NCBI RefSeq assembly: GCF_030646925.1
Contig: NZ_JAUSKL010000112.1
Location: forward strand, 1 to 33,415
Reading direction: 5' to 3'
DNA: 33,415 nt
Origin: Candidatus Binatus sp.
GTDB lineage: Bacteria > Desulfobacterota > Binatia > Binatales > Binataceae
This document shows positions 1-33,415 of the stretch, piece after piece. A program made the position numbers and the translations under genes. The notes under the pieces are model-generated. The model worked only from the letters and a program-made list of their open reading frames with translations, was not told where the DNA came from and did not search any database. Positions within the stretch are counted from its first letter, which is position 1; each line of letters begins with the position of its first letter.

Positions 1-2
1 GC

Positions 3-47
3 GAGCGCTATCTCACCACCGATCTCTTCCAGGCCGAGGGCATCTAG
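3..47 (+). CDS. C-terminal tail of an unidentified gene (cut by window edge)
   Basis: One frame stays open from the window edge and ends at a TAG at 45-47, giving a 14-residue tail that ends in LFQAEGI. It lies 42 bases before larE on the same strand, so it could be an operon partner of larE. The fragment is too short to identify; a Lar-pathway gene would be a guess from position only. Confidence 0.35.
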   Translation, partial: ERYLTTDLFQAEGI

Positions 48-89
48 GCTCGCTTGGTTCAACGAAGCTTCGACGTTTAGATTGTTAAG

Positions 90-929
90 ATGATAGCCGA
101 CGCCCTGCGAACCAAACTCGATCGTATGCGCGAAATCTTCGCGCCGATGCGGTCCGTCATCGTCGCATTCTCCGGCGGCGTCGATTCCACCTTCGTGCTC
201 AAAGTCGCGCACCAGACCATCGGCGATCGCGTGCTCGCGCTTACCACCACCTCGCCCACGATGCCCGCCGAAGATCGCGAGTCCGCGCTCACGATGGCCC
301 GATTGATCGGAGCGCGCCACCTCGTGCTCGAATCCAACGAACTCGAAATTCCCGGCTACGCGTCGAATCCGCTCAATCGATGCTACCTCTGCAAGCACAA
401 CCTCTTCACCGTGTGCGAGGCCAAGGCCGCCGAACTCGGCATTGACGTAATCGTGGACGGCCTCAACCTCGACGATCTGAACGATTATCGCCCTGGGATG
501 CAGGCCGCGTCCGAAAAACGCGTGCGCCATCCGCTGGTCGAAGCCGAATTGACCAAGGCCGAAATCCGCGAACTGTCGCGCGCGATGAACCTGCCGACCT
601 GGGATCGACCCGCGTCGCCGTGCCTCTCCTCGCGCTTCCCCTACGGCACCACGATTACGCCCGAGGCGCTCGCACAAGTCAGTGCAGGCGAGCAAATTCT
701 CCATGCGATGGGATTCCGCGTCGCCCGCGTGCGCTATCATGGCGACGTCGCGCGCATCGAACTCGAGCAACACGAGATGCCGCGAATTTTCGAGCCCGCC
801 AATCGCGACTACGTCGATCGCGAGTTCAAAAAAATCGGCTTCCGCTTCGTCACGATCGATTTGAAAGGCTTCCGCTCCGGCTCCCTGAACGAAGGCCTGG
901 TCCTAGCCTCCTCTCCTCCCAAACCCTGA
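90..929 (+). CDS. larE: ATP-dependent sacrificial sulfur transferase LarE
   Basis: This 279-residue protein belongs to the PP-loop ATPases that adenylate pyridinium dicarboxylate mononucleotide and insert sulfur during synthesis of the nickel-pincer nucleotide cofactor of lactate racemase-type enzymes. The PP-loop SGGVDST is at residues 28-34. Cys178, in PASPCLSSRFPYG, sits where sacrificial LarE enzymes carry the cysteine that donates its sulfur. A second pair, Cys98 and Cys101 (CYLC), is also present. Length and motif order fit the family. The start ATG has no strong Shine-Dalgarno, so a slightly different start is possible. No larA, larB or larC is visible in the window; they may lie upstream. 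The gene is convergent with the operon at 969-2618. Confidence 0.9.
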   Translation: MIADALRTKLDRMREIFAPMRSVIVAFSGGVDSTFVLKVAHQTIGDRVLALTTTSPTMPAEDRESALTMARLIGARHLVLESNELEIPGYASNPLNRCYLCKHNLFTVCEAKAAELGIDVIVDGLNLDDLNDYRPGMQAASEKRVRHPLVEAELTKAEIRELSRAMNLPTWDRPASPCLSSRFPYGTTITPEALAQVSAGEQILHAMGFRVARVRYHGDVARIELEQHEMPRIFEPANRDYVDREFKKIGFRFVTIDLKGFRSGSLNEGLVLASSPPKP

Positions 930-968
930 CCCCTCATCCTCTTGCCGCCCACGGCGCCGGATTCCTTT

Positions 969-1646
969 TCATTTCAGCGCGTCAAGACAGGCGTTCTCGA
1001 ACAACGTGAGAACCTCGATGTGTTTGTCAGTGCTCAGCGATGCTTCTGCGTAGTAGACGTTTTGCTCAAATTGGACGTTCTCACGACGATCCAATCGAAA
1101 TATTTGTGGAGCAAAGTTCGAATACTTGGTTTTATCGATCCAGAAATTAACGTTTATTAGCTCATACGGTGGCCTGATTTCCCACCATTCGTCCAGGTTG
1201 TCACTCATTGCAGCCCCGACGGAAGAGAGAAACGGAAACAGATCGCGTAAGGATTTTTCAAGACGTATTTCAAGCTGACTTGAGTGCGCAGTTCCCGGCC
1301 TTATTGGTTCGAGCTCAAGTTTGAATTGCTTACGAGCCCAACCCAGAATGTGGTCCAGAATAAGATCCGAGTCTTTTGTATTGGTGTGTGTTGCAACGCT
1401 TAGACCTGAGCGAAACACTTGAAAGTAGTCGATAGTGAATATTTCTCCGCTCAACGCTAATTTACCCAGCCTAAAAGTCATTCCCTTGTTTGGCTCAATC
1501 CCTGACAGTTCCGCGCTAGTCGGCAGCCCCTGGAATCCATATTGGGCAGCCAATGCAGCGCTTGCGTCTGGTAAATAGCCTAGATCTCCGCCGATCATAC
1601 GAAGGGCTCGCACGCTCTCTGCTCGCATTACCGAAAGAACCTTCAT
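969..1646 (-). CDS. Unknown protein, third gene of XRE-containing operon
   Basis: This 225-residue soluble protein has no signal peptide or membrane segment that I can see. I cannot name its family with confidence. Its pattern (an FxxG/dG-rich N-terminal half, then a C-terminal stretch with FRLDRRENVQF and NVYYAEASLSTDKH) recalls a recurrent group of phage- or island-associated hypothetical proteins, but this rests on memory only. Its ATG overlaps the TGA of the HTH gene by four bases (ATGA), which implies translational coupling. Base composition and codon use are clearly more AT-rich than in larE or the WS/DGAT gene, consistent with horizontal acquisition. It may be an effector or accessory partner of the HTH protein. 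Confidence 0.75.
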   Translation of the reverse strand: MKVLSVMRAESVRALRMIGGDLGYLPDASAALAAQYGFQGLPTSAELSGIEPNKGMTFRLGKLALSGEIFTIDYFQVFRSGLSVATHTNTKDSDLILDHILGWARKQFKLELEPIRPGTAHSSQLEIRLEKSLRDLFPFLSSVGAAMSDNLDEWWEIRPPYELINVNFWIDKTKYSNFAPQIFRLDRRENVQFEQNVYYAEASLSTDKHIEVLTLFENACLDALK

Positions 1647-2125
1647 GGGGTGACAATCGGGAACTTCCGATCCTCTGATGATTGTGCTGGTTGGAGAAAC
1701 GGTGGCATATTCACCGCAGGCTGCGGCGAGCGGCGGCCGCTCATACCCGCTTCTCCTCGATGGCTTGGTAGTATCTCCGATCTAAGTTCTGGTTCCCTAA
1801 TCAAATCGTCGACATCCACCACTGTCCCGTCTAACTTTAATACCGCTGCCATCCCAAGTAACAGGTCGCTCACTGTATCGAGGGTTAGGTTGCCGGGCGC
1901 ACCGAGCCATCGGGTAACCTGTTCAGGTTTGCGTCGTATGCGCCGCGCTAGATCACGTTTGGTGAATCCTTTTGTATCTTGCAGCAAGATGAATTTTCTC
2001 AGCACGAGTTGATGCAATTGGTGCTTAAGTTGTTCTCGGAAAAACGCAATCCGACTGAGCGGAATGGATTCCGAATCTAGATCACGGATTTCGGTCAAAA
2101 ACTGCGTCGGAGATATAGTCGGCAA
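1643..2125 (-). CDS. XRE-type helix-turn-helix protein, antitoxin-like
   Basis: This 160-residue protein has an XRE/HigA-like HTH at about residues 54-92: FTKRDLARRIRRKPEQVTRW, then LGAPGNLTLDTVSDLLLGM. That layout is typical of small regulators and antitoxins that read a dyad operator. The C-terminal 60 residues look disordered and basic or proline-rich. The best start is a TTG at 2123-2125 preceded by GGGGA; no in-frame ATG precedes the HTH. That start places the first 44 bases inside the upstream gene, and the stop overlaps the downstream ATG by four bases, so the three genes are tightly coupled. A likely operator is the dyad at 2609-2630. An antitoxin role is inferred, not shown. Confidence 0.8.
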   Translation of the reverse strand: MPTISPTQFLTEIRDLDSESIPLSRIAFFREQLKHQLHQLVLRKFILLQDTKGFTKRDLARRIRRKPEQVTRWLGAPGNLTLDTVSDLLLGMAAVLKLDGTVVDVDDLIREPELRSEILPSHRGEAGMSGRRSPQPAVNMPPFLQPAQSSEDRKFPIVTP

Positions 2126-2618
2126 AGTAGTTCCCCATCAAAGGTTGATACGTCGGAAAGAGGCGTCGCCACTCGATTGCGCAGCGAAGAATTGCATCTT
2201 GCCATTCTCTCGAACCGAATTGTTTTAGTTGAAGCCGAATCTCCCACGTAAGCGCGACAAATACGTCCTTTTCGGCAAAGCGCCCGAGAACTTGAATGCC
2301 GGGCTTCGGATCGACGCATCGTATGTCCCATACTTCGTCGCGCGGCGGTTGCAACTGGCTCATGTACGAAGACCCACCTCGCCGAGGGTCCCTAGCTACG
2401 ACAATTGGGTCTCTCCAGATGAACGCCAACAAATCGGCATGGGCACGACCACATCTGTACTCATCTTCGTCATCGGACCAAGGGCCCAAAATCTTCGAAT
2501 TCACATCTTCGGAAACATAAATTTCGCGCTTCTGCCTAACTCGAAAGATCGGCTGTAGCTTGAAAAGTCTGGCTGGCTCCGACTCGCACAGCCCTTGGAT
2601 TTCGGCCCGAATTGACAT
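2082..2618 (-). CDS. Unknown protein, first gene of XRE-containing operon
   Basis: This protein of about 178 residues is rich in charged and aromatic residues and has no membrane segment. A central stretch (KDVFVALTWEIRLQL, then CAIEWRRLFP) recalls small phage-encoded or toxin-like hypotheticals, but I do not recognise a catalytic motif. An ATG at 2616-2618 is used here; an in-frame TTG lies three codons upstream. The start region coincides with a perfect 22-base dyad and with a -10-like hexamer, so the true start could be further in. It is the head gene of the overlapping operon and has the same AT-rich composition as its partners. Gene order (unknown protein first, HTH second) resembles HigBA-type toxin-antitoxin loci. 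Confidence 0.7.
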   Translation of the reverse strand: MSIRAEIQGLCESEPARLFKLQPIFRVRQKREIYVSEDVNSKILGPWSDDEDEYRCGRAHADLLAFIWRDPIVVARDPRRGGSSYMSQLQPPRDEVWDIRCVDPKPGIQVLGRFAEKDVFVALTWEIRLQLKQFGSREWQDAILRCAIEWRRLFPTYQPLMGNYFADYISDAVFDRNP

Positions 2619-2630
2619 ATAAGTCAATTC
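2609..2630 (-). promoter_or_regulatory. Perfect 8-6-8 dyad at head of the XRE operon; candidate autoregulatory operator
   Basis: GAATTGAC and GTCAATTC are exact inverted repeats separated by ATATAA. On the minus strand a TTGACT at 2639-2644 is followed by 17 bases and TATATG at 2616-2621, a plausible sigma70-like promoter whose -10 box lies inside the dyad. An XRE repressor bound here would block the promoter. The -10 box also contains the ATG used for the first gene, so either this promoter or that start codon is wrong. Confidence 0.55.
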
Positions 2631-2897
2631 CGTCGAGCAGTCAACTGGTACGCTAGTCGCGTCCTGTCACGTTGGAGACCCGCAATGCGCTTGCGCATCT
2701 AACTTTGAAAACCATTGATCTGGGCATGAAGAGTTTTTAGAGCAGAATTAGACGGGATCAAGCAAGACTGACTCAATCTGACACTCCTAACCGCCATTTG
2801 CTAATGTTGCGATGAGCACGTCATCGGCCTGATATTTTTTTGGAGAGAGAGTCGAACCCGTGCGGCGACTGTCAGAGCGCCCGCGCCGACGCGACCC

Positions 2898-3197
2898 CTA
2901 GCTGCCGTAGTTGTAGCCGGGCTTTTCCGGATCGACGAAACCGCCCTTTCCATCAAATGCTGTCGAGCTATGGACGCGGCAGAACGACGAATATTGGCGC
3001 GAGCCAAATCCGTCGTCATAGAGGATGCTGCCCCGCACGTACATGATCGATTCGTCGCGCCGGATCTCCGCGCGCTCGCGCGCCCACAATTCCGCGTGCG
3101 CGATCGTTCCCGCAATTCACTTGAACGCGCCGCTCAGTTCCGACGCGAACGCGCGCAAACTCAACGCAATCGACACTGGCCTCGAGGGCAAGCGCAT
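2898..3197 (-). pseudogene. Small unknown gene interrupted by an in-frame TGA
   Basis: Thirteen bases downstream of the GNAT stop, an ATG at 3195-3197 opens a frame of 99 codons that is interrupted once, by TGA at codon 27, and continues in the same frame to a TAG at 2898-2900. The part after the stop (IAHAELWARERAEIRRDES, then YVRGSILYDDGFGSRQYSSF) reads like genuine protein, resembling C-terminal segments of hypothetical membrane-associated proteins. No good start codon follows the TGA except a TTG at 3087-3089. The simplest reading is a decayed gene or fragment. Read-through or selenocysteine is possible but unsupported. Confidence 0.35.
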
Positions 3198-3209
3198 CGC
3201 CGCGAAGTC

Positions 3210-3791
3210 CTACGCCGCGACGTGATCGTGAAAGCCCGCCACGTCGAACGTCATAATCAGCAGATCGCGCGAGCGCCCACTTCGATCCTCGACCCAATCC
3301 GTCAGCATCGCCTCGACCTGGAAGCCGAGCCGCTCGAAGGCCGCGCGCGCCGCGGTCTGATCGGTGGTCATCTGCGCGGTGATCTTCTTGAGCCCCAGCG
3401 AGCGCGCCAGATCGAAAACCTCAGCCGCGAGCCGGTGCCCAAGCCCCAGCCCGCGATATCGCGGCGACGCGTTGATGCGAATCTCGCCGACCCGCCGCGT
3501 CCATCGCGCCTGGTCCAGGTGCACGCTCGCGTACGCCGCGATCTCGCCGTCGATTTCCGCTAGCAGCGTGATCGTGTGGCCGTGCTTGATGTTATCGACC
3601 CATTGCTTCACCACGCTGCGATCGGTGATGTCGGTGCGCAGAAACAGCAGGTCGTCGGCGGGCAGGCTGGCGGCGAAGGCGAGCATCTTGTCCAGGTCGT
3701 TCGCTTCCATCAGGCGCAGCCGGGCGGTTTTATTGCCGCGCAGTTTCACCTCCTGCGGATACGGGCGATTGGTCTTGATTTGCTCGGCCAT
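3210..3791 (-). CDS. GNAT family N-acetyltransferase
   Basis: This 193-residue protein has the Gcn5-related acetyltransferase fold. Motif A, which binds the acetyl-CoA pyrophosphate, is seen at residues 111-119 (RYRGLGLGH), preceded by the strand VGEIRINAS. The typical C-terminal AARAAFERLGF element is present at about 147-157. It should transfer an acetyl group from acetyl-CoA to an amine; the substrate (small molecule, protein N-terminus or antibiotic) cannot be told. The ATG at 3789-3791 has GGAGG nine bases upstream on the minus strand. It is transcribed away from the WS/DGAT gene, and its high GC matches that gene rather than the AT-rich operon. Confidence 0.85.
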   Translation of the reverse strand: MAEQIKTNRPYPQEVKLRGNKTARLRLMEANDLDKMLAFAASLPADDLLFLRTDITDRSVVKQWVDNIKHGHTITLLAEIDGEIAAYASVHLDQARWTRRVGEIRINASPRYRGLGLGHRLAAEVFDLARSLGLKKITAQMTTDQTAARAAFERLGFQVEAMLTDWVEDRSGRSRDLLIMTFDVAGFHDHVAA

Positions 3792-4074
3792 CGGATTTCC
3801 TCCCTCGATTCTGCCCCCCGCAGGCGACCGCTATCCTTGCGCAGCCGCGCCGATCCGGCAAGCGCCACGAGGATTCCTCGCGAGCCTCATCCCAAACCTT
3901 TCAATGATCCATGTCTGCTTGCACTACCAGCGCGAACCGCGTCAATGTCTTCTATTGCGCAAGCGCCCGTTGGTCCCGATTTTCTTCATCGCCGAGCAGG
4001 GCGCGAGGCCGCGTTTTGCGCGCGACGCATCGGTAGTTGAATCAATCTGATGCGTCTCGAAAGGTGAGCTGATC

Positions 4075-5610
4075 ATGGCCGGAAAAAACAAAGCCGCTTC
4101 GAGCTATCGCCTCTCGACCCAGGACTCGACCTTCATCTACGGCGAGTCGAACAACGGACCCTTGCACATCGGTTCAGTCTCCATGTTCCAGGGCCGCATC
4201 GATTTCCACGGCTTGCTCGGCCATATCGAGGAGCGAATCCACCTGATCCCGCGCTACCGGCAGCGCCTGGCCGAGGTCCCATTCAACGTCGCGCACCCGA
4301 TGATGGAGGACGACCCCGAATTTTCGGTCGAGCGCCATGCCATCCGCCATGAGCTGGACGACGGCCTCACAGAGGCCGAAGCGTTCGCGGAAATGATGGA
4401 GGTGTTCCAGAAGCCGCTCGATCGCGCGCGGCCGCTCTGGGAAATCCACAGCTACGAGAACATGCCCGGCAATCGCACCGCGATTTTGTGGAAGGTTCAT
4501 CACTGCCTGGTGGACGGAGTCTCTGGCGTCGAGCTGCTGAAAGTGATGTACGATTTCCGCGCCGAGCCCGAGGACATCCCGCAACCCTCGCAGCCGTGGG
4601 TCGCCGCCGCGCCGTCGAGCAGTATTCGCCGTTTTGCCGAAGCGGTCCGCGATCAGATTTCGACCACCGTCAATTCAACGATCACCGCCGCAGTGCAGGC
4701 AATCGAGGAGCCGGCGGCAGTCGCGGAACGCGCGCGGATGCTCGGCGAAGCGATGCGCTTGATGACCGAATTGATGACGCGCCGAATCGTCGCGACGCCG
4801 TGGAACTCGACGCCCGTCACCCAGGAACGCGCCGTCGCGTGGTCGAAGCAATCGTTCGCCGATTTCCGCGCGATCCGATCCGCCTTCGGCGGCTCGGTCA
4901 ACGACGTGGTGCTCACGATGCTCACCGAAGGCGCGGCGCGCTACCTCGCGCATCACGGCTACGCGGTCGAGGGACAGCAGCTTTGCATCGGATGCCCGGT
5001 GAACGTGCGCCATAGGGAGGAACGCGGAGCGCTCGGCAATCGCGTCTCGATGATGTTTCCCACCGCGCCCGCCGCGCCGATGGACGTCGTCGAACGCCTC
5101 AAATTGATTCACGAGGAAACCGAGCGCATCAAGTCCGCCGGTCTCGCGCAGGCGCTCGAAACGGTGATGACGCTCGGCGATGCAATTCCGCCGGGACTGA
5201 TCGGGCCGGCCTCGCGCGCTGCGATGCTGGCGATGGATGCCGCGGGCGCGTTCGCGAAGTGGTCGCGCTGGACGCCGAATCCCAATGGCTTCAACCTGCC
5301 GCCGATCGGAATCAATTTTATCGCGACCAACGTGCCCGGCGTGCAGGTCCAGCAGTACTTGAACGGCCACCTCTGCCTCGACATGATTCCGCTGATACCG
5401 CTCGGCGCGACGATGGGCTACGGCGTCGCGATCGTCAGTTACTTCCGCAATTTGTATTTCGGCATGATGGGCGAGCCGCGCGTGATGCCCGACGTCGCGC
5501 TGATGAAGGAATTTGTCGATGAAGCGTTCGCCGAATTGAAAGAGCGCTGCGCGGACGCGTCGCAGGCAACTGTCGCGCAGATGAAAGGCAGCGAATCGGC
5601 GAACGCCTGA
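4075..5610 (+). CDS. Wax ester synthase/diacylglycerol acyltransferase (WS/DGAT family)
   Basis: This 511-residue protein is of the bacterial WS/DGAT family, which esterifies acyl-CoA with long-chain alcohols or diacylglycerol to make storage lipids. The catalytic HHxxxDG motif is at residues 142-148 (HHCLVDG). PLWE is at 120-123, and the conserved GSVNDVVLT element and the C-terminal NVPG segment are present. Length is at the upper end of the family. The ATG follows a GAAAGG Shine-Dalgarno. tag follows 10 bases downstream. The family makes wax esters or triacylglycerols in actinobacteria and some proteobacteria; some members have other acyl acceptors, so the product is not certain. Confidence 0.88.
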   Translation: MAGKNKAASSYRLSTQDSTFIYGESNNGPLHIGSVSMFQGRIDFHGLLGHIEERIHLIPRYRQRLAEVPFNVAHPMMEDDPEFSVERHAIRHELDDGLTEAEAFAEMMEVFQKPLDRARPLWEIHSYENMPGNRTAILWKVHHCLVDGVSGVELLKVMYDFRAEPEDIPQPSQPWVAAAPSSSIRRFAEAVRDQISTTVNSTITAAVQAIEEPAAVAERARMLGEAMRLMTELMTRRIVATPWNSTPVTQERAVAWSKQSFADFRAIRSAFGGSVNDVVLTMLTEGAARYLAHHGYAVEGQQLCIGCPVNVRHREERGALGNRVSMMFPTAPAAPMDVVERLKLIHEETERIKSAGLAQALETVMTLGDAIPPGLIGPASRAAMLAMDAAGAFAKWSRWTPNPNGFNLPPIGINFIATNVPGVQVQQYLNGHLCLDMIPLIPLGATMGYGVAIVSYFRNLYFGMMGEPRVMPDVALMKEFVDEAFAELKERCADASQATVAQMKGSESANA

Positions 5611-5620
5611 AGAACTCGCG

Positions 5621-6217
5621 ATGGGTGCGGCGAAGGCGGCAGATGCGGCGGTGCGATGCGGATGGGCGCGCAACGACCTCGCGATTCGTTATCACGACGA
5701 AGAATGGGGCGTGCCCCTGCACGACGATCGGATGTGGTTCGAGGCGCTGGTGCTTGACGGCGCGCAAGCCGGCCTTAGCTGGGACACGATTCTTCGCAAG
5801 CGCGAAACTTATCGCATCGCATTCCGGGGATTCGATCCGGCGAAGGTAGCCAGGTTCGGCGATCGCGACATCGCGCGACTCCTCGCCGACCAGGGAATCA
5901 TCCGCAACCGGCTCAAGGTCGCGTCGGCAATTACCAATGCGAAGGCCTTCCTCGCGTTACAAAAGGAGTTCGGCAGTTTCGACGCGTACATCTGGCAGCT
6001 CGCGGGCGGGCGGCCGCGAATCAATTCGTGGCGCGAGATCGGGCAGGTACCGGCGCGCACCTCAGAATCGGACGCGCTCAGCAAGGCGCTGATCGCGCGC
6101 GGCTTCAAGTTCGTCGGCTCGACTATCTGCTACGCGCTGATGCAGGCGACCGGCATCGTGAACGATCACATGGTCGATTGCTTCCGCTACCGCCAGGTCT
6201 TAAAGCTCCGCCGCTAG
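5621..6217 (+). CDS. tag: DNA-3-methyladenine glycosylase I
   Basis: This 198-residue base-excision repair enzyme removes 3-methyladenine from alkylated DNA. The family zinc ligands are all visible: Cys13 and His25 in the N-terminal RCGWA and RYHDEEWG segments, and His183 and Cys187 in NDHMVDCFRY. The FEALVLDGAQAGLSW segment (residues 40-54) carries the conserved Glu41 and base-pocket residues. Length is close to E. coli Tag. It starts 10 bases after the WS/DGAT stop and is probably co-transcribed with it, though no functional link is evident. Confidence 0.93.
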   Translation: MGAAKAADAAVRCGWARNDLAIRYHDEEWGVPLHDDRMWFEALVLDGAQAGLSWDTILRKRETYRIAFRGFDPAKVARFGDRDIARLLADQGIIRNRLKVASAITNAKAFLALQKEFGSFDAYIWQLAGGRPRINSWREIGQVPARTSESDALSKALIARGFKFVGSTICYALMQATGIVNDHMVDCFRYRQVLKLRR

Positions 6218-6298
6218 CGATCGAACTTCACCACGCCGCGCCAATGTGACGCATAGAAAGGGCGCGGACCAGACAATCCGGCTCTCGAAACTTTCGCG

Positions 6299-6721
6299 CT
6301 AGAGCACGTCTTTTATCAGGGAAATCGGGAAACTCGCGACGTTATGCCAGTCGCGCGAACCTACGACCCGAAAGAACAGATTCAAACTCAGCTTGTCATA
6401 CACTGGGAGCCCAAGAACACTCGCAACTATTCGGTGATTCGGTTGTGTAAATTCCCATTGAGCCACATTCTCCAGCAGCGTTGAACCCGCACGATTTTCC
6501 ACAGTGATCCTCTGCTCGAATATGACTCCTGCATCAGCCGACTCCTCTTGCCATAGACTTAAGGCCGACCATGCGATCGGCAAGGAAAAGTTCGGCGGTA
6601 CGGCGCTCCCCGGCGGGAGCTTGTAGTGAACCTCTTGCAATACCGCGATCAAAGATAGACTGTTGGTTGTCTGGTCAATCAGAACTTTTTCGCACGGCGC
6701 AAATATCAGCAGTTTTGGCAT
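6299..6721 (-). CDS. DUF6941-like hypothetical protein
   Basis: This 140-residue protein begins with MPKLLIFAPCEKVLIDQ and continues with a Ser-Leu-Ile-rich strand. That opening matches my memory of the DUF6941 family, beta-rich proteins of unknown function with an xxCEKVixD start. No signal peptide or membrane segment is seen. It is the last gene of a three-gene minus-strand operon, six bases after the zinc-ribbon gene, without a strong Shine-Dalgarno, so it may depend on translation of the upstream gene. The family assignment is moderately sure; the function is unknown. Confidence 0.75.
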   Translation of the reverse strand: MPKLLIFAPCEKVLIDQTTNSLSLIAVLQEVHYKLPPGSAVPPNFSLPIAWSALSLWQEESADAGVIFEQRITVENRAGSTLLENVAQWEFTQPNHRIVASVLGLPVYDKLSLNLFFRVVGSRDWHNVASFPISLIKDVL

Positions 6722-6727
6722 TTTGTT

Positions 6728-7087
6728 TCAGGCAGGGATTTTGGGGCGTAGATCATTGCTCGCTGCCTCGCGCACGGGGGCCTCGAGCACGGTCGGTGGT
6801 GGACCGGGTCTATTAACTCCCGCAGCTTCAATTGTCTTATCTGCTGAAACGTTCTGCGCAGCCAGCCTCGAGAGCTGGCGCAGCACATCCCAATCGGGCG
6901 GAGGAGGAGTGTAGTCGCTGAACCATCGCGCGCCACTTGCGATCCATCGGTCGCGCAGAGCTTCCCAACTTCGAGTTAGGTCATGATATCCAAACTCGGT
7001 CCCGCAGCAGGTGCAGATGCTGTAATCCGCTGGCGGATCCGCGAGCGCATCATAACCGCACACCGGACAAAAGTAAGTCGCTTTCAT
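6728..7087 (-). CDS. Zinc-ribbon protein, middle gene of toxin-like operon
   Basis: This 119-residue protein carries an N-terminal zinc ribbon with Cys7 and Cys10 (FCPVCGYD) and Cys25 and Cys28 (SICTCCGTEFGYHD). A short conserved helix (SWEALRDRWIASGARWF) follows, then a proline-rich, probably flexible tail. This is a recurrent small family of unknown function, often found near toxin or immunity genes in my recollection. ATG at 7085-7087 is preferred over an upstream GTG because GGAG lies eight bases before it and because it forms an ATGA overlap with the stop of the upstream gene. The arrangement would suit an immunity or antitoxin protein, but that is inference. Confidence 0.75.
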   Translation of the reverse strand: MKATYFCPVCGYDALADPPADYSICTCCGTEFGYHDLTRSWEALRDRWIASGARWFSDYTPPPPDWDVLRQLSRLAAQNVSADKTIEAAGVNRPGPPPTVLEAPVREAASNDLRPKIPA

Positions 7088-7401
7088 TTTCCACACTCCA
7101 CCTGAAAGTACCTCAGGTTGCCGCTAAATCCATGCCAGCTTCTCTCAGGCTTGTAAAATGTTTTAATCACTCCGTCTGGCCGCATAACTGCAAAAAAGTC
7201 GGTGGCGCGATCGTATCGAATCGTATCACCATTGCCCAATCTCACGCATTCGACCATCGTGACGACGAGCGCAGCATTCAGAAATCCAATTGCCATTTGC
7301 TCGTATTCCGTCGCCGTCGCAGTACCACAATCACGGCCGTGCGCCTGGAAGTGATCTGCTCGTTTCGCCGCATCGGCGAAGCCAGTTGCAACGATGCCCA
7401 C
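7084..7401 (-). CDS. Small protein resembling the nuclease tip of polymorphic toxins
   Basis: This 105-residue frame matches, from memory, the C-terminal domain of many RHS/CDI-type polymorphic toxins of the BECR (barnase-EndoU-colicin-RelE) nuclease type. The pattern is HFQAHG, then TEYEQMAIGFLN, then NGDTIRYDRATDFFAV, then DGVIKTFYKP. His17, His21, Arg62, Asp64 and Lys84 are candidate functional residues. It starts at GTG 7399-7401, where the frame opens only 14 codons after an in-frame TAG, so it is a free-standing module or a remnant detached from a larger toxin. Its TGA overlaps the next gene's ATG by four bases. The nuclease role is inferred. Confidence 0.6.
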   Translation of the reverse strand: MGIVATGFADAAKRADHFQAHGRDCGTATATEYEQMAIGFLNAALVVTMVECVRLGNGDTIRYDRATDFFAVMRPDGVIKTFYKPERSWHGFSGNLRYFQVECGK

Positions 7402-7584
7402 GAGGTGTAATCGCGTCCCCCCTCCGAAGCCGAGAAAGCTCTACCACGGGTCATGTTATTAAGATAGCAGCTTGTCCCCACGTAAGTTGATTGTACACTA
7501 CTACAGTAGGAAACTTGAAGAGGCTTAGAACTGCAGATCGACTTCCCATTTTCAAGCTCGTCCGGAAGTCTACTACATTCTCGG

Positions 7585-7848
7585 CTACGGCAGTTCGCTC
7601 CTGCGCGGATGCTCTCCTGGCATATCGGCCAGTTCATCGTAAAACTCCGCCGTCTCCGGTATCGGTCCCGGCAATCCCAGTCCCATGATGATCGGCTGCG
7701 CGGCCTTCCACGCCGCTCTGCTTTCCCATCGCGCGACCCCGAAATATTGCTCCGGATTTTTGTGGCTATGAATCAGGAAGCTGCCGTACGCGCCCTGGCA
7801 ATGCGATTGAATCTGATGCGTCCCCTGTTTCCAGTGCTCGATGAAGCC
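7585..7848 (-). pseudogene. 5'-truncated antibiotic-biosynthesis-monooxygenase-like gene
   Basis: On the minus strand a frame of about 87 codons reads GFIEHWKQGTHQIQ, then AYGSFLIHSHKNPEQYFGVA, RWESRAAWKAAQPIIMG and ETAEFYDELADMPGE, and stops at a TAG at 7585-7587. This looks like a small ABM-fold (ferredoxin-like dimeric alpha-beta barrel) monooxygenase missing its first 10 to 20 residues. Immediately upstream, where the first beta strand and start codon should be, two palindromes begin. The simplest explanation is interruption by a palindromic repeat element, leaving a dead remnant. Confidence 0.55.
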
Positions 7849-7893
7849 CGCCGCTCTTGCGGCGGGTAGGTGAGCGACTGTCGCTCACCTACC
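7847..7893. repeat. Back-to-back palindromes abutting the truncated gene
   Basis: Two perfect hairpins stand side by side. CCCGCCGC-TCTT-GCGGCGGG lies at 7847-7866, and a 14-base stem around a single T at 7865-7893 (arms GGTAGGTGAGCGAC and its complement). Paired palindromes of this kind are typical of REP or small MITE elements. They lie exactly where the ABM-like frame loses its homology. Confidence 0.6.
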
Positions 7894-7917
7894 TCGTCGC
7901 GTTCCGCGACTTCGGCT

Positions 7918-7942
7918 TCCCTTCGACTTCGCTCAGGGCAGG
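7918..7942. repeat. Dispersed repeat with the PERSRR peptide signature
   Basis: The stretch CCTTCGACTTCGCTCAGGGC is a motif I have seen repeated in many unrelated draft genomes, where its reverse reading gives spurious peptides ending CPERSRRE. It is followed by material containing CTCAAGATGACGG (about 7988-8000), also common in such repeats. It is intergenic here and not coding. Confidence 0.5.
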
Positions 7943-8147
7943 CTCTCTTCGATTGAATAACGGGCGAGGTACAGGACGGGAGCCTCCGCTCAAGATGACG
8001 GAATGGACGCACCCTGCCAGAGCAAATAGTCGATCCCTCCGTGTCCTTTGGGGCGCATCGAGAAATCCAGGTCCGCGCTCCATCGTCGCTTCGCGATGGA
8101 ACTTCACCCGAGACCAACCCCAACCGGCGCTTCCTCTTTTTGGGCCG

Positions 8148-8217
8148 TACTAACAGCGCGTAGCGGGCATCTTAATGCCACAGGAAGTCTGAAACCCAGT
8201 GTGGGTTTCAGATCTCT
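8148..8217. repeat. Hairpin repeat, copy 1 (downstream of the acyl-CoA synthetase gene)
   Basis: This copy starts TACTAACAGCGCGTAGC, passes through GCATCTT and GGAAG, and ends in a perfect 11-base stem with a three-base loop (8188-8212, arms TCTGAAACCCA and TGGGTTTCAGA). The second copy, at 9976-10045, has the same order of elements in the same orientation. The inner stem pairs differ between copies by compensating changes. It lies just after the stop of the synthetase gene on the minus strand and may act as an RNA structure or 3' end element. Confidence 0.6.
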
Positions 8218-8237
8218 CCCTCCTACTCCTCTCCTTC

Positions 8238-9887
8238 CTAACTCTTAGCCTTCGATTGTTCGCGCGCGCGGAGTTCGCGACGCATGATTTTGCCCGTCAC
8301 CGTGGACGGGAACTCGTCGAGAAACTCGATCTCGCGCGGCGCCTCGTGCGCGGCGAGCCGCGTTTTAACGTGCGTCTGGATTTCCTTGATCATCTCGGCC
8401 GACGGGGTGAATCCCGGCAGCAACTTCACGAATGCCTTGATCGCCTGCCCGCGCTGCGGATCAGGAATACCGATCACCGCGCACGACGCGACCGATTTGT
8501 GCTCCATGATTTTCGCTTCGATTTCCGACGGCCCGATCCGGTAGCCCGAACTCTTGATCACGTCGTCGTTGCGCCCTTGGAAATAGACATAACCTTCGTC
8601 GTCCATATGCCCGAGGTCGCCGGTCATGCACCATTCGCCCTTGAATTTCTCGCTCATCGCGGCGGGATTCTTCCAGTACTCGCGCATCACGACCGGCGAA
8701 TCGCGGCGAATCGCGATCTCACCAGCCTCCCCGGTTTTGAGCGGCACTCCTTCCGGCGAGACGATTGCGACGTCGTGTCCGGGATACGGCTTGCCGAGCG
8801 GCTCGAGCCGCGCCTTCTCGATCGCGCTGCACGTCCCGATAAAGTAGTTCGCTTCCGTCTGCCCGAAGCCCTGGTTGAATTCGACCCGCAGCTCTTCATC
8901 GACCCATCGCGCGAGTTGCGGACTGACGGGTTCCGCGCCGCTGACGATACATCGGAGCTTCAGCTTGTATTTGTCGCGCGGCCGCTTCACCTCGCGCAGA
9001 ACTTTAAGCGCCGTCGGTGGATAGAGGCCGACCGACGCGCCGTATTTCTCGAGCAGCTTGAACGTGACGTCGGGATCGAACCGCGCCTTGCTGCGATACG
9101 CCAACACCGGAATCCCGTACGGCCAGATCGCCAGCAAGCCGTCGAGCAAGCCGCCCGCCCACGCCCAATCCGCCGGACTGTAGTAAAGATCGCCGTCGCG
9201 CAAATAATTGTACGAGTAATCGATCCCGTTGTGCCCCAGCACGTAGCGCGCGACGTGCAGCACTCCTTTCGGATTGCCGGTCGTGCCGCTGGTGTACATC
9301 AGCAGCACGGGATCCTCGGCGCTCGATTTCTCCGTCGTGAAACTCGGCGCGCCTTTGCTCAGCAGCTCGTCGAAGCTTAAGCCGCCTTTGCCACCGTCGG
9401 TGACGATCACGTGCTTGAAATTCGGGAGCGTCTTACGATCGATCGCGTCGATCTTCTGGACCGTCTCCGGCTCCATCAGGATCGCTTTGGCCGCGCTGTT
9501 CGACAGCCGATACTCGATCGCGTCGGGGCCGAACAGTTTCGATATCGGCAGCGCGATCGCTCCCAGCCGATAGCACGCGATATGCGCGATCGCCGTCTCG
9601 GGCCGCTGCGGCGTATGCACCGCGACCACGTCGCCGCGCCCGATTCCGAGCCCGCGCAGCGCATTCGCGAACCGGTTCGTCGCCTCGATCATCTGCGCGA
9701 ACGTGTAGCGCGCGGTGTGCCCGTCGTCGTCCTCGTACAGCAGCGCCACCTTGTCGCGCAGCTCGACATGGCGATCGAGGCAATCGATCGCGACGTTGTA
9801 ATCCGCCGGGATATTCCACCGATGCATCGCGCGAAGCTCGGCAAAAGTCTTCGCCCCGCGCACCGTCTGTTCCTTGAGTCCAATCAT
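8238..9887 (-). CDS. AMP-dependent acyl-CoA synthetase (acetyl/medium-chain type)
   Basis: This 549-residue ANL-superfamily enzyme activates a carboxylic acid with ATP to an acyl-adenylate, then forms the CoA thioester. Its motifs are complete: the P-loop YTSGTTGNPKG (about residues 198-208), the NQGFGQTE adenine-binding motif, the MTGDLGHMD motif containing the hinge-region aspartate, GRNDDVIKSSGYRIGP, and the C-terminal catalytic lysine in STVTGKIMRREL. The sequence resembles acetyl-CoA synthetase-like and medium-chain acyl-CoA synthetases; chain length cannot be read from it. The gene stands alone between two copies of a hairpin repeat. It probably feeds fatty or aromatic acids into beta-oxidation. 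Confidence 0.9.
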   Translation of the reverse strand: MIGLKEQTVRGAKTFAELRAMHRWNIPADYNVAIDCLDRHVELRDKVALLYEDDDGHTARYTFAQMIEATNRFANALRGLGIGRGDVVAVHTPQRPETAIAHIACYRLGAIALPISKLFGPDAIEYRLSNSAAKAILMEPETVQKIDAIDRKTLPNFKHVIVTDGGKGGLSFDELLSKGAPSFTTEKSSAEDPVLLMYTSGTTGNPKGVLHVARYVLGHNGIDYSYNYLRDGDLYYSPADWAWAGGLLDGLLAIWPYGIPVLAYRSKARFDPDVTFKLLEKYGASVGLYPPTALKVLREVKRPRDKYKLKLRCIVSGAEPVSPQLARWVDEELRVEFNQGFGQTEANYFIGTCSAIEKARLEPLGKPYPGHDVAIVSPEGVPLKTGEAGEIAIRRDSPVVMREYWKNPAAMSEKFKGEWCMTGDLGHMDDEGYVYFQGRNDDVIKSSGYRIGPSEIEAKIMEHKSVASCAVIGIPDPQRGQAIKAFVKLLPGFTPSAEMIKEIQTHVKTRLAAHEAPREIEFLDEFPSTVTGKIMRRELRAREQSKAKS

Positions 9888-9975
9888 GCTGGATGCCTGC
9901 TTAATCTATTACTTTGACTTTTCAATTCTTCGCTCTTGATGCGACCTGTCCGGCTTTTCTTTTCCGCTTTCCTAC

Positions 9976-10045
9976 TACTAACAGCGCGTAGCGCGCATCT
10001 TTTAGTCGCCCCGGAAGCTCGAAACGGGTGGGGGTTTCGAACTCT
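9976..10045. repeat. Hairpin repeat, copy 2 (3' end of the FmdB-like gene)
   Basis: This copy begins TACTAACAGCGCGTAGC, like the copy at 8148-8217, keeps GCATCTT and GGAAG, and ends with a stem of at least seven pairs at 10019-10040 (TCGAAAC and GTTTCGA). Relative to copy 1, two stem pairs changed on both sides (T-A to C-G and C-G to T-A), so pairing is preserved. The hairpin forms the last codons of the FmdB-like gene. Confidence 0.6.
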
Positions 10046-10415
10046 TCTTCTTCGTCTTCTCCGGCGTCCCCTCGCCGCGCGATGCCCGCTGATGCTCACG
10101 CGCCGCGCTCTTGTCGTCGAATTCCACGCCGCGCCCCATCTTATGCGCCGCGAATCGCGACGCCGAGAAATCGTCCATCGCGCACGGCCTCGCAAACGGC
10201 GGAACTTCGAGCCTGGTGACGTCCACCGCCGCTGCGGCCGCCCGCTCCGACGCCGTCATGATCGGCGCGCCGCTATGAATCGCGAACGTCGAAATCACCC
10301 GCCGCGATATGCCGCCGCAACTGGAGCATCGCCGCCGCCGATTCGCCGTATTCGCCGCCGCCAACACCTCGAAGACGCGGCCCTCGCGGTCACATCGATA
10401 TTCGTAAATCGGCAT
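10002..10415 (-). CDS. FmdB-type zinc-ribbon protein with degenerate cysteine motif
   Basis: This 137-residue protein opens with MPIYEYRC, the hallmark of the FmdB/CxxC_CxxC_SSSS putative regulatory proteins. In the usual family two CxxC pairs bind zinc. Here the second pair, Cys30 and Cys33 (CSSCGG), is intact, but the first reads CDRE, so only Cys8 remains. Metal binding may therefore be altered. The 60 residues after the ribbon are unusual and end in a Lys/Ser/Pro-rich tail whose last codons lie in hairpin repeat copy 2. It lies ten bases downstream of the MBL hydrolase stop and is probably co-transcribed with it. Its role is unknown. Confidence 0.75.
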   Translation of the reverse strand: MPIYEYRCDREGRVFEVLAAANTANRRRRCSSCGGISRRVISTFAIHSGAPIMTASERAAAAAVDVTRLEVPPFARPCAMDDFSASRFAAHKMGRGVEFDDKSAAREHQRASRGEGTPEKTKKKSSKPPPVSSFRGD

Positions 10416-10424
10416 CTTGGATCG

Positions 10425-11204
10425 CTACTCGATCTTGTGCGGAAGTTCCGCCCAGTCTTCCGGATCATGCGTGATCCACATCGTCGCATCGTGCATGTCG
10501 CGGATCGCCTTGATGCGCTGGATCGATTCCACCGATTGATTCGGGTTGGTATCGAGCGGCATCGTCGCTTCCGTCACGACCGCCGAGCGCACGTGCACCG
10601 TGTCGCCGGTCAGCAATATTTTTCGATTCGGCAGATTGACCAGCAGGGAGCATTCGCCCGGCGTATGCCCCGGCGTCAGCAGAAACTTGAGGCTGCCGTC
10701 GCCGAACAGATCGAAATCCGCGCCGAGTTCGAGCCAATCGTAGCCGCGCGTCGGAATATAGTCGTCGAGGATGAATGCCCATCGCCGCGCCGGATCGGGC
10801 CAGTACGCGTAGCGCAGTTCGTTCGATCCAACGATGAACTTCGCCTTCGGAAAGTAAGTCAGCCCGCCCGCGTGATCGAGATGCGCATGCGACAGGATTA
10901 CGTACTTGACGTCCTCGGTCTTGTAGCCGACGCCCTCGATCTGCTTGTCGAGCGTGTCCGACTTGCTCCACTTGAGCGGCAGATGCCGCGCGGTTTCGCC
11001 CCAATAGCCAACCGCATCATCGATGATCTTCGGATTGCATCCGGTGTCGAACAGCACCAGACCCTTGGGATGCTCGATCAGGAACGACGGGCACGGCAGC
11101 GTCAGCAAAGTGTTGGGATCGCCGCCCTGCACCAGCAACGCGAGCGGCGCCGTCAATTCCGCGCCGGGCAGTGTCCACATTCGTCGAACTTTCGATTCAG
11201 CCAT
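10425..11204 (-). CDS. Metallo-beta-lactamase-fold hydrolase (AHL-lactonase-like)
   Basis: This 259-residue protein has the dinuclear-zinc MBL motif HAHLDH at residues 106-111 and further ligands His180 (TPGHTPGE), Asp201 (TGDT) and His246 (ITHDPED). This arrangement and length fit the N-acyl homoserine lactonase (AiiA-like) branch, which opens lactone rings, though many relatives act on other esters or lactones. ATG at 11202-11204 was chosen because a Shine-Dalgarno-like ACGAGG precedes it and the family N-terminus begins there; the frame stays open further upstream without family resemblance. The gene diverges from the lipoprotein pair. Confidence 0.85.
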   Translation of the reverse strand: MAESKVRRMWTLPGAELTAPLALLVQGGDPNTLLTLPCPSFLIEHPKGLVLFDTGCNPKIIDDAVGYWGETARHLPLKWSKSDTLDKQIEGVGYKTEDVKYVILSHAHLDHAGGLTYFPKAKFIVGSNELRYAYWPDPARRWAFILDDYIPTRGYDWLELGADFDLFGDGSLKFLLTPGHTPGECSLLVNLPNRKILLTGDTVHVRSAVVTEATMPLDTNPNQSVESIQRIKAIRDMHDATMWITHDPEDWAELPHKIE

Positions 11205-11356
11205 TTTAGCCTCGTTGCGACCGCTCCCGCTGCGAACGTATTTTTGCGCACGCCGACTTAGTCTGCATGGATTCAGATCCTGAAAAAGATCTGCCACAGG
11301 TGACTCTGAAAAGTCGAACCGGCGCGACTCGCAATCGCCGCACCCGCTCCACTGCT

Positions 11357-11384
11357 TTGAACGACTGTTCAATTGCGTGATAAT
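11357..11384 (+). promoter_or_regulatory. Promoter of lipoprotein gene 1 with GAAC-N4-GTTC operator
   Basis: TTGAAC (11357-11362), a 16-base spacer and GATAAT (11379-11384) form a good sigma70-type promoter. The perfect dyad TGAACGACTGTTCA (11358-11371), extended to TTGAAC/GTTCAA, overlaps the -35 box. A bound protein would repress. GAAC-N4-GTTC is the core of the LexA box of Gram-positive bacteria; TetR-family operators can also look like this. Confidence 0.6.
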
Positions 11385-11425
11385 GAGCGCCAGCTACTTC
11401 CTTTCGAAAATCGGAGTCCACTCGC

Positions 11426-12109
11426 ATGAAGACCGCGACCACGATCCTGATGGCGCTGATATTTGCCGGATGCGCCGCGGCCCCGAGCCAACCGAATGCG
11501 CCTGCCGCCAGCGCCAATCCTGCCGAAACCGCTCGAGCCGAGCAGAGTGAACCGCCGGTCAAAGCCGGCGCCGCGTCCTCCGGCCCGACCATCGAAAAGC
11601 CGCCGACCTTCAAGAAAGGCTACAAGCTCACGTTTCGCTCACGCACCAGCGACTTCGATTGCACCTTTGAGGGCGAGGAGGACGGCCTGCTGGTTTTTCA
11701 TTTCGCTACGAAAGAAAAATTGCCGTATGACTATCTCTACACGCCCGACATGAAAATCGCACAGATCCACAATGCGCAGATGCAGATGCGATTCGACCCG
11801 CCGATTGGCTTCGTGGACTTTCCGCTCTTCGTCGGCAAGAAATGGATGGTCGCATACAAGGGCACCAGCAACTCGTCGCATAGCATGGGCGAGACCGCGG
11901 TTGAAGTAGTGGGCTTCGGGCCGGTGAAGGTTCCATACGGGACGGTCGATGCGTTCGAAATCCGGGTCCGCAACACCGATCGCGAGATCGGGCGCGCCAA
12001 TCCCTACGAGACATTCTGGTACAGCCCCGAGATCGGCTACTACGTCAAGCACGCGACCAACCGGCCCGTGTACGAGGATCCGTTCGAGCTGATCAGCTAC
12101 ACGAAATGA
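11426..12109 (+). CDS. Lipoprotein of unknown function, paralogue 1
   Basis: This 227-residue protein has a lipoprotein signal peptide with lipobox IFAGC, Cys16 being the likely lipidated residue. An Ala/Pro-rich linker of about 40 residues follows, then a conserved domain (from KPPTFKKGYKLTFRSR to the C-terminus) of about 170 residues that looks beta-rich. It should sit in the periplasm anchored to a membrane. I recognise no family. CGGAG precedes the ATG. The next gene is a tandem paralogue, about 78% identical over the last 170 residues by hand count, with the same operator-bearing promoter, so both probably respond to the same signal. Confidence 0.85.
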   Translation: MKTATTILMALIFAGCAAAPSQPNAPAASANPAETARAEQSEPPVKAGAASSGPTIEKPPTFKKGYKLTFRSRTSDFDCTFEGEEDGLLVFHFATKEKLPYDYLYTPDMKIAQIHNAQMQMRFDPPIGFVDFPLFVGKKWMVAYKGTSNSSHSMGETAVEVVGFGPVKVPYGTVDAFEIRVRNTDREIGRANPYETFWYSPEIGYYVKHATNRPVYEDPFELISYTK

Positions 12110-12146
12110 TCCGACCTCGCCGCGCGGTCTGGATTTCTCCGCTGGT

Positions 12147-12174
12147 TTGAACGATCGTTCAGGAGCGTGATACA
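12147..12174 (+). promoter_or_regulatory. Promoter of lipoprotein gene 2 with GAAC-N4-GTTC operator
   Basis: TTGAAC (12147-12152), a 16-base spacer and GATACA (12169-12174) repeat the layout seen before gene 1. The dyad here is TGAACGATCGTTCA (12148-12161), perfect over 14 bases. The spacer of the dyad and the downstream bases differ from gene 1 while both arms are kept, which argues for selection on the arms. Confidence 0.6.
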
Positions 12175-12219
12175 CGTCCGACCGCACCCCGTCTCGAAAG
12201 ATTGGAGTTGATTGCCCGA

Positions 12220-12900
12220 ATGAAGATCGTAACCGCGATTCTGTTAGCGCTGGTATTTGCCGGATGCGCTGCGGCGCCAAACAAATCGGATACGCCAGCC
12301 GCCACTACTGTCCCTGCTGAAGATGCTCAAGCTCAAGCGAGTGAACCATCGATCAAAGCCGACGCCTCATCCGGCCCGACGATCGACAAGCCGCCGACCT
12401 TCAAGAAGGGGTTCAAGCTGACCTTTCGCTCGCGCAAAAGCGACTTCGATTGCACCTATGAGGGCGAGGACGACGGCCTGATGGTTTTTCACTACGACAC
12501 CAAGGAAAAACTGCCGTACGACTATCTCTACACGCCGGACCTGAAGGTCGCGCAATTCCGCACCGCGCAAATGACGATGCGTATGGATCCGCCGGTGGGC
12601 TACGTCGAATTTCCGCTCTTCGTCGGCAAGAAGTGGACGACCGCCTACAAGGGCATCAGCAACTCGTCGCACACGATGGCCGAAACTGCGGCCGAAGTGG
12701 TTTCCTACGGACCGGTCAAGCTGCCATACGGAACGCTCGATGCGTTCGAAATCCGGGTGCGTAGCAGCGATCGCGAAATCGGGCGCGCCAACCCGTATGA
12801 GACTTACTGGTACAGTCCGGAGATTGGCTACTTCGTCAAGCATGTCACCAACCGCCCGGTCTATGAGGATCCCTACGCGCTGGTCGCCGTCACCAAGTGA
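12220..12900 (+). CDS. Lipoprotein of unknown function, paralogue 2
   Basis: This 226-residue tandem duplicate of the preceding gene has lipobox VFAGC (Cys16), a Thr/Ala/Pro-rich linker and the same C-terminal domain. Invariant blocks such as LPYDYLYTPD, FPLFVGKKW and DREIGRANPYET are shared. An in-frame TTG lies six codons upstream (12202), but the ATG at 12220 follows TTGGAG at a suitable distance and aligns with paralogue 1. The linker has diverged far more than the domain, which points to an old duplication with retained function. The role is unknown. Confidence 0.85.
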   Translation: MKIVTAILLALVFAGCAAAPNKSDTPAATTVPAEDAQAQASEPSIKADASSGPTIDKPPTFKKGFKLTFRSRKSDFDCTYEGEDDGLMVFHYDTKEKLPYDYLYTPDLKVAQFRTAQMTMRMDPPVGYVEFPLFVGKKWTTAYKGISNSSHTMAETAAEVVSYGPVKLPYGTLDAFEIRVRSSDREIGRANPYETYWYSPEIGYFVKHVTNRPVYEDPYALVAVTK

Positions 12901-13070
12901 TTCGATTAGCCGATGTGATTTTCCCGAACCACCGCATTTCCACTGTCCTGAACTTTGCTTTCGGCCCAGTCTGGGAGCCTTGGATGCCGCCCGAGTTCTG
13001 AAAGTCTCGCGCCTCATTTTCATCGCGCAGCGATTTCTGAATCGCGAGCGAGTCCCTCCGCTACGCCGAC

Positions 13071-13901
13071 CTACTTCGCATCGACGAAGTTAGGCTTGCG
13101 CTTCTCGACGAACGCCTTCACCGCTTCCTGATGATGCTTGGTATTAAACGTCATCATCTCGTACGCCAGCGACGCGTCGAGGATCAGATTCGCCTGCTGC
13201 TTCAGCCACTTGTTCACCGCGAGCTTGCTCCACCGGATCGCCAAGGTCGGCCCGTCGGCCAGTTCCTGCGCGAGTTCCCGCGCCTTGGGCATCACCTGCT
13301 CCGGCTCGACCGCATAGTTCACCATCCCGATCCGGCCCGCCTCGGCGCCATTAATGAAATTCCCGCGCATCAGGAATTCCTTCGCGCGATTCGGTCCGAT
13401 CAGCAGCGGCCAGATCACCGCACCGCCGTCGCCCGCCACGATTCCGACCTTGACGTGCGTGTCGGCGAAGCGCGCCTTCTCCGACACCACCGTGATGTCG
13501 CACAAAAGCGCCAGCGTCGCGCCGAGTCCGATCGCGTCGCCGTTGATCGCGCCGATAATCGGCTGCTCGACGTCGAGCATGTTTTCCACCACGCGGCGTC
13601 CGTTCGACGCGGCGATCGGTCCGCGCCCGCGGCCCTTGCCCGCCTTGCCGGTGCCGCCCGCGAGCGTGCCGCCCGCCATCCCCTTGACGTCGCCGCCGGC
13701 GCAAAACGCGCGCCCCGCGCCGGTCAGGATGATCGCGTTGACGTCCTGATCGCTCCGCACGTCGAGCCAAATCTGTTCGAGTTCGTGATGCAGTTCGTTG
13801 TGAACCGCGTTCAGCCGGTCGGGACGGTTGATCGTGATCGTCGCAACCCGCTCGGCCACGTCCACTTTCAGGAATTCATAGTCGCTGTAGTCGGTCGCCA
13901 T
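13071..13901 (-). CDS. Crotonase-fold (enoyl-CoA hydratase/isomerase family) protein with altered active site
   Basis: This 276-residue crotonase-superfamily protein acts on acyl-CoA thioesters. The oxyanion-hole segment FCAGGDVKG (residues 67-74) and GDAIGLGATLALLCD (121-135) are clear. The two glutamates that catalyse hydration in classical enoyl-CoA hydratase are absent: Thr129 and His149 occupy their positions. A Gly/Lys/Arg-rich insertion (about residues 77-94) follows the oxyanion loop. It may therefore be an isomerase, hydrolase or other variant rather than a hydratase. The ATG is preceded by GGGAGG. It is monocistronic, with its own putative promoter at 13965-13992. Confidence 0.85.
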   Translation of the reverse strand: MATDYSDYEFLKVDVAERVATITINRPDRLNAVHNELHHELEQIWLDVRSDQDVNAIILTGAGRAFCAGGDVKGMAGGTLAGGTGKAGKGRGRGPIAASNGRRVVENMLDVEQPIIGAINGDAIGLGATLALLCDITVVSEKARFADTHVKVGIVAGDGGAVIWPLLIGPNRAKEFLMRGNFINGAEAGRIGMVNYAVEPEQVMPKARELAQELADGPTLAIRWSKLAVNKWLKQQANLILDASLAYEMMTFNTKHHQEAVKAFVEKRKPNFVDAK

Positions 13902-13964
13902 GATGAAAGAACCTCCCGCTCGCTTGTGAGAAATCGTGTGCCGTATCGATACGTCGAGATTCCT

Positions 13965-13992
13965 CTTATAGGCATACCGCAGAATAAGTTAA
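13965..13992 (-). promoter_or_regulatory. Putative promoter of the crotonase-fold gene
   Basis: On the minus strand TTAACT (13987-13992), 16 bases and TATAAG (13965-13970) give a reasonable sigma70-type match, about 65 bases before the ATG at 13901. The exact palindrome CGTATCGATACG lies between this and the gene. Confidence 0.3.
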
Positions 13993-14083
13993 AACCCGCC
14001 CGCCTCCCCGCTGTGTGCAGGCAGAACGTCTCCGTGTCATTTCTGGCCGAAGCCCTGACCGAAGTCGTTACTTCATCCTGAGC

Positions 14084-14103
14084 CGACGGCTGCGCAGCCG
14101 TCG
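14084..14103. terminator. GC-rich hairpin, possible terminator or REP-like unit
   Basis: CGACGGCT and AGCCGTCG pair over eight bases around a GCGC loop, and the stem can be prolonged by TGAG/CTCA with one bulged base. No T-run follows on the minus strand, so intrinsic termination is not proved; a REP-type palindrome is equally possible. Confidence 0.35.
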
Positions 14104-14216
14104 CTCATGAGTACGGAGCGGGGTCGGTGGGGGGCGGAGATCGCGCTCCGCACTCCGGTCCTTCGCCCGTTATTTTACTCGCCAGTGAAAAGCACGGGCG
14201 AGCTGGATGCGGATTT

Positions 14217-15404
14217 CTACTCGCTATTGCACATCCGCTCGATCACCTTATGCACCATCGCGGTGCCGCGCTCGAACGGTTCGCGACGGATATATTCATT
14301 CGGCTGATGCGCCTGGTCGAGATCGCCCGGCCCGCAGATCAGCGAAACGATGCCTGAACTGGTGAACCATCCGCCGTCGGTGCCATAGAGTGCGCCGCCA
14401 GAGGTCTTGGCGCCCGTCAGGTCGAACAGCACGCGTTCGAGCGGCGTGCCCGGCGGTGAGTTGAGCGGCGGCACCACCATCGTGCGGCCAAGTTCGACTG
14501 TCGCGCGATGCTCGTGCGAGGCATAGTCAGTCGTATCCAGTTCCGCGATGCGCTGCTCGACTTCGCGATACAATTGCAGTGGGTCGGCATTAGGCAAAGT
14601 GCGATAGCTGACCCGCAGCGCACATTCCTCGGCGATCATATTCAACGCCAGTCCGCCCTTCACGGTGCCGAAATTGACTACATCAGTCGGCGCGTCCGGA
14701 AATATACTTTGAAACTCCGGATCCGGCGAAATCCGCCGCGCTTCCTGCAGACGGCCGATAGCCTCGATCACGCGGCCCATCACGGCGATCGCGTTGACGC
14801 CCCTGGCCGGCGCGCCGCTATGCCCGCCGATGCCGCGCACCGTCACGCCGAACGACACGATACTCTTGTGCGCGCGATAGACTTCGTACGACGACGGCTC
14901 GCCGATCCAGGCCAACTTGGGAACCGGGCATTCGCCGAGTATCTGCCTGAGCGCTGGCGCGACTTCATGCGCGCCGAGGCATCCGACTTCCTCGCTCGCC
15001 GTGAACACGAACACCAACGGGCGCTTGAGCTTCGACGTATCCAGCGTGCGCACCGCGTCGAGGCAATTCGCGATGAAACCCTTCATGTCGCTGGCGCCGC
15101 GGCCATAGATTCGATCGCCCGCGGCCTCGAATTTCAGCGGCTCGCGCTCCCATCCCGGCTGCCCGGCGTACGGCACCGTATCGACGTGCGCGGAGACGAT
15201 CAGCCCGTCGCTGCGCGGCGGTCCCGCCCATGCCACCAGGTTCGCCTGCGAAACGCCCAGCAACTCCACCGGTTGTAGCGCTGTTTTGAAGCCGCGCGAC
15301 GCCAGTTCCTTCGCCAGGTATTCCATTGCCGGCACCGCGCTGTTGCTGCTGACGGTATCGAACCCGATTAGCCGCTTCGCGGCTTCATACAAATAGTCAT
15401 ACAT
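14217..15404 (-). CDS. argE: M20 metallopeptidase, acetylornithine deacetylase type
   Basis: This 395-residue protein of the M20 family hydrolyses N-acetylornithine to ornithine in arginine synthesis, or a related N-acyl amino acid. Metal ligands are in place: His73 and Asp75 (SAHVDTVP), Asp106 (GRGASDMKG), Glu138 and Glu139 (TASEEVGCLG, with the catalytic glutamate first), Glu169 (GEPSSY) and the C-terminal histidine in QAHQPNEY. The dimerisation domain with GGHSGAPARGVNAI lies in the middle. Length fits ArgE well. Other M20 amidases share these motifs, and no other arginine genes are nearby, so the exact substrate is probable rather than certain. Confidence 0.85.
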   Translation of the reverse strand: MYDYLYEAAKRLIGFDTVSSNSAVPAMEYLAKELASRGFKTALQPVELLGVSQANLVAWAGPPRSDGLIVSAHVDTVPYAGQPGWEREPLKFEAAGDRIYGRGASDMKGFIANCLDAVRTLDTSKLKRPLVFVFTASEEVGCLGAHEVAPALRQILGECPVPKLAWIGEPSSYEVYRAHKSIVSFGVTVRGIGGHSGAPARGVNAIAVMGRVIEAIGRLQEARRISPDPEFQSIFPDAPTDVVNFGTVKGGLALNMIAEECALRVSYRTLPNADPLQLYREVEQRIAELDTTDYASHEHRATVELGRTMVVPPLNSPPGTPLERVLFDLTGAKTSGGALYGTDGGWFTSSGIVSLICGPGDLDQAHQPNEYIRREPFERGTAMVHKVIERMCNSE

Positions 15405-15445
15405 AATTGCCTACTAACTGAGTAATGCCGAAACGCGCGAACTGG

Positions 15446-16126
15446 CTAATCGCTGCCGTCGTACAGGACGCGCATCCAGATCGTTGTCAGCGCCTCGATA
15501 GCGGCGCGAACGTCGGGTTCGTCCGATTGCTCGAACTTCTCCGTCAGATACCGCTCGCCCATCACCACCAGCGCGCGAGCGGTTTCATCGGGGTCGAGCG
15601 GTCGGGTGCGGCCCTGGCGAATCTCACTGCGGATGCGCTCTGCCGACGCTGCGACCAGGCGATCGCGCAAGGCGCCATATACCTCGGCGACTTGCCGATC
15701 TTGTGCGGCCGCCGCCGAGAGCGCGCGAATCAGATGCCCGTGCTCCTGGTAGATGCCGATGTAGCCAGCCCATCCTTTCCGGAGTTCGGTGCGCGGATCG
15801 CCTTGACCGTTGAGCCATTCTTCGGTGACCGGAAAGACCCGGGTTTGCAGCTTTTCGACCAGCTTGATCACGAGATCGTGGCGGTCGCTGAAGTATTCAT
15901 AGAAGGAGGGCCGCGAGAGCCCGGTCCGCGCCATCAAGTCATCGACGGTCATCGCATGGAACGGATGCTCGCGCAGGAAAGCCTCGGCTGCCGCAAGAAT
16001 TTCAGACTGCGCATCCTCGGGACGGCGCCGACGTCGCCGCCGGCGAGGCCCGACAATGGTCGATAAGGCGGTGCGTGATTTTCGCTCGAGGCGATCGGTG
16101 CTTTGCGATTTAGCGGCTGGTTTCAT
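15446..16126 (-). CDS. TetR family transcriptional regulator
   Basis: This regulator of about 226 residues has a basic N-terminal arm with a run of arginines, followed by the TetR DNA-binding domain: AQSEILAAAEAFLREHPF, then the HTH MTVDDLMARTGLSRPSFYEY and FSDRHDLV. The C-terminal ligand-binding and dimerisation domain has no recognisable ligand signature. The start is uncertain: ATG at 16124-16126 is used, but an in-frame TTG at 16160-16162 is also possible, and neither has a good Shine-Dalgarno. It lies 41 bases upstream of the ArgE-like gene on the same strand and diverges from ppk. Its target is unknown; the lipoprotein operators are one candidate. Confidence 0.85.
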   Translation of the reverse strand: MKPAAKSQSTDRLERKSRTALSTIVGPRRRRRRRRPEDAQSEILAAAEAFLREHPFHAMTVDDLMARTGLSRPSFYEYFSDRHDLVIKLVEKLQTRVFPVTEEWLNGQGDPRTELRKGWAGYIGIYQEHGHLIRALSAAAAQDRQVAEVYGALRDRLVAASAERIRSEIRQGRTRPLDPDETARALVVMGERYLTEKFEQSDEPDVRAAIEALTTIWMRVLYDGSD

Positions 16127-16245
16127 CGCTGACGCGGGAACCGAACCCGAAGATCGCGCCAATCATGGGCAGATTCCCGCGTGGCATGCCTCTTCTTTAC
16201 ACAATCAGCGACGCTTTAACAAACTGCGCGGCTGTAACTTTGGCA

Positions 16246-16261
16246 TGTTAAGAGATGTTAA
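16246..16261 (+). promoter_or_regulatory. Tandem TGTTAA repeats upstream of ppk
   Basis: TGTTAA occurs at 16246-16251 and again at 16256-16261, with a weaker CTGTAA at 16232-16237. On the other strand these read TTAACA, the half-site of Bacillus-type Pho boxes, though the spacing here is 10 rather than 11 bases. A role in phosphate control of ppk is conjecture. Confidence 0.3.
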
Positions 16262-16316
16262 TTCGTCCATTCAGCGTGTATTCAGTTATAGGCAGCGGCT
16301 CCGCGGAGCAGTTAGA

Positions 16317-18671
16317 ATGGGCCGGGGAGTGGGGCTGGATGTGGAATCGACTATCGATATGAGTAATCAGGCCGACACCGCAGCAGAAAATCCTGCAATA
16401 GCTCCGGCCGATGCGGCTATCTCGGCGGCGTCGAACGACGCGATCGCGGCTGGCCCCTCAGTGGCTGTGACCGTGGCGCCTGCAGAAGCTCCGGTGGCCA
16501 ATGGCGCTATCGAAGACGCCAAGCCGCAGCCGCTCAGAATCGACAAGGACCTCACCGCGCCGGAGCTTTTTCTCAATCGCGAATTGACGTGGCTCGGGTT
16601 CAACGGCCGCGTCCTCCAGGAGGCCGGCGACGAGCGCAATCCGCTCCTCGAGCGCCTCAAGTTCCTCGCCATCACCGCCTCGAACCTCGACGAATTCTTC
16701 ATGAAGCGCATCGGCGGCCTGAAGCAGCAGGTCGTTGCCGGGATGCACGAACTGACCGTGGACGGGCGTACGCCGCAGCAGCAAATCGCGGAATGTTACG
16801 CGGTCGTGCGCGAGATGGAGCGGCGCCAGCGCGAGCTGATGCCGCAGATTCTCGGGCAGCTCGAGACTTTCGGGATCCGGCTGCGCCGCTACGACAACCT
16901 TTCCGCCGACGAACGCAAGACCATTCGCGAGTACTACTACAAGAACATTTTCCCGCTGGTGACGCCGCAGGCGATGGACCCGGCGCATCCGTTCCCGTTC
17001 GTGTCGAACCTTTCGCTGAACCTGCTGGTGACGGCGCGTTATCAGAACGATTCGGACCCGCTGATGGCGCGCGTAAAGGTGCCGCTCGGTTTCGGCATCC
17101 CGCGCTTTCTCAGGATCGGCAACCAGAACGATTTCATCAAGCTCGAGGACGTGATCGCCAACAATCTCGATCTGCTATTCCCCTCGATGCTGATCGACTC
17201 CTACGAGTTGTTCCGCGTCACGCGCAACGCCAACACCGAGCGCGACGAAGACGAAGCGGACGACCTGCTGGCGCTGATCGAATCGGAACTGCGCGATCGC
17301 CGTTTCGCACCGATCGTGCGCCTCGAAACGATCGCCGGCATGAACGCGACGCATCGCGGGATGCTCGCCGCCGAGCTCGGACTCGACGAACGTTCGGACG
17401 TGTTCGAAGTCGATGGGATGCTCTCGCTGCGCGACCTGATGGAGCTTGCCTCGATCGACGCGCCGGCGCTGCACGATCCGCCGCATCATCCGGTGGATCA
17501 TCCGCGCCTCACCGTCGGCCGCAGCATCTTTCACGTGATCCGCGACGCCGGCTCCGTGCTGTTGCTGCATCCTTACGAGTTTTTCTCGACTTCGGTCGAG
17601 CGCTTTTTGCGGGAAGCCGCCGAGGATCCGAAAGTCCGCGCGATCAAGATGACGCTCTACCGCACCTCGAGCGACTCGAAGATCATCAGCCTGCTCTGCG
17701 AAGCCGCGCGCAACGGCAAACAGGTCGCCGTGGTTGTCGAACTCAAGGCGCGCTTCGATGAAGCCGCGAATATCTACTTCGCCGAGCGCCTCGAGTCGTA
17801 CGGCATCCACGTGACCTACGGCGTGATGGGGCTGAAGACCCACTCCAAGGTCATTCTCGTGATCCGCCAGGACTACAACGGACTCCGCCGCTATGCCCAT
17901 ATCGGCACCGGCAACTATCATCCCGGCACCGCGCGCTTGTACGCCGACTATGGACTGCTGACGTGCGATAACACGATCGGCGAGGACCTGACCGAGTTCT
18001 TCAACTATCTGACGACGGGCTATATGCCCGATCGCCCGTATCGGAAAATCCTGCCCGCGCCGGTCCTGCTGAAACGCGCGCTGCTCACGCGAATCGATCG
18101 CGAGATCAAGCTTCATTCGCCGGCTTCGCCCGGCTTGATTCAGTTCAAAATGAACGCGCTCGAAGACGTGGACGTCACCCGCGCGCTCTATCGTGCGTCG
18201 CAAGCCGGAGTGAAGGTTGATCTAATCGTTCGCGACACCTGCCGCCTGCGTCCCGGACTACCTGGGCTCTCGGACAACGTGCGCGTCGTCAGTATCGTCG
18301 GCCGCTTCCTCGAGCACGGCCGGATTTACTATTTTCGCAACGGCGGCAACGAGGAATATTTCATCGGCTCGGCCGATTGCATGAAGCGCAATCTCGAAAG
18401 CCGGGTCGAGGTCGTCGCGCCAGTCGAGGATGCGCAACTGCGCAAGGAATTGCGCGCCGTGATCGATATTCAACTGCGGCCGAATCGATGCCAGTGGGAG
18501 ATGCAGCCCGACGGCGCCTACCTCAGGACGGCCGCTTCCGATGCGGCGATTGGCGCTCAGCAGGCGCTGATCGAATTTGCGGCGACGCGGCAGATCGAAG
18601 AGACCAAAACCAAGAAACGGCGCTCGAAAGGTTTCGCGCGGCGCACCATCCGCCAAAACGGCGGCGATTGA
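16317..18671 (+). CDS. ppk1: Polyphosphate kinase 1
   Basis: This protein of about 784 residues reversibly polymerises the ATP gamma-phosphate into polyphosphate. The N-terminal PPK1 domain begins at ELFLNRELTWLGFNGRVLQEA, and the NLDEFFMKRIGGLKQQ segment follows. The catalytic region shows IKMTLYRTSSDSKI, the HSK motif in GLKTHSKV and the histidine of IGTGNYHPGTARLY, corresponding to the two phosphotransfer histidines of the family. ATG 16317 is chosen because GGAG lies nine bases before it; ATG 16359 is an alternative, and the frame is open back to 16056, where it would overlap the TetR gene. The first 65 or so residues are an Ala-rich extension absent from typical PPK1. The Shine-Dalgarno lies in the palindrome GCTCCGCGGAGC (16298-16309). 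Confidence 0.92.
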   Translation: MGRGVGLDVESTIDMSNQADTAAENPAIAPADAAISAASNDAIAAGPSVAVTVAPAEAPVANGAIEDAKPQPLRIDKDLTAPELFLNRELTWLGFNGRVLQEAGDERNPLLERLKFLAITASNLDEFFMKRIGGLKQQVVAGMHELTVDGRTPQQQIAECYAVVREMERRQRELMPQILGQLETFGIRLRRYDNLSADERKTIREYYYKNIFPLVTPQAMDPAHPFPFVSNLSLNLLVTARYQNDSDPLMARVKVPLGFGIPRFLRIGNQNDFIKLEDVIANNLDLLFPSMLIDSYELFRVTRNANTERDEDEADDLLALIESELRDRRFAPIVRLETIAGMNATHRGMLAAELGLDERSDVFEVDGMLSLRDLMELASIDAPALHDPPHHPVDHPRLTVGRSIFHVIRDAGSVLLLHPYEFFSTSVERFLREAAEDPKVRAIKMTLYRTSSDSKIISLLCEAARNGKQVAVVVELKARFDEAANIYFAERLESYGIHVTYGVMGLKTHSKVILVIRQDYNGLRRYAHIGTGNYHPGTARLYADYGLLTCDNTIGEDLTEFFNYLTTGYMPDRPYRKILPAPVLLKRALLTRIDREIKLHSPASPGLIQFKMNALEDVDVTRALYRASQAGVKVDLIVRDTCRLRPGLPGLSDNVRVVSIVGRFLEHGRIYYFRNGGNEEYFIGSADCMKRNLESRVEVVAPVEDAQLRKELRAVIDIQLRPNRCQWEMQPDGAYLRTAASDAAIGAQQALIEFAATRQIEETKTKKRRSKGFARRTIRQNGGD

Positions 18672-18829
18672 CGAGCGATTTCCCCCCCGGTCGATGCCGA
18701 TGCCATCGCTCTTTGCCGAGGGCTCTATCCGCTCAGCTCTGACTGCGTCCCCCAATCCATATCGTGATTCGGCATCACATATGCCACCAACCAATCCCGT
18801 GAGATTCCCGGACTCGCTGAGGAAGCTGC

Positions 18830-18991
18830 TCACCGCATCATCCCACCACCCATCACGATCCAGACCAACAGGACGATTAGCACGATGGTCAGCAAGCTCA
18901 TTCCGCGCGGCCCATAATAGCCGCTACGGTATCCGTAATAGCCACCGCCGCCACCGAACAACAAAATCAACAAGATAATCAGAAGCAACAT
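18830..18991 (-). CDS. 53-residue Gly/Tyr-rich membrane miniprotein
   Basis: A 53-codon gene opens with ATG at 18989-18991 behind a textbook GGAGG six bases upstream. It encodes MLLLIILLILLFGGGGGYYG, then a short Tyr/Arg-Gly linker, then a second hydrophobic segment (SLLTIVLIVLLVWIVMGGG) and a final MMR. Two membrane segments joined by a Gly/Tyr-rich loop resemble small DUF3309-like proteins. It is the last of three adjacent small hydrophobic-protein genes on this strand. Its function is unknown; the strong ribosome site and clean hydrophobic pattern support a real gene despite its size. Confidence 0.7.
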   Translation of the reverse strand: MLLLIILLILLFGGGGGYYGYRSGYYGPRGMSLLTIVLIVLLVWIVMGGGMMR

Positions 18992-19083
18992 AACAAACCT
19001 CCAATCCGCTTTTGTTCGTCAACGTGCCCGCTCCGGCGCTCCCACTGCGTCGATTGGGGAGCCTGAGACGAGCCGTCGGGCTC

Positions 19084-19281
19084 TCACTTAAGGTTAGGAA
19101 TGTGGACTCCGTTGATGGGACCAATCAGACCAAACACTTGTAATAGCCATATCAACACGACTACGAATACGACGATATTGAGCAGGCTTTTGATCGCACC
19201 CGCCATAGGAATGTAGGTATTGATGAGCCAGAGGATCAGGCCGACTACGACCAGAACTACAACGATACCTACCAGTGTCAT
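19084..19281 (-). CDS. Thivi_2564-like small membrane protein
   Basis: This 65-residue protein has two hydrophobic helices, about residues 4-24 (LVGIVVVLVVVGLILWLI) and 33-52, separated by NTYIPMAGAIKS. The sequence agrees with my memory of the Thivi_2564 family of small bacterial membrane proteins of unknown function. GGAGG lies nine bases upstream of the ATG. Its neighbours on both sides are also small membrane proteins, which suggests a shared envelope or stress role, but no function is established. Confidence 0.75.
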   Translation of the reverse strand: MTLVGIVVVLVVVGLILWLINTYIPMAGAIKSLLNIVVFVVVLIWLLQVFGLIGPINGVHIPNLK

Positions 19282-19326
19282 GGGTAAGCCTCCACAAAGT
19301 TCGGGTTAGAACATGCGTGCTAACTG

Positions 19327-19551
19327 TCAGCGGCCCCGGTAAAGTCCTGCGCCGATAAGAATGACGCCTAAGACGAGTGCGCCAGCGCTCAGAGCCTGGG
19401 GAACCACGTGCCTGGATCGCTCGGTGCTCTGGATTTTAAGATCGCCCAGGTTTACAACGTCCTTGGTCTGTGAGGTTGTAAATACCGGAATCGCGAGTCC
19501 CAGAATCCCTAACAAGGCGAGCAATGCGCCCAGCCACAAAATCGATTTCAT
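19327..19551 (-). CDS. Small two-helix membrane protein (DUF3185-like)
   Basis: This 74-residue protein has an N-terminal hydrophobic helix (SILWLGALLALLGILGLAI), a polar stretch of about 30 residues (TTSQTKDVVNLGDLKIQSTE) and a C-terminal helix (ALSAGALVLGVILIGAGLY). The arrangement and the KDVVxLGxLK-type loop resemble DUF3185 proteins. AAGGAG stands upstream of the ATG. It is the head of the three-gene run of miniproteins. The function is unknown. Confidence 0.7.
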   Translation of the reverse strand: MKSILWLGALLALLGILGLAIPVFTTSQTKDVVNLGDLKIQSTERSRHVVPQALSAGALVLGVILIGAGLYRGR

Positions 19552-19738
19552 CAGTATTGCTCCTTAATGCGAGGTGGCGCTCTGCACTGTTCGCGTCCCT
19601 TACTGTTCAATCTTTGCGAGCGATAGCTAAGTCATTTCAAGAACTATCCTTCGATTTTGTCGCCCTATTCGCAACAAGCCGGCAAAACGGCGGCGACTGA
19701 CCGCAACGCTGTGCCCATCGAAGAGTGCCGAGAGATAC

Positions 19739-19773
19739 GATGGCCGCGATCCGATTTCAGGATCGCGGCCATC
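19739..19773. terminator. Perfect 14-base-pair hairpin between miniprotein genes
   Basis: GATGGCCGCGATCC and its complement pair over 14 bases around the loop GATTTCA. It lies between the 3' end of the secreted-protein gene (19837) and the miniprotein genes. On the plus strand TGCTTTTCTGG follows; on the minus strand no T-run follows, so it may stop or attenuate transcription without being a classical terminator. Confidence 0.5.
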
Positions 19774-19836
19774 TGCTTTTCTGGTTTCAATCACGACGCC
19801 AACGACCGATGCTCGTCGTTGGCGGGAATCGACGAG

Positions 19837-20217
19837 CTATTCGCCCGGTCGCGGCGGGATCGCCACGAAGTTGCCCGGATTCTCGATCATCGCTTCGCGG
19901 ATATCCGGATGCGTCGAGAAGAACGACTCCAGCTCGGGATGATTCTTCGCGTATGCGTCGTCGCCGATCAGCGCCGGCTTGTAGGCAAGTTCCTTCGCGA
20001 TCGCGGGATGGTCCGCGGCGAACGCGCTCCACGGCCGCAGCTTGTTCATATCAAGGCCGTGAGTACCGGCGGCCTTGAATTCAGTCGTGGTGTCGCCGTT
20101 GACGACGGTGCCCAGCGTGCGATCGCTCGCCGCAGACGTCGTATCGCCCGCGATTGCGGGTCCAGCCAGGATCGCGCTCAACGCCAATGTTGCGAACGAA
20201 ATTGAAAGGCGATTCAT
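19837..20217 (-). CDS. Secreted protein of unknown function with HPxL-type repeats
   Basis: This 126-residue protein has a clear signal peptide (MNRLSISFATLALSAILAGP, cleavage likely after AIA). The mature part carries repeated helical units around DHPAIAKELAYKPALIGD, NHPELESFFSTHPDI and EAMIENPGNFV. Similar HPxL...NP units occur in periplasmic hypothetical proteins of soil bacteria. ATG 20217 is preferred over the upstream GTG 20226 because GGAGG is eight bases before it. Its role is unknown. Confidence 0.75.
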   Translation of the reverse strand: MNRLSISFATLALSAILAGPAIAGDTTSAASDRTLGTVVNGDTTTEFKAAGTHGLDMNKLRPWSAFAADHPAIAKELAYKPALIGDDAYAKNHPELESFFSTHPDIREAMIENPGNFVAIPPRPGE

Positions 20218-20461
20218 AGTTCGCACCTCCGTACGATCTAACGAGCCCGAGTGGCTCCTACCAGTATTGTTGTGTCGGCAGGATCCTCAAGCAAGCGCAA
20301 TTGCGGTCGCCGAGAGTACAGCGGATAGCTTTGTCGCTCGACGTGCCCGATCTTTGCCGATCAGCCGCCAATCGCGAACTATCGCGAGCTTTCGAGGGCA
20401 GACTTTGGCGACGCTCTCTCACGATGAGGTCTCATGGGCGATAGCGCCGCCGCAGCGGACT

Positions 20462-21136
20462 CTAACGCACTGTCTTTAGCGGCGTCGGCATCGATGCGCT
20501 CTTCGAGTAATTCAACTTCGATGGCGCCGCCGCGCCGCCCGACATGATGAAGGTCATCGCCTCGTTGATCGTCCAGTCGAGCATCACGAGACGACTGGTC
20601 GGCACCAATTCCATGTAGCCCGAGGTCGGATTCGGCGTGGTGGGGACGTACACCGCCGCGATTTCCTCGCCGGTATCGGCGTCGTTGAAGATTCGCGTCA
20701 CGAGTCCGACCGTCTTCATTTCGGGCGACGGAAATTAGATCAGCACGACGCGCTGATGCCCCGTCGGCTTTTCCTGAAAGCTGGTCACGAGCTTGCGCGC
20801 GGCGCCGTAAATCGATTACACAATCGGGATGTGCGAAATCAGGTAGTCGAAGGCGGCGAGCAAGCGGCGTCCCGCGACCGCGGTCGCGATTTCGCCGAGC
20901 AGATACAACGCCGCGAGCACGGTGGCGATCGCAATCGCGGATTGAAACCAAGGCGCGGAGAAAGCGGAGGCAAGGCCCGGCGATAGGTTGCGAACCCATC
21001 CGAACATCACATTGACGAACGGGCTGCCGAGCGACACCAGGATGCCCACCAGCACGCTGATCACCCACGCGGTAACCCAGATTGGGATGAAGGTCAGGAT
21101 TCCCGCGCCGATGTTGCGTCTCAACTTGCCGAGCAT
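20462..21136 (-). pseudogene. DUF502 membrane protein gene with two in-frame TAA codons
   Basis: From ATG 21136 the frame encodes a DUF502-type membrane protein: NIGAGILTFIPIWVTAWVIS, a second helix, then FDYLISHIPIV. It hits TAA at 20816-20818, continues in frame (SIYGAARKLVTSFQEKPTGH), hits a second TAA at 20735-20737, and continues with the family's diagnostic YVPTTPNPTSGYMELVP to a stop at 20462. Family logic expects a Tyr or Lys at the first stop and Glu at the second (VVLIxFPSP), so each is a one-base change. No frameshift exists. This is most likely a young pseudogene. It follows the 209-residue membrane protein gene by 10 bases. Confidence 0.7.
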
Positions 21137-21146
21137 CGAGACTCTC

Positions 21147-21776
21147 TTATGATCGAACCGGCGCGCCCGCGGGACGGCGGCGCAGCGCATTCGCGGCAAA
21201 GATCGTGATCGCGATCGCGAGGATCGCAATCACCGCGAGCAGCCATAGGTAAGCCTCGACTTCGGTGCCGACGATCGCGGCAAACGCCAGCACCGCGCTG
21301 ACCCAGTAAAAGCTCCGATCGAGATGCACGCCCGCAAGAAAGCTCGTCACCGACAGAATCAGCAACGTCACCAGCGCCACCGCGTCGGCGTCCATCTGTC
21401 CGCGCGCAAGTTGCAGAAAGATGATCCGCACCGCGACGATCGGCCCGAGCCAGTGGAGCGCCTGCACCGCCAGCATTTTCCAAACCGGCGCAACGCTACG
21501 CTCGCGGCTCATCAGTTCGTGCCACACGCTGACCACGCCGAACACCGGGAACATCGCGCTCCAATAGAAGCGCGCTTTTTCGTGCGAGACGTTAGTCAGG
21601 AACAGGCCGATCATGACGAGGATGCAGAGCAGCCCGACGATCAAGGCGCGGCGAAGCAGAACCGCCTCGAAGCGGCTCGGCCAGCTCGACGCAGGCATCG
21701 CCGCCGCTTCGACGGATCCCGGCCGCGCGATTTCCGCCGGACCCGTCGCAGTCGTGTTCGCCGTGGAATCGCTCAC
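21147..21776 (-). CDS. Polytopic membrane protein of unknown function
   Basis: This 209-residue protein has a polar N-terminal tail of about 40 residues and then five or six predicted membrane helices, starting with ALIVGLLCILVMIGLFL and ending with LLAVIAILAIAITIFAAN before a basic C-terminus. GTG at 21774-21776 follows AGAGG. I do not recognise a family. It immediately precedes the interrupted DUF502 gene and was probably co-transcribed with it. Confidence 0.7.
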   Translation of the reverse strand: MSDSTANTTATGPAEIARPGSVEAAAMPASSWPSRFEAVLLRRALIVGLLCILVMIGLFLTNVSHEKARFYWSAMFPVFGVVSVWHELMSRERSVAPVWKMLAVQALHWLGPIVAVRIIFLQLARGQMDADAVALVTLLILSVTSFLAGVHLDRSFYWVSAVLAFAAIVGTEVEAYLWLLAVIAILAIAITIFAANALRRRPAGAPVRS

Positions 21777-21914
21777 GTTCGCCTCTCACGCATCAATCGA
21801 TCTGTTACCTTTGATCTTGCACCTTCAAGCAAGGTAGCCGCGAATCGATGGAGCATCAATGGCGGCAGTAGGCGGGCAAGCGGATCGATTCGCAGAGCGC
21901 TAGCGCGACTCAAA

Positions 21915-22646
21915 TTACGAGAGATGGCGGCCGCCATCGACGCGAATACATTCGCCGGTGACGAATTCCGTTTCGATCAGGAACAAGACCGCCTTCGCGA
22001 TCTCCTCGCCGCCACCCCATCGCGCGAGCGGTGTCGCCGCGATTACGCGATTGTGCTCGGCTGGCGTCAGATCGGGTGGCGGCAGGATCGGCCCCGGCGC
22101 GATCGCATTGACCAGGATATCCGGCGCGAGATCCAGCGCGAGGCTCTCCGTCAGCCCGATCACCGCCGCCTTCGACGAATAGTAAGGCACGTAGTCGTGG
22201 TAGCGGGCCCGCCGGCTGACGGCCAGCCAATCCGTAAAGTTGATGATGCGTCCGCCGCCGCCGGCCTTCATCACTGGCGCCGCTTGCACCGAAAACATGA
22301 ACGCGCTGGTCGCGTTGGAATCCATCGCGAGCGACCAATCCTTCGCGCTCGGCGCAGGAGTCTTGACGTAGGTCGAGGCCATGTTGATCAGGATGTCGAG
22401 GCGACCGAAATTCTGCCGGGTCTCGGCGACCGCGGCGGCCACCTGCGCTTCGTTGGTCGCATCCGCCTGGATCGCAATCGCTTCGACGCCCTCATTGCGC
22501 GCCGCCGCCACGGTCCGTTCCGCTGCGTCGCGGGAACTTCGATACAGCATCGCGAGCGCGCATCCCCGCGCGGCAAGCGCTTGCGCAACGACCTGTCCAA
22601 TCCGCGCGCCGCCGGTGATCAGCGCCACTTTGCCCTTGGGATCCAT
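21915..22646 (-). CDS. SDR family oxidoreductase, pteridine-reductase-like
   Basis: This 243-residue Rossmann-fold short-chain dehydrogenase/reductase has the cofactor motif TGGARIG at residues 11-17, close to the TGGARRIG form of pteridine reductases and FolM rather than TGxxxGxG. The NMAS element is at 88-91 and the catalytic YxxxK at Tyr155 and Lys159. The usual catalytic serine position reads FTDW, with an aspartate nearby, as in pteridine reductases. An NADP preference is plausible from LYRSS after the second strand. Substrate unknown. It diverges from the CinA-like gene across 136 bases. Confidence 0.82.
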   Translation of the reverse strand: MDPKGKVALITGGARIGQVVAQALAARGCALAMLYRSSRDAAERTVAAARNEGVEAIAIQADATNEAQVAAAVAETRQNFGRLDILINMASTYVKTPAPSAKDWSLAMDSNATSAFMFSVQAAPVMKAGGGGRIINFTDWLAVSRRARYHDYVPYYSSKAAVIGLTESLALDLAPDILVNAIAPGPILPPPDLTPAEHNRVIAATPLARWGGGEEIAKAVLFLIETEFVTGECIRVDGGRHLS

Positions 22647-22782
22647 CTGCGTGACTATGCCGTTTATGTTTGTTCGATCGCTAGTGCAACCGGATAGATC
22701 GGGGCGCTTGAACTAAGCATCTAATCGGGACGATAAATTAACTCAGAGAACTCTGACCACCAGCGAGGAAAAATAAAATCCG

Positions 22783-23265
22783 ATGCAACAACTTCTGCCG
22801 CTTGCCGAAAAAATCGGCGCTATCCTGAAGGATCGCCGCGAAACGATCGGCACCGCCGAATCGACGACCGGCGGCCTCGTCTCGGCGGCGCTCTTGAGCG
22901 TGCCGGGCGCATCCGTCTACTTCGTCGCGGGCTCGGTCGTTTACACGCTGAAAGCGCGCCGCGCGATTCTCGACGTCCAGGATGCGGCCTTCGCGCATAT
23001 CAAATCGGTAACCGAGGAGGGCGCGCTGATCCTCGCGCGCGTTGCGCTGCAACGGTTCGGAACGACCTGGAGCATCTCGGAGATTGGCGCGAGCGGTCCC
23101 ACCGGCAATCGTTACGGCGACGCCGCCGGCCATAGTTGCATCGCGATCGCGGGACCGGTCGAACGATCGATCACCGTCGAGACTGGCAGCCCGGATCGAA
23201 TCGCGAACATGCGCACGTTTTCGGCCGCCGCGCTGAACCTGCTGCTGCAGAGTCTCACGCCGTAG
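22783..23265 (+). CDS. CinA C-terminal family protein (NMN deamidase-like)
   Basis: This 160-residue stand-alone CinA C-terminal (PncC) domain deamidates nicotinamide mononucleotide in NAD salvage in characterised members. The signature TAESTTGGLVSAALLSVPGAS lies at about residues 24-44, followed by YFVAGSVVYT. The later GxxGPxGG loop reads ASGPTGNRYGDAAG, longer than usual and lacking the second glycine pair, so activity may differ. GAGGAA precedes the ATG. No N-terminal MoCo-binding-like domain is fused. Confidence 0.85.
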   Translation: MQQLLPLAEKIGAILKDRRETIGTAESTTGGLVSAALLSVPGASVYFVAGSVVYTLKARRAILDVQDAAFAHIKSVTEEGALILARVALQRFGTTWSISEIGASGPTGNRYGDAAGHSCIAIAGPVERSITVETGSPDRIANMRTFSAAALNLLLQSLTP

Positions 23266-23278
23266 CCGCAGTTCTGTC

Positions 23279-23875
23279 TCACTGCGAAATCGCGAGCCCC
23301 GCCGCGGTCAGCCGCTGCTCGAGGATCGGCAATCGATCGTGGCCCCAGAACGGCTCGCCGCCGAAAAAAAATAGCGGCACGCCAAAGACGTGATCCTCGG
23401 CGGCCTCGCTCTGCGCGCGCTCGTATGCATGCGCGCCCTCGCCGTTCAGGTAAGCCAGGTAGTCCTCGCGCGGCATCGCGAGGCTCGCGATCACGTCGGC
23501 GATAGCGGCGGGCCGATCGGCTTCGAGCTGTCGCGCAAAGAACATCGCAAATACGCGGCGGCTATAGTCGAGCAGCGTGCCTTGCGATTCGGCGAACAGG
23601 CCGCCGATCAGCGCCGGCGTCGTGTCGTAAACCTTGAGCGGTCCGCGAATCACGAGGCCGCGCGCTTTCGCCCATCGCCGCGCATCGAGATAGGAGTAGC
23701 GCGCCTTGTACTCGGAATAGATGCTGCGCTCGGCTTTGCCCTTGATCCGTAGCTGAAACGGAATCCATCGCACGCGCACGCGAAAGTTCTCTTCGAGTTC
23801 GAAGGCGGGATCGAACGCGAGATACGCAAACGGACTCTTGTAGTCCGAGTACATTTTGATTTCCGCTCTTTCCAT
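23279..23875 (-). CDS. DsbA family protein, HCCA isomerase-like
   Basis: This 198-residue thioredoxin-fold protein resembles 2-hydroxychromene-2-carboxylate isomerase and related kappa-class GST-like proteins. The active-site segment YSDYKSPFAYLA has Ser14 in place of the redox cysteine, and the cis-proline loop FGVPLFFFGGEPFWGHDRL fits the family. Such enzymes isomerise ring-cleavage products in aromatic degradation using glutathione, which suits a catabolic cluster. It starts 24 bases after the dienelactone hydrolase stop. The exact substrate is unknown. Confidence 0.85.
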   Translation of the reverse strand: MERAEIKMYSDYKSPFAYLAFDPAFELEENFRVRVRWIPFQLRIKGKAERSIYSEYKARYSYLDARRWAKARGLVIRGPLKVYDTTPALIGGLFAESQGTLLDYSRRVFAMFFARQLEADRPAAIADVIASLAMPREDYLAYLNGEGAHAYERAQSEAAEDHVFGVPLFFFGGEPFWGHDRLPILEQRLTAAGLAISQ

Positions 23876-23899
23876 CGACCAGCTATTCGCTGCGCGCCT

Positions 23900-24709
23900 T
23901 CAAACCGGGCTTGCGCTGGCCAGCCGCTCGCGAAAGAACTGGATGACACGTTCCTCGGCCAGCTTGGTCGGCGTGCCGGGCCGATCGTCAAGATGCAACG
24001 TTAGCACCGAATGCGGCGGCATCGGCGCTGGCGCGGCGTCCTTGGGATCGAGTTCGATCGCCTCGAAGCGATTGCCGAACGCGGCCTTGTAGGACTCGAA
24101 CCGCGCGTCAGGTACGAAGGAGTCGCCTCGAAAGCGCAATCCGATCATCGAAAGGTCCTCGTCCTCGAACCGGCGCTTGGCGCAAGCGACCTCGTCAGGC
24201 GATACGTTCATTCCCGCGGCACGCGTCTTGGAGCCAAACGGCAGCGGCAATGATGGCTGCGACAGTACCGGCGCGACCACGGCAGGCTCGGTCATCATCG
24301 CGAGCGCGAACCCGCCGGTGAAGCACATGCCGACCGCGCCGACACCTCGACCGCCGCACTCGGCGTGTACTTTGCGCGCCAGCGCGCGCAGCCAATCGAC
24401 AATCGGACTAGAACGATCGCTCGCCCAGACTGCAAACTCGCGCCGAATGCAAATTGCCTTGAGCATTTCGCCGATCGCATAGCCGGTCGATACTGGGCGC
24501 CCCGGTTCGCCGAACAGGCTCGGCAAATACACAGCCATTCCCGCATCAACCACGTGATCGGCGAAGCGCACCACCAGCGGATGAAGCCCCGGCACCTCAT
24601 GAATGATGATTACGCCGTGACCGTTGCCGCGATGGTACACCGGACGCGTCCATCGGCCATCACTGAAGTCGAATGATGTGTAGCCGGGCAGCGAAGGTGT
24701 GTCACTCAT
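23900..24709 (-). CDS. Dienelactone hydrolase family protein
   Basis: This 269-residue alpha/beta hydrolase of the dienelactone hydrolase family, which opens lactones in the modified ortho pathway, shows the nucleophile elbow GMCFTGG with Cys129. Glu38 lies in the IHEVPG segment that tunes the cysteine. Candidate triad partners are Asp196 (FRGDSFVPD) and His239 (TLHLDD). ATG 24709 is chosen over an adjacent TTG. It precedes the DsbA-like gene, and the pair would suit processing of ring-fission products. Confidence 0.85.
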   Translation of the reverse strand: MSDTPSLPGYTSFDFSDGRWTRPVYHRGNGHGVIIIHEVPGLHPLVVRFADHVVDAGMAVYLPSLFGEPGRPVSTGYAIGEMLKAICIRREFAVWASDRSSPIVDWLRALARKVHAECGGRGVGAVGMCFTGGFALAMMTEPAVVAPVLSQPSLPLPFGSKTRAAGMNVSPDEVACAKRRFEDEDLSMIGLRFRGDSFVPDARFESYKAAFGNRFEAIELDPKDAAPAPMPPHSVLTLHLDDRPGTPTKLAEERVIQFFRERLASASPV

Positions 24710-24850
24710 CAAGGATTACCCTCGCCTCCGCTGTGCTCCGGTCTCGGGGACTCAATTAGATTGCGATTAGGCCCTCCGGCCCGAATCGGCTCCGCGGCGC
24801 TCGTGCCTCCCGAAAGGTCGGCTTAAATCAATGCTCTGGCGGCGGTTCGT

Positions 24851-26140
24851 CTAGGCGCCGACCTTCTGCACGAGCGGGACGCCGAATTGCGCAGCCGCGT
24901 TGCCACCGAGCATCCGCGCGATCGTCGATTGCGCGACGTTGGCCTGAGTCAGTTTCTCGATTGCCTCCCAGGCGCTGGTCGTATCGTGATGCGGATAGCG
25001 CGAGCCCCACACGATCTTCTCTTTGAATTGCTCGGGCTGCTTTTGTATCAGCCGCTCCTCAGCGTCAAAACCGAGCATGATCTTCCCCTCCTCCCACATC
25101 TCCTCTGTGTCAGTTCGCACCGGGTAGTGATGCAGCAGGGGAATCGTCCGAGTCGAGGCTTCCATCTTCTCCAGCACTTCCTCCATCCATGAAGCTTTGC
25201 CGTGCGCGACGACCATCTTCATGTTGGGGTAGCGCTCCATGACGGTGAATCCGATCAGCGTCGAGGCCACGAACATGTGGTTATCGAGCCAATGCGAAAT
25301 TATTGGCGCGATCGGATGACCCATTGGCGGCGATGCAGTGAAGCCGAAAGTGATATCGGAGCCGCCACCGGCCGCAGGACCGCCTCCGCCTGCGACCGTA
25401 AACGCGCGCAGGTTGAGCCTGCCCTTCACTTTTTCGAAGAATGGACCGTGTGAAGTCCATTCCGGATTCCAAAGACCTGCTGCGGGATGAACAGCGACCG
25501 TGGTGCCGAGTTTTTCAAGCTCCGCCCAGAGCGGATCGTAAATTGGATGCGTGAAGTAGTGGCCCTCGAGGAACATCGGCCTGATGAACGCGGCCCGGAA
25601 GCAGGGGATCTTCGCGGTCCGGCGCAATTCCTCGATCGCGTAGTCGATGTTCTGCAGCGGAATCATCGAGGCGGCGAACAGCCGGTCCGGCGCCCGTTTG
25701 CAGAAGTCCGCGATCCAGTCGTTGTATGCGCGCGCCAGCGGATACGCGATGTCGGGGTCCTCGACGAGATGGAACCCCTCGGCAAACCAGGTCGGATACA
25801 GCAGCGCCTGATCGACGCCCATCGCATCCATGTCTTTGAGCCGCGCTTCGGGATTCGAGGCCCCCGCACTCACCGCATGATGTACGTCTGGATCCAGTTC
25901 GCCGACCTGCTCCCAGGTCATCCCGGGCTTCCAGATAGCGTGACGCGGAATCTTCGAGTTCATTGTATCGCGGAAGACTTTGCCGTTGACCTTGAGATAC
26001 GAGCCGAGCTTGCCTTGCTCACGCCACAGCGCGGATTTTCCGAGCGTGCGGTACTCGGGCTCGAGATATTTGGTCCATAGCTCGGGCGGCTCGACCACAT
26101 GCGAGTCGCCATCGAAAACTGCAAATTGCTTGTGCGCCAT
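24851..26140 (-). CDS. Amidohydrolase (PF04909-type), copy 1
   Basis: This 429-residue TIM-barrel metal-dependent hydrolase or decarboxylase-like protein begins with AVFDGDSHVVEPPELW, where His14 is the first metal-ligand position. Further ligands are likely the histidines in AVHPAAG and VVAHGKASWM. The usual aspartate near the C-terminus (GSDYPH in relatives) reads GSRYPHHD here, so the final metal ligand or proton shuttle is changed. A Gly-rich segment (AGGGGPAAGGGSD) lies mid-protein. AGAGG precedes the ATG. It lies 33 bases after copy 2 and is surely co-transcribed with it. Confidence 0.85.
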   Translation of the reverse strand: MAHKQFAVFDGDSHVVEPPELWTKYLEPEYRTLGKSALWREQGKLGSYLKVNGKVFRDTMNSKIPRHAIWKPGMTWEQVGELDPDVHHAVSAGASNPEARLKDMDAMGVDQALLYPTWFAEGFHLVEDPDIAYPLARAYNDWIADFCKRAPDRLFAASMIPLQNIDYAIEELRRTAKIPCFRAAFIRPMFLEGHYFTHPIYDPLWAELEKLGTTVAVHPAAGLWNPEWTSHGPFFEKVKGRLNLRAFTVAGGGGPAAGGGSDITFGFTASPPMGHPIAPIISHWLDNHMFVASTLIGFTVMERYPNMKMVVAHGKASWMEEVLEKMEASTRTIPLLHHYPVRTDTEEMWEEGKIMLGFDAEERLIQKQPEQFKEKIVWGSRYPHHDTTSAWEAIEKLTQANVAQSTIARMLGGNAAAQFGVPLVQKVGA

Positions 26141-26173
26141 GATCGACCTCTTTCGCGCGCTAAGCCGCCTCGC

Positions 26174-27565
26174 TCACCACTGTCGGAGCACCGCGGCCTC
26201 GGGCTTGAGCGATTGCTTGATTTCCTCTTCGGTCGGCCACCAGTCGGGCCGCTGGATTTCAGTCACGCGATCCGAAATGAACTGCTTCGGCGAATCGATC
26301 CGATAGAGCTTGCGCGCGTTGCCGCCGAGGAACTTTGTCTGGTACGGCTCGGGCAGTTCGCACTTCCGCATCGTTTCGATCGCGCGCCACGCGTCGTCGC
26401 CGTCGTGATGATACACGTCCGACGCCCACGCCAGGATGTTCTCGTAGAATTCCGGGTAGCGCGACGGTGGTGCTTCGTCGCCCTCGAAGCCCGTCACGCA
26501 GCGCTCGAAAAAGGTCTCGCTGGGCAGTTGCTTCAGAGGCCGCAGGCTGCGCTCGTTGCGATAGAGCTTGTAAGCCTTGTCGCATTCATCGAGCACAAAG
26601 CTCAGCCAGGTCGAAGATGCTTCGAATACCGCGGCCCGCAGCTTCGGGAAGGTTTCGAAGAATCCCGACATCAGCGCCATCACTACCCACAGCGATGCTT
26701 CCGCCTGGAAGTCCTGCACGTTGATCAGGAAGGAATGCGGCAGGCCCGATGACGTCGCGGTCAGCGAGATCAGTTCCGCGCCGGAATGCTGCTCGGTGTA
26801 GCCGGGCGGCTTGAGCGATCCGAACGCGGGGAACGGATGCATTCCGTAAACGACGCCCGTTTCCTCCATAGCCCTCCAGACGCGATCGTACTTGGGCTGA
26901 ATCGGAAAATTGCCCATCGCGTCGATTGGCCTCACGAGTCCGACGCGGCATCCCTTCGCCGCCACGCGATAGACTTCCTGCTCGGCGAACTTGGGATCCT
27001 GCATCGGCAGCATCGCTGCAAAGTAGAGCCGCTCAGGATTTTCCTGGCAGTAATCATGGGCCCAATCGTTGTATGCCTTGCACATCGCCTTGGCGCCCAC
27101 GGCGTTCAGCAGCCAGGGATAGGTATCGATGTCGGTCGGGATCAGCATCACCTGGTCGATGCCCTGGACATCCATGTCGCGCAGGCGCGGCTTTGGCTGA
27201 TACGAACCCTTGTGATCGATATAGTCCGCCTGCTCCGCGGTTAGCGCGGTCTTCGGATTCAGATTGCGCACGTTGAGCGCGCGCTGGATGTCATGCTTAA
27301 GGCCCGGCCCCGCGAGCGATAGCACGTTGACCATGCCAGGCGAGCCGTGGATGCGCTGAGAGCCGATTCCCGCGCCGGCTTTGCCGTTGACGATCAACTG
27401 ATCGCTCTCCGGGTCGTACCAGATCGTATTCTTGAGAGCTTCGTACTCGTCCTTGGTCAACCAGTCTTTTGCGCGTTCCCACAACCACGGCGGTTCGGTG
27501 ACGTGCGCATCGCAGTCAAAGGTCGGGAAATTCTTGGTCATAGATGCGAATTTCTGAATTGGCAT
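26174..27565 (-). CDS. Amidohydrolase (PF04909-type), copy 2
   Basis: This 463-residue protein of the same superfamily opens with PTFDCDAHVTEPPWLWERA, which carries the first ligand pair (Asp19 and His21). The C-terminal ASDVYHHDGDDAW retains the aspartate that copy 1 lacks. DVQGIDQVMLIPT and LPMQDPKFAEQEVYRVA are typical of this branch, seen widely in mycobacterial and Binatota-like catabolic clusters. GGAGG lies six bases before the ATG. The reaction may be C-C, C-N or ester hydrolysis or decarboxylation and cannot be fixed from sequence. Confidence 0.87.
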   Translation of the reverse strand: MPIQKFASMTKNFPTFDCDAHVTEPPWLWERAKDWLTKDEYEALKNTIWYDPESDQLIVNGKAGAGIGSQRIHGSPGMVNVLSLAGPGLKHDIQRALNVRNLNPKTALTAEQADYIDHKGSYQPKPRLRDMDVQGIDQVMLIPTDIDTYPWLLNAVGAKAMCKAYNDWAHDYCQENPERLYFAAMLPMQDPKFAEQEVYRVAAKGCRVGLVRPIDAMGNFPIQPKYDRVWRAMEETGVVYGMHPFPAFGSLKPPGYTEQHSGAELISLTATSSGLPHSFLINVQDFQAEASLWVVMALMSGFFETFPKLRAAVFEASSTWLSFVLDECDKAYKLYRNERSLRPLKQLPSETFFERCVTGFEGDEAPPSRYPEFYENILAWASDVYHHDGDDAWRAIETMRKCELPEPYQTKFLGGNARKLYRIDSPKQFISDRVTEIQRPDWWPTEEEIKQSLKPEAAVLRQW

Positions 27566-27597
27566 TGCGTTCCTCCGTCACCCAACGGTGCACTGAA

Positions 27598-27608
27598 CTG
27601 TTTAACAG
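27598..27608. promoter_or_regulatory. Dyad CTGTTTAACAG upstream of amidohydrolase copy 2; candidate GntR site
   Basis: This is a perfect 5-1-5 dyad with core TGTTTAACA, which fits the yGTN3ACr form of FadR-type operators. It lies about 33 bases upstream of the amidohydrolase ATG. It shares GTTyAAC with the site at 33212-33222. Confidence 0.35.
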
Positions 27609-27612
27609 GTTC

Positions 27613-28608
27613 CTAGCTCTCGAGCCACGACTCGGGACTGCTTACCACGCGATGCTTTGTGAAGATCGCGTCGATCTCCTTCATGTCGGCATCCGAGATT
27701 GACCATCCCAAGGCGCCGACGTTGTCGTCCACCTCGCGCGGATTGCGGCAGCCGACCAGCGCCGTACTGATTACCGGATTCGACAACGTCCAGCGCAGCG
27801 CAAACTGCGGCAGGCTCTTGCCGTAGCGCTTGGCGATACCCTTCAATTCCTCGACGGCGCGCAGGTTGTTCAGGAAGTACTCGGGCCCGAACAGATGCTG
27901 AAACAGGTTCAGATTCGCCAACTGGCCGCGATTCGAGCGCCAGTCGTTTTTCTCGAACGCCTGCTCTTCGTTGAGCGTGCCGGTGAGCATCCCGTATGCG
28001 AGCGAGCCGTAGGCCATCACACCGATATTATTCTCGCGGCAGTACGGAAAGATCTCCTTCTGCATGCGCCGATCGAACATATTCCAGCAATACTGCACGA
28101 CGTCGATTTTGCGCGTGCGCACTGCCTCCTGGATCTGACTGAGACGAAAATTCGACACGCCGACCGCGCGCACTTTGCCCTGCTTCACGAGGTCGTCGAG
28201 CGCGTGCATAGTCTCGTCGAACGGCGTGTTCACGTCAGGCCAGTGTACGAGATACACATCGACATAGTCGGTGCCCAGGGCGGTGAGGCTCTTCTCAATG
28301 CACGCCGTCATGCGCTTGCGGCTGCCGTCGCGATAATTGGTCGCGTCCGGATAGCCGACGCCGAACTTCGTGGTGATGACCGCATCCTTGCGCCGCGAGC
28401 CGAGCGCCTTCGCAAGCGATTTCTCCGACGCCCCGAATCCGTAGGCCTCGGCTGTGTCGAAGCAATTGATCCCCAAGTCGAGCGCGCGATTCACCGCCTT
28501 GATGAACTCGGTCTCCTCGATACTGCCGTAGCCGCCGCCGATCTCCCAGCAGCCGAATCCCAATTCCGAAATCTTGATGCCGGTCTTGCCGAATTGACGA
28601 TACTCCAT
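27613..28608 (-). CDS. Aldo/keto reductase
   Basis: This 331-residue NADPH-dependent carbonyl reductase has the AKR tetrad Asp51, Tyr56 (DTAEAYGFGASE), Lys81 (TTKFG) and His122 (LVHWPD). GVSNFRLSQIQEA and the C-terminal VGCRNPREVDDNVGAL, which binds the cofactor phosphate, are present. ATG 28608 is preferred over upstream starts because GGAGG precedes it by eight bases and the family N-terminus MEYRQFGKTGIKISELGFG begins there. It follows the GntR gene by 148 bases and precedes amidohydrolase copy 2 by 47. It may reduce aldehydes or ketones made by the oxidoreductases upstream. Confidence 0.9.
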   Translation of the reverse strand: MEYRQFGKTGIKISELGFGCWEIGGGYGSIEETEFIKAVNRALDLGINCFDTAEAYGFGASEKSLAKALGSRRKDAVITTKFGVGYPDATNYRDGSRKRMTACIEKSLTALGTDYVDVYLVHWPDVNTPFDETMHALDDLVKQGKVRAVGVSNFRLSQIQEAVRTRKIDVVQYCWNMFDRRMQKEIFPYCRENNIGVMAYGSLAYGMLTGTLNEEQAFEKNDWRSNRGQLANLNLFQHLFGPEYFLNNLRAVEELKGIAKRYGKSLPQFALRWTLSNPVISTALVGCRNPREVDDNVGALGWSISDADMKEIDAIFTKHRVVSSPESWLES

Positions 28609-28756
28609 AGCCTCACCTCCGGTCCGCGCTGCTTCGCCAACGGCAATAGCCGTGAAGCGCGATTCACGTTTTGAGTTTTGCTCTATTGTCGATGATTTCG
28701 TCAAGACTTGCGCATCGCGACGGCTAGCGATGATTTGACTGCGCACGCGCCCGCGG

Positions 28757-29536
28757 TCAACGCCGCGCGTCGCCGACGCGGCCACGCGGGAATTCCGCGC
28801 GATCCTTCTCCTTGACCAATGACAGATAGTGCCGATTCAGTTGCTCCAGATGCTGTTCCATCTCGGCCATCGCCGCCTCGCGATCGCCTGCCTCGAAATG
28901 ACGGATGAAGCGCCGCCGCGACGGCATTACCCACAGATTCTGCTGCTGTCCGATCGCGCGGATGAAGTGCTGCATCACGTCGATCAGCGCTTCCATCACG
29001 ATCACCATCACCGGATTCTTGGTGGCGCGCGCGATGATGCGATGGAACTCGAGATGAATCGCCGCCTGTTCGTAAAAATCGATCTGGTCGCGCGCCGCAG
29101 CTTCCGCCGCCGCGATATTTGCCTTGAGCGCCTCGATATCCTCCGCCGTGGCGCGCTCGCACGCCGCGCCCACCGCGATCGATTCGATCCACACGCGCGC
29201 TTCCGTCAGATGCTCCGGCTGGATCGCGCCCAGATGAAACATGTCGCGTAGTCCCGTGATTACCGCGTCGCCGGTGCTTTCGCGCACGAACGCGCCGCCG
29301 GTGGCGCCCTTCTGCAATCGCAATAGGCCCGCGTTTTCGAGCGAGCGCAGCGCTTCGCGGAGCGTGTTGCGCGAGACCCCGAACTGCTCGGCCAGCACCC
29401 GCTCCGCCGGCAGCCGATCGCCCGCGCGCAGTCGCCCCGACGACAGTTCGTGGCGGATCTGTTCGGCGATCTCCTCGAACGCGCGAGTAGCCTTGATAGG
29501 CCGAAATCCAATCGATGGACGCATCGATGAACGCAT
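28757..29536 (-). CDS. GntR-family regulator, FadR/FCD subfamily
   Basis: This 259-residue protein has an N-terminal winged HTH (about residues 19-85: EEIAEQIRHELSSGRLRAG, DRLPAERVLAEQFGVSRNTL, REALRSLENAGLL) and a C-terminal all-helical FCD domain. The latter's His/Asp metal-site residues are plausible in HLEFHRIIARATKNPV and FIRHFEAGDRE. Such regulators bind organic acids or acyl-CoAs and recognise TNGTN3ACNA sites. It lies seven bases after the smaller LLM gene, inside the catabolic cluster, so local control is likely. Candidate operators are at 33212-33222 and 27598-27608. ATG 29536 is used, and ATG 29524 is an alternative. Confidence 0.9.
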   Translation of the reverse strand: MRSSMRPSIGFRPIKATRAFEEIAEQIRHELSSGRLRAGDRLPAERVLAEQFGVSRNTLREALRSLENAGLLRLQKGATGGAFVRESTGDAVITGLRDMFHLGAIQPEHLTEARVWIESIAVGAACERATAEDIEALKANIAAAEAAARDQIDFYEQAAIHLEFHRIIARATKNPVMVIVMEALIDVMQHFIRAIGQQQNLWVMPSRRRFIRHFEAGDREAAMAEMEQHLEQLNRHYLSLVKEKDRAEFPRGRVGDARR

Positions 29537-29543
29537 TACCTGG

Positions 29544-30452
29544 TCAGATCGCGCCGACGATCTCGCTCGCCATCTTTTCGAGCGCGCGATCCATCGAGCC
29601 CGGCTCGGCGACAGGTGGCGCCACAGCGACTCGCGACACGCCTAGGTCGCGCAGTGTCTTGAGAACGTCGGGCTTGGCGGGCCCGATCACCGAAATTTCG
29701 AGTTCATTGGGATTGCGGCCGATCTTTTCGCATTCGACTTTGAGCGACTTCAGCAGATCGCGCAGCCGGCCCATCGCCGCGTCATCGATTTCCCACGACG
29801 TTCCCTTGTTCGAGAAGCCAAGTTCCCCTACCGCTGGGAAAAATCCATCGCCGAACCGCGCCGCGCGTCTCACTGCCGCCGGCGAATGACCACCGACCAG
29901 GATCGGCACCCCGCCTTTCTGCACCGGCTTCGGCAAACTTCGCACTGGGCCGAAGTTGAAATGCTTGCCGTGAAAACTCGATGGATTCTCGCGCCACAGC
30001 GCCCGCAGCGACTGGATCGATTCGTCGGTCATCGCACCACGCTTGTGCCAGTCGAGTCCGAGCGCCGCGAACTCTTCCGCGAGCCATCCACTGCCGATTC
30101 CGAGCATCATGCGGCCGCCCGATAGTCGATCGAGACTCGCAACTTCCTTCGCGACGTATAGCGGGTTTCGCTGCGGGAGAATCATCACCGCAGTGCCGAA
30201 CTTGATCCGGCTTGTGATCGAGGCCGCGAACGCAAGATGCATCAGCGGGTCTGGCAGCGCCACGTCAGTGCCGCCGGAAAGTTTCCCACTCGACGTGTAT
30301 GGATACGGACTCTTGTAGCCGTCCGGCATCGCCACGTGCTCGACGCTCCAAATCGACTCGAAGCCGTGCGCTTCAGCGCCCAACACCAACTCTTTGAAAA
30401 ACGCCGGCTCCGCGAATGGTCCCGCGTTCACGAACATCAGGCCGATCTTCAC
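29544..30452 (-). CDS. LLM-class flavin-dependent oxidoreductase (F420-type, TIGR03619-like)
   Basis: This 302-residue luciferase-like barrel protein has IGLMFVNAGPFAEPAFFKEL at the N-terminus, then SVEHVAMP, FGTAVMILPQRNPLYVAKEV, LSGGRMMLGIGSGW and GGVPILVGGHSPAAVRRAA. These motifs and its length match F420-dependent oxidoreductases of the TIGR03619 type. The start is a GTG at 30450-30452 that overlaps the stop of the upstream LLM gene by four bases (GTGA), so the two are translationally coupled. The frame is open much further upstream but only as a shadow of the other gene. It may act with its partner on the same substrate. Confidence 0.88.
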   Translation of the reverse strand: MKIGLMFVNAGPFAEPAFFKELVLGAEAHGFESIWSVEHVAMPDGYKSPYPYTSSGKLSGGTDVALPDPLMHLAFAASITSRIKFGTAVMILPQRNPLYVAKEVASLDRLSGGRMMLGIGSGWLAEEFAALGLDWHKRGAMTDESIQSLRALWRENPSSFHGKHFNFGPVRSLPKPVQKGGVPILVGGHSPAAVRRAARFGDGFFPAVGELGFSNKGTSWEIDDAAMGRLRDLLKSLKVECEKIGRNPNELEISVIGPAKPDVLKTLRDLGVSRVAVAPPVAEPGSMDRALEKMASEIVGAI

Positions 30453-31828
30453 TTCAGTTTTTCCTCGAAGTCGAGCCCCAGCGCCGGATTCTCGACCTGC
30501 CCGCCGCATGCGCGCGCGAGCAGTGGCTTCACCTCCTCGGCGAAGTACTGCATCTGATCTTCGACTTCCTTCGTGCTGAAGCCGCCTTTCTCGAACCACG
30601 CGTTGAACGCAAAATCCTCGTAACCGCAACTCTCCTTGATGCGCATGATCGCCGCGGTCACTTCGGCCGGAGTTCCAAACAGCGCGACTTCTTTCTTGAG
30701 CAACAACTCGGGTGGAACTTTCTTGCTCGGGTCGAGCTTCTCCTCGTCCGCATCCGCGAGCACCGCAGCAAAGCCGAACGGCCCGTAATAGTCCCACTGC
30801 ACTTCCAGCGCCTCGCAAAATCGCTTCAGTTCGCGCTCTCGATTCTGCCCCGGCAGCACCATATGAATGTAGCGACCTGTCAGCACGCCGCGGCGTTTCG
30901 CCGAATCCCAGCCGTACTTGAGCGCGCCGCGCCCGAGCATGTCGGGCCATCCCGCCTTCTCCGATTCCTGGTAGTACAGCTCGACGTTTTTCTTCAGGCG
31001 CGAGTTCGGCTCGACGATAAAGTACCCGTTGATGCCGCGTTCCGCGGCCCATTTGATCGATCGCTCGGTCGTCAGCGGTTCCCACATCTGCGGATGCGGC
31101 CGTTGCAGCGGCTGCGGAAACACCTGCAGCTCCTTGAGCGTGGTCGCGCTTTGCATGACCGGGTTCGGACCGCCGTATGGATCGGGCGCGCCGATATTCA
31201 GCACCTCTTCGAGTTTGCGTCCCGCCTTGCCCGACTCGAAGTACGCGATCGTCTGCTGATGATTCCAGCGCGTGAACACCGGCGGAATCGTGAAGAACTG
31301 CCCGTGATGCGAGAACGACGGCTGCGTCCACGCCTTGATAATGATCTCGTACGCTTCCTGGTAGTACGCGCGATTGCGCTCCTGATCCTGGATCGTCGCA
31401 AACGGCCAGCCGAACACCTCCGCCTCGCGCGGTTGATAGCCGCGCCCGATACCGAATTCCAGCCGCCCGCCGCTCAGCACGTCGAGCATCGCGGCCTGCT
31501 CCGCGATTCGAATCGGATGCCACCAGGTTACGATATTCGCCGCCTGCCCGAGCCGAATCCTGCTGGTGCGCGCCGCGATCGCCGTCTCCGCCAGCAGCGG
31601 ATTCGGACTGAACTCCGCGCCCTCCGGCTGAAAGTGATGCTCGGTCATGAAGAAATAATTGAAGCCGAGTTTGTCGGCGAGAATTCCCTGCCGAATCTGC
31701 GCGACCAGCGTGCGCTGACTCGATTCGTGGACCTCCGCCAGGTTGCCGTCGTTGATCGCCACGCCGCGCGCGGTCCTGACGACCGGCAGATCGGAAGCGC
31801 CATTGTGAAAAATTCCTATTTCGATCAT
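30449..31828 (-). CDS. LLM-class flavin-dependent oxidoreductase (large)
   Basis: This 459-residue luciferase-like monooxygenase or reductase shows MTEHHFQPEGAEFSPNPLL, RTSRIRLGQAANIVTWWHPI, the LSGGRLEFGIGRGYQPRE loop and a C-terminal extension with GTPAEVTAAIMRIKESCGYE, typical of bacterial luciferase-like enzymes that use FMN or F420. It is longer than the usual 330-400 residues because of insertions near 230-290. GGAGG precedes the ATG. It is 51 bases downstream of amidohydrolase copy 3 and overlaps the smaller LLM gene by four bases. The substrate is unknown. Confidence 0.88.
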   Translation of the reverse strand: MIEIGIFHNGASDLPVVRTARGVAINDGNLAEVHESSQRTLVAQIRQGILADKLGFNYFFMTEHHFQPEGAEFSPNPLLAETAIAARTSRIRLGQAANIVTWWHPIRIAEQAAMLDVLSGGRLEFGIGRGYQPREAEVFGWPFATIQDQERNRAYYQEAYEIIIKAWTQPSFSHHGQFFTIPPVFTRWNHQQTIAYFESGKAGRKLEEVLNIGAPDPYGGPNPVMQSATTLKELQVFPQPLQRPHPQMWEPLTTERSIKWAAERGINGYFIVEPNSRLKKNVELYYQESEKAGWPDMLGRGALKYGWDSAKRRGVLTGRYIHMVLPGQNRERELKRFCEALEVQWDYYGPFGFAAVLADADEEKLDPSKKVPPELLLKKEVALFGTPAEVTAAIMRIKESCGYEDFAFNAWFEKGGFSTKEVEDQMQYFAEEVKPLLARACGGQVENPALGLDFEEKLK

Positions 31829-31879
31829 GTCACCACCTCCGGCAGCGAATCGGTTGCGAAAAGCGCAGTTGAAAAATTC

Positions 31880-33127
31880 TCAATCCGATACCCGCGCCGA
31901 TTGCCGCCGCTTCAGCAGCAAATCGACGTCGAACTTGAACATCTTCGCCGCGTTGAGGCCCAAAATCTTCGCGCGTGACTCGTCGCTCAGATGCCCCATC
32001 TCGCGCTCGATCGCCTCGGCCGAATGCGGCCACGTCCCCTCCGCGTGCGGATAGTCGTTGGCCCACATGAAGTTATCGACCAGGTTCCACTTCTCCGCGA
32101 GTTCCAGCCCGGCGCGATCCTCCTGGAAGGTCGCGGCGCCATGCGCGCGGAAATATTCGCTCGGCAATTGCTTCAGCTTCGGATACGCCCATAGATGATG
32201 CTTGCGATACGCCTCGTCCATCGCGTCGAGCGCCCACGGCACCCAGCCGATTCCGCTCTCGACCGCGGCGAATTGCAGCTTCGGAAATCGCTCGAGGATG
32301 CCCGATCCGCAGAGGCTCGCGACCGGCTCGATCGTCGGCGAGAGCGAGTGCGAGACGTAGTTGATCACCGCGCCGCCCTCTTTGCGCGCCGCGCGCGGAT
32401 CGCGTCCGGTCGAAACGTGGAAGGTGATCGGCAAATCGACGTCCTGAATCGCCGCCCACATCGGATCGTAAAGGTCGAGGTTGTAGTTGGGATCGCGCGA
32501 ATCATGGCCGCCGAACATCGGCTTGCACGGCAGCGTCAGGAAGCGAAATCCCATCTGCGCGACGCGCTGAATCTCCGCGATTGCCAGCGACACGTCGCTG
32601 GTCATGATCGCCGCGGCGGGCGACATGAAATCGTTGTACTGGCCGTACATCTCCCACGCGAAGTCGTTCCAGACGCGGCATTGCGCCATGCCGAATTCGG
32701 CGTCGCGCGTCGCGAACATCATCAGACCCTTGTTGGGAAACAAGATCTCGGCGTCGATACCGTCGCGGATTTGATCCGCGATGCGCTCGACCGGATCGGC
32801 GCCGGCGCGCCCGCGCAGACGATCCTCGCCGCCCTCGCGCGGCACGTTCACGATCATGCGGGCGCGAACTCGCGAGCGGCCGAGGCCCTCGGCGACGAAC
32901 CACCTCTCGCCGTTGGCGTCGGTCTCGACGTGTGGCAGACGCGCGCGAAATTTCTCATCGATACGTTTCGCCCACAGACTGCCGGGTTCGTTGGCGTGGC
33001 AATCCGCGGAAATCATCAGGTACTTGTCGGGATCGCCGGGACGCGCGGTGCGCCGCCAGCCGTCGATTCCTGGCGTGTCGAGGCGCCATCGATTTTTGTC
33101 ATCTACTTCGAAATGTGTTTGTTCCAT
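31880..33127 (-). CDS. Amidohydrolase (PF04909-type), copy 3
   Basis: This 415-residue member of the same metal-dependent hydrolase superfamily has MISADCHANEPGSLW with the first ligand position (DCH), ITFHVSTGRDP mid-protein, VESGIGWVPW and the C-terminal MWANDYPHAEGTWPHS with the conserved aspartate. It differs from copies 1 and 2 in its N-terminal 40 residues, which carry WRRTARPGDPDKYL before the barrel. It is the first gene of the long minus-strand cluster, facing a divergent SDR gene across 181 bases that hold a FadR-type dyad. Confidence 0.87.
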   Translation of the reverse strand: MEQTHFEVDDKNRWRLDTPGIDGWRRTARPGDPDKYLMISADCHANEPGSLWAKRIDEKFRARLPHVETDANGERWFVAEGLGRSRVRARMIVNVPREGGEDRLRGRAGADPVERIADQIRDGIDAEILFPNKGLMMFATRDAEFGMAQCRVWNDFAWEMYGQYNDFMSPAAAIMTSDVSLAIAEIQRVAQMGFRFLTLPCKPMFGGHDSRDPNYNLDLYDPMWAAIQDVDLPITFHVSTGRDPRAARKEGGAVINYVSHSLSPTIEPVASLCGSGILERFPKLQFAAVESGIGWVPWALDAMDEAYRKHHLWAYPKLKQLPSEYFRAHGAATFQEDRAGLELAEKWNLVDNFMWANDYPHAEGTWPHSAEAIEREMGHLSDESRAKILGLNAAKMFKFDVDLLLKRRQSARVSD

Positions 33128-33211
33128 GGTTCATCTCACAGAAACTTCGACCGGATTCGTTTCGGTCGCCAGTCTCGGAAGCGGGCTAAGCGGATTGCCC
33201 GAAAAAAGTAT

Positions 33212-33222
33212 TGGTTCAACCA
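33212..33222. promoter_or_regulatory. Dyad TGGTTCAACCA between divergent genes; candidate FadR-type operator
   Basis: This is a perfect 5-1-5 dyad matching TNGTN3ACNA, the consensus of FCD-type GntR regulators. It lies in the middle of the 181-base region between amidohydrolase copy 3 and the divergent SDR gene, so one bound regulator could govern both. The GntR gene of the cluster is the natural candidate. Confidence 0.45.
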
Positions 33223-33308
33223 TTGCCTTTTAGCCGCTCACGATCGACTATGTCAAGCGCGACGGCGCGGCCCACCCGCTCCCCGCGCAACTCAGGAGGC
33301 AAGCAATC

Positions 33309-33415
33309 ATGGACCGGCTCAAAGGTAAGGTAGCGATCATCTCAGGCGGCGCGCGCGGACAAGGCGCCGCCGAAGCCAAAATGTTCACCGACGAAGGCGC
33401 CAAAGTCGTCATCGG
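33309..33415 (+). CDS. SDR family oxidoreductase (5' part, cut by window edge)
   Basis: The first 35 codons read MDRLKGKVAIISGGARGQGA, then AEAKMFTDEGAKVVIG. The cofactor-binding glycine motif SGGARGQG at residues 12-19 is the SDR TGxxxGxG form with Ser in the first position. AGGAGG stands nine bases before the ATG. It diverges from the catabolic cluster and probably encodes an NAD(P)-dependent alcohol or hydroxyacyl dehydrogenase acting in the same pathway. Confidence 0.85.
   Translation, partial: MDRLKGKVAIISGGARGQGAAEAKMFTDEGAKVVI

Follow-up and report, generated by a model that had tools for sequence, protein, structure and literature searches.

A conserved TGAAC-N4-GTTCA dyad before tandem lipoprotein genes of Candidatus Binatus is a probable TetR-family operator

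The two dyads that precede a pair of tandem lipoprotein genes in Candidatus Binatus sp. are probably operators of a TetR-family repressor, with P0003, a TetR protein encoded elsewhere in the genome, as the best candidate (a likelihood of roughly 70% for this reading as a whole), in which case the lipoproteins would be co-induced with dispersed CoA-linked catabolic genes. The dyad recurs at the P0003 operon and at catabolic target genes in several genera. An initial guess at SOS regulation is hereby replaced by a testable catabolic regulon, for which an operator word, some ten target genes and a candidate repressor can be named. The lineage is known here through assemblies of metagenomes.

Dyads and promoters of the lipoprotein genes

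The window analyzed here is a whole stretch of 33,415 nucleotides. It carries two lipoprotein genes on the forward strand, of which gene 1 (11426-12109) encodes 227 amino acids with a lipobox FAGC recognized by eye and a predicted YmcC-like beta-barrel, and gene 2 (12220-12900) encodes 226 amino acids with 74% identity to gene 1. A first-pass annotation of the sequence had placed a dyad before each gene, and both are present, at 11358-11371 and 12148-12161. Operator 1, TGAACGACTGTTCA, has 5-bp arms around a 4-bp center and lies 54 bp from gene 1, and operator 2, TGAACGATCGTTCA, is a perfect 14-bp palindrome 58 bp from gene 2; neither is assigned a strand. In each dyad the left arm falls within a -35-like TTGAAC box (11357-11362 and 12147-12152), and the -10 boxes GATAAT (11379-11384) and GATACA (12169-12174) were read off the sequence. 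The putative forward-strand promoters are TTGAAC-N16-GATAAT for gene 1 (11357-11384), with its -35 box within operator 1, and TTGAAC-N16-GATACA for gene 2 (12147-12174). Both proposed TTGAAC-N16-GATAmm promoters can be read in the sequence, but only the first passes a consensus scan, with 9/12 matches, which is weak alone given 0.7 such hits expected in shuffles; the second -10 box is considered weak because the scan detects promoter 1 only.

In an ungapped register, the arms of the two operators are identical at 10/10 positions and the whole dyads at 12/14, while the flanks match at 18/60 positions in the 60 bp before and 23/55 in the 55 bp after. The earlier observation of identical arms within different flanks is accurate for the arms and the upstream side, but GCGTGATA, downstream of both dyads, is preserved as well as the arms. 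Counts within the window are not informative by themselves: GAAC-N4-GTTC has 2 matches against 0.76 expected, with at least two in 21 of 100 shuffles, which is not significant, and perfect 5-N4-5 dyads abound (65 against a naive estimate of 33). Such counts carry no weight alone, and the weight lies with the dyad outside the window, in the TetR operon promoter of relatives and before other catabolic genes.

The tandem duplication of the genes, the preservation of GCGTGATA and the abundance of dyads in the window would also be expected if there were no operator at all, and if a duplicated core promoter with TTGAAC as its -35 and GCGTGATA as its -10 box had been kept by descent around a chance dyad. 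This explanation appears very improbable, however. The 60 bp upstream have diverged, the dyad also fronts other catabolic genes and, in relatives, the TetR operon, and a further argument against it is the second arm, GTTCA. This arm is unneeded by the -35 box, and it is kept in 3/3 promoters, namely those of operators 1 and 2 and that of the orthologous lipoprotein gene in G003, a genome of the same genus, where the site reads TTTGAATGGGCGTTCAA with a single arm base altered. The first-pass annotation had regarded homologous lipoprotein promoters devoid of the dyad as evidence against its proposal, and the homologues are divided: G003 retains the dyad with one arm change, whereas the locus of a homologue with 69% identity (L081) has neither TGAA-N6-TTCA nor GAAC-N4-GTTC in its entire 8.2 kb. 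The latter record (positions 1-8228) is labeled as an Armatimonadota MAG, a taxon label that looks doubtful, and by eye its lipoprotein gene adjoins luciferase-like and RND-exporter-like genes.

Neither lipoprotein matched a Pfam or NCBIfam family above cut-off, the nearest being DUF3108_like at a sub-threshold E of 0.061 for gene 1. The predicted structure of lipoprotein 1 has a mean pLDDT of 80, with residues ~1-50 unreliable, and it resembles YmcC-like folds, including 3fzx (Z 11.9, rmsd 4.2, 164 aligned residues), 4fvs (Z 11.9) and YmcC itself (2in5, Z 10.4); the best Foldseek match had an E of 2.6e-4 and a TM of 0.46. Scores against LmcA, LolA and LppX were at Z 8.0 and below, a band where chance matches are common, with the LolA/LolB rows at Z 5.3-7.3. 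The model thus predicts a YmcC-like fold across most of the folded domain, and fold alone shows no function; taken with the genomic company of the genes, it suggests that the lipoproteins perhaps carry a lipid or a hydrophobic substrate within the envelope. A divergent gene for a metallo-beta-lactamase-fold protein (10425-11180, reverse strand; PF00753, 2.3e-25) is a possible co-target; its called start lies 177 bp from operator 1, and an ATG farther upstream is possible. This neighbor also adjoins the lipoprotein orthologue of G003.

Promoters of lexA and recA

The first-pass annotation had favored an SOS function, with the dyads as Gram-positive-type LexA boxes and the lipoproteins induced in the SOS response. 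PMC3323433 indeed gives the GAAC-N4-GTTC core as the motif of LexA in Firmicutes and Actinobacteria and names other LexA motifs elsewhere, and lexA is present in all 39 family genomes searched. GAAC-N4-GTTC was found, however, at none of 31 lexA loci from the studied genome (G000) and its relatives, a set made of the own locus and 30 returned for relatives, with the promoter visible in 30, as the contig of L052 stops 14 bp before the lexA match. It was equally missing from the 23 recA stretches of the studied genome and relatives, each comprising 400 bp before the estimated start plus the first bases; 24 recA-family loci had been returned and recA was placed in 23 including the own one, with the own RecA fragment L252 unplaced. 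In addition, a different element, the direct repeat TTCGCC-N5-TTCGCCA, stands some 30-100 bp ahead of the lexA match in 25 of the 31 lexA loci (own L016, with the repeat at 1431-1448; L050-L079). The dyad's remaining genomic sites front catabolic genes. The dyads have T/A as their outer bases, where the Bacillus LexA consensus has C/G. The LexA reading was dropped on account of the missing box at lexA and recA, and SOS induction of the lipoproteins now seems hardly credible. The word itself is ambiguous, with both TetR and LexA precedents, so that context has to decide, here for TetR; outside the Gram-positives, a GAAC-N4-GTTC match is not enough by itself to call a LexA box.

The repeat TTCGCC-N5-TTCGCCA has one match in the studied genome, at lexA, and is absent from all 23 recA stretches; it is a candidate for either the LexA box or the core promoter of this lineage. 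Many of the recA promoters (L229-L251) share by eye a TAGCGCTAT-like word together with TTTGTGGCAAGATT just before the gene, and these may represent a true recA regulatory element. A second LexA-like protein is encoded at L017 1450-3093 (G000:C14), where a 547-aa open frame begins with LexA_DNA_bind and Peptidase_S24 and continues for 340 residues that matched no Pfam family. The gene adjoins a Recombinase-family gene, and its product is read as a mobile-element repressor and is possibly a fusion.

A TetR operon and dispersed catabolic targets

Among the 23 TetR loci of the studied genome, the full TGAAC-N4-GTTCA word was found only at that of P0003 (G000:C89:63267-63926; TetR_N and TetR_C_24 domains), in the promoter of an operon with the order PaaA/PaaC-family oxygenase (L020), tetR and AMP-forming ligase. 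Homologues of P0003 (E<=1e-20) occur in 14 of the 39 family genomes, and ten of these have the dyad at the locus, before the PaaA-like gene in eight and directly before tetR in G017 and G030, the latter with one arm base changed (TGAAT-N4-GTTCA; TGAATGAGCGTTCA). The dyad was absent at the homologue gene in the other four, G009, G023, G033 and G024, the last on a contig that stops 489 bp upstream with the operon promoter perhaps out of view. As the ten sites were first picked by likeness to operator 2, the 135-300 bp preceding the PaaA-like gene in eight genomes were searched again, blind to the word, for every inverted repeat with 5-bp arms and a spacer of 0-10. This search returned TGAAC-N4-GTTCA, along with the overlapping extension CTGAA-N6-TTCAG, in 8/8 promoters and the next non-overlapping dyad in 3/8. 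Across these eight promoters the identity is 100% in the arms, 62% in the center and 34% in the 40 bp upstream. All ten dyad-bearing homologues share an unchanged helix-turn-helix stretch, ISFPRIYYYLRNKEE, which is altered in G024; G023 has the same stretch despite its lack of the dyad, and G009 and G033 lie outside this comparison. The TetR-family repressor that the first-pass annotation had named as its second choice, to be sought near TetR genes, is therefore supported by the P0003 operon, by the recurrent catabolic targets described below and by the word reported for the TetR protein RolR. A TetR gene inside the window (15446-16162, L112) is not favored, with no such dyad nearby and a best matrix score of 6.3.

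This score comes from a matrix built from the ten TetR-operon sites, in 14-column and 18-column forms. The matrix ranks operator 2 first in the window (12148, 24.3 bits, the 14-column maximum) and operator 1 second (11358, 17.6 bits), a score expected 0.045 times per window from 3 Mb of simulated sequence. The first rank of operator 2 is partly circular with regard to the G017 and G030 sites, chosen by likeness alone, but not with regard to the eight blind-search sites. A third match in the window, at 12342 inside gene 2, scores 17.2 with 14 columns and 13.7 with 18 columns, against 16.2 for operator 1 with the latter, and is presumably due to chance. The promoter of the G003 orthologue, TGAATGGGCGTTCA, scores 15.3 bits and resembles the G030 site, and no score above 13.2 was obtained at ten weaker lipoprotein-homologue loci. 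Among the 23 own TetR loci, P0003 has the sole score above 18 (24.3), followed by L114 (18.0) and L101 (16.1); because of these two loci, operator 1 is not specific by score alone.

In the own 4.58-Mb genome, TGAAC-N4-GTTCA has seven matches against one for the reversed pattern. Apart from the two lipoprotein sites, exact copies lie before genes for an amidohydrolase (L018), an acyl-CoA dehydrogenase (L019/L139), the PaaA/PaaC-family oxygenase (L020) and a luciferase-like monooxygenase (L024/L137), and the seventh (L021) has 3 mismatches to operator 2 and no called gene nearby. Within two mismatches of TGAACGATCGTTCA there are 29 sites, of which 16 are intergenic and 13 have a gene start no more than 260 bp away; these bring PhyH, CoA-transferase III, VOC and alpha/beta hydrolase genes into the target set. 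One more site (L138) is flanked by genes for a second amidohydrolase and a Rieske oxygenase, whose called starts are 310-460 bp away. Reversed controls gave 5 matches against these 29, and 3 against the 56 sites found at up to one mismatch in 39 genomes, but both controls are biased low because their core is CTAG, which is rare. A stricter pattern, TTGAACGNNCGTTCA, matched in 8 of 58 relatives, with 12 two-strand matches against 5 for the control. The shorter GAAC-N4-GTTC, with 75 matches genome-wide against 59 for its reversed pattern, was rejected as evidence alone, and so was the contrast of 29 with 5.

Several target genes recur between genera when own sites are admitted at up to two mismatches and those of relatives at up to one. 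VOC genes are preceded by a site in G000, G003, G015 and G029 (three genera), CoA-transferase III in G000, G003 and G028 (two genera), acyl-CoA dehydrogenase in G000, G015 and G034 and PhyH in G000, G015 and G016 (three genera each), whereas one luciferase-like gene is shared by G015 and G029 (two genera) and another by G025 and G034 (one genus); the same-genus pairs are G000/G003, G015/G028, G016/G029 and G025/G034. In the VOC, CoA-transferase, acyl-CoA dehydrogenase and PhyH sets, arm identity is 0.87-0.93 and that of the 40 bp upstream 0.28-0.41, although high arm identity outside the TetR operon arises partly by construction, since those sites were selected for their resemblance to the word; several non-operon targets have the half-site variants TAAAC and TGACC. 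Of 85 sites, 62 are intergenic, as compared with 922 of 4050 positions drawn at random from these loci. The 85 comprise 29 own sites (up to two mismatches), 52 of relatives (up to one) and those of four TetR loci (G003, G016, G017, G030), with L021 left out, and the gene calls stem from a heuristic caller trained on 12 window genes, so that starts may be off and genes missed. The cross-genus recurrence holds for the catabolic targets, while for the lipoproteins themselves it is confined to G003, of the same genus and with one arm change.

Sites are also more numerous where the TetR gene keeps its dyad. With the own operon excluded, the ten dyad-keeping genomes (43.9 Mb) contain 30 sites with up to one mismatch and the remaining 29 genomes (106.9 Mb) contain 20 (p=0.0004 by the Mann-Whitney test, without correction for relatedness); for all 14 homologue-bearing genomes and the rest, the numbers are 33 and 17 (p=0.004, likewise uncorrected). 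Another TetR may nevertheless read the same word, since four genomes of the same genus that lack a P0003 homologue (G001, G004, G005, G006) share near-identical sites, within one mismatch of TGAACGATCGTTCA, before one orthologous acyl-CoA dehydrogenase gene (L164, L167, L172, L173), probably under a sister regulator. That gene faces one for a thiamine-pyrophosphate enzyme in three of the four genomes. The dyads before the lipoproteins could by extension belong to a different TetR with an identical or nearly identical half-site, P0003 governing only its own operon and some targets, and related words do occur at two own TetR loci, TGAACGTTCATTCA at L114 and TGAATCATAATTCA at L101. We regard this as unlikely, though deserving of attention: the full word is restricted to the P0003 locus, and the lipoproteins occur at high identity in only two of 96 genomes, both with P0003 (the third near homologue, L081, was outside the P0003 check). 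The L114 site, moreover, belongs to a 14-bp palindrome, AATGAACGTTCATT, located some 50 bp upstream of the called start of the TetR gene at G000:C87 (140914; L114, L131 1999-2012). The L114 protein was considered as the repressor on account of this palindrome, which has a related half-site but another geometry.

The proposed regulon and known systems

With a short palindrome of ~5-bp half-sites, a copy at the regulator's own operon that is kept in relatives, and orthologous targets across genera, the dyad has the ordinary features of a TetR operator. If P0003 is the repressor, one helix-turn-helix of its dimer would read each half-site TGAAC(G), and the bound protein would cover the -35 box and obstruct RNA polymerase at the promoters of both lipoprotein genes. 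The repressor would be freed from DNA by an inducer, which is perhaps an acyl- or aryl-CoA, and the lipoproteins would be induced alongside the dispersed CoA-linked catabolic genes, perhaps serving as envelope carriers of a hydrophobic substrate. More tentative, with the odds slightly against it, is the proposal that P0003 acts as the master repressor of a whole set of CoA-linked degradation enzymes (PaaA-like oxygenase, AMP ligase, acyl-CoA dehydrogenase, CoA-transferase III, PhyH, luciferase-like monooxygenases, VOC and amidohydrolase) together with lipid-carrier-like envelope lipoproteins. If this were true, the capture and breakdown of a hydrophobic compound would be placed under a single switch in an uncultured lineage, and the target set points to the class of substrate. 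While the operator is of an ordinary kind, the instance is new and the regulon, which is plausible, is apparently undescribed. In the open-licence literature, searches found no description of such a regulon, and in PMC8262859 the sole 'tetr' string is that of tetrahydrofolate. No other paa gene was called within 3.7 kb around P0003.

The closest NCBIfam models to P0003 are those of Bacillus FadR, which exerts acyl-CoA-responsive control of beta-oxidation, and of SACE_7040-type TetR regulators. With 58.2 bits against a cut-off of 200 for the FadR equivalog (NF053878) and 61 against 250 for the SACE_7040 type, P0003 is not a member of either family, because both scores are far under the cut-offs. 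Any relationship to RolR is distant at best. The phmmer match of P0003 to chain 3aqs, which we take to be RolR, has an E of 3.2e-4 and covers residues 34-116 only. PaaR (TTHA0973), the TetR repressor of phenylacetate genes in Thermus thermophilus, is reported in PMC6651687 to have the 14-bp pseudopalindromes CNAACGNNCGTTNG and AACnAACGTTnGTT; these are similar to the dyads in length and AACG core, and the P0003 operon likewise has a PaaA/PaaC-family gene, but the outer operator bases differ and that gene has no called paa companion in the 3.7 kb mentioned above. The Gram-positive LexA box, as given in PMC3323433, has the GAAC-N4-GTTC core in common with the dyads but is absent from the lexA and recA promoters examined here. 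The closest precedent for the operator is that of RolR, the TetR-type repressor of resorcinol catabolism in Corynebacterium glutamicum. According to PMC9210681, its 29-bp operator rolO has a second repeat, TTCAT-N2-ATGAA, and is bound by a pair of dimers, whereas here the flanks were read for such a repeat by eye only. The first repeat, REP1, which RolR is reported to bind, is TGAAC-N4-GTTCA (PMC9210681), with arms and spacing identical to those of the dyads described here.
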